From: Actinopolymorpha alba DSM 45243
GTDB lineage: Bacteria > Actinomycetota > Actinomycetes > Propionibacteriales > Actinopolymorphaceae
Reading direction: 5' to 3'
DNA length: 64,000 nt
Assembly: GCF_000373925.1 (NCBI RefSeq)
Contig: NZ_KB892708.1
Span: forward strand, 310,001-374,000
Position numbers and translations under genes: made by a program. Shown in pieces: positions 1 to 64,000 of this stretch; the first letter of the stretch is position 1, and every line of letters starts with the position of its first letter. The notes beneath the pieces were generated by a model. The model ran no database searches, was not told the DNA's origin, and saw nothing but the letters and a program-made list of their open reading frames with translations.

Positions 1-225
1 GCCGTGGCGATGGCAGCGCGAGCGGAGACGGCGCTCAATCAGGCCAGCAAGGCGTCCGATCCCTCGGTCATCGCGCGGGCCATCCGGAAGGCGATCGAGT
101 CTGATGCGCCGCGGGCCCGCGACGACGGGAGTCTTCCGCCCGGCAGCGACGTGGAGATCCTCTGTCGGCATGTCACAGGTGGCCGGGCTGTTGTCTCGTC
201 TCGGGTCTCGAAGAAAGGGTTCTGA
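1..225 (+). CDS. C-terminal end of a short-chain dehydrogenase (partial)
   Basis: The frame is open from the window edge to a TGA at 223-225. The first 40 or so residues (ending near APRAR) resemble the C-terminal helix region of classical SDR oxidoreductases, with the motif DPSVIARAIRKAIES. After this the expected family tail is missing and the frame runs through the TGTCACA promoter element at 171-177, so the tail is probably altered by an old frameshift or deletion. Only the 3' end is visible, so substrate and full length are unknown. It is followed in the same direction by a second, complete SDR gene. Confidence 0.45.
   Translation, partial: AVAMAARAETALNQASKASDPSVIARAIRKAIESDAPRARDDGSLPPGSDVEILCRHVTGGRAVVSSRVSKKGF
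171..195 (+). promoter_or_regulatory. ECF41-type promoter upstream of the SDR gene
   Basis: TGTCACA at 171-177 is followed after a GC-rich spacer by GTCTCGTCTC. ECF41 sigma factors are known to use a TGTCACA -35 element with a CGTC-type -10 element. A second copy of the same arrangement lies at 1046-1070, ahead of the epimerase remnant and sigma gene. The site is 83 bases upstream of the SDR start at 260. The exact -10 assignment (TGTC or CGTC) is ambiguous. Confidence 0.65.
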
Positions 226-259
226 GAGGAACGCACACTCCCATAGCAAGGGGCCGGTC

Positions 260-1027
260 ATGAGCGAGCAGACCACACACCAGAAGATCGCGCTGGTTAC
301 CGGGGCGAACAAGGGGATCGGCCGTGCGGCTGCCGAGCAGCTCGCTGCGCTGGGCACGACGGTCCTGATCGGGGCCAGAGACCCGCGGCGCGGCGAGGAG
401 GCCGCTGCGGAGCTGCGCGCGGCAGGCGGCGACGCGCACGCGGTCACCCTGGACGTCACCGACCAGGCCACCGTCCGGGAGGCCGCCAAACAGATCGAGG
501 CGCGCTTCGGCCACCTCGACGTGCTGATCAACAACGCCGGCATCAGCGGTTCCGGGCAGGTGTCACCCCAAGACGCCTACGACCAGATCCCCAGCACCGT
601 CGATCTGGACATGGTCCGGGCGGTGTTCGAGACCAACGTCTTCGGGGTTATCGCGGTGACCAACGCCATGCTGCCGCTGCTGCGGCGGTCACCGGCACCG
701 CGCATCGTCAACGTCAGCTCGCACGCCGCGTCGCTTACCCTCGCCAGCGACCCGGAGGGCCCCTTCGCTTTGCTCCTGCCGTCGGCGGCGTACTCGCCGT
801 CCAAGAGCGCGCTCACCGCGTTGACCGTGCAGTATGCCAATGAGCTGCGGAAGGACGGCATCCTCGTCAATGCGGTCGCTCCCGGCTACGTCGATACCGA
901 CAGCAACAACCACACCGGGTTCCTCACCCCAGCGCAGGGCGCCGCCGTCCTGGTGAGTCTGGCCACCCTCGGCGCTGACGGGCCGACCGCCGGGTTCTTC
1001 AGCGAGGAGGGCCCGGTGCCCTGGTGA
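260..1027 (+). CDS. SDR family NAD(P)-dependent oxidoreductase
   Basis: A 255-residue classical short-chain dehydrogenase that would oxidise or reduce a small carbonyl/alcohol substrate with NAD(P). The nucleotide-binding motif TGANKGIG is at residues 14-21, the NNAG motif near 91-94, the catalytic serine near 152 and the YxxxK pair near 178-182. The ATG at 260 was chosen because the alignment with the family begins just after it; an in-frame start at 104 would add an unrelated stretch that crosses the promoter. Oxidoreductases are one of the three enzyme types typically controlled by ECF41 sigma factors, and the ECF41-like promoter at 171 plus the sigma gene at 1252 fit that picture. Substrate unknown. 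Confidence 0.9.
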   Translation: MSEQTTHQKIALVTGANKGIGRAAAEQLAALGTTVLIGARDPRRGEEAAAELRAAGGDAHAVTLDVTDQATVREAAKQIEARFGHLDVLINNAGISGSGQVSPQDAYDQIPSTVDLDMVRAVFETNVFGVIAVTNAMLPLLRRSPAPRIVNVSSHAASLTLASDPEGPFALLLPSAAYSPSKSALTALTVQYANELRKDGILVNAVAPGYVDTDSNNHTGFLTPAQGAAVLVSLATLGADGPTAGFFSEEGPVPW

Positions 1028-1045
1028 GGGTGGTCCCTGACCACA

Positions 1046-1070
1046 TGTCACAGATGGGCCGGGGCGTCTT
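1046..1070 (+). promoter_or_regulatory. ECF41-type promoter upstream of the sigma gene
   Basis: TGTCACA at 1046-1052 is followed by a GC-rich spacer and GGCGTCTTGTCTCGGG, matching the element at 171-195. It suggests autoregulation of the sigma operon. A further TGTCACA occurs at 1079-1085, in GTGTCACAGACAG. Confidence 0.65.
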
Positions 1071-1114
1071 GTCTCGGGTGTCACAGACAGGCTCTGATCA
1101 GGACGGTGATGGTC

Positions 1115-1255
1115 ATGCGGGTGTTCGTCGCAGGCGGGACCGGGGTGTTGGGCCGGCGGCTTGTGCCGCAGGCTCACCAGTTGCGGGCGACGGGGCTCGG
1201 CTGGCAGCTGCGCCACCCCTCTTGGCGGCAGGGCTTCCGGGAGGAGCTGGCGTGA
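1115..1255 (+). pseudogene. Internally deleted NAD-dependent epimerase remnant
   Basis: A 46-codon frame begins MRVFVAGGTGVLGRRLVPQ, the N-terminal Rossmann beta-alpha unit of NAD-dependent epimerases (GGTGVLG at residues 7-13). After about seven junction residues it ends WQLRHPSWRQGFREELA, which resembles the last residues of the same protein family. The usual roughly 250 to 300 residues between them are absent, so this looks like a large in-frame internal deletion. The TGA overlaps the GTG of the sigma gene (GTGA at 1252-1255), so translational coupling of the original epimerase-sigma operon has survived the deletion. An epimerase beside the sigma gene is a standard ECF41 arrangement. Confidence 0.75.
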
Positions 1256-2175
1256 CCCGGGTCGAGGAGTTCCAGGAACTACGGCCGCTGCTGTTCTCGA
1301 TCGCCTACCGGCTCCTGGGCAGTGTGAGCGAGGCCGAGGACGCGGTGCAGGAGACCTGGCTGCGTTATGAGGCCGCCCCGACACCACCCGCCTCGGCCAA
1401 AGCGTTCCTGTCGGCCGTGGTGACCCGGATCTCGATCGACGTGCTGCGCTCGGCCCGTGCCCGGCGGGAGGAGTACGTCGGGCCGTGGTTCCCCGAGCCG
1501 CTGCTGACCGACCCATACCAGGACCCCGAGCGGTCGGCGGAGCTGGCCGACTCGCTGTCGATGGCGGCCCTGCTGCTGCTCGAGCGGCTCAGCCCGCTCG
1601 AACGCGCGGTCTTCGTACTACGAGAGGTGTTCGGATTCGAGTACCCCGAGATCGCGTCGGCCGTAGGGCGATCGGAGGCCGCCTGCCGCCAGCTCGTCGT
1701 GCGGGCGCGCCGTCACCTGGACGCGGGCCGGCCCCGGTTCGAAACCGATCGCAAAGAGCGCGACGAGCTCGCCGGGCGATTCCTCGACGCCTTCCGGGAC
1801 GGGGACGTCGACGGGCTGCGGGAGTTCCTCGCGGCCGACGTCCAGATGGTCGGCGACGGTGGCGGCAAGGCCCCGCAATGGGCCGACCGCTTCATCGGTG
1901 CCGAGAACGTGGCCCGGGTGCTCGCCGCGCTGGTTCCGCTGTTCGCCCGGATCGGAGCGAAGGTGGAGCCGCACCAGATAAACGGCCAGCCAGGCGCGAT
2001 CTTCCGCGACCGGGACGGCAAGGTCCTCAACACCTGGGCGCTCGACATCCTCGACGGGCAGATCCAGACGATCCGTACGGTGAACAACCCCGACAAGCTC
2101 GGGCACATGGGTCCCGTGGCGGATGCCTGGGCGGCCCTCCGCGAGGCGAACCAGGCTCGCCGGCCCACAGATTGA
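1252..2175 (+). CDS. sigJ: ECF41 family RNA polymerase sigma factor (SigJ type)
   Basis: A 307-residue extracytoplasmic-function sigma factor: region 2 at about residues 8-75, region 4 at about 110-160 and a fused SnoaL-like C-terminal domain at about 180-295. The group's signature motifs are present: WFPEP near residue 80, DGGGK near 202-206 and NPDKL near 279-283. In ECF41 proteins the C-terminal domain takes the place of an anti-sigma factor and modulates activity. The GTG at 1252 was chosen because it overlaps the upstream TGA and begins MTRVEEFQELRPLLF, the usual family start. Likely targets are the two TGTCACA promoters at 171 and 1046. Confidence 0.93.
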   Translation: MTRVEEFQELRPLLFSIAYRLLGSVSEAEDAVQETWLRYEAAPTPPASAKAFLSAVVTRISIDVLRSARARREEYVGPWFPEPLLTDPYQDPERSAELADSLSMAALLLLERLSPLERAVFVLREVFGFEYPEIASAVGRSEAACRQLVVRARRHLDAGRPRFETDRKERDELAGRFLDAFRDGDVDGLREFLAADVQMVGDGGGKAPQWADRFIGAENVARVLAALVPLFARIGAKVEPHQINGQPGAIFRDRDGKVLNTWALDILDGQIQTIRTVNNPDKLGHMGPVADAWAALREANQARRPTD

Positions 2176-2185
2176 GCCGTGTTGC

Positions 2186-2278
2186 CAAAAATGATCACGT
2201 ATACGTGGTCATTGCATGCCTTGCATGGCATCGACACCATGCGAGGCAGGTAATGACCACGTATACGTGATCATTTGG
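2186..2278. repeat. Large inverted repeat (cruciform) with nested palindromes
   Basis: Two 25-bp arms, 2189-2213 and 2252-2276, are perfect inverted copies. Each arm itself contains the 12-bp palindrome CACGTATACGTG. The spacer adds CCTTGCATGG pairing with CCATGCGAGG (one mismatch), so almost the whole 93 bp can fold. It lies between the sigma gene and the convergent TetR gene and could act as a bidirectional terminator or be a member of an intergenic repeat family. Confidence 0.85.
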
Positions 2279-2364
2279 CTCCCCAACGAAGGGGACCTGG
2301 AACTCGCAGGGAGTTCTGAACAGGTCTCATCGCCTACAGCGAACCAACTCGGTGCAGCGACTTC

Positions 2365-2961
2365 CTAGTTGACCGGCTTGTTCTCAGAGGAGTTTGCGAT
2401 CTCGACGAGTGCGTGCAGCGCGCCTATGAGGTCACGGGCGGACGGTGCGTTCTCCGGGTCGATCAACCATTGCAGGATCACGCCGTCGAACAGAGCGATG
2501 TGGAACGACGCGATCGCCTGGGTGCTCAGATCGCTGGATCCGATGAACTTCCCCGACTCCGCGACGTATCTCTCCCGCATTCGTTGGTAGTAGCTGGCGA
2601 GGAGCTCGCGGAGTTCCTCGGAGTGCTGTGCCTGGGCGAACGCCTCGATGTTGGCGACCATCAACGGGCGAAGCCGGTCGAATGCGTCGATCATCCAGGC
2701 CCAGAGTGCCTCGATCTGCTCGAGCCCGGTGGCGCCGGTGGGGGCGATTTCCTGCGCGACCCGGACGAGTTCGTCATCCCACTCGCCGTACGCGTCGATC
2801 AGCGCGGCGGTGAGGAGCGCTTCCTTCGAACCGAAGTGGTAGCCGATCGACGCCAGGTTGGTGCCGGATGCCGCGACGATGTCGCGGGCGGTGGTACGCG
2901 CGTAGCCGCGCTCGAACAGGCACTTCTTGGCGCCGACGAGCAGTGCCTCCCGATGTCCCAC
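2365..2961 (-). CDS. TetR/AcrR family transcriptional repressor
   Basis: A 198-residue regulator with an N-terminal TetR helix-turn-helix at about residues 5-50 (TARDIVAASGTNLASIGYHF) and a helical ligand-binding C-terminal domain. It is divergent from the drug-efflux-type MFS gene at 3034, and the 72-bp gap holds a compound palindrome (2985-3026). That arrangement, as with LfrR/LfrA, suggests that it represses the pump and probably itself, with derepression by a transported compound. The start is a GTG at 2961; an ATG is not available nearby in frame. The ligand cannot be inferred. Confidence 0.9.
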   Translation of the reverse strand: MGHREALLVGAKKCLFERGYARTTARDIVAASGTNLASIGYHFGSKEALLTAALIDAYGEWDDELVRVAQEIAPTGATGLEQIEALWAWMIDAFDRLRPLMVANIEAFAQAQHSEELRELLASYYQRMRERYVAESGKFIGSSDLSTQAIASFHIALFDGVILQWLIDPENAPSARDLIGALHALVEIANSSENKPVN

Positions 2962-2984
2962 AGGGCCGATGCTACCCCCAACAT

Positions 2985-3026
2985 CTATACGCCCGTTCTA
3001 TACGTACGTATAAGACGTTTGTATAG
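2985..3026. promoter_or_regulatory. Compound TetR operator
   Basis: A perfect 14-bp palindrome, TATACGTACGTATA (2999-3012), is flanked by CTATAC (2985-2990) and GTATAG (3021-3026), which are symmetric about the same centre (3005.5). The dyad fills the gap between the divergent TetR and MFS starts and ends 8 bases before the MFS ATG, so binding would block both genes. Two nested pairs of half-sites could hold two repressor dimers, as known for QacR-like regulators. Confidence 0.8.
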
Positions 3027-3033
3027 TTGCCGC

Positions 3034-4596
3034 ATGACTGACGCTGCGACGAAGGCCGGCTGGAAGGAGTGGATCGGGCTCGCCGTGCTCGTTCTGCCCT
3101 GCCTGCTGGTCTCGATGGACCTGTCCGTGCTGTTCTTCGCGCTGCCGTTCCTCAGCGCGGATCTCGCGCCGAGCGGCACGCAACTGCTGTGGATCATGGA
3201 CATCTACGGCTTCCTCCTGGCCGGCATGCTGATCACGATGGGGTCCCTCGGCGACCGGATCGGCCGGCGGCGGCTCCTGCTCGCCGGAGCGGCGACCTTC
3301 GGGCTCGCGTCGATCCTCGCGGCGTACTCCACGAGTGCGGGCATGCTCATCGCCTCCCGCGCACTGCTGGGTGTCGCCGGCGCGACGCTGGCGCCCTCCA
3401 CGCTGGCGCTGATCCGCAACCTCTTCCACGACTCCGCGCAGCGCCGCTCGGCGATCGGGATCTGGACGGCCGGGTTCGCCGGGGGAGCGATGCTCGGCCC
3501 GATCGTCGGCGGTCTGCTCCTGGAGCACTTCTGGTGGGGGTCGGTGTTCCTGCTCAACGTGCCGATCATGGTGCTGCTGCTGGTCGCGGGCCGCGCGCTG
3601 CTGCCGGAGTTCCGCGACAGCGGGTCCAGCCGGTTCGACCTCCTCGGCGCGCTGCTCTCGCTGGCCTTCGTGCTACCGGTCATCTACGGCATCAAGAAGC
3701 TCGCCGAGGACGGCCTCGGACCAATGGCTGTCCTGGCGCTCGTCGGTGGGCTGGTGGTCGGTGTGGTGTTCGTACGCCGGCAGAAAGGGCTGGCCGATCC
3801 GGTTCTCGACGTGCGGTTGTTCCGTGACCGGACCTTCAGCGCGTCGATCGCCACCAACGCGCTGACGATGTTCGCGCTCGCGGGTCTGAGCCTCTACAGC
3901 TCGCAGTACCTCCAACTGGTGCTCGGCATGCGGCCGCTCACCGCTGCCCTGTGGTCGCTTCCGTCCTTCCTGGGGATGCCGATCGGGGTGGCGTTCGCGA
4001 CCGTGGCGACGCGACGGATACGTCCGGCGTACGTCATCGGGGCCGGCCTGCTCGTGGCGGCGCTCGGTTTCGCGATGCTCACCCAGCTCGAGGTCGACTC
4101 CAGCCTGGCGGTCATTCTCGCGGGCGGCGCGGCGATGGCCGCCGGCGTCGGCGCCGTCGCGACCCTGGTCACCGACCTGGTGGTGGCCGCCGCGCCACCG
4201 GAGCGAGCGGGTGCGGCGTCAGCGCTGTCGGAGACGGGTGCGGAGTTCGGCGGCGCGCTGGGCATCGCGGTCCTCGGCAGCGTCGGCGTCGCGGCGTACC
4301 GCGCGAACGTCGGTGCGGCGGTGCCGGCATCGCTGCCAGCGGAGGCCTTGAACGCCGCTCGGGAGACGCTCGGTGGAGCCGCCGAGGTGGCCCGTGGCCT
4401 GCCCGAGCGGGTGGGTGAGGCATTGCTGCGAGCGGCCCGCGAGGCGTTCGTCGACGGACTGCAGCTGACTACGGCGATCGGTTCCGCGATCATGGTGGCC
4501 GCGGCCGTCGTCGCCACGATCATGCTGCGCCACCTGCGTCCCGAGTCGGACCAGGACGTCCCTTCCGAGCCCGTGACCACCGCACGGCACGAGTAA
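3034..4596 (+). CDS. DHA2 family 14-TM drug:H+ antiporter (LfrA/QacA/SmvA-like)
   Basis: A 520-residue major facilitator protein with about 14 hydrophobic segments, the size of the DHA2 subfamily. Motif A is visible in loop 2-3 (GSLGDRIGRRRLLL, about residues 70-83), and the N-terminus VSMDLSVLFFALPFLSADL matches the LfrA/SmvA/QacA group, including an acidic residue in TM1. These pumps expel cationic dyes, quaternary ammonium compounds and fluoroquinolones; the actual substrate here is not known. The ATG at 3034 directly follows the TetR operator, so expression is probably controlled by the divergent regulator. Confidence 0.9.
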   Translation: MTDAATKAGWKEWIGLAVLVLPCLLVSMDLSVLFFALPFLSADLAPSGTQLLWIMDIYGFLLAGMLITMGSLGDRIGRRRLLLAGAATFGLASILAAYSTSAGMLIASRALLGVAGATLAPSTLALIRNLFHDSAQRRSAIGIWTAGFAGGAMLGPIVGGLLLEHFWWGSVFLLNVPIMVLLLVAGRALLPEFRDSGSSRFDLLGALLSLAFVLPVIYGIKKLAEDGLGPMAVLALVGGLVVGVVFVRRQKGLADPVLDVRLFRDRTFSASIATNALTMFALAGLSLYSSQYLQLVLGMRPLTAALWSLPSFLGMPIGVAFATVATRRIRPAYVIGAGLLVAALGFAMLTQLEVDSSLAVILAGGAAMAAGVGAVATLVTDLVVAAAPPERAGAASALSETGAEFGGALGIAVLGSVGVAAYRANVGAAVPASLPAEALNAARETLGGAAEVARGLPERVGEALLRAAREAFVDGLQLTTAIGSAIMVAAAVVATIMLRHLRPESDQDVPSEPVTTARHE

Positions 4597-4631
4597 CTGG
4601 CGCGCGTAGGCGCTTAGAGGTCGCGCGACCT

Positions 4632-5567
4632 CTAAGCCCGCGCGGGCCGGGTACCCGGCGGGAGTGATCCGGTCTCGGCGGCGTGCCCGAGATAGTCCAG
4701 CAGGATCCGGCGCAGCTCCCGCGCGGCCCGCGGTGGTTCGACGTCCTTGCGGTGCGCGAGCCCGATGGTGCGGTGCAGGCCGGGCCCCGCGAACGGCGTC
4801 ACCCGTACGGAGTCCCGACGGTCAGCGACCATGGTGGGGAGTACGGCGACGCCGAGCCCGGCCTCGACGAACCCCAGGACCGCGTCCATCTCCCCGCCTT
4901 CCACGGCGAGGGTGGGTTCGAAGCCGGCCGCCCGGCACTCTCCGACCGTGAACTCCCGCAGGTCGTAGCCGCGGCGGAACATCACCAGCGGAAGGTCACG
5001 TAGGTCCTCGATCCGGATCCGCGGCGACGCCACCGGTGCCGGCTCGCTCGCCGCCGAGACGACGACCAGGTCCTCGTGCAGGAGTTCAGTGGTGGCCAGG
5101 GCCGGGTCGGTGCTCTGCAGCGGAAGGATGATCAGCGCCAGGTCGAGGCTGCCGCTCGCGAGTTCGCGTACCAGATCGCGCGAGCCTCCCTCCTCCACCA
5201 GCAGGCGGATGCCGGGGTACTGCCGGTGGTAGGCCCGCAGCACTGTCGGCAGGAGGCCGGTACAGAGGCTGGGGGTGGCGCCCAGGCGGACCCGGCCGCG
5301 CCGCAGCTGCGCGAGTTCCTGTACCTCGTGCCGCGCGGTGTCGGTGTCGGCGAGGATCCGCTTGGCCAGGGGGAGGAGCGCCTCTCCGGCGTCCGTGAGG
5401 GTGATGTTGCCCCGCGCGCGGCTGAACAGGTCGGCGCCGAGTTCGCGCTCCAATGCCTTGATCTGTTGGGAAAGCGAGGGTTGGGCGACATGCACGCGTT
5501 CGGCCGCCCGGGTGAAGTGGCGGGTCTCGGCCACGGCGACGAAGTACGCGAGCTGTTGGAGCTGCAC
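4632..5567 (-). CDS. LysR family transcriptional regulator
   Basis: A 311-residue LysR-type regulator. Residues 1-60 are the winged helix-turn-helix (MQLQQLAYFVAVAETRHFTRAA, AQPSLSQQIKALERELG) and residues about 90-295 the periplasmic-binding-protein-like effector domain. It is divergent from sdhC with an 84-bp gap that contains a T-N11-A LysR box (5578-5592) just upstream of its start. The arrangement suggests control of sdhCAB and of its own gene. A LysR gene beside sdhCAB is a recurring arrangement in actinobacteria. Effector unknown. Confidence 0.9.
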   Translation of the reverse strand: MQLQQLAYFVAVAETRHFTRAAERVHVAQPSLSQQIKALERELGADLFSRARGNITLTDAGEALLPLAKRILADTDTARHEVQELAQLRRGRVRLGATPSLCTGLLPTVLRAYHRQYPGIRLLVEEGGSRDLVRELASGSLDLALIILPLQSTDPALATTELLHEDLVVVSAASEPAPVASPRIRIEDLRDLPLVMFRRGYDLREFTVGECRAAGFEPTLAVEGGEMDAVLGFVEAGLGVAVLPTMVADRRDSVRVTPFAGPGLHRTIGLAHRKDVEPPRAARELRRILLDYLGHAAETGSLPPGTRPARA

Positions 5568-5577
5568 AGCTTCAACG

Positions 5578-5592
5578 ATAGCCGCACCCTAT
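5578..5592. promoter_or_regulatory. LysR-type T-N11-A box
   Basis: ATAG-N7-CTAT, a perfect dyad fitting the T-N11-A consensus of LysR binding sites, lies 11 bases upstream of the LysR start and 60 bases upstream of the sdhC start. Its position suits autoregulation and divergent control. Confidence 0.5.
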
Positions 5593-5651
5593 GGAGTCCA
5601 GCTCGATCATGTCTTGGACCTCTCACCCTCAGGGCTCTACGGTCGAGAACC

Positions 5652-6356
5652 ATGGCATTGGCGACTGGAACGGCGCGCCCGTCCGCCGTTCGAACGCTGT
5701 GGTCATCCACCGTGGGCAAGAAGGCCGTCATGGCCGGCACCGGCGTCCTCATGCTGTTGTTCCTGGTGGCCCACATGCTCGGCAACCTCAAGGTCTTCTT
5801 CGGCCCGGAGGAGTTCAACTCCTACGCAGGCTGGCTACGCACCATCGGCGAGCCAGTGCTTCACGCCAGCTGGTTCCTCTGGCTGCAGCGGTTCGGCCTC
5901 ATCGCCTGCGTGGTGCTCCACGGTGTCGCGGCGTACCAACTCAGCCGGCGTGATCTCGCCGCCCGGCCCACCAGGTACCAGCACCGGCCGCCGGCCCGCG
6001 CGAGCTACGCCACCCGCACGATGCGGTGGGGCGGCGTCATCCTCGCTCTCTTCATCGTCTGGCACATTCTCGACCTGACGACTCTCACTGTGAACCCGCT
6101 GGGCAAGCCGCACCATCCGTACGAGAACGTCGTCGCGGACTTCCAGGTGTGGTACGTCAACGTGATCTACATCGTCGCGATGCTCGCGCTCGGCTTCCAC
6201 ATCCGGCATGGGTTCTGGAGCGCGGCGCAGACACTCGGCGCCAACAGCCGCGACCGCGACCGCCTTCTGAAGGTGACCGCCAACGTTCTGGCCGTCGCCC
6301 TGACCGCCGGATTCATCGCCGTCCCCGTCGCCGTCATGATCGGAGTGGTGAGCTGA
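5652..6356 (+). CDS. sdhC: Succinate dehydrogenase cytochrome b subunit
   Basis: A 234-residue membrane anchor of the b558 type (single large subunit, usually di-haem) that carries electrons from SdhB to menaquinone. About five transmembrane segments are visible, with histidines placed in or near the helices ([28 protein letters not shown]) suited to haem ligation. The ATG at 5652 was chosen as the first start after the LysR intergenic region; the frame is open much further upstream only because of GC-rich codon bias. One base separates it from sdhA. Confidence 0.93.
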
Positions 6357-6357
6357 C

Positions 6358-8300
<1,943 letters not shown>

Positions 8301-8304
<4 letters not shown>

Positions 8305-9086
8305 CAGCCGCCACCCACGGGACGACCTCCACGTCCACGATGAAGCTCACCCTCCGGATCTGGCGCCAGCATTCGCCCGAGGACGGGGGCTCGATGGTGA
8401 CGTACCAGATCGAGGGCGTCAGCCCGGACATGTCGTTCCTGGAGATGCTCGACGTCCTCAACGAGGACCTCATCCTGCGCGGTGAGGAACCAGTCGCCTT
8501 CGACCACGACTGTCGCGAGGGTATCTGCGGCGCGTGCGGGATGGTCATCAACGGCCGGGCGCACGGACCCGAGCGGACGACCACCTGCCAGCTGCACATG
8601 CGGCAGTTCTCCGACGGCGACACCATCGACATCGAACCATGGCGGGCCGCGGCATTCCCGGTCGTCAAGGACCTGGTCGTCGACCGGTCGGCGCTCGACC
8701 GGGTGATCCAGGCTGGTGGCTACATCACGGCACCGACAGGTAGTGCGCCCGAGGCGCACGCCACCGCCGTACCCAAGGAAGCCGCCGACTTCGCCTTCGA
8801 GCACGCGGAGTGCATCGGCTGCGGCGCGTGCGTCGCGGCCTGCCCGAACGGCTCGGCGATGCTCTTCACGAGCGCGAAGGTCAACCACCTCAACGTCCTG
8901 CCGCAGGGTGCGCCGGAGCGCGAGGGCCGGGTGCTCGACATGGTCGCGGCCATGGACGAGGAGGGGTTCGGGGGCTGCACGAACTCGGGGGAGTGCACCA
9001 TTGCCTGCCCGAAGGGGATTCCGTTGCAGAGCATCGCGGACATGAACCGCGAGTTCTTCCGCGCGGCGACCAAGCGGCGCCGCTGA
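8301..9086 (+). CDS. sdhB: Succinate dehydrogenase iron-sulfur subunit
   Basis: A 261-residue electron-transfer subunit. The [2Fe-2S] cysteines lie in [11 protein letters not shown] (from residue 71) with a further one near 96. The [4Fe-4S] and [3Fe-4S] ligands lie in [12 protein letters not shown] (from about 171) and [14 protein letters not shown] (from about 226). The protein links the FAD of SdhA to the haems of SdhC. The start overlaps the sdhA stop, so the three genes form a tightly coupled operon. Confidence 0.95.
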
Positions 9087-9136
9087 CGGCGACTGTCGTA
9101 CGCGGGCGCACACGCTGAACCAACGCGGGCGTCGAC

Positions 9137-9181
9137 CTGGTGGAGGCGCCTCGGCTTCTTTGCCGAAACTCCTCCGCCAAG
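9137..9181. repeat. Degenerate palindrome, TTGGCGGAGG family
   Basis: An imperfect hairpin with arms TGGAGGCGCCTCGGC and GCCGAAACTCCTCCGCCA. It is a decayed relative of the palindrome at 23337-23384 (same outer CTCCGCCAAG and inner CTCGGCTTC). It lies just after sdhB and may help termination. Confidence 0.6.
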
Positions 9182-9263
9182 TTCGGGGCGTGCCGCAGGT
9201 GGTGTCTCACATTGTGTATGCCTCCTGCCGTGCGCGGCGGCGGGGTATGTTCCCACCAGGCAA

Positions 9264-9303
9264 GGGAACTTGCCGCGTGAGGTGGGAACTTGCCGTGTGA
9301 GGT
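9264..9303. repeat. 20-bp tandem direct repeat
   Basis: Two adjacent copies of GGGAACTTGCCGCGTGAGGT, differing at one base (9264-9283 and 9284-9303). Related fragments with TGAGGT and GGCAAAT/GGGAAAT words occur near 9930-9975 and 38130-38180, in the same kind of non-coding DNA. Confidence 0.75.
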
Positions 9304-9457
9304 GCAGCAAAGGGTGTACGCCATTCGAGACGCTGCTGTATTCAGTGAGAGGCTTATTCAAAACCCGGTCCCGCCCGACAGCTTGCTGTGCCCTGGCCCG
9401 AGCGGTGGTCGACGTGGGACCCGGCGGCGATGTGGCAGTCCAGGCAGCCATGCTCAC

Positions 9458-9514
9458 CGAACCTTGAGTAGATGCCCACTTTCGCGCGGGAACTGGGCAT
9501 CTAGTCGAGGTTCG
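9458..9514. repeat. Palindrome, TTTCGCGCG-loop family
   Basis: Arms CGAACCTTGAGTAGATGCCCA (9458-9478) and its near-perfect inverse (9494-9514) surround a loop with TTTCGCGCGGGAA. The loop resembles the TTTCGCGCGAAA centre of the elements at 9704 and 37957, so these look like one repeat family with variable arms. Confidence 0.65.
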
Positions 9515-9522
9515 ACGCAAGG

Positions 9523-9553
9523 CCCTTCAGATCTGCCCACGATATGAGAGAAG
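9523..9553. repeat. Interspersed repeat fragment (CATATCGTGGGCAGATCTG)
   Basis: The minus strand reads CTCATATCGTGGGCAGATCTGAAG. The same word occurs on the plus strand at 53130-53160 (with CGC for CGT) and in part at 23284-23306. All three are intergenic and next to other repeats. Confidence 0.6.
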
Positions 9554-9571
9554 TCCTTTGGTCTGGTCGAC

Positions 9572-9615
9572 TTGTCATAGGTTTCTCGGTCTGTTAGCCG
9601 AGAAACCTATGACAA
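9572..9615. repeat. Palindrome, GGTTTCTCGG family, copy 1
   Basis: Arms TTGTCATAGGTTTCTCGG and CCGAGAAACCTATGACAA flank an 8-base loop. It differs from the copies at 10082 and 23222 by a paired change (CATAG/CTATG instead of CAGAG/CTCTG), so the base pairing is kept although the sequence changed. Confidence 0.85.
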
Positions 9616-9703
9616 CTCGGGGAGCCTCATTCGAAACCCTTTACGCCGGCAGGTCGCGGCATCGTGAAAGCAGCGGGAGGCGACGTGGCGGAGGCACGAC
9701 CAA

Positions 9704-9828
9704 GATCATTTCTGGAAAGCGGCCCAGGCTTCGCGCGAAACCTGGGCGATTTCTGTAAAGTTGATCATGGCCCGGTTCCCGCTCAGATCCAGCAACCTCT
9801 CCGGCGCCAGAGGTTTTGAATAAGCCAC
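9704..9828. repeat. 125-bp interspersed repeat, degenerate copy
   Basis: A palindromic half (GATCATTTCTGG... centre TTCGCGCGAA ...GTTGATCATGG) is followed by a non-palindromic tail ending CCAGAGGTTTTGAATAAGCC. The same two-part arrangement occurs, better preserved, at 37957-38083. A further inverted fragment of the tail, AGGCTTATTCAAAACC, is at 9351-9366. Confidence 0.75.
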
Positions 9829-9830
9829 TG

Positions 9831-9880
9831 AGATCGTGAAGACTTCAGGGGGTTATAGCACCCCAAAGTCTTCACGATCT
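9831..9880. repeat. Perfect hairpin before the GNAT gene region
   Basis: Arms AGATCGTGAAGACTT (9831-9845) and AAGTCTTCACGATCT (9866-9880) are perfect inverses, with a second GGGG/CCCC pairing inside. It belongs to no other family seen here. Apart from the repeats listed, 9087-10136 holds no supportable gene. Confidence 0.8.
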
Positions 9881-10081
9881 GAGATGGGCTCGCCCATCCG
9901 AGGCAGCCGCGCCCGCCAGCTGCCGGACCTTACGTGGCAAATGCTTACCTCACGTGGCACATTTCCGATTGCATGGCGGGAAATTCCGCGTACCCACACC
10001 GGAGAAGGCGTAGACAAAGACGGTTCCCGAAGCACGCTCGGTATTGCGGTCCCGGTCTGCCTGCATCAGGGTGGACCCCCG

Positions 10082-10129
10082 AATTGTCAGAGGTTTCTCG
10101 GTCTTTTAGCCGAGAAACCTCTGACAATT
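10082..10129. repeat. Palindrome, GGTTTCTCGG family, copy 2
   Basis: Perfect 20-bp arms at 10082-10101 and 10110-10129 surround an 8-base loop. It ends 7 bases beyond the stop of the minus-strand acetyltransferase gene, so it could serve as that gene's terminator. Confidence 0.85.
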
Positions 10130-10136
10130 GGCAAGC

Positions 10137-10640
10137 TCAGAGGCCAACCTCGGCGAGGGTGATCCACACGTCCGGAGGAAGCTCTGGTTTGCCTGGCACG
10201 GGACGGCCTTCCTCGTGCCAGGCGTCGCCGGCCTCGGCTGTCGCCACCCGGCGCCAGAAGTGCGCGGCTGCGGGGTTCTCCTCCTGGAACGGGATCTGCC
10301 ACGGGCCAGGGTGTAGGCGGAAGAGCGCGAGGGCGGCGTGGTGTCCGACGCGCTGGCGCCGCGCCGCGCGGACGACGAAGAACTCGCCCACCACTCGGTG
10401 TTCGCCGTTGACCCCGCGCACGAAGGCGAACCCCGCCACTCTGGAGTCGCTGAACATCAGGTACGCACGCCGGTCCGGGTCTTCCAGAAACGACGGGAGC
10501 CGGCCGAGCGAGAAGGTCCCGTCCGCATCCGGCATCATCCCGCGAAACTCCGACAGGTCATGCCGGTAGAGCTGCCACAGGCGTTCGAGAACGGGCCGGG
10601 TCTCCGGGGTCACGGGATGAAGGCTTACGTGTGTACTCAC
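10137..10640 (-). CDS. GNAT family N-acetyltransferase
   Basis: A 167-residue protein with the GNAT fold signature: a GVNGEHRVVGEFFVV strand, then RAARRQRVGHHAALALF (acetyl-CoA pyrophosphate-binding loop, R/Q-x-x-G-x-G/A-like) and a C-terminal PFQEENPAAAHFWRRV segment typical of the last helix. It would transfer an acetyl group to an unidentified amine. The GTG at 10640 (VSTHVSLHPVTPETR) was chosen because upstream codons are basic and low complexity. No close partner gene; the ArsR gene upstream runs the same way with a 123-bp gap. Confidence 0.78.
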   Translation of the reverse strand: MSTHVSLHPVTPETRPVLERLWQLYRHDLSEFRGMMPDADGTFSLGRLPSFLEDPDRRAYLMFSDSRVAGFAFVRGVNGEHRVVGEFFVVRAARRQRVGHHAALALFRLHPGPWQIPFQEENPAAAHFWRRVATAEAGDAWHEEGRPVPGKPELPPDVWITLAEVGL

Positions 10641-10763
10641 CTGCGTAGCCTGGCAGCGGCGCCGTCGGCGTGAGCTGACGGGTAAGCCCGGAAAGCCACG
10701 GGCGGACGGCCGGTCAGCTTGTGCCCCCACCCGTCCGTCGAAGCTCAGCCCGATCCGGGATCG

Positions 10764-11084
10764 TCATCCGGCATCGTCATCAGGCATCGAGTCGAGGTGG
10801 CGTTCGAGCGCGTCGAGGCGGCTCGCCCACAGCCGGCGGTACGGCGCCAGCCACGCGTCGATCTCCTCCAGTGGCTCAGGGCGGAGTTCGTACCACCGCC
10901 GCTGGGCATCCTGCCGGACCCGCACGAACCCGTTGTCGCGCAGCACCCGGAGATGCTTGGAGGTGCCCGGCTGGCTGAGTCCGAGCTGGTCCACGAGCTC
11001 GCCGACGGACCGGGGGCGTTCGAGGAGTAGGTCGAGGATCCGCCGCCGGGTCGGCTCGGCCAGAACGTCGAAGGTCGTCGCCAT
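10764..11084 (-). CDS. ArsR/SmtB family winged-helix repressor
   Basis: A 106-residue single-domain winged helix protein (ADVLAEPTRRRILDLL-like start, SQPGTSKHLRVLRDNGFV recognition helix at about residues 36-53). It lacks the paired cysteine metal-binding motifs of SmtB/ArsR metal sensors, so it probably belongs to the group that senses other signals or is controlled by expression. Such regulators are usually coupled to an AHSA1/SRPBCC gene, which is absent here. A dyad at 11092-11111 just upstream suggests autorepression. Confidence 0.88.
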   Translation of the reverse strand: MATTFDVLAEPTRRRILDLLLERPRSVGELVDQLGLSQPGTSKHLRVLRDNGFVRVRQDAQRRWYELRPEPLEEIDAWLAPYRRLWASRLDALERHLDSMPDDDAG

Positions 11085-11091
11085 GCCTTGA

Positions 11092-11111
11092 ATATAACCG
11101 ATAGGTAATAT
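11092..11111. promoter_or_regulatory. Putative ArsR autoregulatory operator
   Basis: ATATAACC-GATA-GGTAATAT is an inverted repeat with one mismatch, 8 bases upstream of the ArsR start. It is AT-rich in a GC-rich background, so it is also the likely -10 region. Confidence 0.5.
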
Positions 11112-11187
11112 AACTGCCAGCCGGGAGGCCGAAGTCAGCCGGCAGGCTCGTGAGCGGGCGGGCCCGTGAGCTCAGCCGGCCCAGGGC

Positions 11188-12354
11188 TCAGTACGCCGAG
11201 GCTCGGATGGCGAAGACCGACCGCTGGTTGGGGTGTTCGGTCAGCGACCACAACTGGTCACGGTCGCCCCAGTACGACACGTCCTCCGGCCCGATCGGCA
11301 GCGTGTCGTAATGCATGGCCACCGAGCCACCCGGCCGGAAGGTCGCGAGGTCGCCCTTGTTGGAATCGCCGTCGCTGGTGGACAGGTAGAACTTCCCGTT
11401 GATCGCCGTCGCACCCTGCATGCTGGTCACCGACATGTCGTACGCCTCGGTGCCGGGCGTGAGCCCGTCAGAGGAGGCGCGCAGCAGCCGCGTGGTGTAG
11501 TCGAGCGGGAACCTCACCAGGCGGGTGCCGGTGCCCGGATAGCCGTACTCGCCGACGACCACGCTGTCCGGTGTACTGGTGCGGTCGAGAGCGGCGAAGG
11601 AGAACCTGAGGTGGGGGTACCCACCCGCCGTCGACCGGGTGTCGCGGAAGGCCTGCGGTAGAACGTACTTGTAGCCGAACGCCTGGTAGCTTCCGTCCGC
11701 CTGGAGGCCGATCTTCGTGCTGTCTCCGGTGGTGACCCGCCAGATGTGGCGGAGGTCGAAGACGCGGAACCCGATGTTCGTGTCCGCGACGTAGAGGTAG
11801 TAGCCGTACCAGAACATCCCGCCGGCGTGGATGTTGACCGAACGGAACGACGCCTTGCCGTCTGACCGGGTGTAGGGCTCGACCAGCAGGGTGTGGCGGT
11901 ACACCGGTGCGGAGGTGTTGGACCAGTCGACGAACGACACCCGCACGCCCTTGTCGATGCCGTCGTCGGCGGCGTCGTACCAACTGGTCATGATCACCCT
12001 CGCGCCCTCGTATGTTCCGGCGGCGTAGGCGTCGGCGGAGGTCGTGATGGCCTGGGGGTACCACGCGGTGGTCGCAGCGTCGCCGGAGTTCCAGCAGAAC
12101 GCTACGACTAGGACAGCTGCTCCGGGCGAGCACCTGCTGGCGGTCCGGTTGGCGTCGGCGACGACGTCCGGCACCGAGACGTTGGGCAACGCGGCGTCGA
12201 GGTCGTGAATGAGGCCGGAGTACGCCGACTTCGTAAGCCGGAAGTTCGCGGCGTTCAGGGTGCTCGCGGCATCGGCGGCGGGGACCGGTAGCAACCACGC
12301 GGACACGAGGAGGAGGGCTGTCGTCAGGCCGAGCAGTGACCTTTGTCGCACCAT
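11188..12354 (-). CDS. Secreted protein of unknown function
   Basis: A 388-residue protein with a clear Sec signal peptide: basic MVRQR, a hydrophobic core (LLGLTTALLLVSAWLLP) and an AADAA cleavage region near residue 30. The mature part has aromatic and Gly/Asp-rich repeats (YLYVADTNIGFRVFDLRHIW, VVGEYGYPGTGTRLVRF, FYLSTSDGDSNKGDL, WGDRDQLWSLTEHPNQR), suggestive of a beta-propeller. The ATG at 12354 follows GGAGA; a longer frame upstream is basic and low complexity. It resembles conserved secreted hypothetical proteins of actinomycetes. Ligand or activity unknown. Confidence 0.8.
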   Translation of the reverse strand: MVRQRSLLGLTTALLLVSAWLLPVPAADAASTLNAANFRLTKSAYSGLIHDLDAALPNVSVPDVVADANRTASRCSPGAAVLVVAFCWNSGDAATTAWYPQAITTSADAYAAGTYEGARVIMTSWYDAADDGIDKGVRVSFVDWSNTSAPVYRHTLLVEPYTRSDGKASFRSVNIHAGGMFWYGYYLYVADTNIGFRVFDLRHIWRVTTGDSTKIGLQADGSYQAFGYKYVLPQAFRDTRSTAGGYPHLRFSFAALDRTSTPDSVVVGEYGYPGTGTRLVRFPLDYTTRLLRASSDGLTPGTEAYDMSVTSMQGATAINGKFYLSTSDGDSNKGDLATFRPGGSVAMHYDTLPIGPEDVSYWGDRDQLWSLTEHPNQRSVFAIRASAY

Positions 12355-12520
12355 GTCGGGTCTCCGGAGTCGAATCGCCGGGAGGGGTGACCGATCTGCC
12401 CGCATGATGCGGCGGCGAGGACGTCGCGTTCGGCTCCTGGCATCAAGCGGCCACGGGGGACATGGGCCGTCGCCACCTGCTGCCCGGACCGATGGGGGCC
12501 GGCCAACCGTGAACGAGTCT

Positions 12521-12563
12521 GGGGGCGGGCCCACGCGGGCTACGCCCGCCTGGGCCCGCCCCC
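12521..12563. terminator. Very GC-rich hairpin
   Basis: GGGGGCGGGCCCACGCGGGC (12521-12540) pairs with 12544-12563 with one mismatch and a 3-base loop. No T-run follows. It lies between two genes transcribed away from each other, so it is not a simple end-of-gene terminator; it might insulate the two promoters. Confidence 0.5.
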
Positions 12564-12645
12564 ACCTCGACGATCAGCCCGGCGCGAGACCCGCGAGGCA
12601 GGTCGGCGACCATGTGGTGACAGTACGCCGTTCGAGGAGGTCGTC

Positions 12646-13137
12646 GTGCCCGATTACCGCGTCCGCCGGGTCCGCGAGTCCGACGTCGATGCCGTGGTGG
12701 CTCTGATCCACGAACTCGCCGCGTACGAGCGCGCCGCGGACGAATGCCATCTGAGGGCGGCGCAGCTTCGCGAGGCGCTGTTCGGTGCGGCGCCGGCCCT
12801 CTTCGCCCATGTCGCGGAGGTCGATGGTGTCGTTGTCGGATGTGCGGTGTGGTTCCTGAACTTCTCCACCTGGCGTGGGACGCACGGCATCTATCTCGAG
12901 GACCTCTATGTCCAGCCCGCACACCGGGGTTCGGGTTTGGGCAAGGCTCTGTTGACAGCGCTCGCGGAGGAGTGCGTACGACGCGGATACGCCCGGCTCG
13001 AATGGTCCGTTCTGGACTGGAATGCGCCTTCGATCGATTTCTACAAGGCGCTTGGCGCGCTGCCGATGGAGGAGTGGACGACGTGGCGGCTCACCGGATC
13101 CGCCCAGCAGCAGCTCGGGTCAGGCGCCGAGGCATAG
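12646..13137 (+). CDS. GNAT family N-acetyltransferase, diamine acetyltransferase-like
   Basis: A 163-residue GNAT protein resembling spermidine/spermine-type acetyltransferases: start YRVRRVRESDVDAVVALIHEL, strand GIYLEDLYVQP (residues about 86-96), acetyl-CoA loop HRGSGLGKALL (about 98-108) and terminal WNAPSIDFYKALGA. It probably acetylates a small amine or polyamine, but specificity cannot be set from sequence. GTG start at 12646 preceded by GAGGAGG. Single gene; convergent with the next one. Confidence 0.85.
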   Translation: MPDYRVRRVRESDVDAVVALIHELAAYERAADECHLRAAQLREALFGAAPALFAHVAEVDGVVVGCAVWFLNFSTWRGTHGIYLEDLYVQPAHRGSGLGKALLTALAEECVRRGYARLEWSVLDWNAPSIDFYKALGALPMEEWTTWRLTGSAQQQLGSGAEA

Positions 13138-13161
13138 GCAGAAGAGCACGTTCACAGGCTC

Positions 13162-13746
13162 TTATACCTCCACGGATGACTTCTTGTCGTAGGTGAGGAT
13201 GACGGTGCCGCGCTCGAGCGCGCGGTTGTCCACGAGCGTGAAGTGCGTGGGGGAGAAATCACTGGTGAACAAGGGGATTCCGGTGCCGATGACGATGGGG
13301 TACAGCTTGATGACGAGGGTGTCGATCTCGTCGAGCAGCGCACCGGCCAGGCGTGAACCGCCCGTCAGGTAGATGTCCTTGCCGGCTTCGGCCTTCAACT
13401 CCCGGATCTTGTCCACCAGGTCGCCGGAGATGATCTCGACCGTGGGATCGGGGGATTCCTTCATGCTCTCCGAAACGACGTACTGGCGTAGATGGGCGTA
13501 CGGGCTGGTGATCCCGATCGCAAGGGCGGGTTCGTAGGTGGCGCGCCCCTGAACGCCGGTGTCGAAGGTGGGGTTCTCGACGTCAACGCCGAGTTGCTGG
13601 CGAACATGCGTCGGCAGGGTGTCGGGGTAGGCCTCAACGATGAAGTCGATGACGTCCTGCGACACCGGAAAGAAGTCGAATCCGCCATCGGGTGCGGCGA
13701 TGAAGCCGTCGATGGTCATGCCGATGTAGTAAACGAGCTTGCGCAT
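13162..13746 (-). CDS. Dihydrofolate reductase fold (RibD C-terminal) protein
   Basis: A 194-residue protein of the RibD_C/DHFR-like family: N-terminal MRKLVYYIGMTIDGFIAAPDG, central KDIYLTGGSRLAGALL (NADPH-binding glycine loop, about residues 122-137) and C-terminal RGTVILTYDK. These act as NADPH-dependent reductases, but most actinobacterial copies have no known substrate. It lies 13 bases after the MarR gene, so both are probably one transcript controlled by the operator at 14260. Confidence 0.85.
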   Translation of the reverse strand: MRKLVYYIGMTIDGFIAAPDGGFDFFPVSQDVIDFIVEAYPDTLPTHVRQQLGVDVENPTFDTGVQGRATYEPALAIGITSPYAHLRQYVVSESMKESPDPTVEIISGDLVDKIRELKAEAGKDIYLTGGSRLAGALLDEIDTLVIKLYPIVIGTGIPLFTSDFSPTHFTLVDNRALERGTVILTYDKKSSVEV

Positions 13747-13759
13747 GTCCCATACCTTC

Positions 13760-14239
13760 TCACCGCTTGGTGGCGCGGGACGTGTCCTGGGCCGCGGCTG
13801 GCTCGGACTCTGCCTCGGCTAGCCTGTCGAGGAACTCCGCGACGACGGTGAGCTGTTCGGTGGTGTAGCCGCGGGCGATCGCCGCGACGCGCCGCGAGCG
13901 GCAACTCTGGTGGGCCAGGTGTTCGTCGGCCAGCTCGATGACGACCTTGCGGCGGTCATCGACGCATCGGACCCGCCGGACGTATCCCGCGCGCTCCAGC
14001 CGGTCGATCGTCCCGGTGATCGTGCCTGAGGAGCCGATGCCGCTCCGCTGCCCAAGTTGTCCAGGACTCAGGGGTCCGTGCAACACCAGCAGATTGAGGA
14101 AGTTCGCCTCGCAGGTGCTGAGGGTGAGCCCGGCTTCGGCTCCGTCCAGGTGGTCGGTCCGCGCGGAGGCGGCTCCGAAGCGGCTCAGGGCAGCCTCGAT
14201 CTGACCCAGCAGGCAGCGCTTTTCTGACTGGCTTGCCAA
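13760..14239 (-). CDS. MarR family transcriptional regulator
   Basis: A winged-helix MarR protein of 159 residues: GPLSPGQLGQRSGIGSSGTITGTIDRLERAGYVRR is the DNA-binding region (about residues 55-90), followed by the wing with DDRRKVVIEL. The TTG at 14239 was preferred because GGGGAGG stands 7 bases upstream; an ATG at 14257 would have no ribosome site. A 20-bp perfect palindrome lies directly upstream, followed by the divergent MFS gene, so it likely represses itself, the reductase-fold gene and the pump. Confidence 0.88.
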   Translation of the reverse strand: MASQSEKRCLLGQIEAALSRFGAASARTDHLDGAEAGLTLSTCEANFLNLLVLHGPLSPGQLGQRSGIGSSGTITGTIDRLERAGYVRRVRCVDDRRKVVIELADEHLAHQSCRSRRVAAIARGYTTEQLTVVAEFLDRLAEAESEPAAAQDTSRATKR

Positions 14240-14259
14240 TGGCCGACCTCCCCTCATAA

Positions 14260-14279
14260 TCTGTCGTCTAGACGACAGA
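14260..14279. promoter_or_regulatory. MarR operator, perfect 20-bp palindrome
   Basis: TCTGTCGTCTAGACGACAGA is its own reverse complement over 20 bp, in the gap between the divergent MarR and MFS genes. A perfect match of this length is well above chance in 120 bp. Confidence 0.85.
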
Positions 14280-14287
14280 ATCGCCTG

Positions 14288-14313
14288 AACGACAAAGTTG
14301 TCTCAACGACAAG
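14288..14313. promoter_or_regulatory. Second MarR-type half-site cluster
   Basis: CGACA-type words repeat here, including TTGTC-N5-GACAA (14298-14312), which shares GACA/TGTC half-sites with the main operator. It may be a second, weaker site controlling the MFS side. Confidence 0.5.
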
Positions 14314-14376
14314 TCTCGAACCAAGCCTGTCGCCTCCCAAAGATTTTACGGACCCCAAGCCATGGAGGAGCATGCC

Positions 14377-15822
14377 GTGAACGCCGACACCGCGTCCGCC
14401 GCCCTCGCCGAGCGCGAGCCGGCCCCGACCCCTGATCCGCGCCGGTGGTACGCGGCGGTGGTCCTGATCGTGGCCTTCATGCTGGACCTGATCAACGTCA
14501 CGATTGTCACCGTCGCCCTTCCGAGCATCCAACGCGACCTGCGCGCCGGAGCCACCGACCTGGAATGGATCTCGGCGGCGTACCTGCTCGCCTTCGCGGT
14601 CGCGCTCATCACGTCCGCGCGGTTGGGGGATCTCTTCGGCCGTAAACGCGTCTTCCTGCTCTCGATCGCGGCGTTCGGACTGACCAGCCTCGCGTGTGCC
14701 CTGGCTCCCAACGTGACCGTGCTGATCGCCGCACGCGTCGCCCAGGGACTGGCGGCGGCCGGGATCGCGCCACAGGTCCTCAGCACCATCTACGGGATCT
14801 TCGATGGCAGGGAGCGAGCCTCGGTGTTCGGGCTGTTCGGCATCGTGGCCAGCGTTGCCCAGGCGCTCGGCCTGGTGCTCGGCGGCGTTCTCGTCAACGC
14901 GAACCTGGCCGGATCTGGCTGGCGGATGGTCTTCGTGGTCAGTGTCCCGATCGCCGCCGTTCTTGTCGTCCTGGGTGCCCGTCTGGTGCCGGAGACGCGG
15001 GTGCCGGGCGCGATCCGGCCGAACATCTGGTCGGCCGGCGTCCTCACGGTGGGACTGGTCGCGGTCATCGTGCCGCTCCTGGAAGGCAGCCGTCTCGGCT
15101 GGCCGCTCTGGTGCTGGCTGTGCCTGGTCGGCGGCGTGCTGGCCGTCGTGCTGTTGGCTGTCGTCGAAGCGCGCCAGGGCACGCGGCAGACCGCCCCCCT
15201 GCTGCCGGCCGATCTCCTCAGGATCCGGTCAGTCGGCTCGGCGCTGCTGATCCAGTTGATCGTGTTCGCCGCCTTCAGCGGTCTCCTGCTGGTCCTGACC
15301 CTGTGGGTGCAGAACGGCCTGGGCTACTCGCCCCTGCGGGCCGGCGTGGTCACGATCGCGTTGTGTGCCGGCGCGATGTCGATGGCCCCGCTGGTCGGCC
15401 GCCTGGTCATGAGGTTCGGCCGAAGCACTGTGGGTGCTGGCTGTGTGCTCGGCGCGCTCGGCGCGCTCGCCCTCCTGCCCGCTGGCTTGGCCACGCCGGA
15501 CGTCGGCGCCTGGTCGATCGTGCCCGGGCTGGTGCTGCTCGGTGCCGGTATCAACCTGATCATGCCGCCGCTCACCACGCTCTTCATGGCCGCGGTGCCG
15601 GCACGGCACGCCGCGTCGGCGTCGGGGATCCTGAGCACCGGGCAGCAGTTCGCCGGGGCGTTGGGTGTGGCCGTTCTCGGTGCGCTCTTCTTCTCGACGC
15701 TGGGCGCTGGCGACTATCGGGCGGCGTTCACCACCACAGCGATCGTGATCGCGGCGTCCATGATCGTCTGCGCACCCCTGTGTCTGATGCTGGCGCGTCG
15801 CGAGGAGAGCGCCTCGACGTGA
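14377..15822 (+). CDS. MFS drug-efflux transporter (DHA2 family)
   Basis: A 481-residue major facilitator protein with about 14 membrane segments. Motif A is visible as RLGDLFGRKRVFLL (about residues 84-97) and motif C-like GLVLGGVLVN follows in TM5. The GTG at 14377 was chosen because GGAGGAG at 14364-14370 is a good ribosome site for it, whereas the ATG at 14362 has none and overlaps that site. The divergent MarR gene and its operator suggest inducible efflux of a toxic compound. Substrate unknown. Confidence 0.88.
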   Translation: MNADTASAALAEREPAPTPDPRRWYAAVVLIVAFMLDLINVTIVTVALPSIQRDLRAGATDLEWISAAYLLAFAVALITSARLGDLFGRKRVFLLSIAAFGLTSLACALAPNVTVLIAARVAQGLAAAGIAPQVLSTIYGIFDGRERASVFGLFGIVASVAQALGLVLGGVLVNANLAGSGWRMVFVVSVPIAAVLVVLGARLVPETRVPGAIRPNIWSAGVLTVGLVAVIVPLLEGSRLGWPLWCWLCLVGGVLAVVLLAVVEARQGTRQTAPLLPADLLRIRSVGSALLIQLIVFAAFSGLLLVLTLWVQNGLGYSPLRAGVVTIALCAGAMSMAPLVGRLVMRFGRSTVGAGCVLGALGALALLPAGLATPDVGAWSIVPGLVLLGAGINLIMPPLTTLFMAAVPARHAASASGILSTGQQFAGALGVAVLGALFFSTLGAGDYRAAFTTTAIVIAASMIVCAPLCLMLARREESAST

Positions 15823-15850
15823 TGGCCGTAAAACCGGCGGGCGCGGCGTC

Positions 15851-16696
15851 TCAGGCGACCAGGTGGCTGAGGATGGTGGCGACCTCGGTGGGACGGATCA
15901 GGATTCCGACGTGGCTGCTGTCGATCGAATGCACGTCGAACGGGTTGTCGGGCGCGCGGGCGTCCGCTTCCTTGATGAACCTGTCCTGGAGCGCGACGGG
16001 AATCGACCGGTCCGCGGTGAGCCTGATGTACGTACGCGGAATGCGGCCCCAGGTGGCTTCCTGGGCTCGATCGTCCGCCGAGCCGACGTCGAGGTTCTCG
16101 TCCGGCTCCAGGGTGTTGAGGAACGCCAGCAGCTCGCGTTCGGTCCCGTCGGCCAGGAGTTCGGCCCTGAAGTGGGCGAGGGTGGCGGGATCGGACGTAC
16201 GCCAGTTCATCCTGAGCACGCCGAGCTCGGCCGGGTTTCCGACCAGCGGGGAGGTGTCTTCGCTGATGCGGACGGAGGAGTACTCAGGGGTCTGCATGTA
16301 CTCCGCGGGGGTCAGGTCGACGCAGCACCAGGCCGAGACGTAGACGATCCGGCTGATCAGGTCCGGCACCGCGTTGCCGACGCCTGTGAGCGTCAGGCCT
16401 CCACGGCTGTGACCAACCAGGATCACCGGCCCATGCTCCGACGCTCGTCGAACGATCCCGATCACATGCTCGACGTTGTCCGCGAGCGTGACTCCAGCCA
16501 GCGTGGCCGGTGCGGTGGCCAGGGTCGCGAGGTCCTGCGGCGCCTGGTAGGACGCCGCGTACGCCGCCTCGAAGCCATGGCCCGGTAGGTCGACAGCGAG
16601 CGCGCGGTGGCCGCGCAGCGTGAGCTCGCGCAGGAGCGGGGCCCAGTGGAACGAGTTGCTGAACGAGCCGTGCACGAAGACGAACGTCGGAGTCAT
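15851..16696 (-). CDS. Alpha/beta hydrolase
   Basis: A 281-residue alpha/beta-hydrolase: oxyanion motif HGSFSNSFHW at about residues 9-18, nucleophile elbow VGHSRGG with the serine near residue 96, and a late SSHVGIL with the probable catalytic histidine near 263. It is close to plant-type esterase/hydroxynitrile-lyase-like hydrolases (EstC, salicylate-esterase group), which act on small esters. It is convergent with the MFS gene and lies 34 bases beyond the sugar ABC operon's last gene. Substrate unknown. Confidence 0.88.
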   Translation of the reverse strand: MTPTFVFVHGSFSNSFHWAPLLRELTLRGHRALAVDLPGHGFEAAYAASYQAPQDLATLATAPATLAGVTLADNVEHVIGIVRRASEHGPVILVGHSRGGLTLTGVGNAVPDLISRIVYVSAWCCVDLTPAEYMQTPEYSSVRISEDTSPLVGNPAELGVLRMNWRTSDPATLAHFRAELLADGTERELLAFLNTLEPDENLDVGSADDRAQEATWGRIPRTYIRLTADRSIPVALQDRFIKEADARAPDNPFDVHSIDSSHVGILIRPTEVATILSHLVA

Positions 16697-16730
16697 GTCC
16701 CGGACCCCTCCACACCAGGGCGCCGCGCGG

Positions 16731-17549
16731 TCACTTGACCGCTCCCGACAGCATCCCCGCGATGAAGTGGCGCTGCAGGAACAGATAGACCACGACCACC
16801 GGTGCCGCCACGATCGTCGCGCCGGCAGCCAGCAGCGAGAACTGCGAGGTGTGCTGTCCCTGGAAGAACGCCAGGCCGAGCGGTGCCGTTTTGAGATCCT
16901 CGGCGGTGATCATCACCAGGGGCATGAGGAATTCGTTCCAGGTCCACATGAAGATGAGCATCGACATCGTCAACAGGGCCGGCTTGCTGATCGGCACGAG
17001 AATCCGCCACAGCACGCCCCAGCGGGTCGCGCCATCCAGCTGCGCCGCCTCGATGAGGCTGGTGGGAATCCCGCGGAAGAAGTTACGCATCCAGAAGGTC
17101 GCGAACGCCAAGGACTGCGCGATCTGCGGGAAGATCAGCGACCAGTAGGTGTCGGTCAGTCCGATGTCGCGTAGGTCGTAGTAGAGCGGGATGATGAGCG
17201 CCTCGCTCGGCACCATCAAGCCGAGCAGGAGAAGGTAGAACAACACCGACTGGCCGCGAAAGCGCATGGTGGCGAAGGCGTAGCCGGCCAGGATCGCGAG
17301 GATGCTCGCCAGCACCACGACGCTCACGGTCACGATCGCGCTCGAGCGCATGTACGTGCCGAAGTGGCCTTGGTTCCAGGCGGTCAGGAAGTTGGCGAAG
17401 TGCGGTGAGTCCGGAAGCGTCAACGACGCCGAGGAGTTCGCCGGATCGGTGAGTGCCGACGACAGGACCCCGAGGAGCGGGAACAACGCGATCACGGCGA
17501 AGAACCCGAGGATGAGGTAGTTGAGGGTGGCTTCCCGCTTGGAGATCAT
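16731..17549 (-). CDS. Carbohydrate ABC transporter permease, MalG type
   Basis: A 272-residue inner-membrane permease with six predicted membrane segments and the EAA loop EAAQLDGATRWGVLWRILVP (about residues 185-204) that contacts the ATPase. It overlaps the partner permease by ATGA (17546-17549). No ATP-binding subunit is encoded in the cluster, so a shared MsiK-type ATPase elsewhere in the genome must energise it, as is common for actinobacterial sugar importers. Confidence 0.92.
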   Translation of the reverse strand: MISKREATLNYLILGFFAVIALFPLLGVLSSALTDPANSSASLTLPDSPHFANFLTAWNQGHFGTYMRSSAIVTVSVVVLASILAILAGYAFATMRFRGQSVLFYLLLLGLMVPSEALIIPLYYDLRDIGLTDTYWSLIFPQIAQSLAFATFWMRNFFRGIPTSLIEAAQLDGATRWGVLWRILVPISKPALLTMSMLIFMWTWNEFLMPLVMITAEDLKTAPLGLAFFQGQHTSQFSLLAAGATIVAAPVVVVYLFLQRHFIAGMLSGAVK

Positions 17550-18514
17550 GCGCGTTCTCCCGGGTCGATCCGGTTGATCACGGTCGTCACGATGAGGATG
17601 ACCAGGGCGAGCAGGATGCCGACCGTGCAGGCCATACCCACCTGGTTGAGATCGAAGGCGCGGCGGTAGACCTCGAAGCCGGGCACTGTCGTGGTCGTGC
17701 CCGGTCCACCCCGAGTGGCGACGAAGATGAGGTCGAAGCTCTTGAGCCCCGCCACCACAGTGAGGGTCAGCGCCACCGCGATCTGCGGGCGGAGACCAGG
17801 CAGGGTGACGGCGAAGAACTCCCGGACCGGTCCCGCGCCGTCCAGGCGAGCCGCTTCGTACAGCTCCGGATTGATCTGTGAAACCCCGGCGAGGAAGAGG
17901 ACGAGACAGAGGCCGATCTGCACCCAGGTGCCGATCAGGCCGACCGCCGGCAGTGCCCAGGTGAAGTCTCCGAGCCACGGCCGGGTGACGGCCTCCAGCC
18001 CGATGGCGGACAGGAACTGGTTGAGCACGCCCTGCGGCGCGTAGATGGCCGTCCAGACGGTCGCGACCACCACGGTGGCGACCACCTGCGGGAGGAAGAT
18101 GACCACCCGGAAGAAGCCCATGCCCTTCAGCTTGGTCGCGTGCGTCATCAGCCCGGTGAGCAGAAGCGCGAGGCAGATCGGAAGCACCGAGAAAAAGACG
18201 ATCAGGATCGCTGAGTGAAGGAACGCGTTCCCCAGAGCTCCGTCGGCGATGGCCTGGACGTAGTTGTCGAACCCGACCCAGGTCGCGGGCGACAGGCCGT
18301 CCCAGTCGTACAACGAGATCCAGAACCCGTGGAGCAACGGGAACAACAGGAAGGCGCCGAAGACAACGAGCGCCGGGAGCAGGTAGAGATACGCGATCCG
18401 GTCAGACTTGCGTGGCGCGCGTCGGGCGGAGGTGGGCACGACCGCGATCGCGCCCACCTCCGCCGTTGCCGCCATCTTCTCCGCGGACACCGACACAGAC
18501 TCCGGTTTCCTCAC
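17546..18514 (-). CDS. Carbohydrate ABC transporter permease, MalF type
   Basis: A 322-residue permease with six membrane helices after a cytoplasmic N-terminus and the EAA motif EAARLDGAGPVREFFAVTLP (about residues 226-245). GTG at 18514 was chosen because it overlaps the upstream TGA (GTGA), matching the coupling seen throughout this operon; an ATG at 18475 is an alternative. It forms the channel with the MalG-type partner. Confidence 0.9.
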   Translation of the reverse strand: MRKPESVSVSAEKMAATAEVGAIAVVPTSARRAPRKSDRIAYLYLLPALVVFGAFLLFPLLHGFWISLYDWDGLSPATWVGFDNYVQAIADGALGNAFLHSAILIVFFSVLPICLALLLTGLMTHATKLKGMGFFRVVIFLPQVVATVVVATVWTAIYAPQGVLNQFLSAIGLEAVTRPWLGDFTWALPAVGLIGTWVQIGLCLVLFLAGVSQINPELYEAARLDGAGPVREFFAVTLPGLRPQIAVALTLTVVAGLKSFDLIFVATRGGPGTTTTVPGFEVYRRAFDLNQVGMACTVGILLALVILIVTTVINRIDPGERA

Positions 18515-19902
18515 ATGGACTTCTTGAAGGCGCTGTAGTCCGCCTCCAGATTTCCAGTGAACTGCTTGACGTTGATCTTGCCGCCGATGAGCTGCTGGAG
18601 GTTGGCGGTCAGGGTGTCGTAGAACGTCGGGGTGGTGTAGTCGAGGTACGGAACCAGCCCGTCGTTCTCGCTGATCTTCTTCCACTCACCGAAGATGTCG
18701 GCGGTGAGGGTGCCGGACTTCGGCTGGTAGTTCGGTGGCGCCACCGCCGGGAGGTTAGCGGTCTCGGCGAGCACGTCGTCGGCGTGGGGGTTGGTGATGA
18801 AGTTGAGGTACGCCGCCGCCGCGTCGGGGTTCTTGCTCTTGGACGTGACTGCCCAGGCGAGACCCTCGCCGCCCTGGGTGACGCTGGACTGACCGGCCTG
18901 GGCCGGCGGCGGGCTCATGAAGCCGACCTTGTCACCCATGGCCTTCTCGAGTTCGGCGAGCCGCCAGGTGCCGTCGATGCGGAAGACACCCTGCCCCTTG
19001 GCGAAGTTGGCCGACGCGGCGTCACCGCTCAGGCCGTTCGCGCCGCTTGTCAAGTAGCCCTTGCGCGCCCAGTCGCTGACCAGCTGCGCGGCCTTGGTGG
19101 TGCCGCTGTCGTTCCAGGAGGCGTTGCCCTTCGCCGTCACGAGGTCACGCACCGCCTGCTTGCCGGCCGTGGCCGCCTGGACCACACCGAAGAGGTGGAT
19201 CGCCGGGGACTTGTCGGACGTACCGAACTGGATCGGGATCTCACCCGCGGCCTTGATCTTGGGCAGCGCCGCCTCGAACTCCGCGAAGGTCTTGGGAACC
19301 TCGACGCCGACCTTCGTCAACAGATCCTTGTTGTAGTAGATGCCGACGATCTCGCCGGTCTGGGAAACGCCGTAGAGGCTGCCCGTCTGCCAGTCGCGAC
19401 CGTTGGTGGAGAACTTGTTGAGGTCCAGCAGCTGCTTGGGGTACTTGGTGTTCCAGCCGTAGACCTTGGCGTACTCGTCGAGTGACGTGAGCAAGCCCGC
19501 CTTGACGAAGGCGCCCATGTCCGGGTAGCCCTGGTTGGCCTGGACGACGTCGGGCGGGTTGTCGCCGGACAACGCCAGCTTCAGCGTGGTCTTCGTGTCG
19601 TTCAGGGTGCGGGAGACCCGGTTGATCTTGATGTTGGGGTACTTCTGCTCGAACTCCTTGTTGAGCTTGAGCATCGCGTCGTTGGCCCCACCCGACGTGT
19701 TGATGTCCCACACTGTCAAGGTGGCCTTGCCGGCCTTGGCGGGGTCGGTCTGGATCTGACCGGTTGGCTTCGTGGTCGCCCCGGTGTCACCGCTGCTCCC
19801 GCCGGGCGCGCATGCCGCCGCCGCGACGATCGGCAGCGCGGCGAGTGCGAGGCCGACCCGCGCGAGACCCGGGCGGCTCCCCAACGTCTTTCGTGGACTC
19901 AT
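18511..19902 (-). CDS. Extracellular sugar-binding lipoprotein
   Basis: A 463-residue family 1 solute-binding protein. The N-terminus has a basic start, hydrophobic core and a lipobox ending AAAAC near residue 31, so the mature protein is lipid-anchored outside the membrane. The fold is visible as TLTVWDINTSGGANDAMLKL, NPPDVVQANQG, VGIYYNKDLL and the late GGEGLAWAVTSKSKNP. AGAAGG ribosome site precedes the ATG. It delivers an oligosaccharide to the two downstream permeases; with the GH4 gene nearby a beta-glucoside-type ligand is plausible but unproven. Confidence 0.92.
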   Translation of the reverse strand: MSPRKTLGSRPGLARVGLALAALPIVAAAACAPGGSSGDTGATTKPTGQIQTDPAKAGKATLTVWDINTSGGANDAMLKLNKEFEQKYPNIKINRVSRTLNDTKTTLKLALSGDNPPDVVQANQGYPDMGAFVKAGLLTSLDEYAKVYGWNTKYPKQLLDLNKFSTNGRDWQTGSLYGVSQTGEIVGIYYNKDLLTKVGVEVPKTFAEFEAALPKIKAAGEIPIQFGTSDKSPAIHLFGVVQAATAGKQAVRDLVTAKGNASWNDSGTTKAAQLVSDWARKGYLTSGANGLSGDAASANFAKGQGVFRIDGTWRLAELEKAMGDKVGFMSPPPAQAGQSSVTQGGEGLAWAVTSKSKNPDAAAAYLNFITNPHADDVLAETANLPAVAPPNYQPKSGTLTADIFGEWKKISENDGLVPYLDYTTPTFYDTLTANLQQLIGGKINVKQFTGNLEADYSAFKKSM

Positions 19903-19927
19903 GGAATTACCTTCTTGCTGGTAGTTG

Positions 19928-20944
19928 TCACGGACGCGTGCGTCGCGTGACCTCGGGACCCAGGAAAGCGAAGCTCGACTCCTCGCCTTGCGGGTCATAC
20001 TTCATCAGCCAGGAGTTCAGGTCCTCCCAGGTGGGTGCGCTTACCGCGCCTCCCAGCGTTCGTACCGAATGCCCGGCGCAGAGATTGGCAAAAAGAAGGC
20101 GTTCGCGCAACGGCCATTCGGCGAGGGTGCCGAAGATGAACGACGCGAAGAACACGTCACCGGCGCCGGTCGGGTCGACCGCCTCGACTGTCAACGCCGG
20201 AGCGGAGGTGAGCTCACCAGTCGCCGCGTCGACCGCGACGGCGCCCTGGTCGCCGCCGGTGACCGCGACGAGAGGAACCCGCTCGGCCAGCTGCTTGGCG
20301 GCCACGGTGGGATCGTCCGTGCGGGTGTATGCCGTCGCCTCGGTGGTGTTGAGCACGAGGGCGTCGAAGTGCTCGAGGTTGGCGAGAACGTCAGGCGACC
20401 AACGCTCGGTGGCGTCCCAGCCCACACCACCGAAGAGCAGCGTGCCCTCGCCGCGTAGCTGGCGGGCCCACGCTGGCACGGCGTTCTCGGTGACACCAAG
20501 CTGCGCGGCCAGGGCGAGGGGGAGTCGCTCAGGAGTCAACGTGGTGATGGACTCCCAGTCAGGCTCCCCGTGGCTGAGGAACCTGCGGTCCTCGGCCTGG
20601 GTCACCGACACGGTGAGTGCTGTCTCGATCGCGGGCGAGAGTTCCGACCAGCGCAGGTCGAGGTTGGCCTCCTCGTGGAGAAGCTGCCAGAGGTGACTGC
20701 CGAACAGATCGGTGCCGGCGCGTCCGGCCAGGCCGGTACGAAGTCCGAGGCGCGCGGCAGCGACCGCGCGGTTGGCGACACCGCCTGGTGACACCGCGCG
20801 AGCGCGGGCCCACACTTCGGTGCCCGGTGTGGGCATCGCTTCTATCCCGGCCAACACGAGGTCGAAGAACAGCGCCCCCGCCAGGAATACATCGACCCGC
20901 GGTCGTTCCGTCGCGGACGCCGCGGGCGCGCTGTCGGCTGACAC
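19928..20944 (-). CDS. PfkB family carbohydrate kinase
   Basis: A 338-residue ribokinase-like kinase. The C-terminal signature DPTGAGDVFFASFIFG holds the catalytic aspartate near residue 263, and the N-terminal signature GGVANRAVAAARLGL (about residues 45-59) binds the sugar. GTG at 20944 has GGGAGG seven bases upstream. It lies 25 bases before the binding-protein gene and starts the ABC operon. It probably phosphorylates the imported sugar or its hydrolysis product. See the finding on its pairing with a GH4 enzyme. Confidence 0.88.
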   Translation of the reverse strand: MSADSAPAASATERPRVDVFLAGALFFDLVLAGIEAMPTPGTEVWARARAVSPGGVANRAVAAARLGLRTGLAGRAGTDLFGSHLWQLLHEEANLDLRWSELSPAIETALTVSVTQAEDRRFLSHGEPDWESITTLTPERLPLALAAQLGVTENAVPAWARQLRGEGTLLFGGVGWDATERWSPDVLANLEHFDALVLNTTEATAYTRTDDPTVAAKQLAERVPLVAVTGGDQGAVAVDAATGELTSAPALTVEAVDPTGAGDVFFASFIFGTLAEWPLRERLLFANLCAGHSVRTLGGAVSAPTWEDLNSWLMKYDPQGEESSFAFLGPEVTRRTRP

Positions 20945-21050
20945 CGGTTGGCCTCCCAAACGCTCATACGTGTTCAGCGAGTGTGCAAGAGCTGAGCGAC
21001 TTTGACAAGACCTGCGTGACCTTGCGCGAATTTTTGGATACGATCCCGCC

Positions 21051-21812
21051 GTGCTGCAGCGTGAGCGGGACCGACGCATCGTCAGGGCCCTGCGTGCCCA
21101 AGGCACCGTGTCCGCCATGGAGTTGGCCACCCAACTCGGCGTGAGTACGGCGACCATCCGTCGTGACCTCGAGCGGTTGGACCGCAACGGCGAGCTCAAG
21201 CGCGTGTACGGCGGCGCGATGCTCCTCGACGAAAGCGGTGAGGAGCCCCCCTTCGCCGTCTCCCACGACAAGGAGAGCCTGGCCAAGGAGGCGGTGGCCG
21301 CGAGGGCCGCCGCGGATCTGGTCGAGGACGACGACGTGTTGCTGCTCGACATCGGGACGACGACGTCTCGACTGGCCCGCCATCTGCACGGGCGCCGGGT
21401 CACCGTGATCACCAGCAACATCGCGGTCTTCGACGAGCTCCGCGACGATCCGGAAGTACAGCTGATCCTGCTGGGTGGCATGCTCCGCCGAAACTACCGC
21501 TCGTTGGTGGGATCACTGGCGGAGGCCGCACTTCAGCAGGTTTCGGCCGACCGGGTGTTCCTTTCGTGCACCGGCATCCGGCGCGACGGCCAGGTGGTCG
21601 ACGACATGATGGTGGAAGCCTCGACCAAGCGGTCGATGATCGCCGCCGCCGAATCGGTCGTACTCCTTGCTCAGCCCCACAAGTTCCCGGGCAAGGGCTC
21701 GTTGAAGATCTGCAGCCTGACCGAAATCGACGTCCTGATCACGACTCCGGACGCCGACAAAGAAACGGTTGATATCTGCCGACAGGCAGGCGGAAAGGTA
21801 CTAATAACGTGA
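21051..21812 (+). CDS. DeoR/GlpR family transcriptional regulator
   Basis: A 253-residue DeoR-type regulator: N-terminal helix-turn-helix (TVSAMELATQLGVSTATIRR, about residues 19-38) and a C-terminal sugar-phosphate-binding isomerase-like domain (DIGTTTSRLARHL, SNIAVFDEL, FLSCTGI). It is divergent from the kinase-ABC operon and overlaps the GH4 gene by GTGA (21809-21812). A phosphorylated sugar is the expected inducer. A TACGAT -10 candidate at 21039-21044 would place the transcription start at or next to the GTG, so the transcript may be leaderless. Confidence 0.9.
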   Translation: MLQRERDRRIVRALRAQGTVSAMELATQLGVSTATIRRDLERLDRNGELKRVYGGAMLLDESGEEPPFAVSHDKESLAKEAVAARAAADLVEDDDVLLLDIGTTTSRLARHLHGRRVTVITSNIAVFDELRDDPEVQLILLGGMLRRNYRSLVGSLAEAALQQVSADRVFLSCTGIRRDGQVVDDMMVEASTKRSMIAAAESVVLLAQPHKFPGKGSLKICSLTEIDVLITTPDADKETVDICRQAGGKVLIT

Positions 21813-23170
21813 AGCTGGCGATTCTTGGCGGAGGGGGATTTCGGGTCCCACTCGTGTACGGCGCACTTCTGCGCGACACTGCTTCGCCCCGTGTCGACGA
21901 GGTGGCGCTGTATGACCAGTCGCCAGAACGCCTCGCCGTCATCGAGTCCGTCCTGAGCCAACTGGCCAAGGGATATGACGACCCGCCGAAGGTCGTCGTC
22001 ACAACTGACCTCGACAAGGCGCTCGAGGGGGCGCACTTCGTCTTCGCCGCGATCCGGGTTGGTGGCCTGGAAGGGCGTACGCGGGACGAGCGGGTCGCGC
22101 TCAATCTGGGCGTGCTCGGCCAGGAGACGACCGGGCCGGGAGGTCTGGCGTACGGCCTGCGGACGATCCCCGAGATGCTGCGCATCGCCGAGCGGGTCAA
22201 GGCGCTCGCGCCCGAGGCGTACTTCATCAACTTCACCAACCCGGCTGGCATGATCACCGAGGCGCTCCAGCGGGTGCTGGGGGAGCGGGTGATCGGCATC
22301 TGTGACACCCCTGGTGGGCTTGGCCGCCGGATCGCTGGTTCGCTCGGGATCGACGCGACCAGGGTGCAGGTCGACTACGTGGGCCTCAACCACCTTGGCT
22401 GGCTGCGCCGCCTGATCGTCGAGGGACGGGACCGGCTCCCGGAGTTCCTCGCGAACGCGCACGCCGTCTCCGCACTGGAGGAGGGCGCGATCTTCGGACC
22501 GGCCTGGCTCCAGACGTTGGGTGTCGTTCCGAACGAGTATCTGTACTACTACTACTTCAACCGGGACGCCGTCCGGTCGATCATCGACCAGCCGAACACC
22601 CGAGGGGAGTTCCTGGCCCGCCAGCAGGCCGACTTCTACCGCGCCGCCGGTGAGGACTCCGGCCACGCACTGGACCTGTGGCGCCAGACGATTGCCGAGC
22701 GTAAGGCGCTCTATATGGCGGAGGCGAAGGGCAAGCGCCATGACGACACGCCTGAGGCCGACGCGCTGGAAATCGAGACCGAAGAGGCGGGGTACGAACG
22801 CGTGGCGCTCGCGGTGATGGCCGCCATCGCGCGCGATGAGAAGTCGACCATCATCCTCAACGTCCGCAACGGTGGAACGCTCTCCGGCCTGGACGCAGAC
22901 GCCGTCATCGAGGTGCCCTCGCTGGTGGATGCCAATGGCGCGCACCCGCTCGCCACGACTGCTCCAGACCTTCACCAGCTTGGACTCATGCAGCAGATCA
23001 AGGCGGTCGAACGCCTCACCATCGAGGCGGCGACGACCGGCTCATCCGACGCGGCGTTGAAGGCGTTCGCCCTGCACCCATTGGTGGATTCGGTGTCGGT
23101 CGCGCGTGACCTCCTGCGGGGGTACGTCGACGCCGAACCCGAGATCGCGCGGGTGCTCGGCCAGGACTGA
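21809..23170 (+). CDS. Glycoside hydrolase family 4 (6-phospho-beta-glucosidase-like)
   Basis: A 453-residue GH4 enzyme, which uses NAD+ and a divalent metal to cleave glycosides through a redox-elimination mechanism. The Rossmann motif GGGGFRVP is at residues 6-13, NFTNPAGM near 141, the metal-ligand cysteine in GICDTPGG near 165 and the metal-ligand histidine in GLNHLGW near 194. The Cys/His set matches the 6-phospho-beta-glucosidase branch. Translation is coupled to the DeoR gene. The neighbourhood supplies an ABC importer and kinase instead of a PTS. Confidence 0.9.
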   Translation: MKLAILGGGGFRVPLVYGALLRDTASPRVDEVALYDQSPERLAVIESVLSQLAKGYDDPPKVVVTTDLDKALEGAHFVFAAIRVGGLEGRTRDERVALNLGVLGQETTGPGGLAYGLRTIPEMLRIAERVKALAPEAYFINFTNPAGMITEALQRVLGERVIGICDTPGGLGRRIAGSLGIDATRVQVDYVGLNHLGWLRRLIVEGRDRLPEFLANAHAVSALEEGAIFGPAWLQTLGVVPNEYLYYYYFNRDAVRSIIDQPNTRGEFLARQQADFYRAAGEDSGHALDLWRQTIAERKALYMAEAKGKRHDDTPEADALEIETEEAGYERVALAVMAAIARDEKSTIILNVRNGGTLSGLDADAVIEVPSLVDANGAHPLATTAPDLHQLGLMQQIKAVERLTIEAATTGSSDAALKAFALHPLVDSVSVARDLLRGYVDAEPEIARVLGQD

Positions 23171-23221
23171 CCTGGCCCCTATGAGGCGGCCGGCGACCTG
23201 ATGGGGAGGCGCAAGCCCGAG

Positions 23222-23265
23222 TTGTCAGAGGTTTCTCGGCTAAGAGACCGAGAAACCTCTGACAG
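23222..23265. repeat. Palindrome, GGTTTCTCGG family, copy 3
   Basis: Arms TTGTCAGAGGTTTCTCGG and CCGAGAAACCTCTGACAG flank the loop. The loop reads as the reverse complement of the one at 10082, so the element is inserted in the opposite orientation. Confidence 0.85.
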
Positions 23266-23283
23266 CCCGGCAAGCCCAGCGAC

Positions 23284-23306
23284 CTTGTTTCATATCGTGG
23301 GCTCAC
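23284..23306. repeat. Interspersed repeat fragment (CATATCGTGGGC)
   Basis: TTGTTTCATATCGTGGGCTCAC shares its centre with the words at 9523-9553 and 53130-53160. Confidence 0.5.
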
Positions 23307-23336
23307 TATGCGAGATCGCCCATCGAGGTTGCGGTG

Positions 23337-23384
23337 ACTTGGCGGAGGAGTGTCGGCTTAGAAGCCGAGACACCTCCGCCAAGT
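23337..23384. repeat. Palindrome, TTGGCGGAGG family, intact copy
   Basis: Arms ACTTGGCGGAGGAGTGTCGGCTT and AAGCCGAGACACCTCCGCCAAGT pair with one or two internal mismatches. The rest of 23171-23657 holds no supportable gene. Confidence 0.85.
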
Positions 23385-23657
23385 TGCCGCCCGCTACCCT
23401 CACGAAGCCGCGACCTGTCGGCGTGAGGGTTTCGAATAGGCCTCGATCTTCAGCCAACCGCAAGCCCGTCCGGTTTGTGGGACAACTGGCCCCACCGCGG
23501 CGAGGGATCGTGGACTGGTCCGAAGGATCGACCCCCTTCACACAGAGAAGCTTCGGACAAGTCGCGAACGTACTCGCGGGCCGCGGATTACCTCACGGAC
23601 AGGGGCTGCTGGATCCAGCGCCACCTCGAGTCACGCCGTGGCGTCTCCTTCGGTCAC

Positions 23658-25094
23658 TCAGGTGGTGTCAAGGAGGAGTTGACGCTCGGAGGTGGCGCGT
23701 GAGTCGGCGGCGCGCTGCTCGGCGACCGCCAGGTGGTCGCCGCCGCCATGCTCACGCCACCACGCCTGGCCCGCCGCGGGTAGGGCGTCGATCGGGTCGT
23801 AGTACTCATACGTCCTGGCGAGAGCGTCATCGTCGCCGGCCAATTCGATGCCGGTGCGGTAGTTCTTCTTCCAGTAGCTGATGCCGCGCACCTCGTCGTA
23901 CTGCTCCACCTGGTGCACCCAGCGCTTACCGACGTACGGCACGTCGCAGACGATCCGCGGGGTCGCGAAGCCGGGAAGGTAGCCGAGGATGCTGTGCTGG
24001 AGGCTCTGGGCACGCTTGACCGAGATCCGCCAGTGCTCGCTGAACGGGATCATGTCGCACATGTAGAAGTAGTACGGCGTGATCGTCGCGCCGTCGAGCA
24101 ACGCGAAGCACAGGTCGAGCAGTTGCTGCGTGGAGTCGTTGACCCCACGCATGAGCACACCCTGGTTGCGGACGTCGCGGATACCGGTTGTCAACATCGC
24201 CTTGGCGGCCCGAGCGACGAGCGGCGTCACCGACTGTGCGGCGTTGACGTGCGTGTGGATCGCGATCATCACGCCGCGCGCGTTGGCGGTCTGCGCGAGC
24301 CGCTCCATGCCGGCGCGCACCTCGTCCTGGAGCCAGTGCTGGGGGAGTCCCATCAGCGCCTTGGTGGCCAGGCGAATGTCGCGGATGTTCTCGATCTCCA
24401 GGAGAGCTGAGACGAACGCCTCCAGTCGGGGCCAGGGCAGGTTGGCAACGTCGCCGCCGGAGACCACCACGTCACGGACGCCGGGATGCGCCCGCAGGTA
24501 GTCCAGCATCGCGTCAAGGCGGCCTTGCGGCTTGAGCGCGAACTTCAGTTTCTCCACCTGTGGGGTGGAGTTGCCGACGAGGTCCATGCGGGTGCAGTGC
24601 CCGCAGTACTGCGGGCAGGTCGGCAGGAGTTCGGCGAGCACCTTCGTCGGGTAGCGGTGGGTCAGGCCCTCGGCCACCCACATCTCGTGCTCGTGGAGTG
24701 AGTCCCGGGTCGCCCGCGGGTGGGAAGGCCAGTCGGTACGCCGGTCAGAGAACACGGGCAGCATGTACCTGCGGACCGGATCCGCGTAGAACGTCTCGGT
24801 TGTGGGGGCTTCACCCGGGACCATCGTGTTGAGCATCTGCGGCGGAAGCAGCATCGACATGGTCGCCCGCTCGGACTGATCGCGTTCGAGGTCGGCGTAG
24901 AACCGCTCGTCGAGCAGGTCACCCATGACGGACTGGAGCTGCCTGACGTTCTTGACGCAGTGCGCCCGCTGCCACTGGGCAGACTCCCACTCGGCGACCG
25001 TCACGTCCCGCCATCCGGGCAACCGGGTCCAGCCCGGCTCGACGAGCGGGTGGAAGCGGTAGTCGTAGGGCTGCCCCTGGGATGTCTGCGTCAC
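23658..25094 (-). CDS. kamA: KamA family radical SAM aminomutase, probable lysine 2,3-aminomutase
   Basis: A 478-residue radical SAM enzyme. The [4Fe-4S]-binding C-x3-C-x2-C motif CPQYCGHC is near residues 159-166, followed by VVSGGD, and the late PYVGKRWVHQ carries the likely PLP-binding lysine. Lysine 2,3-aminomutase converts L-lysine to beta-lysine, the first step of the lysine fermentation pathway. GTG at 25094 has GGAGGAG five bases upstream. It is divergent from kdd-kamDE, whose products use the next intermediates, which supports the assignment. A glutamate or arginine 2,3-aminomutase role is not excluded. Confidence 0.85.
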   Translation of the reverse strand: MTQTSQGQPYDYRFHPLVEPGWTRLPGWRDVTVAEWESAQWQRAHCVKNVRQLQSVMGDLLDERFYADLERDQSERATMSMLLPPQMLNTMVPGEAPTTETFYADPVRRYMLPVFSDRRTDWPSHPRATRDSLHEHEMWVAEGLTHRYPTKVLAELLPTCPQYCGHCTRMDLVGNSTPQVEKLKFALKPQGRLDAMLDYLRAHPGVRDVVVSGGDVANLPWPRLEAFVSALLEIENIRDIRLATKALMGLPQHWLQDEVRAGMERLAQTANARGVMIAIHTHVNAAQSVTPLVARAAKAMLTTGIRDVRNQGVLMRGVNDSTQQLLDLCFALLDGATITPYYFYMCDMIPFSEHWRISVKRAQSLQHSILGYLPGFATPRIVCDVPYVGKRWVHQVEQYDEVRGISYWKKNYRTGIELAGDDDALARTYEYYDPIDALPAAGQAWWREHGGGDHLAVAEQRAADSRATSERQLLLDTT

Positions 25095-25215
25095 GGAAAC
25101 TCCTCCGACCAAGCAGCCAGATTGAGGATGTCGTACTGTCTGTCCGGCAGAATACAGAAGAATATCCAGTAGCAATGACTGTAGCCCGCAGGATCTCCCA
25201 GGAGGTCGTGTTTAC

Positions 25216-26262
25216 ATGTCCCAGCCAGCCCGCCCGCCCGGATCCCCGATCGGGCTGCACCGCGTGCTCGAGCCCCCCGGTGTCCTCCCGCAGGCCGCCA
25301 CCCGCCTGGACGTCCGGCCCGACCTGTGGCCTGACGAGGTTCGGATCAGGACAGAGCGGCTCAACCTGGACGCCGCGTCGTACCGCCAACTCCATGAGGC
25401 CCACGACAGCGATCCCGATGCGGTGCGGCGGGCTGTCCTGGAGATCGTGCGGGCTCGCGGCAAGATGCAGAACCCCGTCACGGGGTCCGGCGGCATGCTG
25501 GTCGGAACGGTCGAGGAGGTCGGACCGGCGTCACCGCTCGGGCTGGTGCCGGGGGATCGGATCGCCACGCTGGTCTCCCTCACGCTGACCCCGCTGGTGA
25601 TCGAGGACGACCTGCGTGGCTGGGACGGTCGCGGCGAGCAGGTCCCGTGCGAGGGGTACGCGATCCTGTTCGGCCGCTCGATCGCGGCGAAGCTGCCCGA
25701 CGATCTCCCGGCGCCGCTCGCGCTCGCGGTCATGGACGTCTGTGGAGCGCCGGCGCTCACAGCGCGGGTGGTCGAGGGCTACCGCGCGCCCACGGTCTGC
25801 GTGATCGGTGCGGCCGGCAAGTCCGGGTCCCTCGCCCTCGCGGCGGCGCGAAGAGCTGGTGCTGCCCGCACCATAGGCGTCGTACCCGTCGAGTCCGAGG
25901 AACGGGCGCTCACCAAGGCAGGGCTCGCCGACGCCGTGGTCCGCGCGGACGCCCGCGACCCGGTCGGACTGGCCACAGCGGTGGAGAAGGCTGGCGGTCC
26001 GGCCGACGTGACGGTGGTGTGCGTCGACGTACCCGACTGCGAGGGCGGCGCCGTCCTCGCGACCGCCGCCGGCGGGACCGTGATCTTCTTCTCCATGGCC
26101 ACGTCGTTCAGTGCCGCGGCATTGGGAGCCGAGGGCCTCGCCGCCGACGTCACGATGCTGATCGGGAACGGCTACGTGCCCGGTCACGCGGCGTACGCCC
26201 TGGACCTGCTGCGCGCCGAGCCCGGCGTCCGCGCGGTGTTCGAGGCCAGGATGGGCGCATGA
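25216..26262 (+). CDS. kdd: L-erythro-3,5-diaminohexanoate dehydrogenase
   Basis: A 348-residue NAD(P)-linked dehydrogenase with a central Rossmann motif (VCVIGAAGKSGSLALAAARR, about residues 195-214) and an N-terminal segment typical of Kdd (RTERLNLDAASYRQL, GKMQNPVTGSGGML). Kdd oxidatively deaminates 3,5-diaminohexanoate to 5-amino-3-oxohexanoate. It is the first gene of the plus-strand operon and overlaps the next by ATGA. The 121-bp gap to kamA must hold both promoters. Confidence 0.88.
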   Translation: MSQPARPPGSPIGLHRVLEPPGVLPQAATRLDVRPDLWPDEVRIRTERLNLDAASYRQLHEAHDSDPDAVRRAVLEIVRARGKMQNPVTGSGGMLVGTVEEVGPASPLGLVPGDRIATLVSLTLTPLVIEDDLRGWDGRGEQVPCEGYAILFGRSIAAKLPDDLPAPLALAVMDVCGAPALTARVVEGYRAPTVCVIGAAGKSGSLALAAARRAGAARTIGVVPVESEERALTKAGLADAVVRADARDPVGLATAVEKAGGPADVTVVCVDVPDCEGGAVLATAAGGTVIFFSMATSFSAAALGAEGLAADVTMLIGNGYVPGHAAYALDLLRAEPGVRAVFEARMGA

Positions 26263-27818
26263 CCACCTCCTCCTCGCAGCGCATCCTCTTCCGCGGCGGT
26301 GCGGTCCACACGCCCGGAAGCCCGGCCGCGACCGCCTTCTGCGTCGACGGCGGCACGATCGTCTGGCTGGGCACCGACGACGGGATCGAGCCGTACGCCA
26401 ATGGCGCCGACCAGATCGTCGCGCTGGGCGGCCGGCTCGTGACGCCCGCGTTCGTCGACGCGCACGTCCACCTGTCGCAGGCTGGGTTGCGGTTGGCCGG
26501 CCTGGACCTCGCGGACGCGCGCCGTCGCGAGGACCTGCTGGACGCGTTGGCGGCGTACGCGAGGACCAACAGCGACGCGGTCATCCTCGGCTTCGGATGG
26601 GATGAGACCGGCTGGCCCGACCCCCGGATCCCGTCCGGTACCGAGCTCGAGCGGGCAACCCCGGGTCGCGCCGTCTACCTCGCGCGGGTCGACGTCCATT
26701 CCGGTCTCGTGTCGGGAGCGCTCCTCGACCGGGCGCCGGAGCTGGTGCGGGCACCTGGCTGGGATGGCACGAGCCGGGTCGAACGCGAGGCCCACCACGC
26801 GGCCCGGGACGCCGCCATGGCGCTGGTGACCCGTACCCAGCGCAAGGACGCGATCGTCGCCGCGCTCGCCGCCGCCGCGGCGGTCGGGATCGGCTCGGTC
26901 CACGAGATGGCCGCACCGCACGTCAACCCCGTCGACGATCTCGCCCTGCTGGACGAGGTGGCGGGGGAGCGGCCGATCCCCACAGTCGTCCGCTACTGGG
27001 GCGAACACGCCTCCACCGGTGGGGTCGAGCGGGCCCGCGCGCTCGGCTGTGCGGGCGCGGCCGGTGACCTGTGCGCCGACGGCGCCTTCGGGTCGAGGAC
27101 CGCCGCGCTGCTGGCGCCGTACGCCGATCGACCGGGGCATGCGGGCCACGGTTACCTCGACGCCGAGGAGATAGCCGAGCACCTGATCGTGTGTACGCGG
27201 GCCGGGCTGCAGGGAGGGTTCCACTGCATTGGTGACGCCGCCACGTCGGCGGTGGTCGAGGGGTTCCGGCTCGCGGAGAAGGCGGTCGGCGCTGACCAGC
27301 TGGTCGCGTCCCGGCACCGGCTCGAGCACGTCGAGCTGATCGCGCCGGAGCTTGTCCGGGCGCTCGCGGCATACGGCGTGGTGGTGAGCGGGCAGCCGGC
27401 ATTCGACGCGGAGTGGGGTGGGCGGGAGGGGATGTACGCCGCCCGCCTCGGTCCCGACCGTGCCCTGGCCGCGAACCCGTGGGCCGCGTTCCTGAGCGCC
27501 GGCGTTCCGCTGGCGTTCGGGTCAGACGCGCCGGTGACGCCGTTCGACCCGTGGGGAGGGGTCCGCGCGGCGGCGTACCACCACAACCCCGAGCACCGGA
27601 TCGACGTGAGCGCGGCGTTCGACGCCCACACCCGCGGTGGCTGGTATGCCGCCGGCCACGACGACGGGGGAACGCTGCGGGTAGGTGGGGAGGCCACGTT
27701 CGCGGTGTGGGACCGCACGGGACCGGGGCTTCCGCCGCTCACGCCGGGTGCGCCGACGCCGGGCTGTGTCCGGACCGTCGTCGCCGGGCAGACCGTGTAC
27801 GACAGGGAGCGACCATGA
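26259..27818 (+). CDS. Amidohydrolase family protein (YtcJ-like)
   Basis: A 519-residue metal-dependent amidohydrolase of the YtcJ group: metal ligands HVHL near residue 69, later HCIGDAATS (about 322) and HRLEHVEL (about 350), and GSDAPVTPFDPW near 424 with the terminal aspartate ligand. It sits inside the lysine operon, coupled on both sides by ATGA overlaps, but no amidohydrolase step is known in that pathway. It might trim N-acylated or lactam side-products of the amino intermediates; this is speculation. Such genes also occur near lnt-ppm1 in actinobacteria (from memory), so it may be a positional relic. Confidence 0.82.
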   Translation: MTTSSSQRILFRGGAVHTPGSPAATAFCVDGGTIVWLGTDDGIEPYANGADQIVALGGRLVTPAFVDAHVHLSQAGLRLAGLDLADARRREDLLDALAAYARTNSDAVILGFGWDETGWPDPRIPSGTELERATPGRAVYLARVDVHSGLVSGALLDRAPELVRAPGWDGTSRVEREAHHAARDAAMALVTRTQRKDAIVAALAAAAAVGIGSVHEMAAPHVNPVDDLALLDEVAGERPIPTVVRYWGEHASTGGVERARALGCAGAAGDLCADGAFGSRTAALLAPYADRPGHAGHGYLDAEEIAEHLIVCTRAGLQGGFHCIGDAATSAVVEGFRLAEKAVGADQLVASRHRLEHVELIAPELVRALAAYGVVVSGQPAFDAEWGGREGMYAARLGPDRALAANPWAAFLSAGVPLAFGSDAPVTPFDPWGGVRAAAYHHNPEHRIDVSAAFDAHTRGGWYAAGHDDGGTLRVGGEATFAVWDRTGPGLPPLTPGAPTPGCVRTVVAGQTVYDRERP

Positions 27819-29392
27819 CCACGACGGCCTACCGCCGCCACCTCGAGCTGGACCCGGCGACCGTGCGCAGAGCGCGGTCACTGGCCCGGCGCGCGGGGCG
27901 CCCGATCGTCCAGCTGGCCCGGGCCCACACGACTGTCTCCGTCGAGCGCGCCGTGCTGCGGCTCGCCGGGCTCACCGGAGCCGACCCCGACGGCACGCCG
28001 TGGGTCAACCGCCTGGTGGACGCCGTGCGCGCCGACGTCGGGCTCGACCACGGAGTCGCGCTCCCGGTCTGGGACGCGCTGACCCGTGGTACGGCCGACG
28101 ATCTCGCCGCCCTTGCCCAGAAGGCGTCCGCCGGCTCGGTGCGGTTCCGGATGCCGGACGGCTCGGGGGCCCGACAGGCTGCCCGCGCCGCGCGGCGTTC
28201 GGTCAACGCGGGCATCCGTCGGATCGACACCCGGCGGCGGGAGCGTGAGCGCCTGGTCAAGCGACTCGGCGACCCGCCCCAGCGGCCGTGGATCTACCTC
28301 ATCGTGGCGACAGGCGACATCTACGAGGACATCCCGCAGGCCCAGGCGGCCGCGCGCGAGGGCGCCGACGTCATCGCCGTGATCCGCTCGACCGGGCAGT
28401 CGCTGCTGGACTTCGTACCCGAGGGCGCGACCCGGGAGGGGTACGCCGGCACCTACGCCACGCAGGAGAACTTCCGGCTGATGCGGGCGGCCCTCGATGA
28501 CGTGAGCAAGGAGCTCCGGCGCTACGTCCGGCTCACCAACTACGCCTCCGGTCTGTGCATGCCGGAGATCGCCACGCTCGCGGGGCTCGAGCGCCTCGAC
28601 ATGATGCTGAACGACTCGATGTACGGCATCCTCTTCCGCGACATCAACCCGATCCGCACCTTCGTCGACCAGCGGTTCAGCCGCCAGATCCACGCCCGCG
28701 CCGGCATCATCATCAACACCGGCGAGGACAACTACCTCACCACCGCGGACGCGGTCGACGCCGCCCACACCGTGACGGTCTCGCAGCTGCTGAACGAGTA
28801 CTTCGCGAAGGAGGCGGGACTCGAGGACTGGCAGCTCGGCCTCGGGCACGCGTTCGAGATCGACCCGGCCCGGCCCGAGTCGTTCCGGCTCGAACTCGCC
28901 CACGCCCTGCTCGCCCGCGAGCTGTTTCCGAAGGCGCCACTGAAGTGGATGCCGCCGACCCGGCACATGGACGGTGACATCTTCCGCGGCTATCTGCTGG
29001 ACGGCTTCTTCAACCTGGCCGGCATCCTCACCGGCCAGCAGATCCTGCTCGTCGGCATGATGACCGAGGCGGTCGTGACGCCGTGGTTGTCTGACCGCGA
29101 CCTCGCATTGCGCAACGTCCGCTACGTTCTCAACGCCTGCGGCAACCTGCACGAGGACTTCCAGCCAGCGCCGGACGGCTTCATCGCCCAGCGCGCCCGC
29201 CAGGTGCTCGCCGAGGCCGTCGACCTGCTCGAACGCATCACTGACGACGGCCTGCTCAACGCGATCGCGGACGGAACCTTCGGGCTGATGCGCCGGCCCG
29301 CCTCCGGCGGCAAGGGACTCGACGGCGTGGCGAAGAAGTCGAGCGACTACTACAACCCCGCCACCGAACTCCTGGAGGAGGCGAGGCCATGA
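27815..29392 (+). CDS. kamD: Beta-lysine 5,6-aminomutase alpha subunit
   Basis: A 525-residue homologue of KamD/OraS-type aminomutase large subunits, the PLP- and cobalamin-using catalytic TIM-barrel component. Recognisable segments are RPWIYLIVATGDIYEDIPQA, GTYATQENFRLMR, NTGEDNYLTTADAV and KWMPPTRHMDGDIFRGY. With KamE it moves the 6-amino group of beta-lysine to C5. ATGA overlaps join it to the genes on both sides. Confidence 0.92.
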   Translation: MTTTAYRRHLELDPATVRRARSLARRAGRPIVQLARAHTTVSVERAVLRLAGLTGADPDGTPWVNRLVDAVRADVGLDHGVALPVWDALTRGTADDLAALAQKASAGSVRFRMPDGSGARQAARAARRSVNAGIRRIDTRRRERERLVKRLGDPPQRPWIYLIVATGDIYEDIPQAQAAAREGADVIAVIRSTGQSLLDFVPEGATREGYAGTYATQENFRLMRAALDDVSKELRRYVRLTNYASGLCMPEIATLAGLERLDMMLNDSMYGILFRDINPIRTFVDQRFSRQIHARAGIIINTGEDNYLTTADAVDAAHTVTVSQLLNEYFAKEAGLEDWQLGLGHAFEIDPARPESFRLELAHALLARELFPKAPLKWMPPTRHMDGDIFRGYLLDGFFNLAGILTGQQILLVGMMTEAVVTPWLSDRDLALRNVRYVLNACGNLHEDFQPAPDGFIAQRARQVLAEAVDLLERITDDGLLNAIADGTFGLMRRPASGGKGLDGVAKKSSDYYNPATELLEEARP

Positions 29393-30156
29393 GCGGGCGC
29401 AGCATCGTCCGGCCGTACGGTGACACCACCGGGGACGGCATGGTGCAGCTGTCGTTCACGCTGCCCGTCCCGCACGACAAGCGCGCCGAGGGCGCGGCAC
29501 TGCAGTTGGCGGAGAAGATGGGCCTCGACCCGGCGATGGTGGTGCACGCCAAGGCGGTCGGGCCGGCGTTCACGTACTTCATCGTCTATGGGCGGGTGAG
29601 CCACCTGGTCGATCTCTCGAAGGTCGAGGTGGTCGAGCGTGACTACCCACTGCTCAGTCCGAAGGAAGCCAACCTGACGATCAGGCGTGGGCTGCGGCGC
29701 CGGCTCGTCGTGGTCGGCGCCTGCATCGGGACGGACGCGCACACGGTGGGCATCGACGCGATCCTCAACGTCAAGGGGTTCGCGGGGGAGAAGGGGCTGG
29801 AGTACTACCGCGAGCTCAAGGTGGTCAACCTGGGTGCGCAGGTGGGGGTTCCGGACCTGGTCGCCAGCGCCCGCCGGGAGCACGCGGACGCCATCCTGGT
29901 CTCGCAGGTCGTGACCCAGAACGACGCGCACATCCGGAGTACGCGGGAGATGGCGGCGGCGTTCCGGGAGGCCTACGACGAAGCGGACCGCCCCCTGCTC
30001 GTGGTGGGCGGGCCGCGCTTCCACGAGTCGATGGCCGCTGATCTCGGCGTCGACCGGGTCTTCGGTCGCGGTACCACGCCCGGAGAGGTCGCGAGCTATC
30101 TCGTCCACGCCCTGGTGGACAGCCGATCCACGCCGTACCGAGAAAGGACCGCATGA
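29389..30156 (+). CDS. kamE: Beta-lysine 5,6-aminomutase beta subunit, cobalamin-binding
   Basis: A 255-residue subunit. The DxHxxG cobalamin-binding motif is in GTDAHTVGIDAI (about residues 118-129), placing B12 in the base-off/His-on form. It works with KamD. Its stop (TGA in GCATGA) overlaps the ATG of the first 80-bp micro-ORF unit; AAAGGA five bases before that ATG gives a ribosome site. Confidence 0.92.
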   Translation: MSGRSIVRPYGDTTGDGMVQLSFTLPVPHDKRAEGAALQLAEKMGLDPAMVVHAKAVGPAFTYFIVYGRVSHLVDLSKVEVVERDYPLLSPKEANLTIRRGLRRRLVVVGACIGTDAHTVGIDAILNVKGFAGEKGLEYYRELKVVNLGAQVGVPDLVASARREHADAILVSQVVTQNDAHIRSTREMAAAFREAYDEADRPLLVVGGPRFHESMAADLGVDRVFGRGTTPGEVASYLVHALVDSRSTPYRERTA

Positions 30157-30236
30157 GCGAGCGCAGCGAGCGAATCATTCAGCACAGTGTGCCTGGTGCC
30201 TCATGCGCGCCCGGAGCGAAGCGAGGACGTGCATGA
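30153..30236 (+). CDS. Micro-ORF 1 (27 aa) of the tandem unit
   Basis: Encodes MSERSERIIQHSVPGASCAP followed by GAKRGRA and a stop. ATG overlaps the kamE stop and the ORF's own stop overlaps the next ATG. The unit's 3' end contains GAGGA five to six bases before the next start. No peptide function is known; the role may lie in passing ribosomes on. Confidence 0.55.
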   Translation: MSERSERIIQHSVPGASCAPGAKRGRA

Positions 30237-30316
30237 GCGAGCGCAGCGAGCGAATCATTCAGTACAGCGCCATTAGTGCCTCATGCGCGCCCGGAGCGAA
30301 GCGAGGACGTGCATGA
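30233..30316 (+). CDS. Micro-ORF 2 (27 aa) of the tandem unit
   Basis: Encodes MSERSERIIQYSAISASCAP followed by GAKRGRA. It differs from units 1 and 3 only at codons 11-15, where the middle of the unit has diverged while both ends are unchanged. Overlaps both neighbours by ATGA. Confidence 0.55.
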   Translation: MSERSERIIQYSAISASCAPGAKRGRA

Positions 30317-30396
30317 GCGAGCGCAGCGAGCGAATCATTCAGCACAGTGTGCCTGGTGCCTCATGCGCGCCCGGAGCGAAGCGAGGACGCGCATGA
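30313..30396 (+). CDS. Micro-ORF 3 (27 aa) of the tandem unit
   Basis: Same peptide as micro-ORF 1. Its stop overlaps the ATG of the hotdog-fold gene at 30393, so it links the lysine operon to that gene. Confidence 0.55.
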   Translation: MSERSERIIQHSVPGASCAPGAKRGRA

Positions 30397-30397
30397 G
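30360..30397 (+). promoter_or_regulatory. Start-codon hairpin at the end of a micro-ORF unit
   Basis: CTCATGCGCG (30360-30369) pairs perfectly with CGCGCATGAG (30388-30397). The stem contains the ATG of the next gene and the loop holds the GAGGA ribosome site. Units 1 and 2 form the same stem with one G-U pair; the 33126 unit forms it as CTCATGCGCA with TGCGTATGAG. A ribosome translating the upstream ORF would melt the stem and free the next start. Confidence 0.6.
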
Positions 30398-30899
30398 CGA
30401 GCAGGCTTCCACCTCGACCTCTACGTCAGCCTCAGGCTCCGCTGAAGGCTCAAGCTCCAGTTCAGCTGCAGCATCAACCTCAACCTCAGCTTCAGGGTCT
30501 GCTTCCGGGGCCGACCCGCGACTTGGCCTCACCGTCGCCCATCGCCGGTACGTGTCGTACGCCGATGCGCACTACGCGGGCAACCTGGTGGCCGGCGGGT
30601 ACGTGCTCTGCCTGTTCGGCGACGTCGCGACCGAGGTGTGCGTACGCACCGACGGGGACGAGGGGCTGCTGGCGTCGTACGCCGACGTGCAGTTTCGCGC
30701 CGCCGTACGCGCCGGCGACCTGCTCGAGGTGTCGGCCACCGTGGTGCGGGTTGGGAGGCGGAGCCGCGACCTGGACCTCGCGGCGCGAGTCCTCGCCCGG
30801 GGGGAGCCGGAGCGTGGGGAGTCGGCCGCGCGGGTCCTCGACGAGCCGATCGTCGCGGTGACGGCCCGGGCGACGGTTGTGGTGCCGGCATTCCCATGA
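30393..30899 (+). CDS. kal: Hotdog-fold protein, probable 3-aminobutyryl-CoA ammonia-lyase
   Basis: A 168-residue protein. Residues 1-40 are a Ser/Thr/Ala/Gly low-complexity tail (STSTSASGSAEGSSSSSAAA and more). The hotdog domain follows (VSYADAHYAGNLVAGGYVLC, LLASYADVQFRAAVRAGDLL, RVGRRSRDLDLAARV). In lysine fermentation Kal, a hotdog protein, removes ammonia from 3-aminobutyryl-CoA to give crotonyl-CoA, and the kdd-kamDE context supports this reading. The disordered tail is unusual for the family. Other hotdog thioesterase roles remain possible. Confidence 0.75.
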   Translation: MSEQASTSTSTSASGSAEGSSSSSAAASTSTSASGSASGADPRLGLTVAHRRYVSYADAHYAGNLVAGGYVLCLFGDVATEVCVRTDGDEGLLASYADVQFRAAVRAGDLLEVSATVVRVGRRSRDLDLAARVLARGEPERGESAARVLDEPIVAVTARATVVVPAFP

Positions 30900-31026
30900 T
30901 CTCGCTGCCTGCGATACGCTCCGTGCTGTCCCGCTTGCCGATCTTGTAAGCCTTCGACACGCCGGGATCCGACACGCCGAACGTCCGACAAAATTTGGGC
31001 GTCGCGCAGGTGGACCGAAAGGGCCG

Positions 31027-31061
31027 ATGACCTGCGTGTTTATGGCGTCTGTGCAGGTCAT
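31027..31061. promoter_or_regulatory. Inverted repeat in the kal-lnt gap
   Basis: ATGACCTGC (31027-31035) and GCAGGTCAT (31053-31061) are perfect 9-bp inverse arms spaced by 17 bases, with a TTGACA word at 31069. It may be an operator or part of a promoter region; no regulator gene adjoins it. Confidence 0.4.
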
Positions 31062-31316
31062 GGGCTGGTTGACACCACCCGGCCTTCCTCGCCATCGTCG
31101 TGTCCTGTCCACCGCAGGTCGATTCGGCTCGGGCCGGAGTCCTGGTCCTCGCGTGAGGAGTCCGGAGCCAGTTCTCGTACCACGCGACGACTTGGGACCC
31201 GCTCCGTGCGGTGGGGTGGCCACGGAACGGTCCGCCGCCCAGTAGACAACGATGCGTGGCACGCAGCCTGCGGGTCGCGCGTCGGTCCGAAGGGCGTGCG
31301 GGCCGTTCCGTCTCTC

Positions 31317-31349
31317 CAAGAGCCCGCGACCTCCGAGGTCCCGGGCTTG
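31317..31349. terminator. GC-rich hairpin before lnt
   Basis: CAAGAGCCCGCGACCT and AGGTCCCGGGCTTG can pair with small mismatches around a 3-base loop. Followed by TCTGTT, a weak T-rich tail. The remainder of 30900-31512 shows no gene. Confidence 0.4.
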
Positions 31350-31512
31350 TCTGTTACGTGCACTTTGCCCCGCCCAGTTCTGAGCCCGGGGACACCAGAA
31401 CACAGCTACGCGTTGTACCGTCCTGACATCTGGTGACGCCGGGATCCGTCGCGTTCGTCATCGACGTTCGTGAGCCCCCGTACCGGCTCAGTCCCCACCT
31501 CGGAGAAGGGCG

Positions 31513-33129
31513 GTGGCCTTGACGGTCGACGAGCGCACTGTCGAGCGCGCGAGCGTCGCGACGAGCGCCACCGGCACCAGGAGACGCATGGACACGCTGC
31601 CCTCGCGGCTCGCGCTCGCGGTGGTGGCAGGCGCCTCCCTCGCCGTGACCTTCCCGCCGCTCGGCTGGGTGTGGCTCATGCCGTTCTCCGTGGCCGTTCT
31701 CACGCTGGTCTGTCGGGGCGTGAGGGTACGCCGGGGAGCCCTGCTGGGCTTCGGGTTCGGAGTGGGCTTCTTCCTCGTGCTGCTGCAGTGGTCCCGGGTC
31801 GCCGGCCTCGACGGTTGGCTCGCCCTGAGCCTGGTCGAGGCCGCGTTCATGGCGGCTCTCGGCGCCGGTCTCACCCTCGTCACGCGGCTGCGGCTCTGGC
31901 CGGTCTGGGCCGCCGCTCTCTGGGTGGGCGTCGAGTTCGCACGGGGGGTGTTCCCGCTGGGGGGATTTCCGTGGGGTCGGCTCGCGTTCGCCCTCGACGA
32001 CACCCCTATGGCCGCGCTCGCGAGCCTGGCCGGTGTGCCGTTCGTGTCGTTCGTCGCCGCCCTGGTCGGCAACCTCCTGCTCTGGGCTGTGCTCGCGCGT
32101 GGGCGCGGGCTCGGCGTCCGGGGAGTTGCCGTGGGCGCGGCCGCGGCGCTCGCCTTCGGCGGGCTGCTCGTGCCACTGCCGACCGCGGGGGAGGGCACGG
32201 CCACGGTCGCTGTCGTCCAGGGCAACATCCCCGGCCGCGGACTGGAGTTCCTCGGCCGCGCGCGTACCGTCACCCGTAACCACCTCGCGGCCACCCAGGA
32301 GCTGATGCGCGACGTCGAGGCGGGCAGGGTGCCCCGGCCCGACTTCGTGCTCTGGCCCGAGAACTCCACCGACATCGACCCGTTCAACGACCTGATCACC
32401 CGGGACACCGTGGAGCAGGCTGTCCACACCGCCGGCGTACCGATCCTGGTCGGTGCCATCCTCGACGGCCCAGGCCCCTACTACCGTCGTACGACCGGTG
32501 TCGTCTGGGACCCGAAGACCGGGCCGGGACAGACCTACGTCAAACAGCATCCGGTGCCGTTCGGGGAGTACATCCCGTTCCGCCAGCTCCTCCTGCCCTA
32601 CATCGACCGGCTGCAGCTGGTGGGGCGCGACACCTACGCGGGTAACAAGCCTGGCACGATGCGGATCGCCGGCTACGACGTCGGTGAGGTCATCTGCTTC
32701 GAGATCGCCTACGACGGCATCGTCCGCGAGGTCGGCCAGGGAGACTCGCAGATGCTGGTCGTCCAGACCAACAACGCCACCTTCACTGGCACCGGCCAGC
32801 CTCAGCAGCAGTTCGCGATCACCCGGATGCGCGCGATCGAGTACGGCAAGGAAGCTCTCGTCGCGTCCCCGAACGGCATCAGCGGCATCATCGCCCCCGA
32901 CGGAAAAGTGATCGCGCAGTCGAAGGAGGCCACCCGCCAGGTGTACGTCGCGAAGGTGCCGCTGCGCACCACGCCGACGTTGGCCGCCCGCCTGGGCGCG
33001 GTTCCCGAATGGTTATTGATCGCCGTCGGCCTGGGCGCGGTTGGTCTCGCCCTCAGTCGCCGGCGCCGGCGCACGTCCACGGATCCGGACACCGATCGGG
33101 CGACACCAGAGCACAAGGGGGCCGCGTGA
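31513..33129 (+). CDS. lnt: Apolipoprotein N-acyltransferase
   Basis: A 538-residue integral membrane enzyme: about six or seven N-terminal membrane helices followed by an extracytoplasmic nitrilase domain. The catalytic triad is visible as Glu in LWPENSTD (about residue 283), Lys in YVKQHPVPFGEY (about 343) and Cys in VICFEIAYDG (about 395). It adds the third acyl chain to lipoproteins such as the sugar-binding protein above. GTG start with GGAGAAGGG upstream. In mycobacteria the equivalent domain is fused to Ppm1; here the two are separate and joined by a micro-ORF. Confidence 0.93.
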   Translation: MALTVDERTVERASVATSATGTRRRMDTLPSRLALAVVAGASLAVTFPPLGWVWLMPFSVAVLTLVCRGVRVRRGALLGFGFGVGFFLVLLQWSRVAGLDGWLALSLVEAAFMAALGAGLTLVTRLRLWPVWAAALWVGVEFARGVFPLGGFPWGRLAFALDDTPMAALASLAGVPFVSFVAALVGNLLLWAVLARGRGLGVRGVAVGAAAALAFGGLLVPLPTAGEGTATVAVVQGNIPGRGLEFLGRARTVTRNHLAATQELMRDVEAGRVPRPDFVLWPENSTDIDPFNDLITRDTVEQAVHTAGVPILVGAILDGPGPYYRRTTGVVWDPKTGPGQTYVKQHPVPFGEYIPFRQLLLPYIDRLQLVGRDTYAGNKPGTMRIAGYDVGEVICFEIAYDGIVREVGQGDSQMLVVQTNNATFTGTGQPQQQFAITRMRAIEYGKEALVASPNGISGIIAPDGKVIAQSKEATRQVYVAKVPLRTTPTLAARLGAVPEWLLIAVGLGAVGLALSRRRRRTSTDPDTDRATPEHKGAA

Positions 33130-33200
33130 GCGAGCGAACAATTCAACGCAGCGCCTTGAGTGCCTCATGCGCACCCGGAGCGAAGCGAGGATGCGTATGA
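33126..33200 (+). CDS. Micro-ORF 4 (24 aa), diverged single unit
   Basis: Encodes MSERTIQRSALSASCAPGAK followed by RGCV. GTG overlaps the lnt stop (GTGA) and its TGA overlaps the ppm1 ATG (ATGA at 33197-33200). Relative to the 84-base ORFs it lacks 9 bases near the 5' end, an in-frame change, so the start-to-start distance (71) keeps the same frame offset as 80. GAGGA stands five bases before the next ATG. Confidence 0.6.
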   Translation: MSERTIQRSALSASCAPGAKRGCV

Positions 33201-33973
33201 GCGAGTCAGTGGAGCGGACCTTCGCCGACCTGGGTCGGATCCTCGTCGTCCTGCCTACCTACAACGAGGCGGACAACCTCGAGCGGACCCTGAAGCGGCT
33301 CCGGGCGTCGGTGCCGGAGGCGGACGTCGTTGTCGCCGATGACGCCTCGCCTGACGGGACGGGCGAGATCGCCGACCGGGTAGCGGCTGAGGACCCCCAG
33401 GTTCACGTACTACACCGGCCCAGGAAGGCAGGTCTTGGCACCGCCTACCGCGAGAGCTTCGCCTGGGGGCTGGAGCGCGGTTACGACGTCCTCTGCGAGA
33501 TGGACTGCGACGGCTCCCACCAACCCGAGGAGTTGCCGCAGCTGCTGGCGGCCCTGCGTACCTCCGACCTGGTGATCGGGGCCCGCTGGGTGCCGGGCGG
33601 TCGGGTCAAGAACTGGTCGAAGGCGCGGGAGGTGTGGTCCCGCTGCGCGAACCTCTACGCGCGGCTTGCGCTCGGCCTCCCGCTGGGCGACGCGACCGCG
33701 GGGTTCCGGGCGTTCCGCCGAGCTACTCTCGAGGGGATCGACCTCCACGACGTCGCGTCGCAGGGGTACTGCTTCCAGATCGAGCTTGCCTGGCGGGCCT
33801 ACCGGACCGGTTTCCGGATTGCCCAGGTGCCGATCGTGTTCCTCGAACGCGAGTACGGCACCAGCAAGATGGACCGGAACGTCATGATCGAGTCCTTCCG
33901 CCGGGTGACCGCGTGGGGCGCGGCGTACCGCGTCCAGCAGATCCGGGAGCTGGTGTCCGGGAAACGAAGGTGA
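33197..33973 (+). CDS. ppm1: Polyprenol monophosphomannose synthase
   Basis: A 258-residue GT-A fold, family 2 glycosyltransferase. LVVLPTYNEADNLERTL is at about residues 16-32, VVADDASPDGT near 48-58 and the metal-binding CEMDCDGSHQP near 100-110. It moves mannose from GDP-mannose to polyprenyl phosphate, the donor for lipoglycans and protein O-mannosylation. It lacks C-terminal membrane segments, and in actinobacteria it cooperates with Lnt. It overlaps fxsA by GTGA (33970-33973). Confidence 0.92.
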   Translation: MSESVERTFADLGRILVVLPTYNEADNLERTLKRLRASVPEADVVVADDASPDGTGEIADRVAAEDPQVHVLHRPRKAGLGTAYRESFAWGLERGYDVLCEMDCDGSHQPEELPQLLAALRTSDLVIGARWVPGGRVKNWSKAREVWSRCANLYARLALGLPLGDATAGFRAFRRATLEGIDLHDVASQGYCFQIELAWRAYRTGFRIAQVPIVFLEREYGTSKMDRNVMIESFRRVTAWGAAYRVQQIRELVSGKRR

Positions 33974-34458
33974 ACGCTCTGATGCCGCTGCTCGCACTCC
34001 TCGCACTGATCGGCCTACCCCTGCTGGAGATCTACGTCATCATCCAGGTGGGACAGGTGATCGGCGGTTGGTGGACGCTGGCCGCTCTGCTCACGGTCAG
34101 CGCGGCCGGTCTGTGGCTGGTCAAGCGCGAGGGCCGACGTACCTGGCGGGCCCTCAACCGCGCGCTGGAGGAACGCCGGCCGCCCGACGGGGAGCTGCTC
34201 GATGCCGGACTCGTCCTGGTCGGCGGGGCGTTGATGGTGGCGCCCGGGTTCGTCACCGACGCGGCCGGGCTGGCGCTGCTCTTCCCAGGCACCCGGCCAG
34301 TCACGCGACGCATGCTCAGGTGGGTTCTCGGTCGCCGGCTCGCCCGCCAGATGGAGCGGGTACGCCGCGCCAATGGTGGGCCCGGTGTCCCCGCTGGGTC
34401 GTCGCCCGGACCCGTGATCGAGGGCGAGGTTGTCGACCGGCGAGAGACCACGCCCTGA
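33970..34458 (+). CDS. fxsA: FxsA family membrane protein
   Basis: A 162-residue protein with the FxsA domain: two N-terminal membrane segments (LLALLALIGLPLLEIYVII, then GGWWTLAALLTVSAAGLWL) and a C-terminal pair around GGALMVAPGFVTDAAGLALL. FxsA relieves phage exclusion in E. coli when overproduced; its normal role is unknown. Translationally coupled to ppm1, as in many actinobacteria. Confidence 0.9.
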   Translation: MNALMPLLALLALIGLPLLEIYVIIQVGQVIGGWWTLAALLTVSAAGLWLVKREGRRTWRALNRALEERRPPDGELLDAGLVLVGGALMVAPGFVTDAAGLALLFPGTRPVTRRMLRWVLGRRLARQMERVRRANGGPGVPAGSSPGPVIEGEVVDRRETTP

Positions 34459-34483
34459 CCAGGTGCCCGGGCGCGGCTTCCCG

Positions 34484-35791
34484 TCAGGCCGACTCGCGTG
34501 GACCTTCGTCCGCCTCGGCCTGAGCAAGGAAGAGGGTGCGTTCGCCATCGTTGCGGGTGAGCGCGGCGGCGCGTTCGAACTCCTGCCGTGCCTCGGCGTG
34601 CCGGCCGAGCTTGGCGAGCAGGTCACCGCGGACCGCAGGTAGCTGCGGGTAGTTCCGCAGCGTTCCCTCGGCGCGGAGCGTGTCAACAAGAGCCAGCCCT
34701 TCGGCGGGGCCGACGGCCATCCCGACCGCCACAGCGCGGTTGAGTTCCACGATGGGTGACGGTCGCACGTGGGCGAGCACCTGGTAGAGCGCGGCGATCC
34801 GGTCCCAGTCGGTGTCCTCAGGTGTGGCCGCCCTGGCGTGGCAGGCAGCGATCGCGGCCTGTAACGCGTACGGACCGAAGGCGCCGTCGAGGGTTCCGGC
34901 GCGTTCGAGTGCCGCCAGGCCGCGCCGGATCAACAACCGGTCCCACCGCCTGCGGTCCTGTGCCGGTAGGAGGACGGGTTCGCCGGACGGGCTGGTGCGC
35001 GCGGGTGTCCGGGACGCCTGCAACTCCATCAGTGCGATGAGGCCGTGCACCTCGGGTTCGCTGGGCATGAGACCGGCCAGGATCCGGCCGAGACGCAGCG
35101 CCTCGTCGCACAGTGCCGGGCGCATCCAGTCAACGCCGGCGGTCGCTGAGTAGCCCTCGTTGAAGATGAGGTAGATGACCTCAAGAACAGACGACAGTCG
35201 TTCGCCCAGCTCACCCGGCGTCGGAAGCTCGAACGCCACCTGCTTCGTGGTGAGGGTTCGCTTCGCGCGGACGATCCGCTGTGCGACCGTCGGCTCTGGC
35301 ACCAGGAACCCACGCGCGATCTCCACGGTGGTGAGCCCACCGAGCAGCCGGAGTGTCAATGCCACCCGGGAGGCGGTGCTGAGCACCGGATGACAGGCAG
35401 TGAAGACCAACCGCAGCAGGTCGTCACCGATGTGATCATCGATGGCGGCGACGAGGTCGGGCCCGGCAGTGGCCTCCTGCACGGCGAGTGCCCGACCGAG
35501 CTCCGCGAGCTTGTCCTCGTAGCGGTACTGCCGGCGCAGGATGTCGATCGCGCGGTGCTTCGCGGTGGACATGAGCCAGGCGCCCGGATTGTCCGGGACG
35601 CCTGACTCGGGCCACTTCTCCAATGCGATCACCAAGGCGTCCTGGGCGAGCTCCTCGGCGACACCGACATCGCGGACGATCCGGGAGAGGCCCGCGATGA
35701 GCCTGGCTGACTCGATCCGCCAGACCGCCTCGACGGCACGGCGGGCGGCTTGATGGTGGTCGGCAGCCATCATGGCTACCGATCCAACCAT
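34484..35791 (-). CDS. ECF42 family RNA polymerase sigma factor
   Basis: A 435-residue sigma factor: region 2 at about residues 15-85 (DVGVAEELAQDALVIALEKW), region 4 at about 125-180 and a long C-terminal extension with TPR-like helices (ALYQVLAHVRPSPIVELNRAVA, VRGDLLAKLGRHAEARQEF). This size and a neighbouring DGPF-motif (YCII) gene define ECF42, which has no anti-sigma factor. ATG at 35791 was used; ATGs at 35773 and 35770 are alternatives. Convergent with fxsA, 25 bases apart. Confidence 0.9.
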   Translation of the reverse strand: MVGSVAMMAADHHQAARRAVEAVWRIESARLIAGLSRIVRDVGVAEELAQDALVIALEKWPESGVPDNPGAWLMSTAKHRAIDILRRQYRYEDKLAELGRALAVQEATAGPDLVAAIDDHIGDDLLRLVFTACHPVLSTASRVALTLRLLGGLTTVEIARGFLVPEPTVAQRIVRAKRTLTTKQVAFELPTPGELGERLSSVLEVIYLIFNEGYSATAGVDWMRPALCDEALRLGRILAGLMPSEPEVHGLIALMELQASRTPARTSPSGEPVLLPAQDRRRWDRLLIRRGLAALERAGTLDGAFGPYALQAAIAACHARAATPEDTDWDRIAALYQVLAHVRPSPIVELNRAVAVGMAVGPAEGLALVDTLRAEGTLRNYPQLPAVRGDLLAKLGRHAEARQEFERAAALTRNDGERTLFLAQAEADEGPRESA

Positions 35792-35855
35792 CCCGGCGTG
35801 ACTCTCGGCCCGAAGGACGCGTTGGGTCCGAGTTGGGTACGCGTTGGGTACAGAC

Positions 35856-36224
35856 TCAGGCCGGCGGTGCGAAGTCCTCGGGTCCGAACATCTGGAGTAC
35901 CTCAGCCTCGCCTTCCCAACCCGGCCACAGGTCGCGGTGCAGCTTCAGGAACCGCGAGGTCCACTCGACCGCCTCCTCCTTCGTACGCACCTGGTAGATC
36001 GCGTAGCTGATCCACTCCTTCGACTCCGCGAACGGACCGTCGGTGACATCCAGCTCCCCGCCGCTGACCTGGAGCTTGGCGGCCGCGCTGGGTGCGAGTC
36101 CGCCGGTATCGAGCAGCGCACCGGCCTTCGCGGCATCCTCCCCGAGCTTCATGATCGCCTCCATCAACGCCGGCGGAGGTGGGGTGTCGGGCTGAGTTCC
36201 CTTGCCGATCACCAGATAACGCAT
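35856..36224 (-). CDS. YCII/DGPF-domain protein
   Basis: A 122-residue YCII-related protein with the DGPF signature in TDGPFAESKEWISYAIYQV (about residues 62-80). DGPF proteins are the standard genomic partners and targets of ECF42 sigma factors; their biochemical role is not settled. AAGGAG precedes the ATG. It lies just upstream of the sigma gene. Confidence 0.9.
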   Translation of the reverse strand: MRYLVIGKGTQPDTPPPPALMEAIMKLGEDAAKAGALLDTGGLAPSAAAKLQVSGGELDVTDGPFAESKEWISYAIYQVRTKEEAVEWTSRFLKLHRDLWPGWEGEAEVLQMFGPEDFAPPA

Positions 36225-36321
36225 GGTCTTCTCCTTCTCTCTTCCGAGCTCGTGCCCGGTCCGGCCGACCGGGGGTCCTGCACACACTTCGAACGGAGGC
36301 CTCAGATATCGACCTGCCGCC

Positions 36322-37002
36322 TCACGTGCTCAACTGGCGGCCGAGCCGCGCCGCGAGCGCCGTGAGCCAGGCCCAGGCGAGTACGACGGTGATACCGAAC
36401 GCCACATTGGTCGCGGCGCTGCCCGCTCCGGCGCCGACACCGATGAATCCGACGGCGAAGAGCACCCCTGTGACCCGGGAGAACCACGCCCACCCCGGGC
36501 TGTCTTCGGCCGCGAACCGGGCGCCGAGCACCAGGCAGGCGGCGATCAGGCCAGCGAAACCGATGCCGCCGGCGACGAAGTGCAGCATGCCGTGCCAGCT
36601 GACCTGGGCCTCGTCAGCGGTCGTCCCCTGCGGGAACCCGGGCATCGGATCCGCGACGAACACGCCGCCCGCGACCAGACCCAGGCCGTAGAGCCCGAGC
36701 AGTCGAGGTGCCCACGTCGTTCCCCGCCCCGAGCGCAGCACCCGTCGTACTCCGATCGCGAACGTGACGGTCAGCACCCCGGCCAGCACCAGGTTGCTGA
36801 TCTGGATCCAGCCGAGGTCGCCGTTGGCGAGCACACTCCAGGGGTGGCGGGCGAGGTTGAAGCCGTCCCGCGTGAGTGCCTGGGCGAGGGAGACCGCGAC
36901 ATAGGTCGGGCCCGCGATCGCACCGCAACGCAGCAGCCCGGCCGTCATCCTGGTCCGCTCGGTGGTCGCCGGCAGGTCCGCGACGATCGTCCTCTTGGGC
37001 AT
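36322..37002 (-). CDS. DUF998 family membrane protein
   Basis: A 226-residue protein with about six membrane segments and the DUF998 pattern (GPTYVAVSLAQALTRDGFNL, HPWSVLANGDLGWIQISNLV, VFVADPMPGFPQG, WHGMLHFVAGGIGF). AAAGGAGAGG precedes the ATG at 37002. It is co-directional with the DGPF gene (97-bp gap) and the sigma gene, and is probably part of the ECF42 regulon. Function unknown. Confidence 0.85.
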   Translation of the reverse strand: MPKRTIVADLPATTERTRMTAGLLRCGAIAGPTYVAVSLAQALTRDGFNLARHPWSVLANGDLGWIQISNLVLAGVLTVTFAIGVRRVLRSGRGTTWAPRLLGLYGLGLVAGGVFVADPMPGFPQGTTADEAQVSWHGMLHFVAGGIGFAGLIAACLVLGARFAAEDSPGWAWFSRVTGVLFAVGFIGVGAGAGSAATNVAFGITVVLAWAWLTALAARLGRQLST

Positions 37003-37236
37003 CGTCCTCTCCTTTTCCAGACTGGGCCGGCCACGGTTGGCCGGGCCTTCTCTGGGGCTTCGAACGAGAGGACGCGGTCTCGACATCAGGGCCAAGATTT
37101 TTTCGACGATTCTTGACCGGACGTCGCGCGAGCCGATCGCCGCGACGCTCGCCGGACATGATCGAGCCGCGTCGCACGGGATGCGACGCGGCTCGGGATC
37201 GGGGAATGGCTCAGGGGGTGTGCATTGGATGAGCCG

Positions 37237-37638
37237 TTACGCGCTGCGTTGGCGGGGTGTCTTGGGTGTCTTCGGGGGCTCGTCCCGGTGGAGGTGGTCA
37301 GGGCCGATCTGTCCCGAACGCAACAGCTCCAGCCGCTCGGAGAGCAGTTCCTCGAGCTCGTCGATGCTGCGCCGCTCGAGGAGCATGTCCCAGTGGGTGC
37401 GCGGCGGCTTGACGTGCTTGGGCTCGGGACGGTCACCGTCGACGCGTACCGCTTCACCCCCGCAGCGAGGGCATTCCCAAACCGACGGGACTTCGGCGTC
37501 CGCGGCGAAGGGAAGATCAAAGTGGTGGGAGTGCGGGCAGTCATACCCGACCAACTGCCGCGGTGCGGGAGCGATCTCCCGATCATCCTCATAGCTCGCG
37601 GCGCCAAGCCGGGAGCCTCTCAGTGCGCGCTCCGACAT
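37237..37638 (-). CDS. rbpA: RNA polymerase-binding protein RbpA
   Basis: A 133-residue RbpA: N-terminal MSERALRGSRLGAASYEDD, a core with CPHSHHFDLPFAADAEVP and CPRCG (about residues 35-64), and a C-terminal sigma-interaction domain RTHWDMLLERRSIDELEELL (about 82-101). RbpA binds group 1 sigma and RNA polymerase and stabilises the open complex; it is confined to actinobacteria. GGAGG six bases before ATG. Confidence 0.93.
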   Translation of the reverse strand: MSERALRGSRLGAASYEDDREIAPAPRQLVGYDCPHSHHFDLPFAADAEVPSVWECPRCGGEAVRVDGDRPEPKHVKPPRTHWDMLLERRSIDELEELLSERLELLRSGQIGPDHLHRDEPPKTPKTPRQRSA

Positions 37639-37956
37639 AATGCCTCCATCCCCCTCCATCGTGTATGGACCTCGATGGCCCTAACGTCTGGGCCCCCGCC
37701 CAGGATTCCCCGGAGCGGAACGCGCGAATCGCAGCGCGTTGGTGCGTTTGCTGCTAGTAGCGGCCGATGTCCTGATCCGGAAGCGCCTGGCGGGTGCACG
37801 CTGCCGGGGAGGAACAGCTCGTGGGGCGATGCCGTGAGGCCCTATCTCAGAACGTCCGCCGGGTGCGCCGAAGCTCCGCCGCCACAGGTGAGGTTTGGTA
37901 AGCCTTCGCGGCGAGCCGCCGGTCGTCTCACAGGCCGGACTGCTGGCGGCCCGGTT

Positions 37957-38083
37957 CATGATCAACTTGCAGAAATCGCCCAGATTTCGCGCGAAACGTG
38001 GGCGATTTCTGCAAGTTGATCATGGTCCGGTTCCCGCTCAATCAGATCCGGCAACCTCTCCGACGCCAGAGGTTTTGAATAAG
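37957..38083. repeat. 127-bp interspersed repeat with perfect 26-bp palindrome
   Basis: Arms 37957-37982 and 37999-38024 are perfect 26-bp inverses around a loop that itself contains the palindrome TTTCGCGCGAAA. A non-palindromic tail follows (CCGGTTCCCGCTCA ... AGAGGTTTTGAATAAGCC), matching 9704-9828. The remaining parts of 37639-38312 hold no gene; 38130-38250 carries more fragments of the same non-coding repeats. Confidence 0.85.
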
Positions 38084-38312
38084 CCACGATGTCAGACAGC
38101 GGGGGTCCTTGCGCGGCAAGTCGTCACCATGCAAGGCAAATTGGGCGTGCTTCGTGGGGACATGGCGCGTGAGGTCGGGTCCGTCTCACATGGCGTACAC
38201 CCAACGGTTTCGGATGCTGAGACATGTGGGTCCTTCGCTGACCCGGCAGCCGTTTTGAGAAGCTCCACGGGCTACTGTCCGGAGCCCTGGCGCTTCGACG
38301 GGAGAGGCGTAC

Positions 38313-39134
38313 GTGACCAACCCCTGGAACACCCACGGGATCGAGATGCGCCACGACGTGGTGATCAAGCGGTTCCGGCCGGGAGACGCGGGCCAGGCGA
38401 TCCGTGAATGGCGCGCCCTGTCTTTGCTCGCCGCCCGTGCGCCCGGAATCGCGCCGATGCCGGTCAAGGCTGATCTCGTCAGCGAGACCCCGACGGTGGT
38501 GATGGCGCGCCTGACCGGCGAGCCTCTTCGCGGCAAGCCCGTCAGCACTGCCCAACTCGAAGGGATGGTAAGCGCCGTCACCAGGCTGCAGGAGTCGGCG
38601 ATCCCGCCGGGCCTCATGAGTGACCTACCGGTGCGCAGATGGCAGCAGGAGGAAGTGATCGCGCGGCTCCGCGCCTGGTCCGCGGACGGGCCCGGCAGAG
38701 GCGCACCGCCGGTCGTTGTCGAGGCAGTGAGGGCCGGGCTCGCCTGGCTTGCCCGGGCGGGACTGGAGGCGAAACCAGCCGCTGGAGTGGTCCCCGTCTT
38801 CGGTCACGGCGATGGCAACCTGGCCAACTATCTGTGGGACGGCTCCCGGGTTCGCCTCGTGGATTTCGAGGATTCTGGCCGAAGCGACCGGGCGTTCGAA
38901 CTCGCGGAGATCACCGAGCACGTGTCGGCGTGGGTGGACGGCGCACTCGACGTCGAGGCCTTCCTGAGCTATTTCGAGCTGTCGGACGCCGAGCGGGCGC
39001 GGCTTCGGGACTGCCGTCGACTGCTCGCGCTGGTCTGGTTGTTCCTTCTCGCCCGGGAGGATCCGGCCCATCCCCGCAACCCGCCAGGCACGCTGGTCCG
39101 CCAGGCCCATCGCCTACTGGATCTGCTCACCTGA
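38313..39134 (+). CDS. Aminoglycoside phosphotransferase-family kinase
   Basis: A 273-residue protein with the choline/aminoglycoside kinase fold. The catalytic loop is VFGHGDGNLANYLW (about residues 162-175, Asp and Asn present) and the metal-binding DFED follows near 184. The N-terminal lobe is reduced, with IKRFRPGD probably holding the ATP lysine. GTG start with GGAGAGG upstream. The substrate is unknown; there is no resistance context. Its last 21 bases overlap the convergent GH65 gene. Confidence 0.82.
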   Translation: MTNPWNTHGIEMRHDVVIKRFRPGDAGQAIREWRALSLLAARAPGIAPMPVKADLVSETPTVVMARLTGEPLRGKPVSTAQLEGMVSAVTRLQESAIPPGLMSDLPVRRWQQEEVIARLRAWSADGPGRGAPPVVVEAVRAGLAWLARAGLEAKPAAGVVPVFGHGDGNLANYLWDGSRVRLVDFEDSGRSDRAFELAEITEHVSAWVDGALDVEAFLSYFELSDAERARLRDCRRLLALVWLFLLAREDPAHPRNPPGTLVRQAHRLLDLLT

Positions 39135-41522
39135 ACGCCGCGGAAGGCCTACCTGCCAGGCCTCGCCGGGGTGCAACGTCCTTGCCTGGCCGTCGAACGC
39201 CACCGCGATGGGTGCGGCTTCGGCGTGGCGCAGCCCGATCCGCAGCCGGTCCTGCGTGCAGTGCACCGTGATGCCCCAGTGTCCGCGATAGCGCAGTGCC
39301 AGCTCGAGTTCGCCGAGCTCGCGGGGGAGGCGTGGATTCAGCGCCAGGACGTCCGCACGCATCTCGATGCCGGTGTAGCAGCGCTGGAGAAGGTCCACAC
39401 AGCCGGCCATCGCACCCAGGTGGATGCCTTCGGACGTCGTACTCCCGGGCACGTCCGCGACATCGCTTCTGAGTGCTTGCAGGAAGAACTGCCACGAGGT
39501 GTGGCGGTCGGTTCGCGCGAGCACCCAGGCGTGGACCACGGCGCTCAGGCTGGACCCGTGCGACGTGCGGGGTAGGTAGTACTCGATCGTCCGCAGGATG
39601 GTGTCCGTCGAGACGGTGTAGCCGAGCCGGGCGAGGGTCTCTGTCAACTCATCCTTGCTCAGCAGGAAGAAGAGCATGAGCGCGTCGGCCTGCTTGGAGA
39701 CCTGGTAGCGGTTGATCGAATCGCCTTCGGCTTCGAGGATCCGGTCCAGTCGGCGGATATCGGCGTACCTGCGGCGGTAGGCGGCCCAGTCGAGTTCGGC
39801 GAGTTCGTCGTACCCCTCGAACTGGCTGAGGATCCCCGTGCCGTGAAAGGCGACCCGCATCCGCCGGCTCACGTTCTCGAACCGCTCGCGCTCCTCGGGC
39901 CGCAGGCCGAGCCGTTCCCGTAGCTCCGTACGGCGGTACTCCGGGAGCATCTCGAGAGCGTCCAGCGCGCGGCGGATCACCCAGGCGGCCATGACGTTGG
40001 TGTAGGCGTTGTTGTCGATGCCCGGCCGGGACGCTCCGGGATAGCTGTCGTGGTACTCATCGGGTCCCATCACGCCGCGGATCTCATAGCGCCCGAGCGC
40101 GTCGTTGTAGGTCGCGAGCGAACTCCAGAACCGCGCGATCTCCACCAGCATCTCCGCGCCGTACGCGCTGAGGAACGCGAGGTCGCCCGTCGCCTGGTAG
40201 TACTGCCAGATGTCGTACGCCACCGCGATCCCGACGTGCCGCTGCAGGTGCGAGTGGTCGGGCAGCCACCGGCCCGAGCGCGGGTTGAGGTGCAGGCGCT
40301 GGGTCTCGTCGCGCCCGTCACTGCCGCTCTGCCAGGGATACATCGCTCCCCGGTAGCCGGCTGACCGCGCGGCCCAGCGGGCCTGGGGGAGCCGCCGCCA
40401 GCGGTACATCAGGAGCGCCCGGGCCACGTCCGGCAACCGCAGGGTGAGGAACGGAAAGACGAACAGCTCGTCCCAGAACACGTGCCCGCGGTACGCCTCA
40501 CCGTGCAGGCCACGGGCGGGTACGCCCACGTCGAGGTCCACGATGTGCTCCGACAGCGTCTGCAGCAGATGGAAGACGTACAGGTTGAGGGTGGGCTGCG
40601 CCTCGCCGTCGACCGAGATCCGGCAGGTCCGCCACAGCCGGTCCCACGCGACGACGTGCCGGGCGTGCAGCTGGTCGAACCGGCCAGCACGCTGGACGGC
40701 GGCGAGGGCGGCGGGGAGGCTCTCCGAGATCGCCCGGTCCATGGACGTGTAGACCGCGATGGTCTTCTCCACCACGAGTGGCACCCCAGCGCGGACGTCG
40801 AGTTCGATCTCCAGGCTGGCGCACCGGTCGGTCCGCTCGAACGTCCGCCTGATCGGCCCGCTCGCCCCGCTGATCCGCACCCGGGCAGCCTCGGCGATCC
40901 GGATCCGGGAGGTCGCGGTCTCCACCTGCAGCCACAGGATGTCCTGGCCGTCGTACCCCTCGGTGCCTGGTCTGAGGTGATCGCCGCGCAGGCCGTGGTA
41001 CCTCTCGACCCCGCCGTTCGTGACCTGACCGTCGAGCGCCGCGCGCACCCACAGCCGACCCGACCAGTCCTCCGGCAGGATCGCCGTCTGCAGGACGGCA
41101 AGGTGTGGATCGTCCATGGAGACCAGGCGCCGTTCGGTGATGACCGACGTACGACCGGCTTGGTCGCGAAACCGCAGCCGACGGTTCAGTGCGCCGTGCC
41201 GGGTGTCGAGCTCCTGGTGATAGTCGAGAAGGTCCACCCGGCTGGCGTCGAACCACTCACCGTCCTGCGCCCGGAAGGTGAGAGGCAGCCAGTTCGGTAC
41301 GTTGACCAGGTCCTCGTTCGAGACGGTGCGCCCGGCGACCTCGGAGTCGAGCCGGTCGTAGCAGCCGGCGAGATACGTCCCGGGATAGTGGACGCCATCA
41401 GCGCGGGACTCCGGTGCGGCTCCCCGGGTGGCGAGGTAGCCGTTGGCCAGGGTGCAGAGCGCCTCCCGCAGCCCTTCGGCCGCGGGATCGAACGTGTCAT
41501 AGGTCCACGACCATGGAGTCAC
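39114..41522 (-). CDS. Glycoside hydrolase family 65 (disaccharide phosphorylase-like)
   Basis: An 802-residue GH65 protein: N-terminal beta-sandwich, (alpha/alpha)6 barrel and C-terminal beta-domain. The general acid glutamate lies in GVMGPDEYHDSYPG near residue 490; FWDELFVFPFL and KQADALMLFFLL are barrel landmarks. Family members phosphorolyse trehalose, maltose, kojibiose or nigerose to beta-glucose 1-phosphate. The overlapping beta-phosphoglucomutase gene would convert that product to glucose 6-phosphate. Which disaccharide is used cannot be told. Confidence 0.92.
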   Translation of the reverse strand: MTPWSWTYDTFDPAAEGLREALCTLANGYLATRGAAPESRADGVHYPGTYLAGCYDRLDSEVAGRTVSNEDLVNVPNWLPLTFRAQDGEWFDASRVDLLDYHQELDTRHGALNRRLRFRDQAGRTSVITERRLVSMDDPHLAVLQTAILPEDWSGRLWVRAALDGQVTNGGVERYHGLRGDHLRPGTEGYDGQDILWLQVETATSRIRIAEAARVRISGASGPIRRTFERTDRCASLEIELDVRAGVPLVVEKTIAVYTSMDRAISESLPAALAAVQRAGRFDQLHARHVVAWDRLWRTCRISVDGEAQPTLNLYVFHLLQTLSEHIVDLDVGVPARGLHGEAYRGHVFWDELFVFPFLTLRLPDVARALLMYRWRRLPQARWAARSAGYRGAMYPWQSGSDGRDETQRLHLNPRSGRWLPDHSHLQRHVGIAVAYDIWQYYQATGDLAFLSAYGAEMLVEIARFWSSLATYNDALGRYEIRGVMGPDEYHDSYPGASRPGIDNNAYTNVMAAWVIRRALDALEMLPEYRRTELRERLGLRPEERERFENVSRRMRVAFHGTGILSQFEGYDELAELDWAAYRRRYADIRRLDRILEAEGDSINRYQVSKQADALMLFFLLSKDELTETLARLGYTVSTDTILRTIEYYLPRTSHGSSLSAVVHAWVLARTDRHTSWQFFLQALRSDVADVPGSTTSEGIHLGAMAGCVDLLQRCYTGIEMRADVLALNPRLPRELGELELALRYRGHWGITVHCTQDRLRIGLRHAEAAPIAVAFDGQARTLHPGEAWQVGLPRRSGEQIQ

Positions 41523-42306
41523 GCCGCCGCCCCGATACTGTGAGCTCGCCCAGATCCTCGACCACGATGTGCGCGCCCAGCCGGCGTAACTCCGCCGCTT
41601 GGCGGCCGCGGTCGACCGCCACGATCAGGCCGAAACCGCCTCGGTGGGCGGCTTCGACCCCGGCGAGGGTGTCCTCGATGACCGCCGCCTGCGCTGGCTT
41701 GGCCCGCAACCTGCGGGCGGTCTCCAGGAACAACGCCGGATCAGGCTTGCCCGGCAGGCCCAACTCATCGGCGTCGATCCCGTCCACACGGACGTCGAAC
41801 AGCTTCTGTACGTGTGCGGCGGTGAGTACCCTCGCGCAGTTCCGGCTGGCGGAGACGGCCGCGGTCCGGGCGCCGCGGTCGCGGAGTTCACGGACCAGCG
41901 CGACCGTGGAGGGGAACGCGGCGACGCCGTACCTGCCGATCTCCTCCAGGAAGTAGCGGTTCTTGCGGGCCGCGAGCGCGTGCACGGTGTCGGCGCTCTC
42001 GGTGCCGTCGGTGGACGCACCCTCGTCGGCGTCCGAACCCTCGGGCAGCGTGATGCCGCGGGCGGCGAGGAAGTCACGTACGCCGTTGAGCCGGGGTTTT
42101 CCGTCGACGTAATCCAGATAGTCCTGCCGCACGTCGAACGGTGGCAGCGTCCTGCCGAGCGCGCGGCCACGCCGGCGGAGGAACTCGTCGAAGCACCGCT
42201 TCCAGGCGGCCGCGTGGACGCGGGCCGTGTCGGTGATCACGCCGTCGGTGTCGAAGATCACCGCGCTGATCCGGTCCACGTCAAGGGCAGGTTGCTCGGA
42301 TGTCAT
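41497..42306 (-). CDS. pgmB: Beta-phosphoglucomutase-like HAD hydrolase
   Basis: A 269-residue HAD protein with the full catalytic set: FDTDGVITDT with nucleophile Asp19 and acid/base Asp21, the Ser in SASRN, Lys in GLPGKPDP and the acidic pair in IEDTLAGVEAA. It overlaps the GH65 start by 26 bases, the arrangement of phosphorylase/beta-PGM operons. It would turn beta-glucose 1-phosphate into glucose 6-phosphate. ATG at 42306 used; the open frame upstream is not conserved. Confidence 0.88.
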   Translation of the reverse strand: MTSEQPALDVDRISAVIFDTDGVITDTARVHAAAWKRCFDEFLRRRGRALGRTLPPFDVRQDYLDYVDGKPRLNGVRDFLAARGITLPEGSDADEGASTDGTESADTVHALAARKNRYFLEEIGRYGVAAFPSTVALVRELRDRGARTAAVSASRNCARVLTAAHVQKLFDVRVDGIDADELGLPGKPDPALFLETARRLRAKPAQAAVIEDTLAGVEAAHRGGFGLIVAVDRGRQAAELRRLGAHIVVEDLGELTVSGRRRDSMVVDL

Positions 42307-42438
42307 CGACGACTCCCTACGACGTCGCACGGGTCGGCAGCCGGCCTCATACCCGCTGTAGCCACTTCTCCACCTGAGGAGGCGTGCCAGATAACCCCAC
42401 ACTTTGATCTGGGTCCGGGCGGGGTCGGACAGTGCCGG

Positions 42439-42477
42439 ACAAAGGGACAGCGCCACAAAGGGACAGCGCCACAAAGA
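42439..42477. repeat. 16-bp tandem repeat between the two HAD genes
   Basis: ACAAAGGGACAGCGCC occurs twice head to tail (42439-42454, 42455-42470) and a third time in part (ACAAAG). It overlaps no gene and lies 14 bases beyond the end of the second HAD gene. Confidence 0.8.
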
Positions 42478-42490
42478 GGAGCGCGTGGGC

Positions 42491-43273
42491 TCAGCGGTGG
42501 GTCAGCACCTGCGGCTGGCGTTCGCCGGAGACGGTGAGCTCAGCCAGATCGGCGACGACGACGTGGGCGCCGAGGCGGTACAGATTGCTCTTTTCGCCAT
42601 GCCGGTCGACGCCCATGATCGGCTCGAAGCAGCCGCTCCAGGCCGCCTCGACGCCGGCGAGGCTGCTGGTGAGTGCCGCGCTGCGCCGGGGTGAGACACC
42701 CAGCCGGCGGGTCGCCTCGAGCAGCAGGGCGGGGTCGGGTCGCGACGGCAGTCCGAGAACGGCCGCGTCAACGCCGTCCACCTGGACGTCAAACAGGTCC
42801 GCGACGCCAGCGGCGGCGAGGACCTGCGAACTGTTGCGGCTCTCTGAGACGGCGGCGGTCCGAGTCCCGCGGGCGCGAAGCTCGCGGAGAAGCTCCACCG
42901 TCGACGGATAGGGCGTGATCCTTAACCGGCGTACCTCCTCCAGGAACCACGCGTCCTTGGTGGCCGCCAGGGACTGCACGGTCTCGGCGGCGGGGTCGGT
43001 GGAGAACTCCGGGATGGAGATGCCGCGGTTGGAGAGGAACCGGCGTACGCCCTCGATGCCCGACTGCCCGTCGGCGGCGCGCAGGTAGTCCGCCGGCGGC
43101 TCGAACGGCGGCAGGAGAACCCCTGTGTGCTCGCCATGGCGGTGTAGGAAGTCGTCGAATGTCCGCTTCCACGCGGCGGAGTGCAGGCGTGCGGTGTCGA
43201 CCACGACGTCATCGGTGTCGAACACCACCGCATCGATGCGGTCGAGGTGGAGGGTCGGACAGTTGTAAACCAT
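42491..43273 (-). CDS. HAD-superfamily paralogue with degraded active site
   Basis: A 260-residue paralogue of the preceding gene product, colinear along its length. The D-x-D motif survives (FDTDDVVVDT), but the glycine after it is Asp, the motif III lysine is Arg (GLPSRPDP), and the acidic pair that binds Mg2+ in motif IV is Thr-Ser (LTSSLAGVEAA). It is therefore unlikely to be an efficient phosphomutase and may be regulatory or on the way to a pseudogene. It lies upstream of pgmB in the same direction. Confidence 0.82.
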   Translation of the reverse strand: MVYNCPTLHLDRIDAVVFDTDDVVVDTARLHSAAWKRTFDDFLHRHGEHTGVLLPPFEPPADYLRAADGQSGIEGVRRFLSNRGISIPEFSTDPAAETVQSLAATKDAWFLEEVRRLRITPYPSTVELLRELRARGTRTAAVSESRNSSQVLAAAGVADLFDVQVDGVDAAVLGLPSRPDPALLLEATRRLGVSPRRSAALTSSLAGVEAAWSGCFEPIMGVDRHGEKSNLYRLGAHVVVADLAELTVSGERQPQVLTHR

Positions 43274-43479
43274 TGGCTACTTTCACGTGCTGGCCCGGGC
43301 GGACAACACCTACTCACGTGGGACACGACCAACGGGGGACTTCTCCCACGTTCGTTGTCCCGCCAAGGAGCGGCGAAGAGGCTTCGGTCATAGCCCCGCA
43401 AGGACCTTCGCCTGCTGCCCTGTTCGGGCGTACAGACCAGGCTGAGGAACGTCCACTCCAGCGGGGTCCGGGAGGGGTT

Positions 43480-44478
<999 letters not shown>

Positions 44479-44573
44479 GCGGTAAACCCGGTATCGGCGT
44501 CGTCGTCCGCCTTGCCATCGCGGCCGGGGCACCGCTCACCCACCTCGGGACCTTCGCGGGGCGGCCGGAGGAC

Positions 44574-44598
44574 TGTTGCCGGTCGTTGATCGGCAACA
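44574..44598 (+). promoter_or_regulatory. Leader hairpin before the nitroreductase gene
   Basis: TGTTGCCG and CGGCAACA are perfect 8-bp inverse arms with a 9-base loop, ending 12 bases before the ATG at 44611. It could be an operator or hinder translation. Confidence 0.45.
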
Positions 44599-44610
44599 GG
44601 TGGCGCGACG

Positions 44611-45681
44611 ATGGACAAACGTCAGGACGTCGTGTCGTCAGCCCAGCCGCAGGGAGGAGACGACCCGCTGGTGGAGGTGATCGTGCTCGTCCAGGAGCTC
44701 GACCCGATCGAGCGCGACATCCTCGTGAAAGCGGCGATCCTCGCGCCCTCGATGCACAACACCCAACCGTGGAAGTTTCATTTCCGTCACCGCACGGTGG
44801 AGGTGTACTGCGACCCGACTCGGGCCCTTGGCGCTGAGGACCCGGAAGGCCGGATGACGGTGATCGGTGTCGGCGCCGCGGTCTTCAATCTCCGCGTCGC
44901 GGCCGCCTGCCTTGGCCACTCGGCGTCCGTCGTACCCCTGCCTGACACGCACCGCCCCACCCTCGTGGCGGAGGTGATCGTCGGGTCGCAACCGGTCGAC
45001 GTCTCCGGACCGGCGGCGTTGTACCCCTACCTCGCCCACCGTCGTACCAACCGGCATCCGTTCGCCGATCGCGCGCTCCCGACCGAGGTCCGCGACCAAC
45101 TCGCGCAGGCCGCCCACGAGGAGGGCGCGATGCTGGAGTGGATCGACCAGCCCGACCGGGTCCGCTGGCTGCTGGAACTCGCGACGGAGGCCGCCATCGC
45201 CGAGGCCGACGACCCCCGGCGGCTCGTCGAACGCCAGCGCTGGGTCGGTGGCGAGCGCACTCGTGACGGGGTGCCATCGAGCGCGTTTGGGCCGCGTTCG
45301 TACGAGCCGTCCGGGCCGGTACGCGACCTCGCGATCGATCCCGCGGACCGGCTGCGAAGCCCTGGGAGGTTCGAGCCGCGGCCCAACCTCGCGGTGCTGT
45401 GGACCGTGAGCGACCAGCCACGAGACTGGCTGGCCGCTGGTCAGGCCCTGGAACGGGTCCTCCTCGTGGCCACCACCCAGGGAGTGGCGGCATCGCTGCT
45501 CAACCAGCCTCTCGAACACACCGACCTGCGCTGGCTCGTCCGCGACCCGCGCGCCGGCTGGAGCATGGCGCAGGCGGTCCTTCGGTTCGGCTACGGACCC
45601 GAGGTGCTCCCGACCCCGCGGCGTCCGGCGGAGGAGTTCGTCCTCGCCGACGACGACGCGCTTCCAGCAGAGGGCCGGTGA
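44611..45681 (+). CDS. Acg-family nitroreductase-like protein
   Basis: A 356-residue protein similar to mycobacterial Acg (Rv2032 group): a double nitroreductase-like fold with LAPSMHNTQPWKFHF at about residues 44-58 and TNRHPFADRALP near 147-158. Acg proteins bind FMN but sequester it rather than reduce substrates, and they belong to the dormancy (DosR) response in mycobacteria. Followed after 4 bases by a universal stress protein gene, which is the same pairing. Confidence 0.85.
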   Translation: MDKRQDVVSSAQPQGGDDPLVEVIVLVQELDPIERDILVKAAILAPSMHNTQPWKFHFRHRTVEVYCDPTRALGAEDPEGRMTVIGVGAAVFNLRVAAACLGHSASVVPLPDTHRPTLVAEVIVGSQPVDVSGPAALYPYLAHRRTNRHPFADRALPTEVRDQLAQAAHEEGAMLEWIDQPDRVRWLLELATEAAIAEADDPRRLVERQRWVGGERTRDGVPSSAFGPRSYEPSGPVRDLAIDPADRLRSPGRFEPRPNLAVLWTVSDQPRDWLAAGQALERVLLVATTQGVAASLLNQPLEHTDLRWLVRDPRAGWSMAQAVLRFGYGPEVLPTPRRPAEEFVLADDDALPAEGR

Positions 45682-45685
45682 GGAA

Positions 45686-46585
45686 ATGGCAGTGCCAGCA
45701 GGACGACCGATCGTCGTAGGGACCGACGGGTCTGACGGCGCCATCGACGCCGTCGCGTGGGCGGCGGCCGAGGCCGCGCTGCGCAAGGTGCCCTTGCGGA
45801 TCGTCCATGCGTTCGCGTGGACCCTGCTGCACGTGCCGGCCGCCCTGTGGCGGATGGGGCCAGAGGGCGGCCTACGCGCGCACGCCGAGGAGTTGCTCGA
45901 GGAGGCCGTGCAGACCGCCCGGGCGACCGCGCCGAGCCTGGAGATCAGCACCGCCGTCGTGACCGACTTCCCGTTGCCGTTGCTGGTCGAGGAGAGCCGG
46001 GGAGCGACGTACGTCGTCGTGGGTACGACGGGCCGAGGCGCCTTCGCCGAAGCACTCGCGGGCTCCATGACCGTGGAGCTTGTCGCGCGGGCCCACGCAC
46101 CGGTGGTCGTGGTGCGGGGTACGCCCACGCCGGAGGAAGCCGACCAGCTCGTGGTGGTGGGGGTCGACGGGTCCCCGCTCGGCGCGGCCGCGGTCGAGGT
46201 CGGTGTGGAGGAGGCGGCGCGCCGGCACGGTCGCCTGCTCGCCGTGCACGTCGTACGCCACGGGCTTTCCGTGCGCTTCGGAGCCACCGACACGAGTGCG
46301 GGGGTCAGGTTGCTCAACGAGGCGCTGGCTGGCTGGCGAGAGAAGTATCCGGACCTGTCGATCGAGGAGCGGGTCCTGTCGGGGCATGCGGCCGGTGCCC
46401 TGACCGACCTGTCCGACCGGGCTGCCGCCGTCGTCGTCGGCGCCCGCGGCCGGGGTGGGTTCACGGGCATGCTGCTTGGTTCGGTCAGCCAGTCCCTGCT
46501 CCACCACGGTCGTTGCCCGATCATCGTCGTCTCGGAGGCGAGCGCGTCCGTGGCCGGTACGGCCCGGTCGGCGCCACGCTCCTAG
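45686..46585 (+). CDS. Universal stress protein with two USP domains
   Basis: A 299-residue tandem USP. Domain 1 (about residues 8-145) has VVGTDGSDGAIDAVAWA and GTTGRGAFAEALAGSMT; domain 2 (about 155-290) has VVVGVDGSPLGAAAVEV and GARGRGGFTGMLLGSVSQSL. The G-2x-G-9x-G(S/T) pattern of ATP-binding USPs is kept in both. Such proteins accompany hypoxic or stationary-phase adaptation in actinobacteria. Confidence 0.9.
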   Translation: MAVPAGRPIVVGTDGSDGAIDAVAWAAAEAALRKVPLRIVHAFAWTLLHVPAALWRMGPEGGLRAHAEELLEEAVQTARATAPSLEISTAVVTDFPLPLLVEESRGATYVVVGTTGRGAFAEALAGSMTVELVARAHAPVVVVRGTPTPEEADQLVVVGVDGSPLGAAAVEVGVEEAARRHGRLLAVHVVRHGLSVRFGATDTSAGVRLLNEALAGWREKYPDLSIEERVLSGHAAGALTDLSDRAAAVVVGARGRGGFTGMLLGSVSQSLLHHGRCPIIVVSEASASVAGTARSAPRS

Positions 46586-46597
46586 AAGGGTGAGCCC

Positions 46598-47302
46598 ATG
46601 CGTGTCCTACTGGTCGAGTCGACACCCGGCGCCGGAGGCGGGGTACGCGAGCGTCTGGAAGCTGCCGGTCATGCGACCGTGACCTGCCCGGGCGGGATCG
46701 ATTGTTCCCTCGTCGGTGCCGGGCACTGCCCTCTGGTGGACGAGGCGGTCGACGTCGTGGTGGACGTACGCGCCCGGCCCGAGCCTTTCACCGTGCATGA
46801 GCAGCCGTTGGTGTGCGGGATCCTCGCGGGGGTACCCACCGTCGTCTGCGGGCCGATTCCCCAGATGGAGTCGGCCAGAGGGGCGGAGACGCCCGGGCCG
46901 CCCGTCGAGGGAGCTGGCCGGGATTCAGGACCGGATTCAGGGCCGGTGGGCATCTGGCGGCGCGCTGACGTCCGGTGTGCGCCCGAAGGCATCCTCGAGG
47001 CGGTCGACGAGGCGACCCTCCCGACCAGCCGTACGGTCCGGCACCGGATCGCCACGGCGGTCAACGCCGTACTCCGGCCGCGCGGGCTGGCCGGGCCGTT
47101 CCGCGTGGACGTGACGACCCGGCGCGGCGTGGTCGACGTGCACCTGGAGTTCGCCGGCCGGGTCCCGCCGCCGGCTGTCCGCGAGCAGCTCAGAACGGTG
47201 GTCCGCGCGGCCCTCATCCCGGTGACCCGGGCGTGGGCGTCCGCGACGGTCCTCATCTTCGAGGGCGCACCGACCGCGGAGCGCCAGGTGGCGGCGTCCT
47301 GA
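46598..47302 (+). CDS. Conserved hypothetical protein in the stress operon
   Basis: A 234-residue protein, not recognised. Residues 1-90 start MRVLLVESTPGAGGGVRERL and could fold like a receiver domain, though no clear phospho-acceptor set is seen. A Gly/Pro-rich linker (about 90-115) leads to a C-terminal alpha/beta domain (FRVDVTTRRGVVDVHLEF). It lies 12 bases after the USP gene and is probably co-transcribed. Confidence 0.65.
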   Translation: MRVLLVESTPGAGGGVRERLEAAGHATVTCPGGIDCSLVGAGHCPLVDEAVDVVVDVRARPEPFTVHEQPLVCGILAGVPTVVCGPIPQMESARGAETPGPPVEGAGRDSGPDSGPVGIWRRADVRCAPEGILEAVDEATLPTSRTVRHRIATAVNAVLRPRGLAGPFRVDVTTRRGVVDVHLEFAGRVPPPAVREQLRTVVRAALIPVTRAWASATVLIFEGAPTAERQVAAS

Positions 47303-47328
47303 GCGCGATCACGCCCGGCTGAGCCGGA

Positions 47329-49194
<1,866 letters not shown>

Positions 49195-49237
49195 GCTGGT
49201 AATCCTCCCGGACGCCCACGACGCGCCGACGCACGGG

Positions 49238-49729
49238 TCAGCTCTGGCCACGACCCCGCAGCCCACGCTCGGTGGCGCGGCTGGCGAGCAACTCTTCCAG
49301 ATAGAACTGAACCTTCGCCTCGATCGGTCGATTCGGAAAGTGGCGGCGTACGAGTTCCACCACCCTCTGGTGGTGACCGCTGCCCGGCAGGAACGCCTTG
49401 ACTCCGTCGTTGAGCCACGCTTCGTCGAGATCGTCGTGGCGAGCTGCGACCCGGGTAGCGGCGGCGCGGATCTCCGTAGAGGGTTTCCAGATCGCATCTA
49501 CGTCACGGGTGGCAGGGCGCGCGTCGTACGCGATCGCCATGGCGGCACCGCCCACGGTGAATAGGTCGCCTCGTATGCCTTCCTGGCGTAGCTCCTCGTT
49601 GAGCTCCCGAACAGGCCTGAGGATTCGTTCGCGAGTGAGCGTGGCTCCGCCTAGACGTTGATGAGAGAGTCTCGGTGAAGGTAAATGCCGCGGAGCTGGA
49701 AGGACGCCGGGCTGCCGGCGTATTCCCAC
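49238..49729 (-). CDS. DUF6036-like nucleotidyltransferase, start unclear
   Basis: The conserved part begins near 49645 (TLTRERILRPVRELNEELRQ) and contains a minimal nucleotidyltransferase core: VGGAAMAIAYDARPATRDVDA, i.e. the G-G/S and D-x-D metal-binding pattern. No standard start codon lies close to that point; the nearest upstream in-frame start is GTG at 49729, which would overlap the upstream gene by 79 bases. Proteins of this type are found as toxin or antitoxin-like partners (MNT/AbiEii-like). The missing start may mean decay or a rare start codon. Confidence 0.6.
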   Translation of the reverse strand: MGIRRQPGVLPAPRHLPSPRLSHQRLGGATLTRERILRPVRELNEELRQEGIRGDLFTVGGAAMAIAYDARPATRDVDAIWKPSTEIRAAATRVAARHDDLDEAWLNDGVKAFLPGSGHHQRVVELVRRHFPNRPIEAKVQFYLEELLASRATERGLRGRGQS

Positions 49730-50067
49730 GCGCGCATGCCAACCATCGGCGTGACCCACCACCCGTGGTCGAGGTAGCGATCCGGACCGTAGGTCCATTC
49801 GGGCGCGATGATGCCGGTCCGGGCCGCCCGCCACTCTGCGAGCGCTGCGACGAATGCGTCCCCTCGTGGATCTCCAGTCGTGCCAGGGTCGGCGGCGATC
49901 ATGCGCCTCCTGGTATCGGCGTCGGCATGGTCGAAGCGGCTGGCGAGTTCGGCGGCCTTTCTCACAGGGAGTGTCCAGTCCCCATCTGAGATATCGCCGC
50001 TGATCGAGCGTGCCAGGCCGAAGACACTGGCCGCATAGTCCGCCTCGGCATCTATGACCGGGCCCAT
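49651..50067 (-). CDS. Hypothetical protein paired with the nucleotidyltransferase
   Basis: A 138-residue acidic protein, not recognised. It has Trp/Tyr-rich segments (PEWTYGPDRYLDHGWWVTP) and no membrane segment. Its stop lies about where the downstream nucleotidyltransferase homology begins, suggesting a two-gene operon, possibly toxin-antitoxin-like. Function cannot be assigned. Confidence 0.6.
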   Translation of the reverse strand: MGPVIDAEADYAASVFGLARSISGDISDGDWTLPVRKAAELASRFDHADADTRRRMIAADPGTTGDPRGDAFVAALAEWRAARTGIIAPEWTYGPDRYLDHGWWVTPMVGMRAWEYAGSPASFQLRGIYLHRDSLINV

Positions 50068-50109
50068 GCCACCATCCTTGCGGTCAGTCCTGGTTGGCGG
50101 GAACCCTCT

Positions 50110-51777
50110 TCAGCGCAGCTGCCACAGGACGGGAGTGGTGAGGACTCCCGCCTGCCGTGGCAGTCCCAAGGCGGTGGCGAGCAACTCGGCCGGCCCGCGG
50201 ATCCCGGCCAGGCCGAACGCCGCTCCGGCCGCCGCGGCCGGCAGGTCTTCGCTGGACTCGGGGCTGCGCAGGCGTTCGACCAGGCCGAGCCGGGGCACCG
50301 TGCGGATCTCCGCCTCCTCACGATCGACACCGACCCGGGCGCAGGCGATCTCGACCGCCCGCTCGAAGCCGCCGAGTTCGTCGAGCAGGCCGCGTCCCTG
50401 TGCGTCGGCGCCGGTCCACACGCGTCCCCGGGCCGCCGCCTCGACATGGTCGCGGGTGAGCCCGCGGTCGGCGGCGACCTTGCCGGTGAAGTCGTCGTAC
50501 ACCCGGTCGAGCCAGCTTTCGAGGCGCTGCCACTCCTCCTCGGAGAACCCTCGGTACGCCGAGAACATCCACGCGTTGCGCCCCTCGGCGACACCGTCGC
50601 GGGTGACGCCGAGGCGGGTCATCAGATCCCGGACCACCGCCTTGCCGCCAAGCACCCCGATCGAACCGGTCAGGGTGCCCGGCTCGGCGACGATCGTGTC
50701 GGCGGCCATCGACACGAAGTAGCCACCGGAGGCGGCCACGCTTCCCATCGAGACGATCACCGGTTTGCCCGTCTCGCGGACCCGGATGACCTCGCGCCGG
50801 ATCGCGTCGGAGGCGACGTAGGAGCCGCCGGGACTGTCGATACGGAGCACCACGGCTCGGACGTCCCGGTCGGCGGCGGCCGCGCGGAGCCCCGCGCTGA
50901 GAGTGTCGGACCCGATCGACGTGGCGCCGAAGCCCCTGCGGCCGGAGCGACCGAGGTGGATGTCTCCGGCACCGTGGACGACCGCGACGGCGGGCCCCTT
51001 GGCGAACCGCGCGAGGGCATGGCGGGGTTCGAGCAGTTTCGCCCGGCGGTAACGGTGGACAAAACGCAGGCGTACCTCGCCAAGCCGGCGGCGCAGGTCG
51101 GCGTAGACCTCGTCGCGGTAGCCGAGCCGGTCGACCAGGCCGGCCTCTCTGGCGTCGTCCGCGGACAGGGGTGCCTGGTCGACAAGGGCGCGGATGTCCT
51201 CGGGGGCGAGTCGGCGCCCCTCGGCGATCCCGGCCACGACGCTCTCCATCGCGGACTCGGCCAGCCGGCCCGCCGCCTCCCGGTGCGCGTCGCTCATCTG
51301 GCTGGCAAGGAAAGTGTCGGCGGCGTTTTTGTACTCATACCGGCGCGACATCTCCGGAACCACACCGAGCTTCGCCAACGCGTCCTTGACGAACACCGCC
51401 TCCGCGACGATCCCGGTGAGGCCGACGTCGCCGGAGGGCTGCAGCCAGATCTCGTCGAACGCCGTCGCGAGGTAATAGGGCACGGTGCCCGGCCCGAACT
51501 CCCCGAAGGTCTCCGTCCAGGCCACAGTCGGCTTGCCGCTGGTCGCGAAGAGGCGTACGGCGCTGCGCAGCTCCTGTGCCTGGGCGAGCGTGGGTGTGTG
51601 TCCACCGATGTGGGCGACAAGTCCCGCGACGTCCGGATCGAAGGCCGCGAGGCGGAGGCCGTCGATGAGGGTACGAATGAGCGGGCGGCGCCGGGCGAGG
51701 GCGGCACCGAGCGGATCCTGCGGCGGCGCTTCCAGAAGAGGAACGCTGAGGTCGAGCTCGAGCAAGGTAGCGACCAT
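50110..51777 (-). CDS. sppA: Signal peptide peptidase SppA, 67K-type
   Basis: A 555-residue S49 serine protease with two tandem domains. The catalytic lysine is in YEYKNAADTF (N-terminal domain, about residue 149) and the nucleophile serine in GSVAASGGYF (C-terminal domain, about residue 345), the Ser-Lys dyad of long SppA. It degrades cleaved signal peptides at the membrane. No clear signal anchor is seen at the N-terminus, as in several actinobacterial homologues. Confidence 0.9.
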   Translation of the reverse strand: MVATLLELDLSVPLLEAPPQDPLGAALARRRPLIRTLIDGLRLAAFDPDVAGLVAHIGGHTPTLAQAQELRSAVRLFATSGKPTVAWTETFGEFGPGTVPYYLATAFDEIWLQPSGDVGLTGIVAEAVFVKDALAKLGVVPEMSRRYEYKNAADTFLASQMSDAHREAAGRLAESAMESVVAGIAEGRRLAPEDIRALVDQAPLSADDAREAGLVDRLGYRDEVYADLRRRLGEVRLRFVHRYRRAKLLEPRHALARFAKGPAVAVVHGAGDIHLGRSGRRGFGATSIGSDTLSAGLRAAAADRDVRAVVLRIDSPGGSYVASDAIRREVIRVRETGKPVIVSMGSVAASGGYFVSMAADTIVAEPGTLTGSIGVLGGKAVVRDLMTRLGVTRDGVAEGRNAWMFSAYRGFSEEEWQRLESWLDRVYDDFTGKVAADRGLTRDHVEAAARGRVWTGADAQGRGLLDELGGFERAVEIACARVGVDREEAEIRTVPRLGLVERLRSPESSEDLPAAAAGAAFGLAGIRGPAELLATALGLPRQAGVLTTPVLWQLR

Positions 51778-51929
51778 GAACTCACCTTAGGCGGTGTTCG
51801 GCGGAAGGTCCCGGTCACGACGCCGGCGCCGCACCCTCCGGGCCACGCAGCGTCGGCATCGACTGACTGATCGACCTCGACCCGGGTAGGCAGGCGGCCA
51901 GGGGATAGGTGACAATGATCCGGCACTGT

Positions 51930-52033
51930 GGAGGGGAGTATTCCTTCGCGGCGGCGCCGTCATCACGGATGCCGGGTTACTAGCCCGTGCGCCCGGTGCC
52001 GTCGGCCTCTGATCTGAGGCGGAAGAGACCTCC
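51930..52033 (+). ncRNA. yybP-ykoY (manganese-sensing) riboswitch
   Basis: Conserved elements appear in order: GGAGGGGAGTA at 51930-51940, CGTCATCACGG (51958-51967), a CCGG-containing stem, and GAGGCGGAAGAGACCTCC ending at 52033. The terminal GGAGG/CCTCC pair closes the helix. This class binds Mn2+ and turns on expression of Mn exporters. It lies 35 bases upstream of the TerC-family gene and its ribosome site. Confidence 0.85.
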
Positions 52034-52068
52034 GGGGAAGTCCGCTATCTTCTCTCGGAGGTTACTCA

Positions 52069-53067
52069 GTGAACATTGCCCCGTGGCTGTGGCTTGTCAC
52101 CGTTGCCGTCCTCGTGGCGATCCTTGCCATCGACATCCTCATCATCGGGCGGCGGCCGCACGAGCCGTCCATGCGCGAGAGCGCGTTGTGGATCAGTTTC
52201 TACGTCAGTCTCGCGGTGCTCTTCGGCATCGGCGTGTTGATCTTCTCCGGCCCGCAGTTCGCCGGGGAGTTCTACGCGGGTTGGATCACCGAGTACAGCC
52301 TGTCAGTCGACAACCTGTTCGTCTTCCTCGTGATCCTCACGAGGTTCGGGGTGCCGCGGAAATATCAACAGACGGCGCTCCTGATCGGCATCATCCTCGC
52401 GCTGATCATGCGGGCGGTGTTCATCGCCGTCGGTGCGGCCGCGATCAACGCCTTCGCCTGGGTCTTCTACATCTTCGGCGCGATCCTCATCTACACGGCG
52501 ATCCAGTTCGTCCGCAACAGCGAGCAGGAGGACTCCGAGTACAAGGAGAACGCCCTGATCCGCTGGGCCAAGAACAACCTCCCGGCGACGGACACCTACA
52601 ACGGCGTGAAGCTCACCATCGTCGAGAACGGCAAGCGCCTCGTCACCCCGATGCTGCTGGTGATGATCGCTCTGGGCACCACCGACCTGCTCTTCGCCCT
52701 CGACTCGATCCCCGCGATCTACGGCCTCACCAAGGAGCCGTACCTCGTCTTCACCGCCAACGTCTTCGCGCTGATGGGCCTACGCCAGCTCTACTTCCTG
52801 CTCGGCGGACTGATCACCCGGTTGGTCTACCTCTCCGCGGGGTTGGCGGTCATCCTCGGGTTCATCGGTGTCAAGCTGATCTTGCACGCCCTGCACGAGA
52901 ACAACCTGCCGTTCATCAACGGCGGTGAGCCCCTCAAGGGGGTGCCCGACATCGGGATCACGTTCTCGCTGACCGTCATCATCGGGACATTGGTGGTCAC
53001 GACGGTCGCCAGCCTGCTGAAGAGCCGGCGGACACAGAAGGACGAGCAGCCCGCCAAGACACACTAG
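52069..53067 (+). CDS. TerC family membrane protein, probable Mn2+ exporter
   Basis: A 332-residue TerC protein with about nine membrane segments. Conserved acidic patches are EYSLSVDNLFVF (about residues 77-88) and TTDLLFALDSIPA (about 203-215). GTG start with GGAGG seven bases upstream. TerC proteins under a yybP-ykoY riboswitch (Alx/MeeF/MeeY type) export manganese and supply it to secreted enzymes, so this is a better reading than tellurium resistance. Confidence 0.9.
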   Translation: MNIAPWLWLVTVAVLVAILAIDILIIGRRPHEPSMRESALWISFYVSLAVLFGIGVLIFSGPQFAGEFYAGWITEYSLSVDNLFVFLVILTRFGVPRKYQQTALLIGIILALIMRAVFIAVGAAAINAFAWVFYIFGAILIYTAIQFVRNSEQEDSEYKENALIRWAKNNLPATDTYNGVKLTIVENGKRLVTPMLLVMIALGTTDLLFALDSIPAIYGLTKEPYLVFTANVFALMGLRQLYFLLGGLITRLVYLSAGLAVILGFIGVKLILHALHENNLPFINGGEPLKGVPDIGITFSLTVIIGTLVVTTVASLLKSRRTQKDEQPAKTH

Positions 53068-53129
53068 GGCGCACACCTGACTGTTTCGGATGCTGCGAAA
53101 CCAGGCGCCAACCCGGCAAGCCCGGAGGG

Positions 53130-53160
53130 CCCGGTCTCATATCGCGGGCAGATCTGTAGG
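53130..53160. repeat. Interspersed repeat fragment (CATATCGCGGGCAGATCTG)
   Basis: Matches the element at 9523-9553 in the opposite orientation. The preceding CTGTTTCGGATGCTG also recurs near 38204-38218 (GGTTTCGGATGCTG). Confidence 0.6.
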
Positions 53161-53201
53161 CCGGAGGCTCCAGGCCGCCTGGACGCCTCAGTGGCGGAAG
53201 G

Positions 53202-54125
53202 TCAGTCGGCGAGCCGGCCGGCGAGGTCGACGAGGGTCGTGTCGCGGTCGTCGTCCATGGGCTCCTCGCTCACCTGCCGGCCGGTTTTCGGTGCGTGCAG
53301 GATCCAGCGTTCCTTGCCGGTCGCGAAGCCGACATGGTGGATCGACTTACCGGGACGCGCGAAGAACAGCAGGTCGCCCGCCTTCGCCTCCGCCACCGGG
53401 AGGCGGGCAGCGGCGGCCGCCTGATCGTGGGCGTCGCGGGGGACGACCCGGCCGAGCGCCCGGAACGAGAGGTGCACGATCCCGGAGCAGTCGAGGCCGA
53501 AGGCGTTCATCCCGCCCCAGAGATAGTCGAGTCCGACAAAGCGGCGGGCGGCGGACAGCACGGCGTGGCCGTCGACCGGATGGTCGGCGCCCGTCGCGCG
53601 TACGACGCAGGACGACGGGTCCAGCCAACCGGAGCGTCCGCCCGGGAGGCCGACCCGCACACCCGCCGCGGACTCGTCGAGGACAGGCAGGATCGTGGCG
53701 TACGACACCTCGCCGGTCACGGCGGCCTCGGGCCCGGCCTCCGCCCGCAATGGTGCGGCCTCGACGGCGATGACCGCCTCGCGTTCGGCTGGTGCGGCCC
53801 CTGCCGCGACATGCGCCCGCGGCACCCATCCGGGGTAGCCCCGCGGGTGCCGCTCCGACGGCTGCCACAACGCGATGACGTGCAGCCAGTCGCCGCGTTC
53901 CTCCACCACCTCGACCGGCTCCCCGAGCAGGAGTTGGGTGAGGATCCGGTTCGTGAGGTCAAGGCGGGCCTCGACGTCGAGGACGGCCGGCCAGCGGCGC
54001 GGATCCGGAACCGCACCAAGGATGGGTCCGTCGATCTCCCGCGGAGCCTCGGGATCGGTCCACAACGTGGTGGCGCTGACACAGATCGCCGAGGTGGTTG
54101 GGCTGGACAGGTCAGGAGCGGGCAT
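53202..54125 (-). CDS. Cytoplasmic NlpC/P60 (C40) peptidase, YkfC-like
   Basis: A 307-residue C40 peptidase: two SH3-like domains at the N-terminus (WLHVIALWQPSERHPRGYPG in the first) and the catalytic domain from about residue 190. Catalytic residues are Cys in FGLDCSGIVHLS (about 221) and His in SIHHVGFAT (about 269). No signal peptide is present, so it acts in the cytoplasm, where YkfC-type enzymes cut gamma-D-Glu-diamino acid bonds of recycled murein peptides. The YkfB-like epimerase at 56198 would use the released L-Ala-Glu. Confidence 0.88.
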   Translation of the reverse strand: MPAPDLSSPTTSAICVSATTLWTDPEAPREIDGPILGAVPDPRRWPAVLDVEARLDLTNRILTQLLLGEPVEVVEERGDWLHVIALWQPSERHPRGYPGWVPRAHVAAGAAPAEREAVIAVEAAPLRAEAGPEAAVTGEVSYATILPVLDESAAGVRVGLPGGRSGWLDPSSCVVRATGADHPVDGHAVLSAARRFVGLDYLWGGMNAFGLDCSGIVHLSFRALGRVVPRDAHDQAAAAARLPVAEAKAGDLLFFARPGKSIHHVGFATGKERWILHAPKTGRQVSEEPMDDDRDTTLVDLAGRLAD

Positions 54126-54219
54126 GGCGTCACCGTAGCGGAGCCCGCCGACCGGGGCCTGGCGACAGGGCCCGCCACCCGACCGTGCCCAGGGCCAAAG
54201 AGATCGCGCCCGCGACCTC

Positions 54220-54831
54220 TCAGCCGGGTGACAGCAACCGTGGTTGGCGCACGTCGATGTACCTCAGGTCCGTGAACAGCGCCTTCTCGCGCTCGAGCAG
54301 GTTCCTCACCTCGGCGGACGGCCCCTTGCGCTCACCGGCGCGCGCGGCCTCCTCGTTGGTGAAGTAGACCGCCTGGGTGAACCGCGACGGATCCTCGTCG
54401 TGGACGGCGAGCAACCCGCCGATGACGTCGGGACGCTCGTTGCGGAGTACGTCCTCGCTCTCGGCCAGGAGCGCCCGCGCCTGGATCGGGTCGGCGATGC
54501 GGCCCTGGATGATCTGGACGAAGCCGGCCTGGTCGGAACCTCCGGCCATAAGGGTCATTACCTCGCTGCACTCGTAAAGCTTCACGTCTCCGGTGTAGAG
54601 CTTCTCGGTCTCCCGCCACCAGGCGGTGCGTTCGGGCCGTTCTCTGTTGGCCACGGCCGCCTGCTTTGACTCAAACCTCGCCAGCATGATCGCCGTGCCG
54701 TCGGATCCGACCCCGCACGTCGCGCCCAGCCAGCCCGGCGCTCCCGAAGCGAGATCCCGCATCCAGCGGTCTACCGCCGTGTACAGAGCGTTGGGGTTGT
54801 CGACATGTCCTTGGATGACCTGGATGAACAT
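54220..54831 (-). CDS. Tandem dimeric alpha/beta-barrel protein
   Basis: A 203-residue protein made of two repeats of about 95 residues, each starting with a similar strand (FIQVIQGHVDNP and FVQIIQGRIADP) and containing RFESKQAA or YFTNEEAARAG. This is the antibiotic-biosynthesis-monooxygenase/EthD type fold in duplicate. No cofactor residues can be named and the function is unknown. Three bases before the ATG there is no strong ribosome site. Confidence 0.75.
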   Translation of the reverse strand: MFIQVIQGHVDNPNALYTAVDRWMRDLASGAPGWLGATCGVGSDGTAIMLARFESKQAAVANRERPERTAWWRETEKLYTGDVKLYECSEVMTLMAGGSDQAGFVQIIQGRIADPIQARALLAESEDVLRNERPDVIGGLLAVHDEDPSRFTQAVYFTNEEAARAGERKGPSAEVRNLLEREKALFTDLRYIDVRQPRLLSPG

Positions 54832-54918
54832 TGGTTCCCCCCCTCGTGCCGGGTGATTTTCTGTACTTCCATCGACGCTACGCCGCTGGCTGGGGTCACG
54901 ACCGGGTAACGGTTGAGG

Positions 54919-55656
54919 TCAGTCCCGGGTCGCGGCCGAGCGAGCCTGCCGGGCCAGTCGGCGGGCCTCGCGCAGCGGAATCGGCGTGCGCGCCCGGCCC
55001 GTCGCCTGGCGTACGACCTCGACGGCGGATTCCGGGTCGGTCCGCCAGCCGGCGTGCACGACGAGCGGGCGGCGGCCGGCACGGGTCCGCAGCCACGCGC
55101 CCACGACCTCGCCGTTCTCCTCAAGATCACGGTCCTGATCACCGCCGGGCAGCCGGATCGGGCTGGCCGCTCCGGCGACGTCCGGCGGCCACGGGCCCTC
55201 GGCGCGCAGGGGCCGGTGGGTGACACCAACGGTGGGCAGGTCGAGAACGGCGCCCAGGTGGAGGGCGAGGCCGGCCCGCCGGGGATGGTCGCGGCCGGTC
55301 GCGTTCACGAGCAGGACGTCGGGTACGACGCCGAGCCCTCGAACCGCCTCCTCCAGCAGGGGGCCTTCCCTCAGCGCGAGCAGCCCGGCCGCGTACGACG
55401 CGCCAGCCACCGTGTGGCGTACCGTCGACGCCACCCGGCGTCCACTCGATCGCACGGTCACCGCGGCCACCCAGACCTGGTCGCCGGCGCTGCCCGGTCC
55501 CTCGATGCCGCGTTCGAAGCAGCAGAAGCAACCACCGATCCGGACCGGCCCGTCAGTCGGCGGCCGCCAGGGCTCAGCGGTGAGGGCAGCGACCTCGCGC
55601 TGGACGGCGGCGAGTTCCTCGGGGTCCACCGGCCATCCTCGATCCGTCGTGCCCAT
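54919..55656 (-). CDS. Endonuclease V homologue with substituted active site
   Basis: A 245-residue member of the endonuclease V fold: VLLVNATGRDHPRRAGLALH and LDLPTVGVTHRPL match the conserved core of inosine-cleaving Nfi. The first catalytic Asp is replaced (GGCFCCFERG near residue 43-52, where Nfi has GVDxxY) and the second is Asn (VNATGRDHPRR near 115-125, where Nfi has VDGHGxxHPRR). The Glu in LLALREGPLL is kept. It may bind rather than cut DNA or RNA, or use different ligands. ATG at 55656 used; GTG at 55629 has a better ribosome site. Confidence 0.8.
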   Translation of the reverse strand: MGTTDRGWPVDPEELAAVQREVAALTAEPWRPPTDGPVRIGGCFCCFERGIEGPGSAGDQVWVAAVTVRSSGRRVASTVRHTVAGASYAAGLLALREGPLLEEAVRGLGVVPDVLLVNATGRDHPRRAGLALHLGAVLDLPTVGVTHRPLRAEGPWPPDVAGAASPIRLPGGDQDRDLEENGEVVGAWLRTRAGRRPLVVHAGWRTDPESAVEVVRQATGRARTPIPLREARRLARQARSAATRD

Positions 55657-55690
55657 AACCTCCAGCACACCACGCGGGCGCGGCGCCCGG

Positions 55691-56080
55691 TCAGCGCTCG
55701 GCGGTCAGCTCGTAGTGCAGCGTCTTGTACTTCTTCAGCCGATGGAAGAGCGGGACCAGTCGGCGCTGGAGGAAGGGGTACTTGCCGGCGAGGGCGCCGC
55801 GCACCCAACGGGCCTCTGCGTCTGGCAGCAGTCGCGCCTGGGCCCGCATGCTCACCCCTTGAGGCGTGCCTCCAAAAGTTGACGGGGTGAGTTCCACCAG
55901 GGGGTTCCGGCGGAGGCGCTTCGTCTTGCCCGCCCGGTCGTACGTACGGAAATAGGCGTGGTCGCCGTTGACGACGATGTGGACCGGAGTCGGCACCGGG
56001 GTGCCGTCCCTGCGAAAGGTCGTGAGGAGAACGGTCTTCTGGTCGGTGAACCGCGCGAACGGCGAGCCTTCGAGTGGCAT
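55691..56080 (-). CDS. PPOX class F420/flavin-dependent protein
   Basis: A 129-residue split beta-barrel protein: FARFTDQKTVLLTTFRRDGT (start), GDHAYFRTYDRAGKTKRLRRNP in the middle and KYKTLHYEL at the end. This is the PPOX/FDORB type that binds F420 or FMN. Substrate unknown. It stands between the endonuclease V homologue and the epimerase in the same direction. Confidence 0.85.
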   Translation of the reverse strand: MPLEGSPFARFTDQKTVLLTTFRRDGTPVPTPVHIVVNGDHAYFRTYDRAGKTKRLRRNPLVELTPSTFGGTPQGVSMRAQARLLPDAEARWVRGALAGKYPFLQRRLVPLFHRLKKYKTLHYELTAER

Positions 56081-56197
56081 GCTGGCATCCCTTTCGGCCG
56101 GTCGGGAGCGAGGCTTTCACCCGTGTAGACGGGACCCGCGGCGGATCCGTGACATCGTGCTCCGCCGCAGCACCCTCCGCCGCATTACCTCCGGGGA

Positions 56198-57289
56198 TCA
56201 GTCGGCGGGGCCGGTAACGCCCAACCCTGGCGCGTCGGGCAGGACGACTGTCGCGCCGTGGTAGGCGAGGCCACCGCGCACGGGCGAGTCAGCCAGCCAC
56301 CAGGCCGCGTCGAGATCGTTCACCAGCGTGGTCCCCCTGGCGGCCACCAGGCTGGCCGCGGCTCCGACTCCGACGGGGCCTTCCATCATCGAGCCGACCA
56401 TGGTGCCGAGGCCGTAGGCGTCTGCCAGGTCGAGGAGGGTACGCGCGGGTCCCAGCCCGCCGCACTTGGCGAGCTTGACGTTCACGAGGTCGGCGGCCCG
56501 GCGGCGGATCACCTCGACGAGGTCCCGGATGCCGTAGACGCTCTCGTCGGCGAGGATCGGCGTGTCGACCCGCTCGGAGACCCAGGCGAGTCCGTCCAGA
56601 TCGGCCGCGGCGACCGGCTGCTCGACGAGTTCGATCCGCAGGTCGGCGTCCTCCAGGGCGCGGATCACCCGCACCGCCTCGCGTGGAGTCCAGCCCTGGT
56701 TGGCGTCCAGGCGGATGCGTACGTCTTGACCGGAGGCCTCGCGGACCGCCTTCACGCGTGCGATGTCGGCCGCGGCCCCGGCCTCTGACCGGACGCCGAC
56801 CTTGACCTTGAGGACGTCGAACCCCTCGCCGACCCGTGCCTTGGCGGCGGCGGCCAGGTCCGCGGCCTCGCCGGCGGACAGCGTGACGTCGGTGTGGACC
56901 TCGCGGGCCGTACCCCCGAGGAGCCGTGCCAGCGGCACGCCGAGCCGGCGAGCGGCCAGGTCGTGGAGTGCGACGTCGAGCGCCGCCTTGGCGTTGAGGT
57001 TTCCGACCACCGCCGTCGCGACCTCACGCAGGCGCGCGGCGAGGTCGTCGGGATCGCGGCCGAGTACGACGTCCTGGAGGGGTCCTGACACGCAGGCCTG
57101 CGCTCCGGCGATGGACTCGCCGGTCACCCGCCACACCTGCGGCGCCTCACCCCAACCGCTGTGGCCAGCATCGTCGACGACCTCGACGAGCAATGACTCG
57201 ACGGCATCCGCCCGGCGGAGCGCGGTGACGAACGGCGTGTGCAATGACGCGCGGACTGGATGGCAGCGGACCTGCGTGATGCTCGGCAC
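56198..57289 (-). CDS. ykfB: L-Ala-D/L-Glu epimerase, enolase superfamily
   Basis: A 363-residue muconate-lactonising-type enolase protein. The KxK catalytic pair lies in VLKVKVGV (about residue 160), metal ligands in RLDANQGW (Asp about 188), ELVEQPV (Glu about 214) and ILADESV (Asp about 240), and the second lysine in NVKLAKCGG (about 264). This arrangement is that of dipeptide epimerases. With the NlpC/P60 peptidase at 53202 it forms a murein-tripeptide recycling pair. It lies 9 bases beyond lanL. Confidence 0.88.
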   Translation of the reverse strand: MPSITQVRCHPVRASLHTPFVTALRRADAVESLLVEVVDDAGHSGWGEAPQVWRVTGESIAGAQACVSGPLQDVVLGRDPDDLAARLREVATAVVGNLNAKAALDVALHDLAARRLGVPLARLLGGTAREVHTDVTLSAGEAADLAAAAKARVGEGFDVLKVKVGVRSEAGAAADIARVKAVREASGQDVRIRLDANQGWTPREAVRVIRALEDADLRIELVEQPVAAADLDGLAWVSERVDTPILADESVYGIRDLVEVIRRRAADLVNVKLAKCGGLGPARTLLDLADAYGLGTMVGSMMEGPVGVGAAASLVAARGTTLVNDLDAAWWLADSPVRGGLAYHGATVVLPDAPGLGVTGPAD

Positions 57290-57298
57290 GGCAGGACG

Positions 57299-60184
57299 CT
57301 ACCCCACGCCACGTACGTGCGGGTCCGGTCGCCAGTCGGCGGGGAGGGTTCGGGGCTCGGCCTGGGCTTCCTCGATGAACAGGTCGTCGACGAGGAAGAG
57401 TCGGGCGCCGCCGTACCGCAGCCGCATGAGGTACGCCAGCACTCCCGACAGGCCGACGTTGTAGTCCGCGACCACGGACCGCAGGGTCTCGTCAGGGATC
57501 AGCGCTCGCCCGCCCATCCGGCAGTGCCGTACGGCGATCAGCGGCACCAGGTCCTCCGCCCAGGCGCGGTAGGTCGGGTCGGCGAGGATCTCGGCGGCGT
57601 CGAGGAGGAATTCGCCGTCGCCGGCCAGGCCATGGCACACGGCCGGGGAAGACTGCCAGCGCGCGCGATGGACGGCACCCGCCGCCGCGCGGGCGTACTC
57701 GCCGAAGCGTTGCTCACCGGTTACGGCAAACAGTCGGAGCAGGAAGGTCCCGACACCGGACGAACCACTGCACCAGTGCGGCAGGCGGGTGGCGTCTGCC
57801 GGGCCAACCGGCCACCAGGCCGCGCCGCCGTCGTCGGTACGCGCCGCGCGGCACAGCGTGTACCCAGCCTCACTCGCCAGGTCGACGTACGCCTGCTCGC
57901 CGAGCGCCGTGCCCAGAGCGAGGAGGGCGTAGCCGATGCCGGCGACGCCGTGCGCGAAGCCGTAGTGGGTGGCACCGGCCAACTGTGAGTCGAAGGTCGC
58001 GGGAATCGGCCAGGTGGGTCCGTTCGCGCCGGGCACCGCCGCCGCTCGCAGGGCCGCGGCGTACTCAGCCGCTCGTTCGAGGTAGGGCCCGTCCCCGCGG
58101 CGGCCCGCATCTCCCCGGCGGGCGTCTCGCCGGCGGGCGTCGCCTCGGTCTTCGGCATCACCGCGATGACCGGCGAGTTGGCCCACGTGGAGGTGGGTGA
58201 GGGCGGCGCCGGCCAGCCCGTGCGCGATGTCGGGATTGGGCCAGCTGGTGGGCAGCGCCAGCGCGAGACGCTCGGCCTGCTCGAGCAGGTGCGGCTCTCC
58301 GAGCGCGACGGCCGCGTCCGCGAGCACCCATGCCACGCCGGCGCGCCCGAAGTGAAGGCCGGGCAGGACCCGGTCCCCGCGTTCGCAGCGGTCAGACAAC
58401 CAGCCGGCCGCCTTCCGCGCGGCCGCGTCGACGGCACCCCACGGAACGTCGGACGGCTCGCCGCTGGCGTGCGCACGCAGGAGAACCGCGAGCACGCCGG
58501 CGGCACCGTGCTGGACGTTGCGGGAGTCGGTCCTCGCGCCGTACGTGCCGGGCCGCCACAGGCGCTCGTCGTCGGGGCGCATCGTGGCCATCAGGTGCTC
58601 CAGACCGTCGGCGAGCAACTCCTCGCCGGTCGGCTGGCCGGCCGCGAGACCGGCGGGCCGGGGTTCCTCGGCGGCCAGGAGCCGCTCGACCAGCGCCAGG
58701 TCGCCGCGTTCGCGCGGGTGGTCGGCCAGCAGGGTCATGATCGCCGGACCGAGCGCTCTGGCCGAGTCGCCGTAGCGGGCGACGATGGCAAGCCAGGCGG
58801 CGAGTCGTTCGCGTGCCGGACGGGCATCGAGCGGGTCGTCGTCCGGAAGCACCGGATCGTTCCCCGTGGCAAGCAGGAACATCAGGGCGCCGAGGGTGTA
58901 CGCGTCCTCGGCGGTGGCCGCAGCGATCGGCAGCTGGCCGGCATGGAGTTCGGGTGCGGTGTAGCTGGAGGGATGGGGCCGGCGGCCAGGCTGTCCGATC
59001 GGTGCGGCGGCACGTAGGCCTGTGAGCACTGGGTAGCCGTCGGCGGTGACGAGGATGCTCGCCGGATCGAGGCCGCGCAGGACGAGGCCAGCCTGGTGGG
59101 CGCGGGCGATCAGGTCGCGCAGCCGTCGGGCCATGGCGAGGGCCGGCTCCAGGGGTACGCCGGCGCCGGCGCCCGTCTGGTGTCCGACCCAGTGCCGCAG
59201 GGATTGGCCGGCGAGGCGTTCCTCGACGAGGAAGAGGTCACCGGCCTGGGCGAAGACGCCGAATGGCCGTGGAGTCGGCAGCCGTTGGTCCATCAGGCGC
59301 AGCAGGTGCGCCTCGTCCAGCAGCCGGGTCCGCGCGTCAGCACCGTCGGGGTCGGTGTCGGTGTGGGCCCGGGCATGCTTGATCACCACGTCCGGACCAG
59401 GGGTCGTACCCGCCCGCTCCTCGCGCGCGAGGTAGGTGCCACCGGTAGCACCGTGCGCCAGCGCCTGGCGTACGACGTAACGATCGTGGAGCCGCACCGC
59501 TGCCCGGTCGTAGCTCGGCGGCACCGCGGCGGCGCGTTCGTCGTCGGCTGGCGGCGCCGGTGCCCACGGGGCCGGGGTGAACCACGGCTCGCGGCGTTCG
59601 TACACCGTCGTGCCGTCGGGAGCGACGAGAAGCTTGCGGGCGAGGCCGTCGTTGTCGAGCGTGTCGAAGCCGTCGCGGTCGCCGTCGAAGCTGCCGTACC
59701 CGTAGTGCACGACACTTCCCGGCTGGGACTGGCGTGCGGAGAGGATGCGTGGTCCGGCGAGGCCCCGGGTGGCGGCGGAGAGTTCCCGGGCAAGCCGGAT
59801 GAACCCGAGGTCGTCACGTGGGTACGCGGTGAGGACCTTGCCGGCGTCGACGCGGCCACAGGCCCGGCTACCAAGCCAGCGAACGACCTCTGACGTGGGT
59901 GCGAACGTGAACGGCACCTGGTGGTCGCGAAGGATGGGGACGACCCGGGTGACCAGAGTTTCGGCGGATCTCGGTGTGGCCGAGAGCTGGATCTGCCAGC
60001 CCTGGCGTCGATGGTGGTGTTCTGAGGACAGGCCGCCGGTCTCCGGAGGGAGAGCCGTGTGCCACCGCGTACCCGTGCGGACCCGCCACCGCCGGCCCTT
60101 GGTGCACGCGAGCAGGTGGTACACGATGGCGGCCAGATCGCCCTTGTGCGGCACTGGCGTCACACCCTCTCGGTGCATCGTCAT
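57299..60184 (-). CDS. lanL: Class IV lanthipeptide synthetase with degenerate kinase
   Basis: A 961-residue three-domain protein: lyase-like region (about residues 80-130, GKVLTAYPRDD), Ser/Thr kinase-like region (about 225-510) and LanC-like cyclase (about 540-930). The zinc ligands of the cyclase are kept (HWCSGSSG near 805, VCHGLAG near 849), which marks class IV rather than class III. In the kinase the VVIK lysine (about 267) and the alpha-C Glu in LLDEAHLL remain. The HRD, Asn and DFG positions read LRGLDPASILV and LTGL, so the catalytic Asp, Asn and metal Asp are all lost. ATG at 60184 has AGGTG six bases upstream; GTG at 60193 is possible. No clear precursor gene adjoins. Confidence 0.85.
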   Translation of the reverse strand: MTMHREGVTPVPHKGDLAAIVYHLLACTKGRRWRVRTGTRWHTALPPETGGLSSEHHHRRQGWQIQLSATPRSAETLVTRVVPILRDHQVPFTFAPTSEVVRWLGSRACGRVDAGKVLTAYPRDDLGFIRLARELSAATRGLAGPRILSARQSQPGSVVHYGYGSFDGDRDGFDTLDNDGLARKLLVAPDGTTVYERREPWFTPAPWAPAPPADDERAAAVPPSYDRAAVRLHDRYVVRQALAHGATGGTYLAREERAGTTPGPDVVIKHARAHTDTDPDGADARTRLLDEAHLLRLMDQRLPTPRPFGVFAQAGDLFLVEERLAGQSLRHWVGHQTGAGAGVPLEPALAMARRLRDLIARAHQAGLVLRGLDPASILVTADGYPVLTGLRAAAPIGQPGRRPHPSSYTAPELHAGQLPIAAATAEDAYTLGALMFLLATGNDPVLPDDDPLDARPARERLAAWLAIVARYGDSARALGPAIMTLLADHPRERGDLALVERLLAAEEPRPAGLAAGQPTGEELLADGLEHLMATMRPDDERLWRPGTYGARTDSRNVQHGAAGVLAVLLRAHASGEPSDVPWGAVDAAARKAAGWLSDRCERGDRVLPGLHFGRAGVAWVLADAAVALGEPHLLEQAERLALALPTSWPNPDIAHGLAGAALTHLHVGQLAGHRGDAEDRGDARRRDARRGDAGRRGDGPYLERAAEYAAALRAAAVPGANGPTWPIPATFDSQLAGATHYGFAHGVAGIGYALLALGTALGEQAYVDLASEAGYTLCRAARTDDGGAAWWPVGPADATRLPHWCSGSSGVGTFLLRLFAVTGEQRFGEYARAAAGAVHRARWQSSPAVCHGLAGDGEFLLDAAEILADPTYRAWAEDLVPLIAVRHCRMGGRALIPDETLRSVVADYNVGLSGVLAYLMRLRYGGARLFLVDDLFIEEAQAEPRTLPADWRPDPHVRGVG

Positions 60185-60303
60185 CGCGCACACCTAACGG
60201 ACGTCGCGTGGCCGTCGTTGGCCACCGTCCCGTGAGCGAAGGTCCGTGCCGTCGTGTGGTGCGCCACCCACAGATGCCCCCTCTGCTGGTGTCTTGCACA
60301 CTG

Positions 60304-60336
60304 TTCGTGCACATACGACTACCAACAGTGCACGAA
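60304..60336. promoter_or_regulatory. Inverted repeat upstream of lanL
   Basis: TTCGTGCAC (60304-60312) and GTGCACGAA (60328-60336) are perfect 9-bp inverse arms with 15 bases between. It lies 120-152 bases upstream of lanL in the gap to the serine hydrolase gene, and looks like an operator. Confidence 0.55.
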
Positions 60337-60417
60337 GGTGCGCAATGGCATTGGCATATCTTTGTGAATCGGTTTGATCACGATTAGCGACATCGTCGGC
60401 CGGGTAAGCGGCTCGAT

Positions 60418-61299
60418 TCAGCTGTCGAACGTGTGCCGGTCCGCCCAACTCGCGGCAGCCACGCGAGCGACGACCGCGCACCCCGCTGCCTCGTCGAGCG
60501 GCGCGCTCACGCAGGTCACCAGGACGTACGCCGGAGCATCGCCCGACAGGATCAGCGCGGCGCTGTGCCGGACGCCCTCGACCCAGCCGTTCTTGTGTGC
60601 CACCGGCGTACCCGCCGGGAGACCCTGGACGACATCCTGGTCCATCTCCTGGGCAAGAAGCACGTCCAGCATTTCCTGGCAGGCGGAGGCCGACGCGAGC
60701 GCCGGCCTCCCGTCGGGGCTACTCGCGCCGGCCGCTCCGACCTGGATCGCGGTGAGGAGCGCGGCGAGGTCCGCTGCGGTGACAAGGTTGGACCGGCCGG
60801 CCTCGTCGGCCACGTAATCCTGGATGCCACGGGCGACGATCGACCGCTGCGCTCCGGCCAGCGCCCACACCTCGGCGACGGGGGCGAGACCGGTCTGCTC
60901 GAGGACGAGGTTCGTGGCGAGGTTGCTCGACCGGACGATCATTCGGCGGATCAGCCAGCGCAGGGGTGCCTTCTGGCCGAGCCGGTCCCAGGGTTCGGGG
61001 TCGCTGTCGTAGTCGGCGGTCGAGTGGTAAGTGGCGCCTCCGCCGATCGCCGACGCGAACTCGTCGTGGACCGGGACCTCGGCGTCAAGGTCGAGTTGAC
61101 CAAGCTCGGCGAGCCGGTAGGCCGCCGCCATGACGGCCGCCTTCATCGTGCTCGCGGCGTAGTGGGTCGCGTGGGGGTCACGGGAGTACGCCGGTGGGCT
61201 GCCGGGCCGGCCGCACCACACCGAGACGGTGCCAGGGATCGGGGCGAGCGAGGGCTCCAGGGCGTGCAGGGCCGGGGCCGTCTGGCGGAGTTCGGTCAC
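60418..61299 (-). CDS. Serine beta-lactamase-like hydrolase (class A fold)
   Basis: A 293-residue protein of the beta-lactamase2/class A fold. The SxxK motif is STMK near residue 50, SxN is SSN near 125, and the KTG position is HKNG near 233. No signal peptide is evident, so a secreted beta-lactamase role is doubtful; cytoplasmic esterase or peptidase activity is possible. GTG at 61299 was chosen because the homology begins shortly after. An omega-loop Glu166 equivalent could not be placed with confidence. Confidence 0.8.
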   Translation of the reverse strand: MTELRQTAPALHALEPSLAPIPGTVSVWCGRPGSPPAYSRDPHATHYAASTMKAAVMAAAYRLAELGQLDLDAEVPVHDEFASAIGGGATYHSTADYDSDPEPWDRLGQKAPLRWLIRRMIVRSSNLATNLVLEQTGLAPVAEVWALAGAQRSIVARGIQDYVADEAGRSNLVTAADLAALLTAIQVGAAGASSPDGRPALASASACQEMLDVLLAQEMDQDVVQGLPAGTPVAHKNGWVEGVRHSAALILSGDAPAYVLVTCVSAPLDEAAGCAVVARVAAASWADRHTFDS

Positions 61300-61385
61300 G
61301 GCGGACAGTCTGCCCCAGGGGCGCGACAACCCAACAAGCCGCGACGCAACCTTGCGCCAAGCACAATGTGGCAAGGTCTGACGTC

Positions 61386-62199
61386 ATGAAGGTCAGCGAC
61401 GAGCCGCAGCGGATGCTCATCGAACGCGCGCGGGCCATAGTCGCCGCGGATGACCGGATCCTTGCCGCCTGGCTCATCGGCAGCTTCGCGACCGGAGAAG
61501 CCGACGCCTACAGCGATGTCGACCTGCACTGCCTGATCACGGACGAGAGCGTGGAGTGGTTCCGGCGGCACTGGTCTGAGGTCGCCACCCGGATCGCCGG
61601 CCCGCTGGTGCTCGCTGATGCTTTGCCCGGCCTCCTGGGCGGGGTGGCCCTCACCGAGGACTGGCTGCACCTCGACCTGATCCTTCACCCGCGCTCAGAG
61701 TTCGACCCGCGAGAGGTGCGTGGCCTCAGCCTGTTGTACGACTCCACCGGCGAACTGCTCCCGACGGACGTGGTGCCGCGTGCGCCGGCGCAGGGCGAGC
61801 CGTACTTCCCCACGTCGGCGGTCAACCACTACTTCTACTTCCTCGGCAATCTTGTGGTGACCTTCGGACGTCGCGAGCTCGTGGTCGCGCACGGCGGCAT
61901 CGACGCTTCGCAACTGCCTCATCCAGCTGATGCTGGCCGAGCGCGGCATCCACCGCTCCGGCGGCAACAAGCGGCTCAACCCCTTCCTGTCAGAGGAGCA
62001 ACGAGCATTCCTCGAAGCCATCCCGGCCGCGGCGACCTCGACCGCCGCCATCAGCGACGCCGTTCGCGTACTCACCCGGGAGTTCACCCGTCGCGGGAAG
62101 GCACTTGCCGTACGCACCGGCGCGACGTGGCCGCAGCCCTTCGAGGACGCCACCATCGCGCACCTGCAGCACAACCTGGGCGTCGACTTCCGGGCGTGA
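61386..62199 (+). pseudogene. Frameshifted nucleotidyltransferase
   Basis: The 5' part (61386 to about 61895) encodes a nucleotidyltransferase: LIGSFATGEADAYSDVDLHC carries the GS...D-x-D motif. After GGIDA the frame turns into arginine/proline-rich nonsense, while the +1 frame continues coherently (LRNCLIQLMLAERGIHRSGG ...) to the stop at 62197-62199. One base gained or two lost near 61890-61910 explains this. It resembles aminoglycoside-adenylyltransferase-like proteins of about 270 residues. It may be a real pseudogene or an assembly error. Confidence 0.8.
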
Positions 62200-62202
62200 C
62201 TG

Positions 62203-62586
62203 TCAACCTGAGGTTTCGGGGCGGTCGTAGATCCTTTGCACCATGGCCGTCGCGGTGCGCACGTCGACGCCCAGATCGCGGGCCGTCCTGACGTACTCCT
62301 CGGCGGCGGTCCGGAGCGGATCCGCGGCGCCAGCCGGAGCGGCCGCGACGACGGTGCCATGCCGGCGGGCGGTTTCGAGGATGCCGTCTGCTTCGAGTTC
62401 CTTGTACGCCCGGGCCACGGTGCCGGGTGCCAAACCGAGATCGCCCGCCAGTTGGCGGATCGCGGGCAGCTTGGCGCCGATGGGTAGCTGGCCGCGTTCG
62501 ACCAGCCCGATGATCTGGTCGCGGACCTGTCGCCAGGGCGGGACGCCGCTGCCGACGTCGACGACGATCCGGGATGCTGCGGTCAC
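62203..62586 (-). CDS. GntR family regulator (YtrA type)
   Basis: A 127-residue short GntR protein: winged helix PWRQVRDQIIGLVERGQLPIGAKLP then IRQLAGDLGLAPGTVARAYKELEADG (about residues 14-70), with a short C-terminal helix pair as in YtrA. GTG at 62586 has GGAGG upstream and overlaps the stop of the membrane-protein gene (GTGA). It probably regulates that operon, though YtrA partners are usually ABC transporters. Confidence 0.88.
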   Translation of the reverse strand: MTAASRIVVDVGSGVPPWRQVRDQIIGLVERGQLPIGAKLPAIRQLAGDLGLAPGTVARAYKELEADGILETARRHGTVVAAAPAGAADPLRTAAEEYVRTARDLGVDVRTATAMVQRIYDRPETSG

Positions 62587-63587
62587 CTGCTCGCCTCCAC
62601 AAGCCGCAGCCGGCGGAACGGCATCATCAGCGCCGCCCAAGACACGAGCGCCCCGAGGAACAAGAACATCGCGACGTAGCCTAGAGCGATATTGGCGATG
62701 GGGAGCCAGCCGGGCGGGGGAGGGAAGTCCCCGATGAGTACGTCAGGGAGCCTCGCCAGCGACGTTCCGTCGGGATCGCCATGAAAGCCGGCGATGAGGA
62801 AGACCCGTTCGTACAGCCTTTGGTACAGCCCGACAATCAGCACCATGCTGACACCGACCGCCACCCGAGCGGTCCGGATCCGAAGTGCCGAGTCCACCTG
62901 CGGATCGGAGTCGATCGGACCTCGCGCGAGAGTGAGCCACACAACCGCGCCGGTCGCACCGACGACGAGAAGGAGCATGCAGAGAGCAAGCCACACTGGC
63001 CCCCAACCCTGGGGTGGTCGACCAAGGCTCTCGACTCCGATTGGACTGTTGGGCCCGATCAGGTCGGCGTGACGGGTGTGCCACGCGCCTATGCGATGGG
63101 CCCACGCCTGGGCGGAGAGGGCGGTGGCGGCAGCCGCGAGTCCGAGTGCCGCCACCAGTCCGTACACGACCAGACCCAGCCTGGGAACGAGATCCCGAAG
63201 GCTCCGCCGTACCAGCAGCGCGACCCGGGTGGGCTGCTTCGGCCGGCGGAGCATCGCGACGAGTTCGGCCAGAAGGAGGGTGGCGATCACAGCGCCGAGG
63301 ACACCGCCGCCCCAGTCCTCGACTGGTTGGCCAGCCAGAGCGAAGGCGCCGGCGATACCCACCGTGACCACGAGCAGGACGACCGGGTACAACCGACGAC
63401 GCTCACGGAGATAACCCGCCGCTGCTTCGCCCTGGGCCTGGGTGGGCTCCGGAATACCCCACACGCGCAGGACCGCCTGACCGCGCTTCGGGGTGGGTCT
63501 GAGCGCCCTGACCACGAAGATCGCGACGAGCAGTCCGAAGATGCCGACCATCACCAGCTCTGTCATGCCGATAGCGGGCACCGCCAT
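62583..63587 (-). CDS. Multi-pass membrane protein of unknown function
   Basis: A 334-residue protein with about seven membrane segments (MTELVMVGIFGLLVAIFVVRAL near the start, LVVYGLVAALGLAAAATAL, VWLALCMLLLVVGATGAVVWL, IALGYVAMFLFLGALVSWAAL). Not recognised. AAAGGGGGG before the ATG. Coupled to the downstream GntR gene. Confidence 0.75.
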   Translation of the reverse strand: MAVPAIGMTELVMVGIFGLLVAIFVVRALRPTPKRGQAVLRVWGIPEPTQAQGEAAAGYLRERRRLYPVVLLVVTVGIAGAFALAGQPVEDWGGGVLGAVIATLLLAELVAMLRRPKQPTRVALLVRRSLRDLVPRLGLVVYGLVAALGLAAAATALSAQAWAHRIGAWHTRHADLIGPNSPIGVESLGRPPQGWGPVWLALCMLLLVVGATGAVVWLTLARGPIDSDPQVDSALRIRTARVAVGVSMVLIVGLYQRLYERVFLIAGFHGDPDGTSLARLPDVLIGDFPPPPGWLPIANIALGYVAMFLFLGALVSWAALMMPFRRLRLVEASR

Positions 63588-63763
63588 CCCCCCTTTTGTA
63601 TCGACCAGTTGACACAATAATGCGCTGGCCGACACCGGCGCGCAAGTACCCAGCGTGGGTGTCACCGTGGCCAGTGCGGGAAGGTAGGCCCGGTCGACGT
63701 ACCGACGTACCAATGACGTACCAGCATGGTGCGGTGAAGCCGACAGGGCGCAGGGAGAAGGAC

Positions 63764-64000
63764 ATGGGCGAGTGGCGCGATCTGCACGACGGCTGGGTGC
63801 TGAGCGTGGCGGGTGACGCGGAGGGAGTGCCGAGTGCGGTCGCGTCGGCGCTGGTGCCGGCGACGGTGCCCGGCTGCGTGCACACCGACCTGCTCGACTC
63901 GAGCCTGATACCCGATCCCTATCTCGACCGCAACGAGCATGACCTGCGCTGGATCGGGCGTACCCGCTGGCGTTACGCCACGACGTTCGAGTGGCGGGCC
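63764..64000 (+). CDS. GH2 beta-mannosidase, N-terminal part
   Basis: The frame starts at ATG 63764 and runs off the window. The first 79 residues carry the GH2 sugar-binding domain pattern of beta-mannosidases: VPATVPGCVHTDLLDS and IPDPYLDRNEHDLRWIGRTR. It would remove terminal beta-mannose residues from mannans or N-glycan-like chains. The catalytic domain lies beyond the window. GGGAGAAGGA precedes the ATG. Confidence 0.85.
   Translation, partial: MGEWRDLHDGWVLSVAGDAEGVPSAVASALVPATVPGCVHTDLLDSSLIPDPYLDRNEHDLRWIGRTRWRYATTFEWRA

Follow-up and report, generated by a model that had tools for sequence, protein, structure and literature searches.

MIRU repeats, which have long been used in strain typing, serve to fingerprint tuberculosis bacteria. 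Other short interspersed repeats of bacteria include the REP/BIME repeats and those derived from RAYT or IS200/IS605 elements. REPs are extragenic and are not known to have a coupled reading frame, and a REP or IS200/IS605-derived repeat is defined by a hairpin, a fixed flanking tetranucleotide and a partner Y1 transposase. In its passage on MIRUs, a 2025 review (PMC12548453) describes them as apparently mobile, inserting at start codons and carrying an ORF coupled with a -4 spacing, and cites Supply et al. 1997 for them.

Here we describe a family of short repeats from Actinopolymorpha alba DSM 45243 and argue that its 71/80-nt unit is, with good probability, a MIRU-like mobile element of Actinomycetes, inserted at the start tetranucleotide DTGA, whose micro-ORF and hairpin would restore expression by translational coupling. 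We observe presence and absence of the unit at start codons, a coupling geometry that extends across the family, covariation in the stem, and an open frame. The element is mobile-looking, mobility being read from its presence and absence at orthologous sites, and apparently constrained. The window, by which we mean the whole 64,000-nt stretch of DNA that was analysed (contig NZ_KB892708.1, positions 310,001 to 374,000 of the forward strand), holds a single unit between lnt and ppm1 and an array of three such units further upstream (Table 1).

Table 1. Features of the lnt-ppm1 unit and of the triple array, numbered from the first base of the window.
Feature	Position	Strand	Basis
lnt, apolipoprotein N-acyltransferase	31513..33129	+	Pfam LNT_N and CN_hydrolase
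ppm1-like glycosyltransferase (name ppm1 from the first-pass annotation)	33197..33973	+	Pfam Glycos_transf_2
71-nt unit with 24-codon micro-ORF, GTG at 33126 to TGA at 33198-33200	33126..33200	+	Sequence, alignment A1
GTGA, micro-ORF start on the lnt stop (TGA 33127-33129)	33126..33129	+	Sequence
Hairpin 5' arm, CTCATGCGCA	33164..33173	+	Sequence, covariation, folding
Loop block, CCCGGAGCGAAGCGAGGA, almost unvarying between genera	33174..33191	+	Alignment of copies
GAGG, Shine-Dalgarno-like, supplied by the element, 6 nt ahead of the ppm1 ATG	33187..33190	+	Sequence; putative function
Hairpin 3' arm, TGCGTATGAG, includes the ppm1 start codon	33192..33201	+	Sequence, covariation, folding
ATGA, ppm1 start (ATG at 33197) on the micro-ORF stop	33197..33200	+	Sequence
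Aminomutase subunit gene, 5' of the triple array	29389..30156	+	Pfam OAM_dimer and B12-binding
80-nt unit 1, micro-ORF MSERSERIIQHSVPGASCAPGAKRGRA	30153..30236	+	Sequence
80-nt unit 2	30233..30316	+	Sequence
80-nt unit 3	30313..30396	+	Sequence
4HBT hotdog protein gene, 3' of the triple array, start within ATGA	30393..30899	+	Pfam

The first-pass annotation of this DNA had described the lnt-ppm1 unit as opening with a GTG that overlaps the lnt stop and closing with an ATGA on ppm1, which is exact to the base. Its start-to-start distance of 71, against 80 upstream, does preserve the frame offset, each distance being 2 modulo 3, and the sequence bears out the stem that had been proposed, CTCATGCGCA with TGCGTATGAG, in which the ten pairs include one G-U and, in the last, loop-closing position, one A-U. 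One of the 74 aligned copies has this A-U closure, and by its sequence that copy is the lnt-ppm1 unit itself. Support from folding of single sequences is mixed: the hairpin at 33160-33205 folds beyond chance expectation at z = -3.88 and its full 90-nt context at -1.77, whereas of two other units, 30153-30248 in the window folds no better than shuffles (z = 0.02) and the second gives z = -2.09. The triple array (30153-30392) is regular, its units beginning at 30153, 30233 and 30313 and the gene downstream of them at 30393, which is an 80-nt spacing, and with ATGA at every junction between its three 80-nt units.

Other repeats share the window. A second dispersed palindromic family, TTGTCAGAGGTTTCTCGG...CCGAGAAACCTCTGACAA, has five copies there at 63-100% identity (9133-10127 and 23218-23382), and a long palindrome at 2189-2276 has 40-nt arms that are 93% complementary. 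A paired repeat at 9722-9828 and 37951-38087 (about 37 + 46 nt, 89-96% identical, with an inverted repeat at 37951-38030) is perhaps a MITE-like element.

With the 80-nt unit as BLAST query, the 7.98-Mb genome of the host gave 66 matches, some of them partial; by hand count from the searches the unit occupies about 49 distinct places there, two of them degenerate. A core search allowing up to two mismatches, over the own-genome loci and the window, found 71 contexts, a few of which are chance matches. The copy set used below (n = 186) comprises 66 own copies, obtained with the right-end rule [AG]TGA after identical ones were merged, 5 from relatives and 115 from named genomes. The last were located with a pattern over the loop and ATGAG, which returned at least 111 stretches and which fixes most of that region, so that conservation there is partly ascertainment, while leaving free the variable pairs 53-55/78-80 and the 5' half. 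The 80 matches listed by name fall mainly in Kribbella, and also in Phytohabitans, Nocardioides, Kutzneria, Xylanimonas, Couchioplanes, Solihabitans and an uncultured actinomycete.

Tandem arrays in the own genome number 13 of two units and 2 of three, an undercount, as identical copies were merged. At L020, L066 and L070 a full or shortened unit is preceded by in-frame repetition of the 39-nt or 30-nt 5' module, a pattern suggestive of modular growth. L024 has two separate insertions (342 and 1582) about 1.2 kb apart, the first ahead of a 387-codon ORF and the second shortly 3' of it.

Searched through the order, a covariance model of the family (R1) matches in 48 of 117 genomes and in 7 of 17 genera (E <= 0.001); strict filters were applied and about 38 candidates were scored per genome, so that copy numbers are lower bounds. 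In the five genomes of congeners the same search, at the same threshold, gave no R1 match, and a candidate in one of them (L078 in G003) was rejected as an element, as only the core matches. The contrast between some 49 places in this species and no model match in five congeners may reflect a recent acquisition or a burst. Across the class, a covariance search matches in 32 of 374 genomes and 16 of 134 genera (E <= 1e-4). Among 20 class regions that were read, most retain the 5' module DTGAGCGAGCGnAGCGAGCGAATC...CACAG; the right end differs, yet it mostly offers an SD-like GAGG followed by a start, usually ATGAG, with L322 and L323 irregular. L320 looks like a chance match of the model and is not counted as a member of the family. 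Units also occur at the start of a gene that, from its sequence, we take to be hemA-like, in Kribbella (L107), in a Kribbella-like genome (G012) and, diverged, in a member of the host's own family (L079); the unit may have inserted there more than once or have been inherited from long ago.

The element is located at translation starts, roughly half of them already coupled to an upstream gene. A coding frame begins at its right-end ATG in 142 of the 156 arrays that could be tested, compared with 150 of 1104 control ATGAG sites. The 14 arrays that fail include array-internal units, long frames that fail the GC3 rule only, and L011, L013 and L048, which the array count splits because identical copies were merged. 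At the left end, the tetranucleotide is ATGA in 115 cases, GTGA in 29 and CTGA in one, and it coincides with the stop of the upstream coding frame in 75 of 137 first units (97 of 1104 in controls); as the other 62 are not on an upstream gene's stop, coupling to the upstream gene is not required. An SD-like motif is present at -18 to -4 in 86 of 146 first units, against 374 of 2920 controls.

Orthologous sites that lack the element place the gene start at the insertion point. The lnt-ppm1 junction is empty in all five congeners and in one family member, with a GTGA or ATGA of ppm1 on the lnt stop; in a further family member (L208) neither unit nor DTGA is found at ppm1. For ppm1, the old start is GTG and the new start, with the element, is ATG. 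The aminomutase-4HBT junction has no array in six relatives (five congeners and one family member) and carries ATGA or GTGA on the upstream stop, and the upstream C-terminus RTA is common to the own genome and five of these six. A third comparison used 1.58 Mb of a genome called Kribbella-like from its sequence identity to named Kribbella loci, in which six loci were kept from 27 matching pairs, those with 27-59% downstream identity being dropped as paralogues. Here, four orthologous sites, corresponding to five loci, are empty (L157; L163 and L165; L192; L197), the insertion point coinciding with the start of the gene; at a fifth (L107) the element is present. Because empty orthologous sites have their start there, it follows that the element inserts precisely and that its left DTGA represents the former start.

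We propose that the element, moved by some enzyme, inserts at the start-codon tetranucleotide DTGA and intercepts the start of a gene. The old start, here the GTGA on the lnt stop, would then begin a micro-ORF of 24-27 codons, read by ribosomes that earlier started the gene itself. At the right end, the element would supply a hairpin with a GAGG ribosome-binding sequence in its loop and the new start, ATGAG, in its 3' arm; a translating ribosome would melt this hairpin over the ribosome-binding site and start codon, gating initiation, and terminate at the TGA overlapping the ATG, where the same ribosome or a newly recruited subunit could start the gene. In this manner the element itself would make the insertion tolerable by preserving expression, and selection would retain the stop beside the start together with the paired stem. 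The peptide encoded by the micro-ORF is itself probably unimportant.

Unit lengths were taken by a left-motif method from the 156 of 186 copies with one clear left end, 30 being dropped as ambiguous or as having two or more mismatches (among them L116 and also L187, for which this method gave 76 but which, compared with L092, reads as an 80-nt unit starting with GTG). A length of 80 nt is found in 127 copies; of the 29 others, 22 depart from it by multiples of three and 7 do not, the 7 including L031 (listed as 67, better read as 71) and the degenerate L069, so that 149 of the 156 have a frame-keeping length. The first-pass annotation had read the 9-base shortening of the lnt-ppm1 unit as selection on frame in a diverged copy. 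The shortening is real, but it corresponds to one internal GAGCGNAGC-type 9-nt repeat unit whose loss is common to other copies, and we have dropped it as proof of frame selection. Nor is the divergence private to this unit, as 10 of the 74 aligned copies have the 71-nt form, which extends to further loci and genera. Since this length class reflects loss of one internal repeat, in several genera, the expected excess of in-frame indels stands as a count of 22 in 29 and not as 22 independent events. A few copies (L106, L116, L119/L164, L184 and L198) do have indels outside multiples of three, which the annotation had named as evidence against its reading.

None of 127 non-redundant 80-nt units (from 143) has an in-frame stop; in the two alternative frames, 16 and 33 units are interrupted by one. 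Column shuffling expects 16.2 +- 3.1 units with a stop, codon 7 giving 10.05 and the other codons 6.7; the deficit is thus partly linkage, because linked alternatives at codon 7 supply the 10.05. The synonymous excess that had been predicted is present family-wide: at positions 5-39 the synonymous fraction of substitutions is 0.434 vs 0.274 +- 0.067 under column permutation (P = 0.012), and at positions 5-47 it is 0.376 vs 0.276 (P = 0.03). A lack of stop-creating single changes was not significant in column permutation (P = 0.13 for 5-39 and 0.07 for 5-47). In 22 pairs of copies ahead of similar genes the 5' half drifts and the 3' half is mostly stable.

Copies in which the frame has slipped bear on what is retained. 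At L119, L164, L184 and L198 the micro-ORF has moved into the third frame, distinct from both its usual frame and the gene's, and stops 5, 5, 5 and 8 nt past the right-end ATG; L119 and L164 are orthologues, so that the four loci represent three independent events. In 13 of the 149 arrays tested, the shifted copies included, the non-gene frame meets its first stop at +5 or +8. By the opposite shift, the micro-ORF of L106 and of L116 enters the downstream ORF's own frame and continues into that ORF (208 and 43 codons); these were set aside as evidence, as run-in is then automatic. The shifted copies provide the best evidence on this point and suggest that closeness of stop and start, and not the peptide, is what is kept.

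Translational selection, which is what the absence of in-frame stops from 127 units, the synonymous excess and the near stops of shifted copies suggest, would not be expected of a repeat acting at the level of DNA. Such a REP- or MITE-like repeat, with a hairpin recognised by a transposase and TGA start regions targeted for reasons of DNA, would carry frame and coupling as by-products of recent copying. We regard this as unlikely, even if the hairpin could serve as a DNA recognition structure and Y1 transposase genes are present in the own genome (9 matches). The loop block also speaks for it: mean entropy there is 0.02, against 0.95 in the 5' part, and third codon positions are near-invariant too, which is beyond what coding or ribosome binding needs, part of this invariance being fixed by the search pattern.

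In an alignment of 74 copies chosen for variety (A1), 96.3% of stem cells are paired, compared with 20-46% when partners are slid, and 68 cells have two-sided changes vs 24.7 +- 3.2 in shuffles, with covariation of 0.313 vs 0.127. Weaker measures are the number of pairs with a two-sided change (4, reached by 26 of 500 shuffles) and of pair types (13, reached by 53 of 500). The compensatory changes called for by the first-pass annotation are therefore found family-wide, and the alternative it had named, that stem positions vary independently, is countered by the covariation and the level of pairing. Its conclusion of selection on translation and RNA structure mostly holds, for the family as a whole and not from a single 9-nt difference. 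An unconstrained consensus fold recovers the same hairpin core, extended into the loop by pairing between CC and the GG of GAGG.

A hairpin thus encloses the start codon and, on the consensus fold, some of the ribosome-binding site, as in translational switches, which might be expected of a host regulatory leader, an attenuator or translation switch for lnt-ppm1 and other genes. This we consider very unlikely, as the unit precedes many different genes and is missing from both junctions in all five congeners, where the model also has no match; an Rfam search over 29900-33500 likewise gave no match up to E = 1. That the micro-ORF is a functional small protein spread by duplication is hardly credible, for although the open frame is retained and an MSERSE-type N terminus is common, the middle of the peptide drifts, its length varies, frameshifted copies persist, and Pfam found no match for two micro-peptides.

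Returning to a mobile element that carries its own coupling, the results suggest that the small 'MSERSER...' ORFs of such genomes belong to the element and do not represent separate proteins. We found no description of the present family in open-licence PMC papers, and neither a comparison of the triple array with plasmid and phage collections nor a pattern scan of viral contigs gave a result. The family is present in cultivable Kribbella and Phytohabitans and none was found in the host's congeners, a distribution that provides empty sites and recent insertions to compare, as well as frameshifts that serve as natural experiments. The mechanism of mobility and translational coupling in GC-rich bacteria thereby become directly testable.

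Among known systems, translationally coupled leader ORFs such as the short ORF of iraD (PMC5574718) resemble the unit in that a short ORF is coupled to the following gene, and differ in being a gene-specific regulation and not an interspersed repeat. REP and IS200/IS605-derived repeats are alike in being short and hairpin-forming, in that they are probably moved in trans and in that a fixed tetranucleotide possibly lies beside them; the present element has its hairpin and DTGA, and the nine Y1-transposase matches of the genome are candidate partners, but unlike REPs as generally described it is located at a start codon and has a coupled frame.

MIRUs come closer. One genome, from a sampled genus labelled Mycobacterium on account of its PE-family matches, has a 56-nt coupled micro-ORF between what we take to be a senX3-like ORF and regX3, and a pattern search recovered repeats of this kind from 33 of 60 genomes in the same genus. 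In 17 of 37 mycobacterial copies read, mostly of 50, 53 or 56 nt, the micro-ORF stop lies in an NTGA over the start codon; the remaining 20 either read on or have a different end. R1 had no significant match in 39 Mycobacterium genomes (best E = 0.02), and a 14-nt core common to both families, GAGCGAAGCGA, with 13 positions identical, was not significant against dinucleotide shuffles, 33-168 of 1000 doing as well for three typical units and 525-787 for L339; homology with MIRUs is therefore not taken as proven.

The likeness, by analogy, is one of layout and target, and in these terms the family works like a MIRU, of which it is a non-mycobacterial variant. Both are short interspersed repeats with dozens of copies per genome (about 49 places in the own genome), inserted at a start-codon DTGA and in tandem at some loci, with a small ORF that by its start and its stop overlaps the frames on either side (-4 nt), a DTGA-to-DTGA layout and, in the mycobacterial copies, an SD-like GAGGAG ahead of the right start. 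The present family differs in its usual length of 71-80 nt, in its 5' half and in a long covarying hairpin that encloses the start codon. More tentatively, and as a conjecture in which we have somewhat less than even confidence, both may belong to a class-wide superfamily of "translation-adaptor" mobile repeats, with MIRUs as one branch. Its members would share a start-codon target, a micro-ORF and a ribosome-binding site and start gated by a hairpin; the hairpin sequences would have been swapped between lineages with the layout kept, machinery acting in trans would recognise the conserved block GAGCGAAGCGAGGA and move them, and selection would maintain coupling even after frameshifts.
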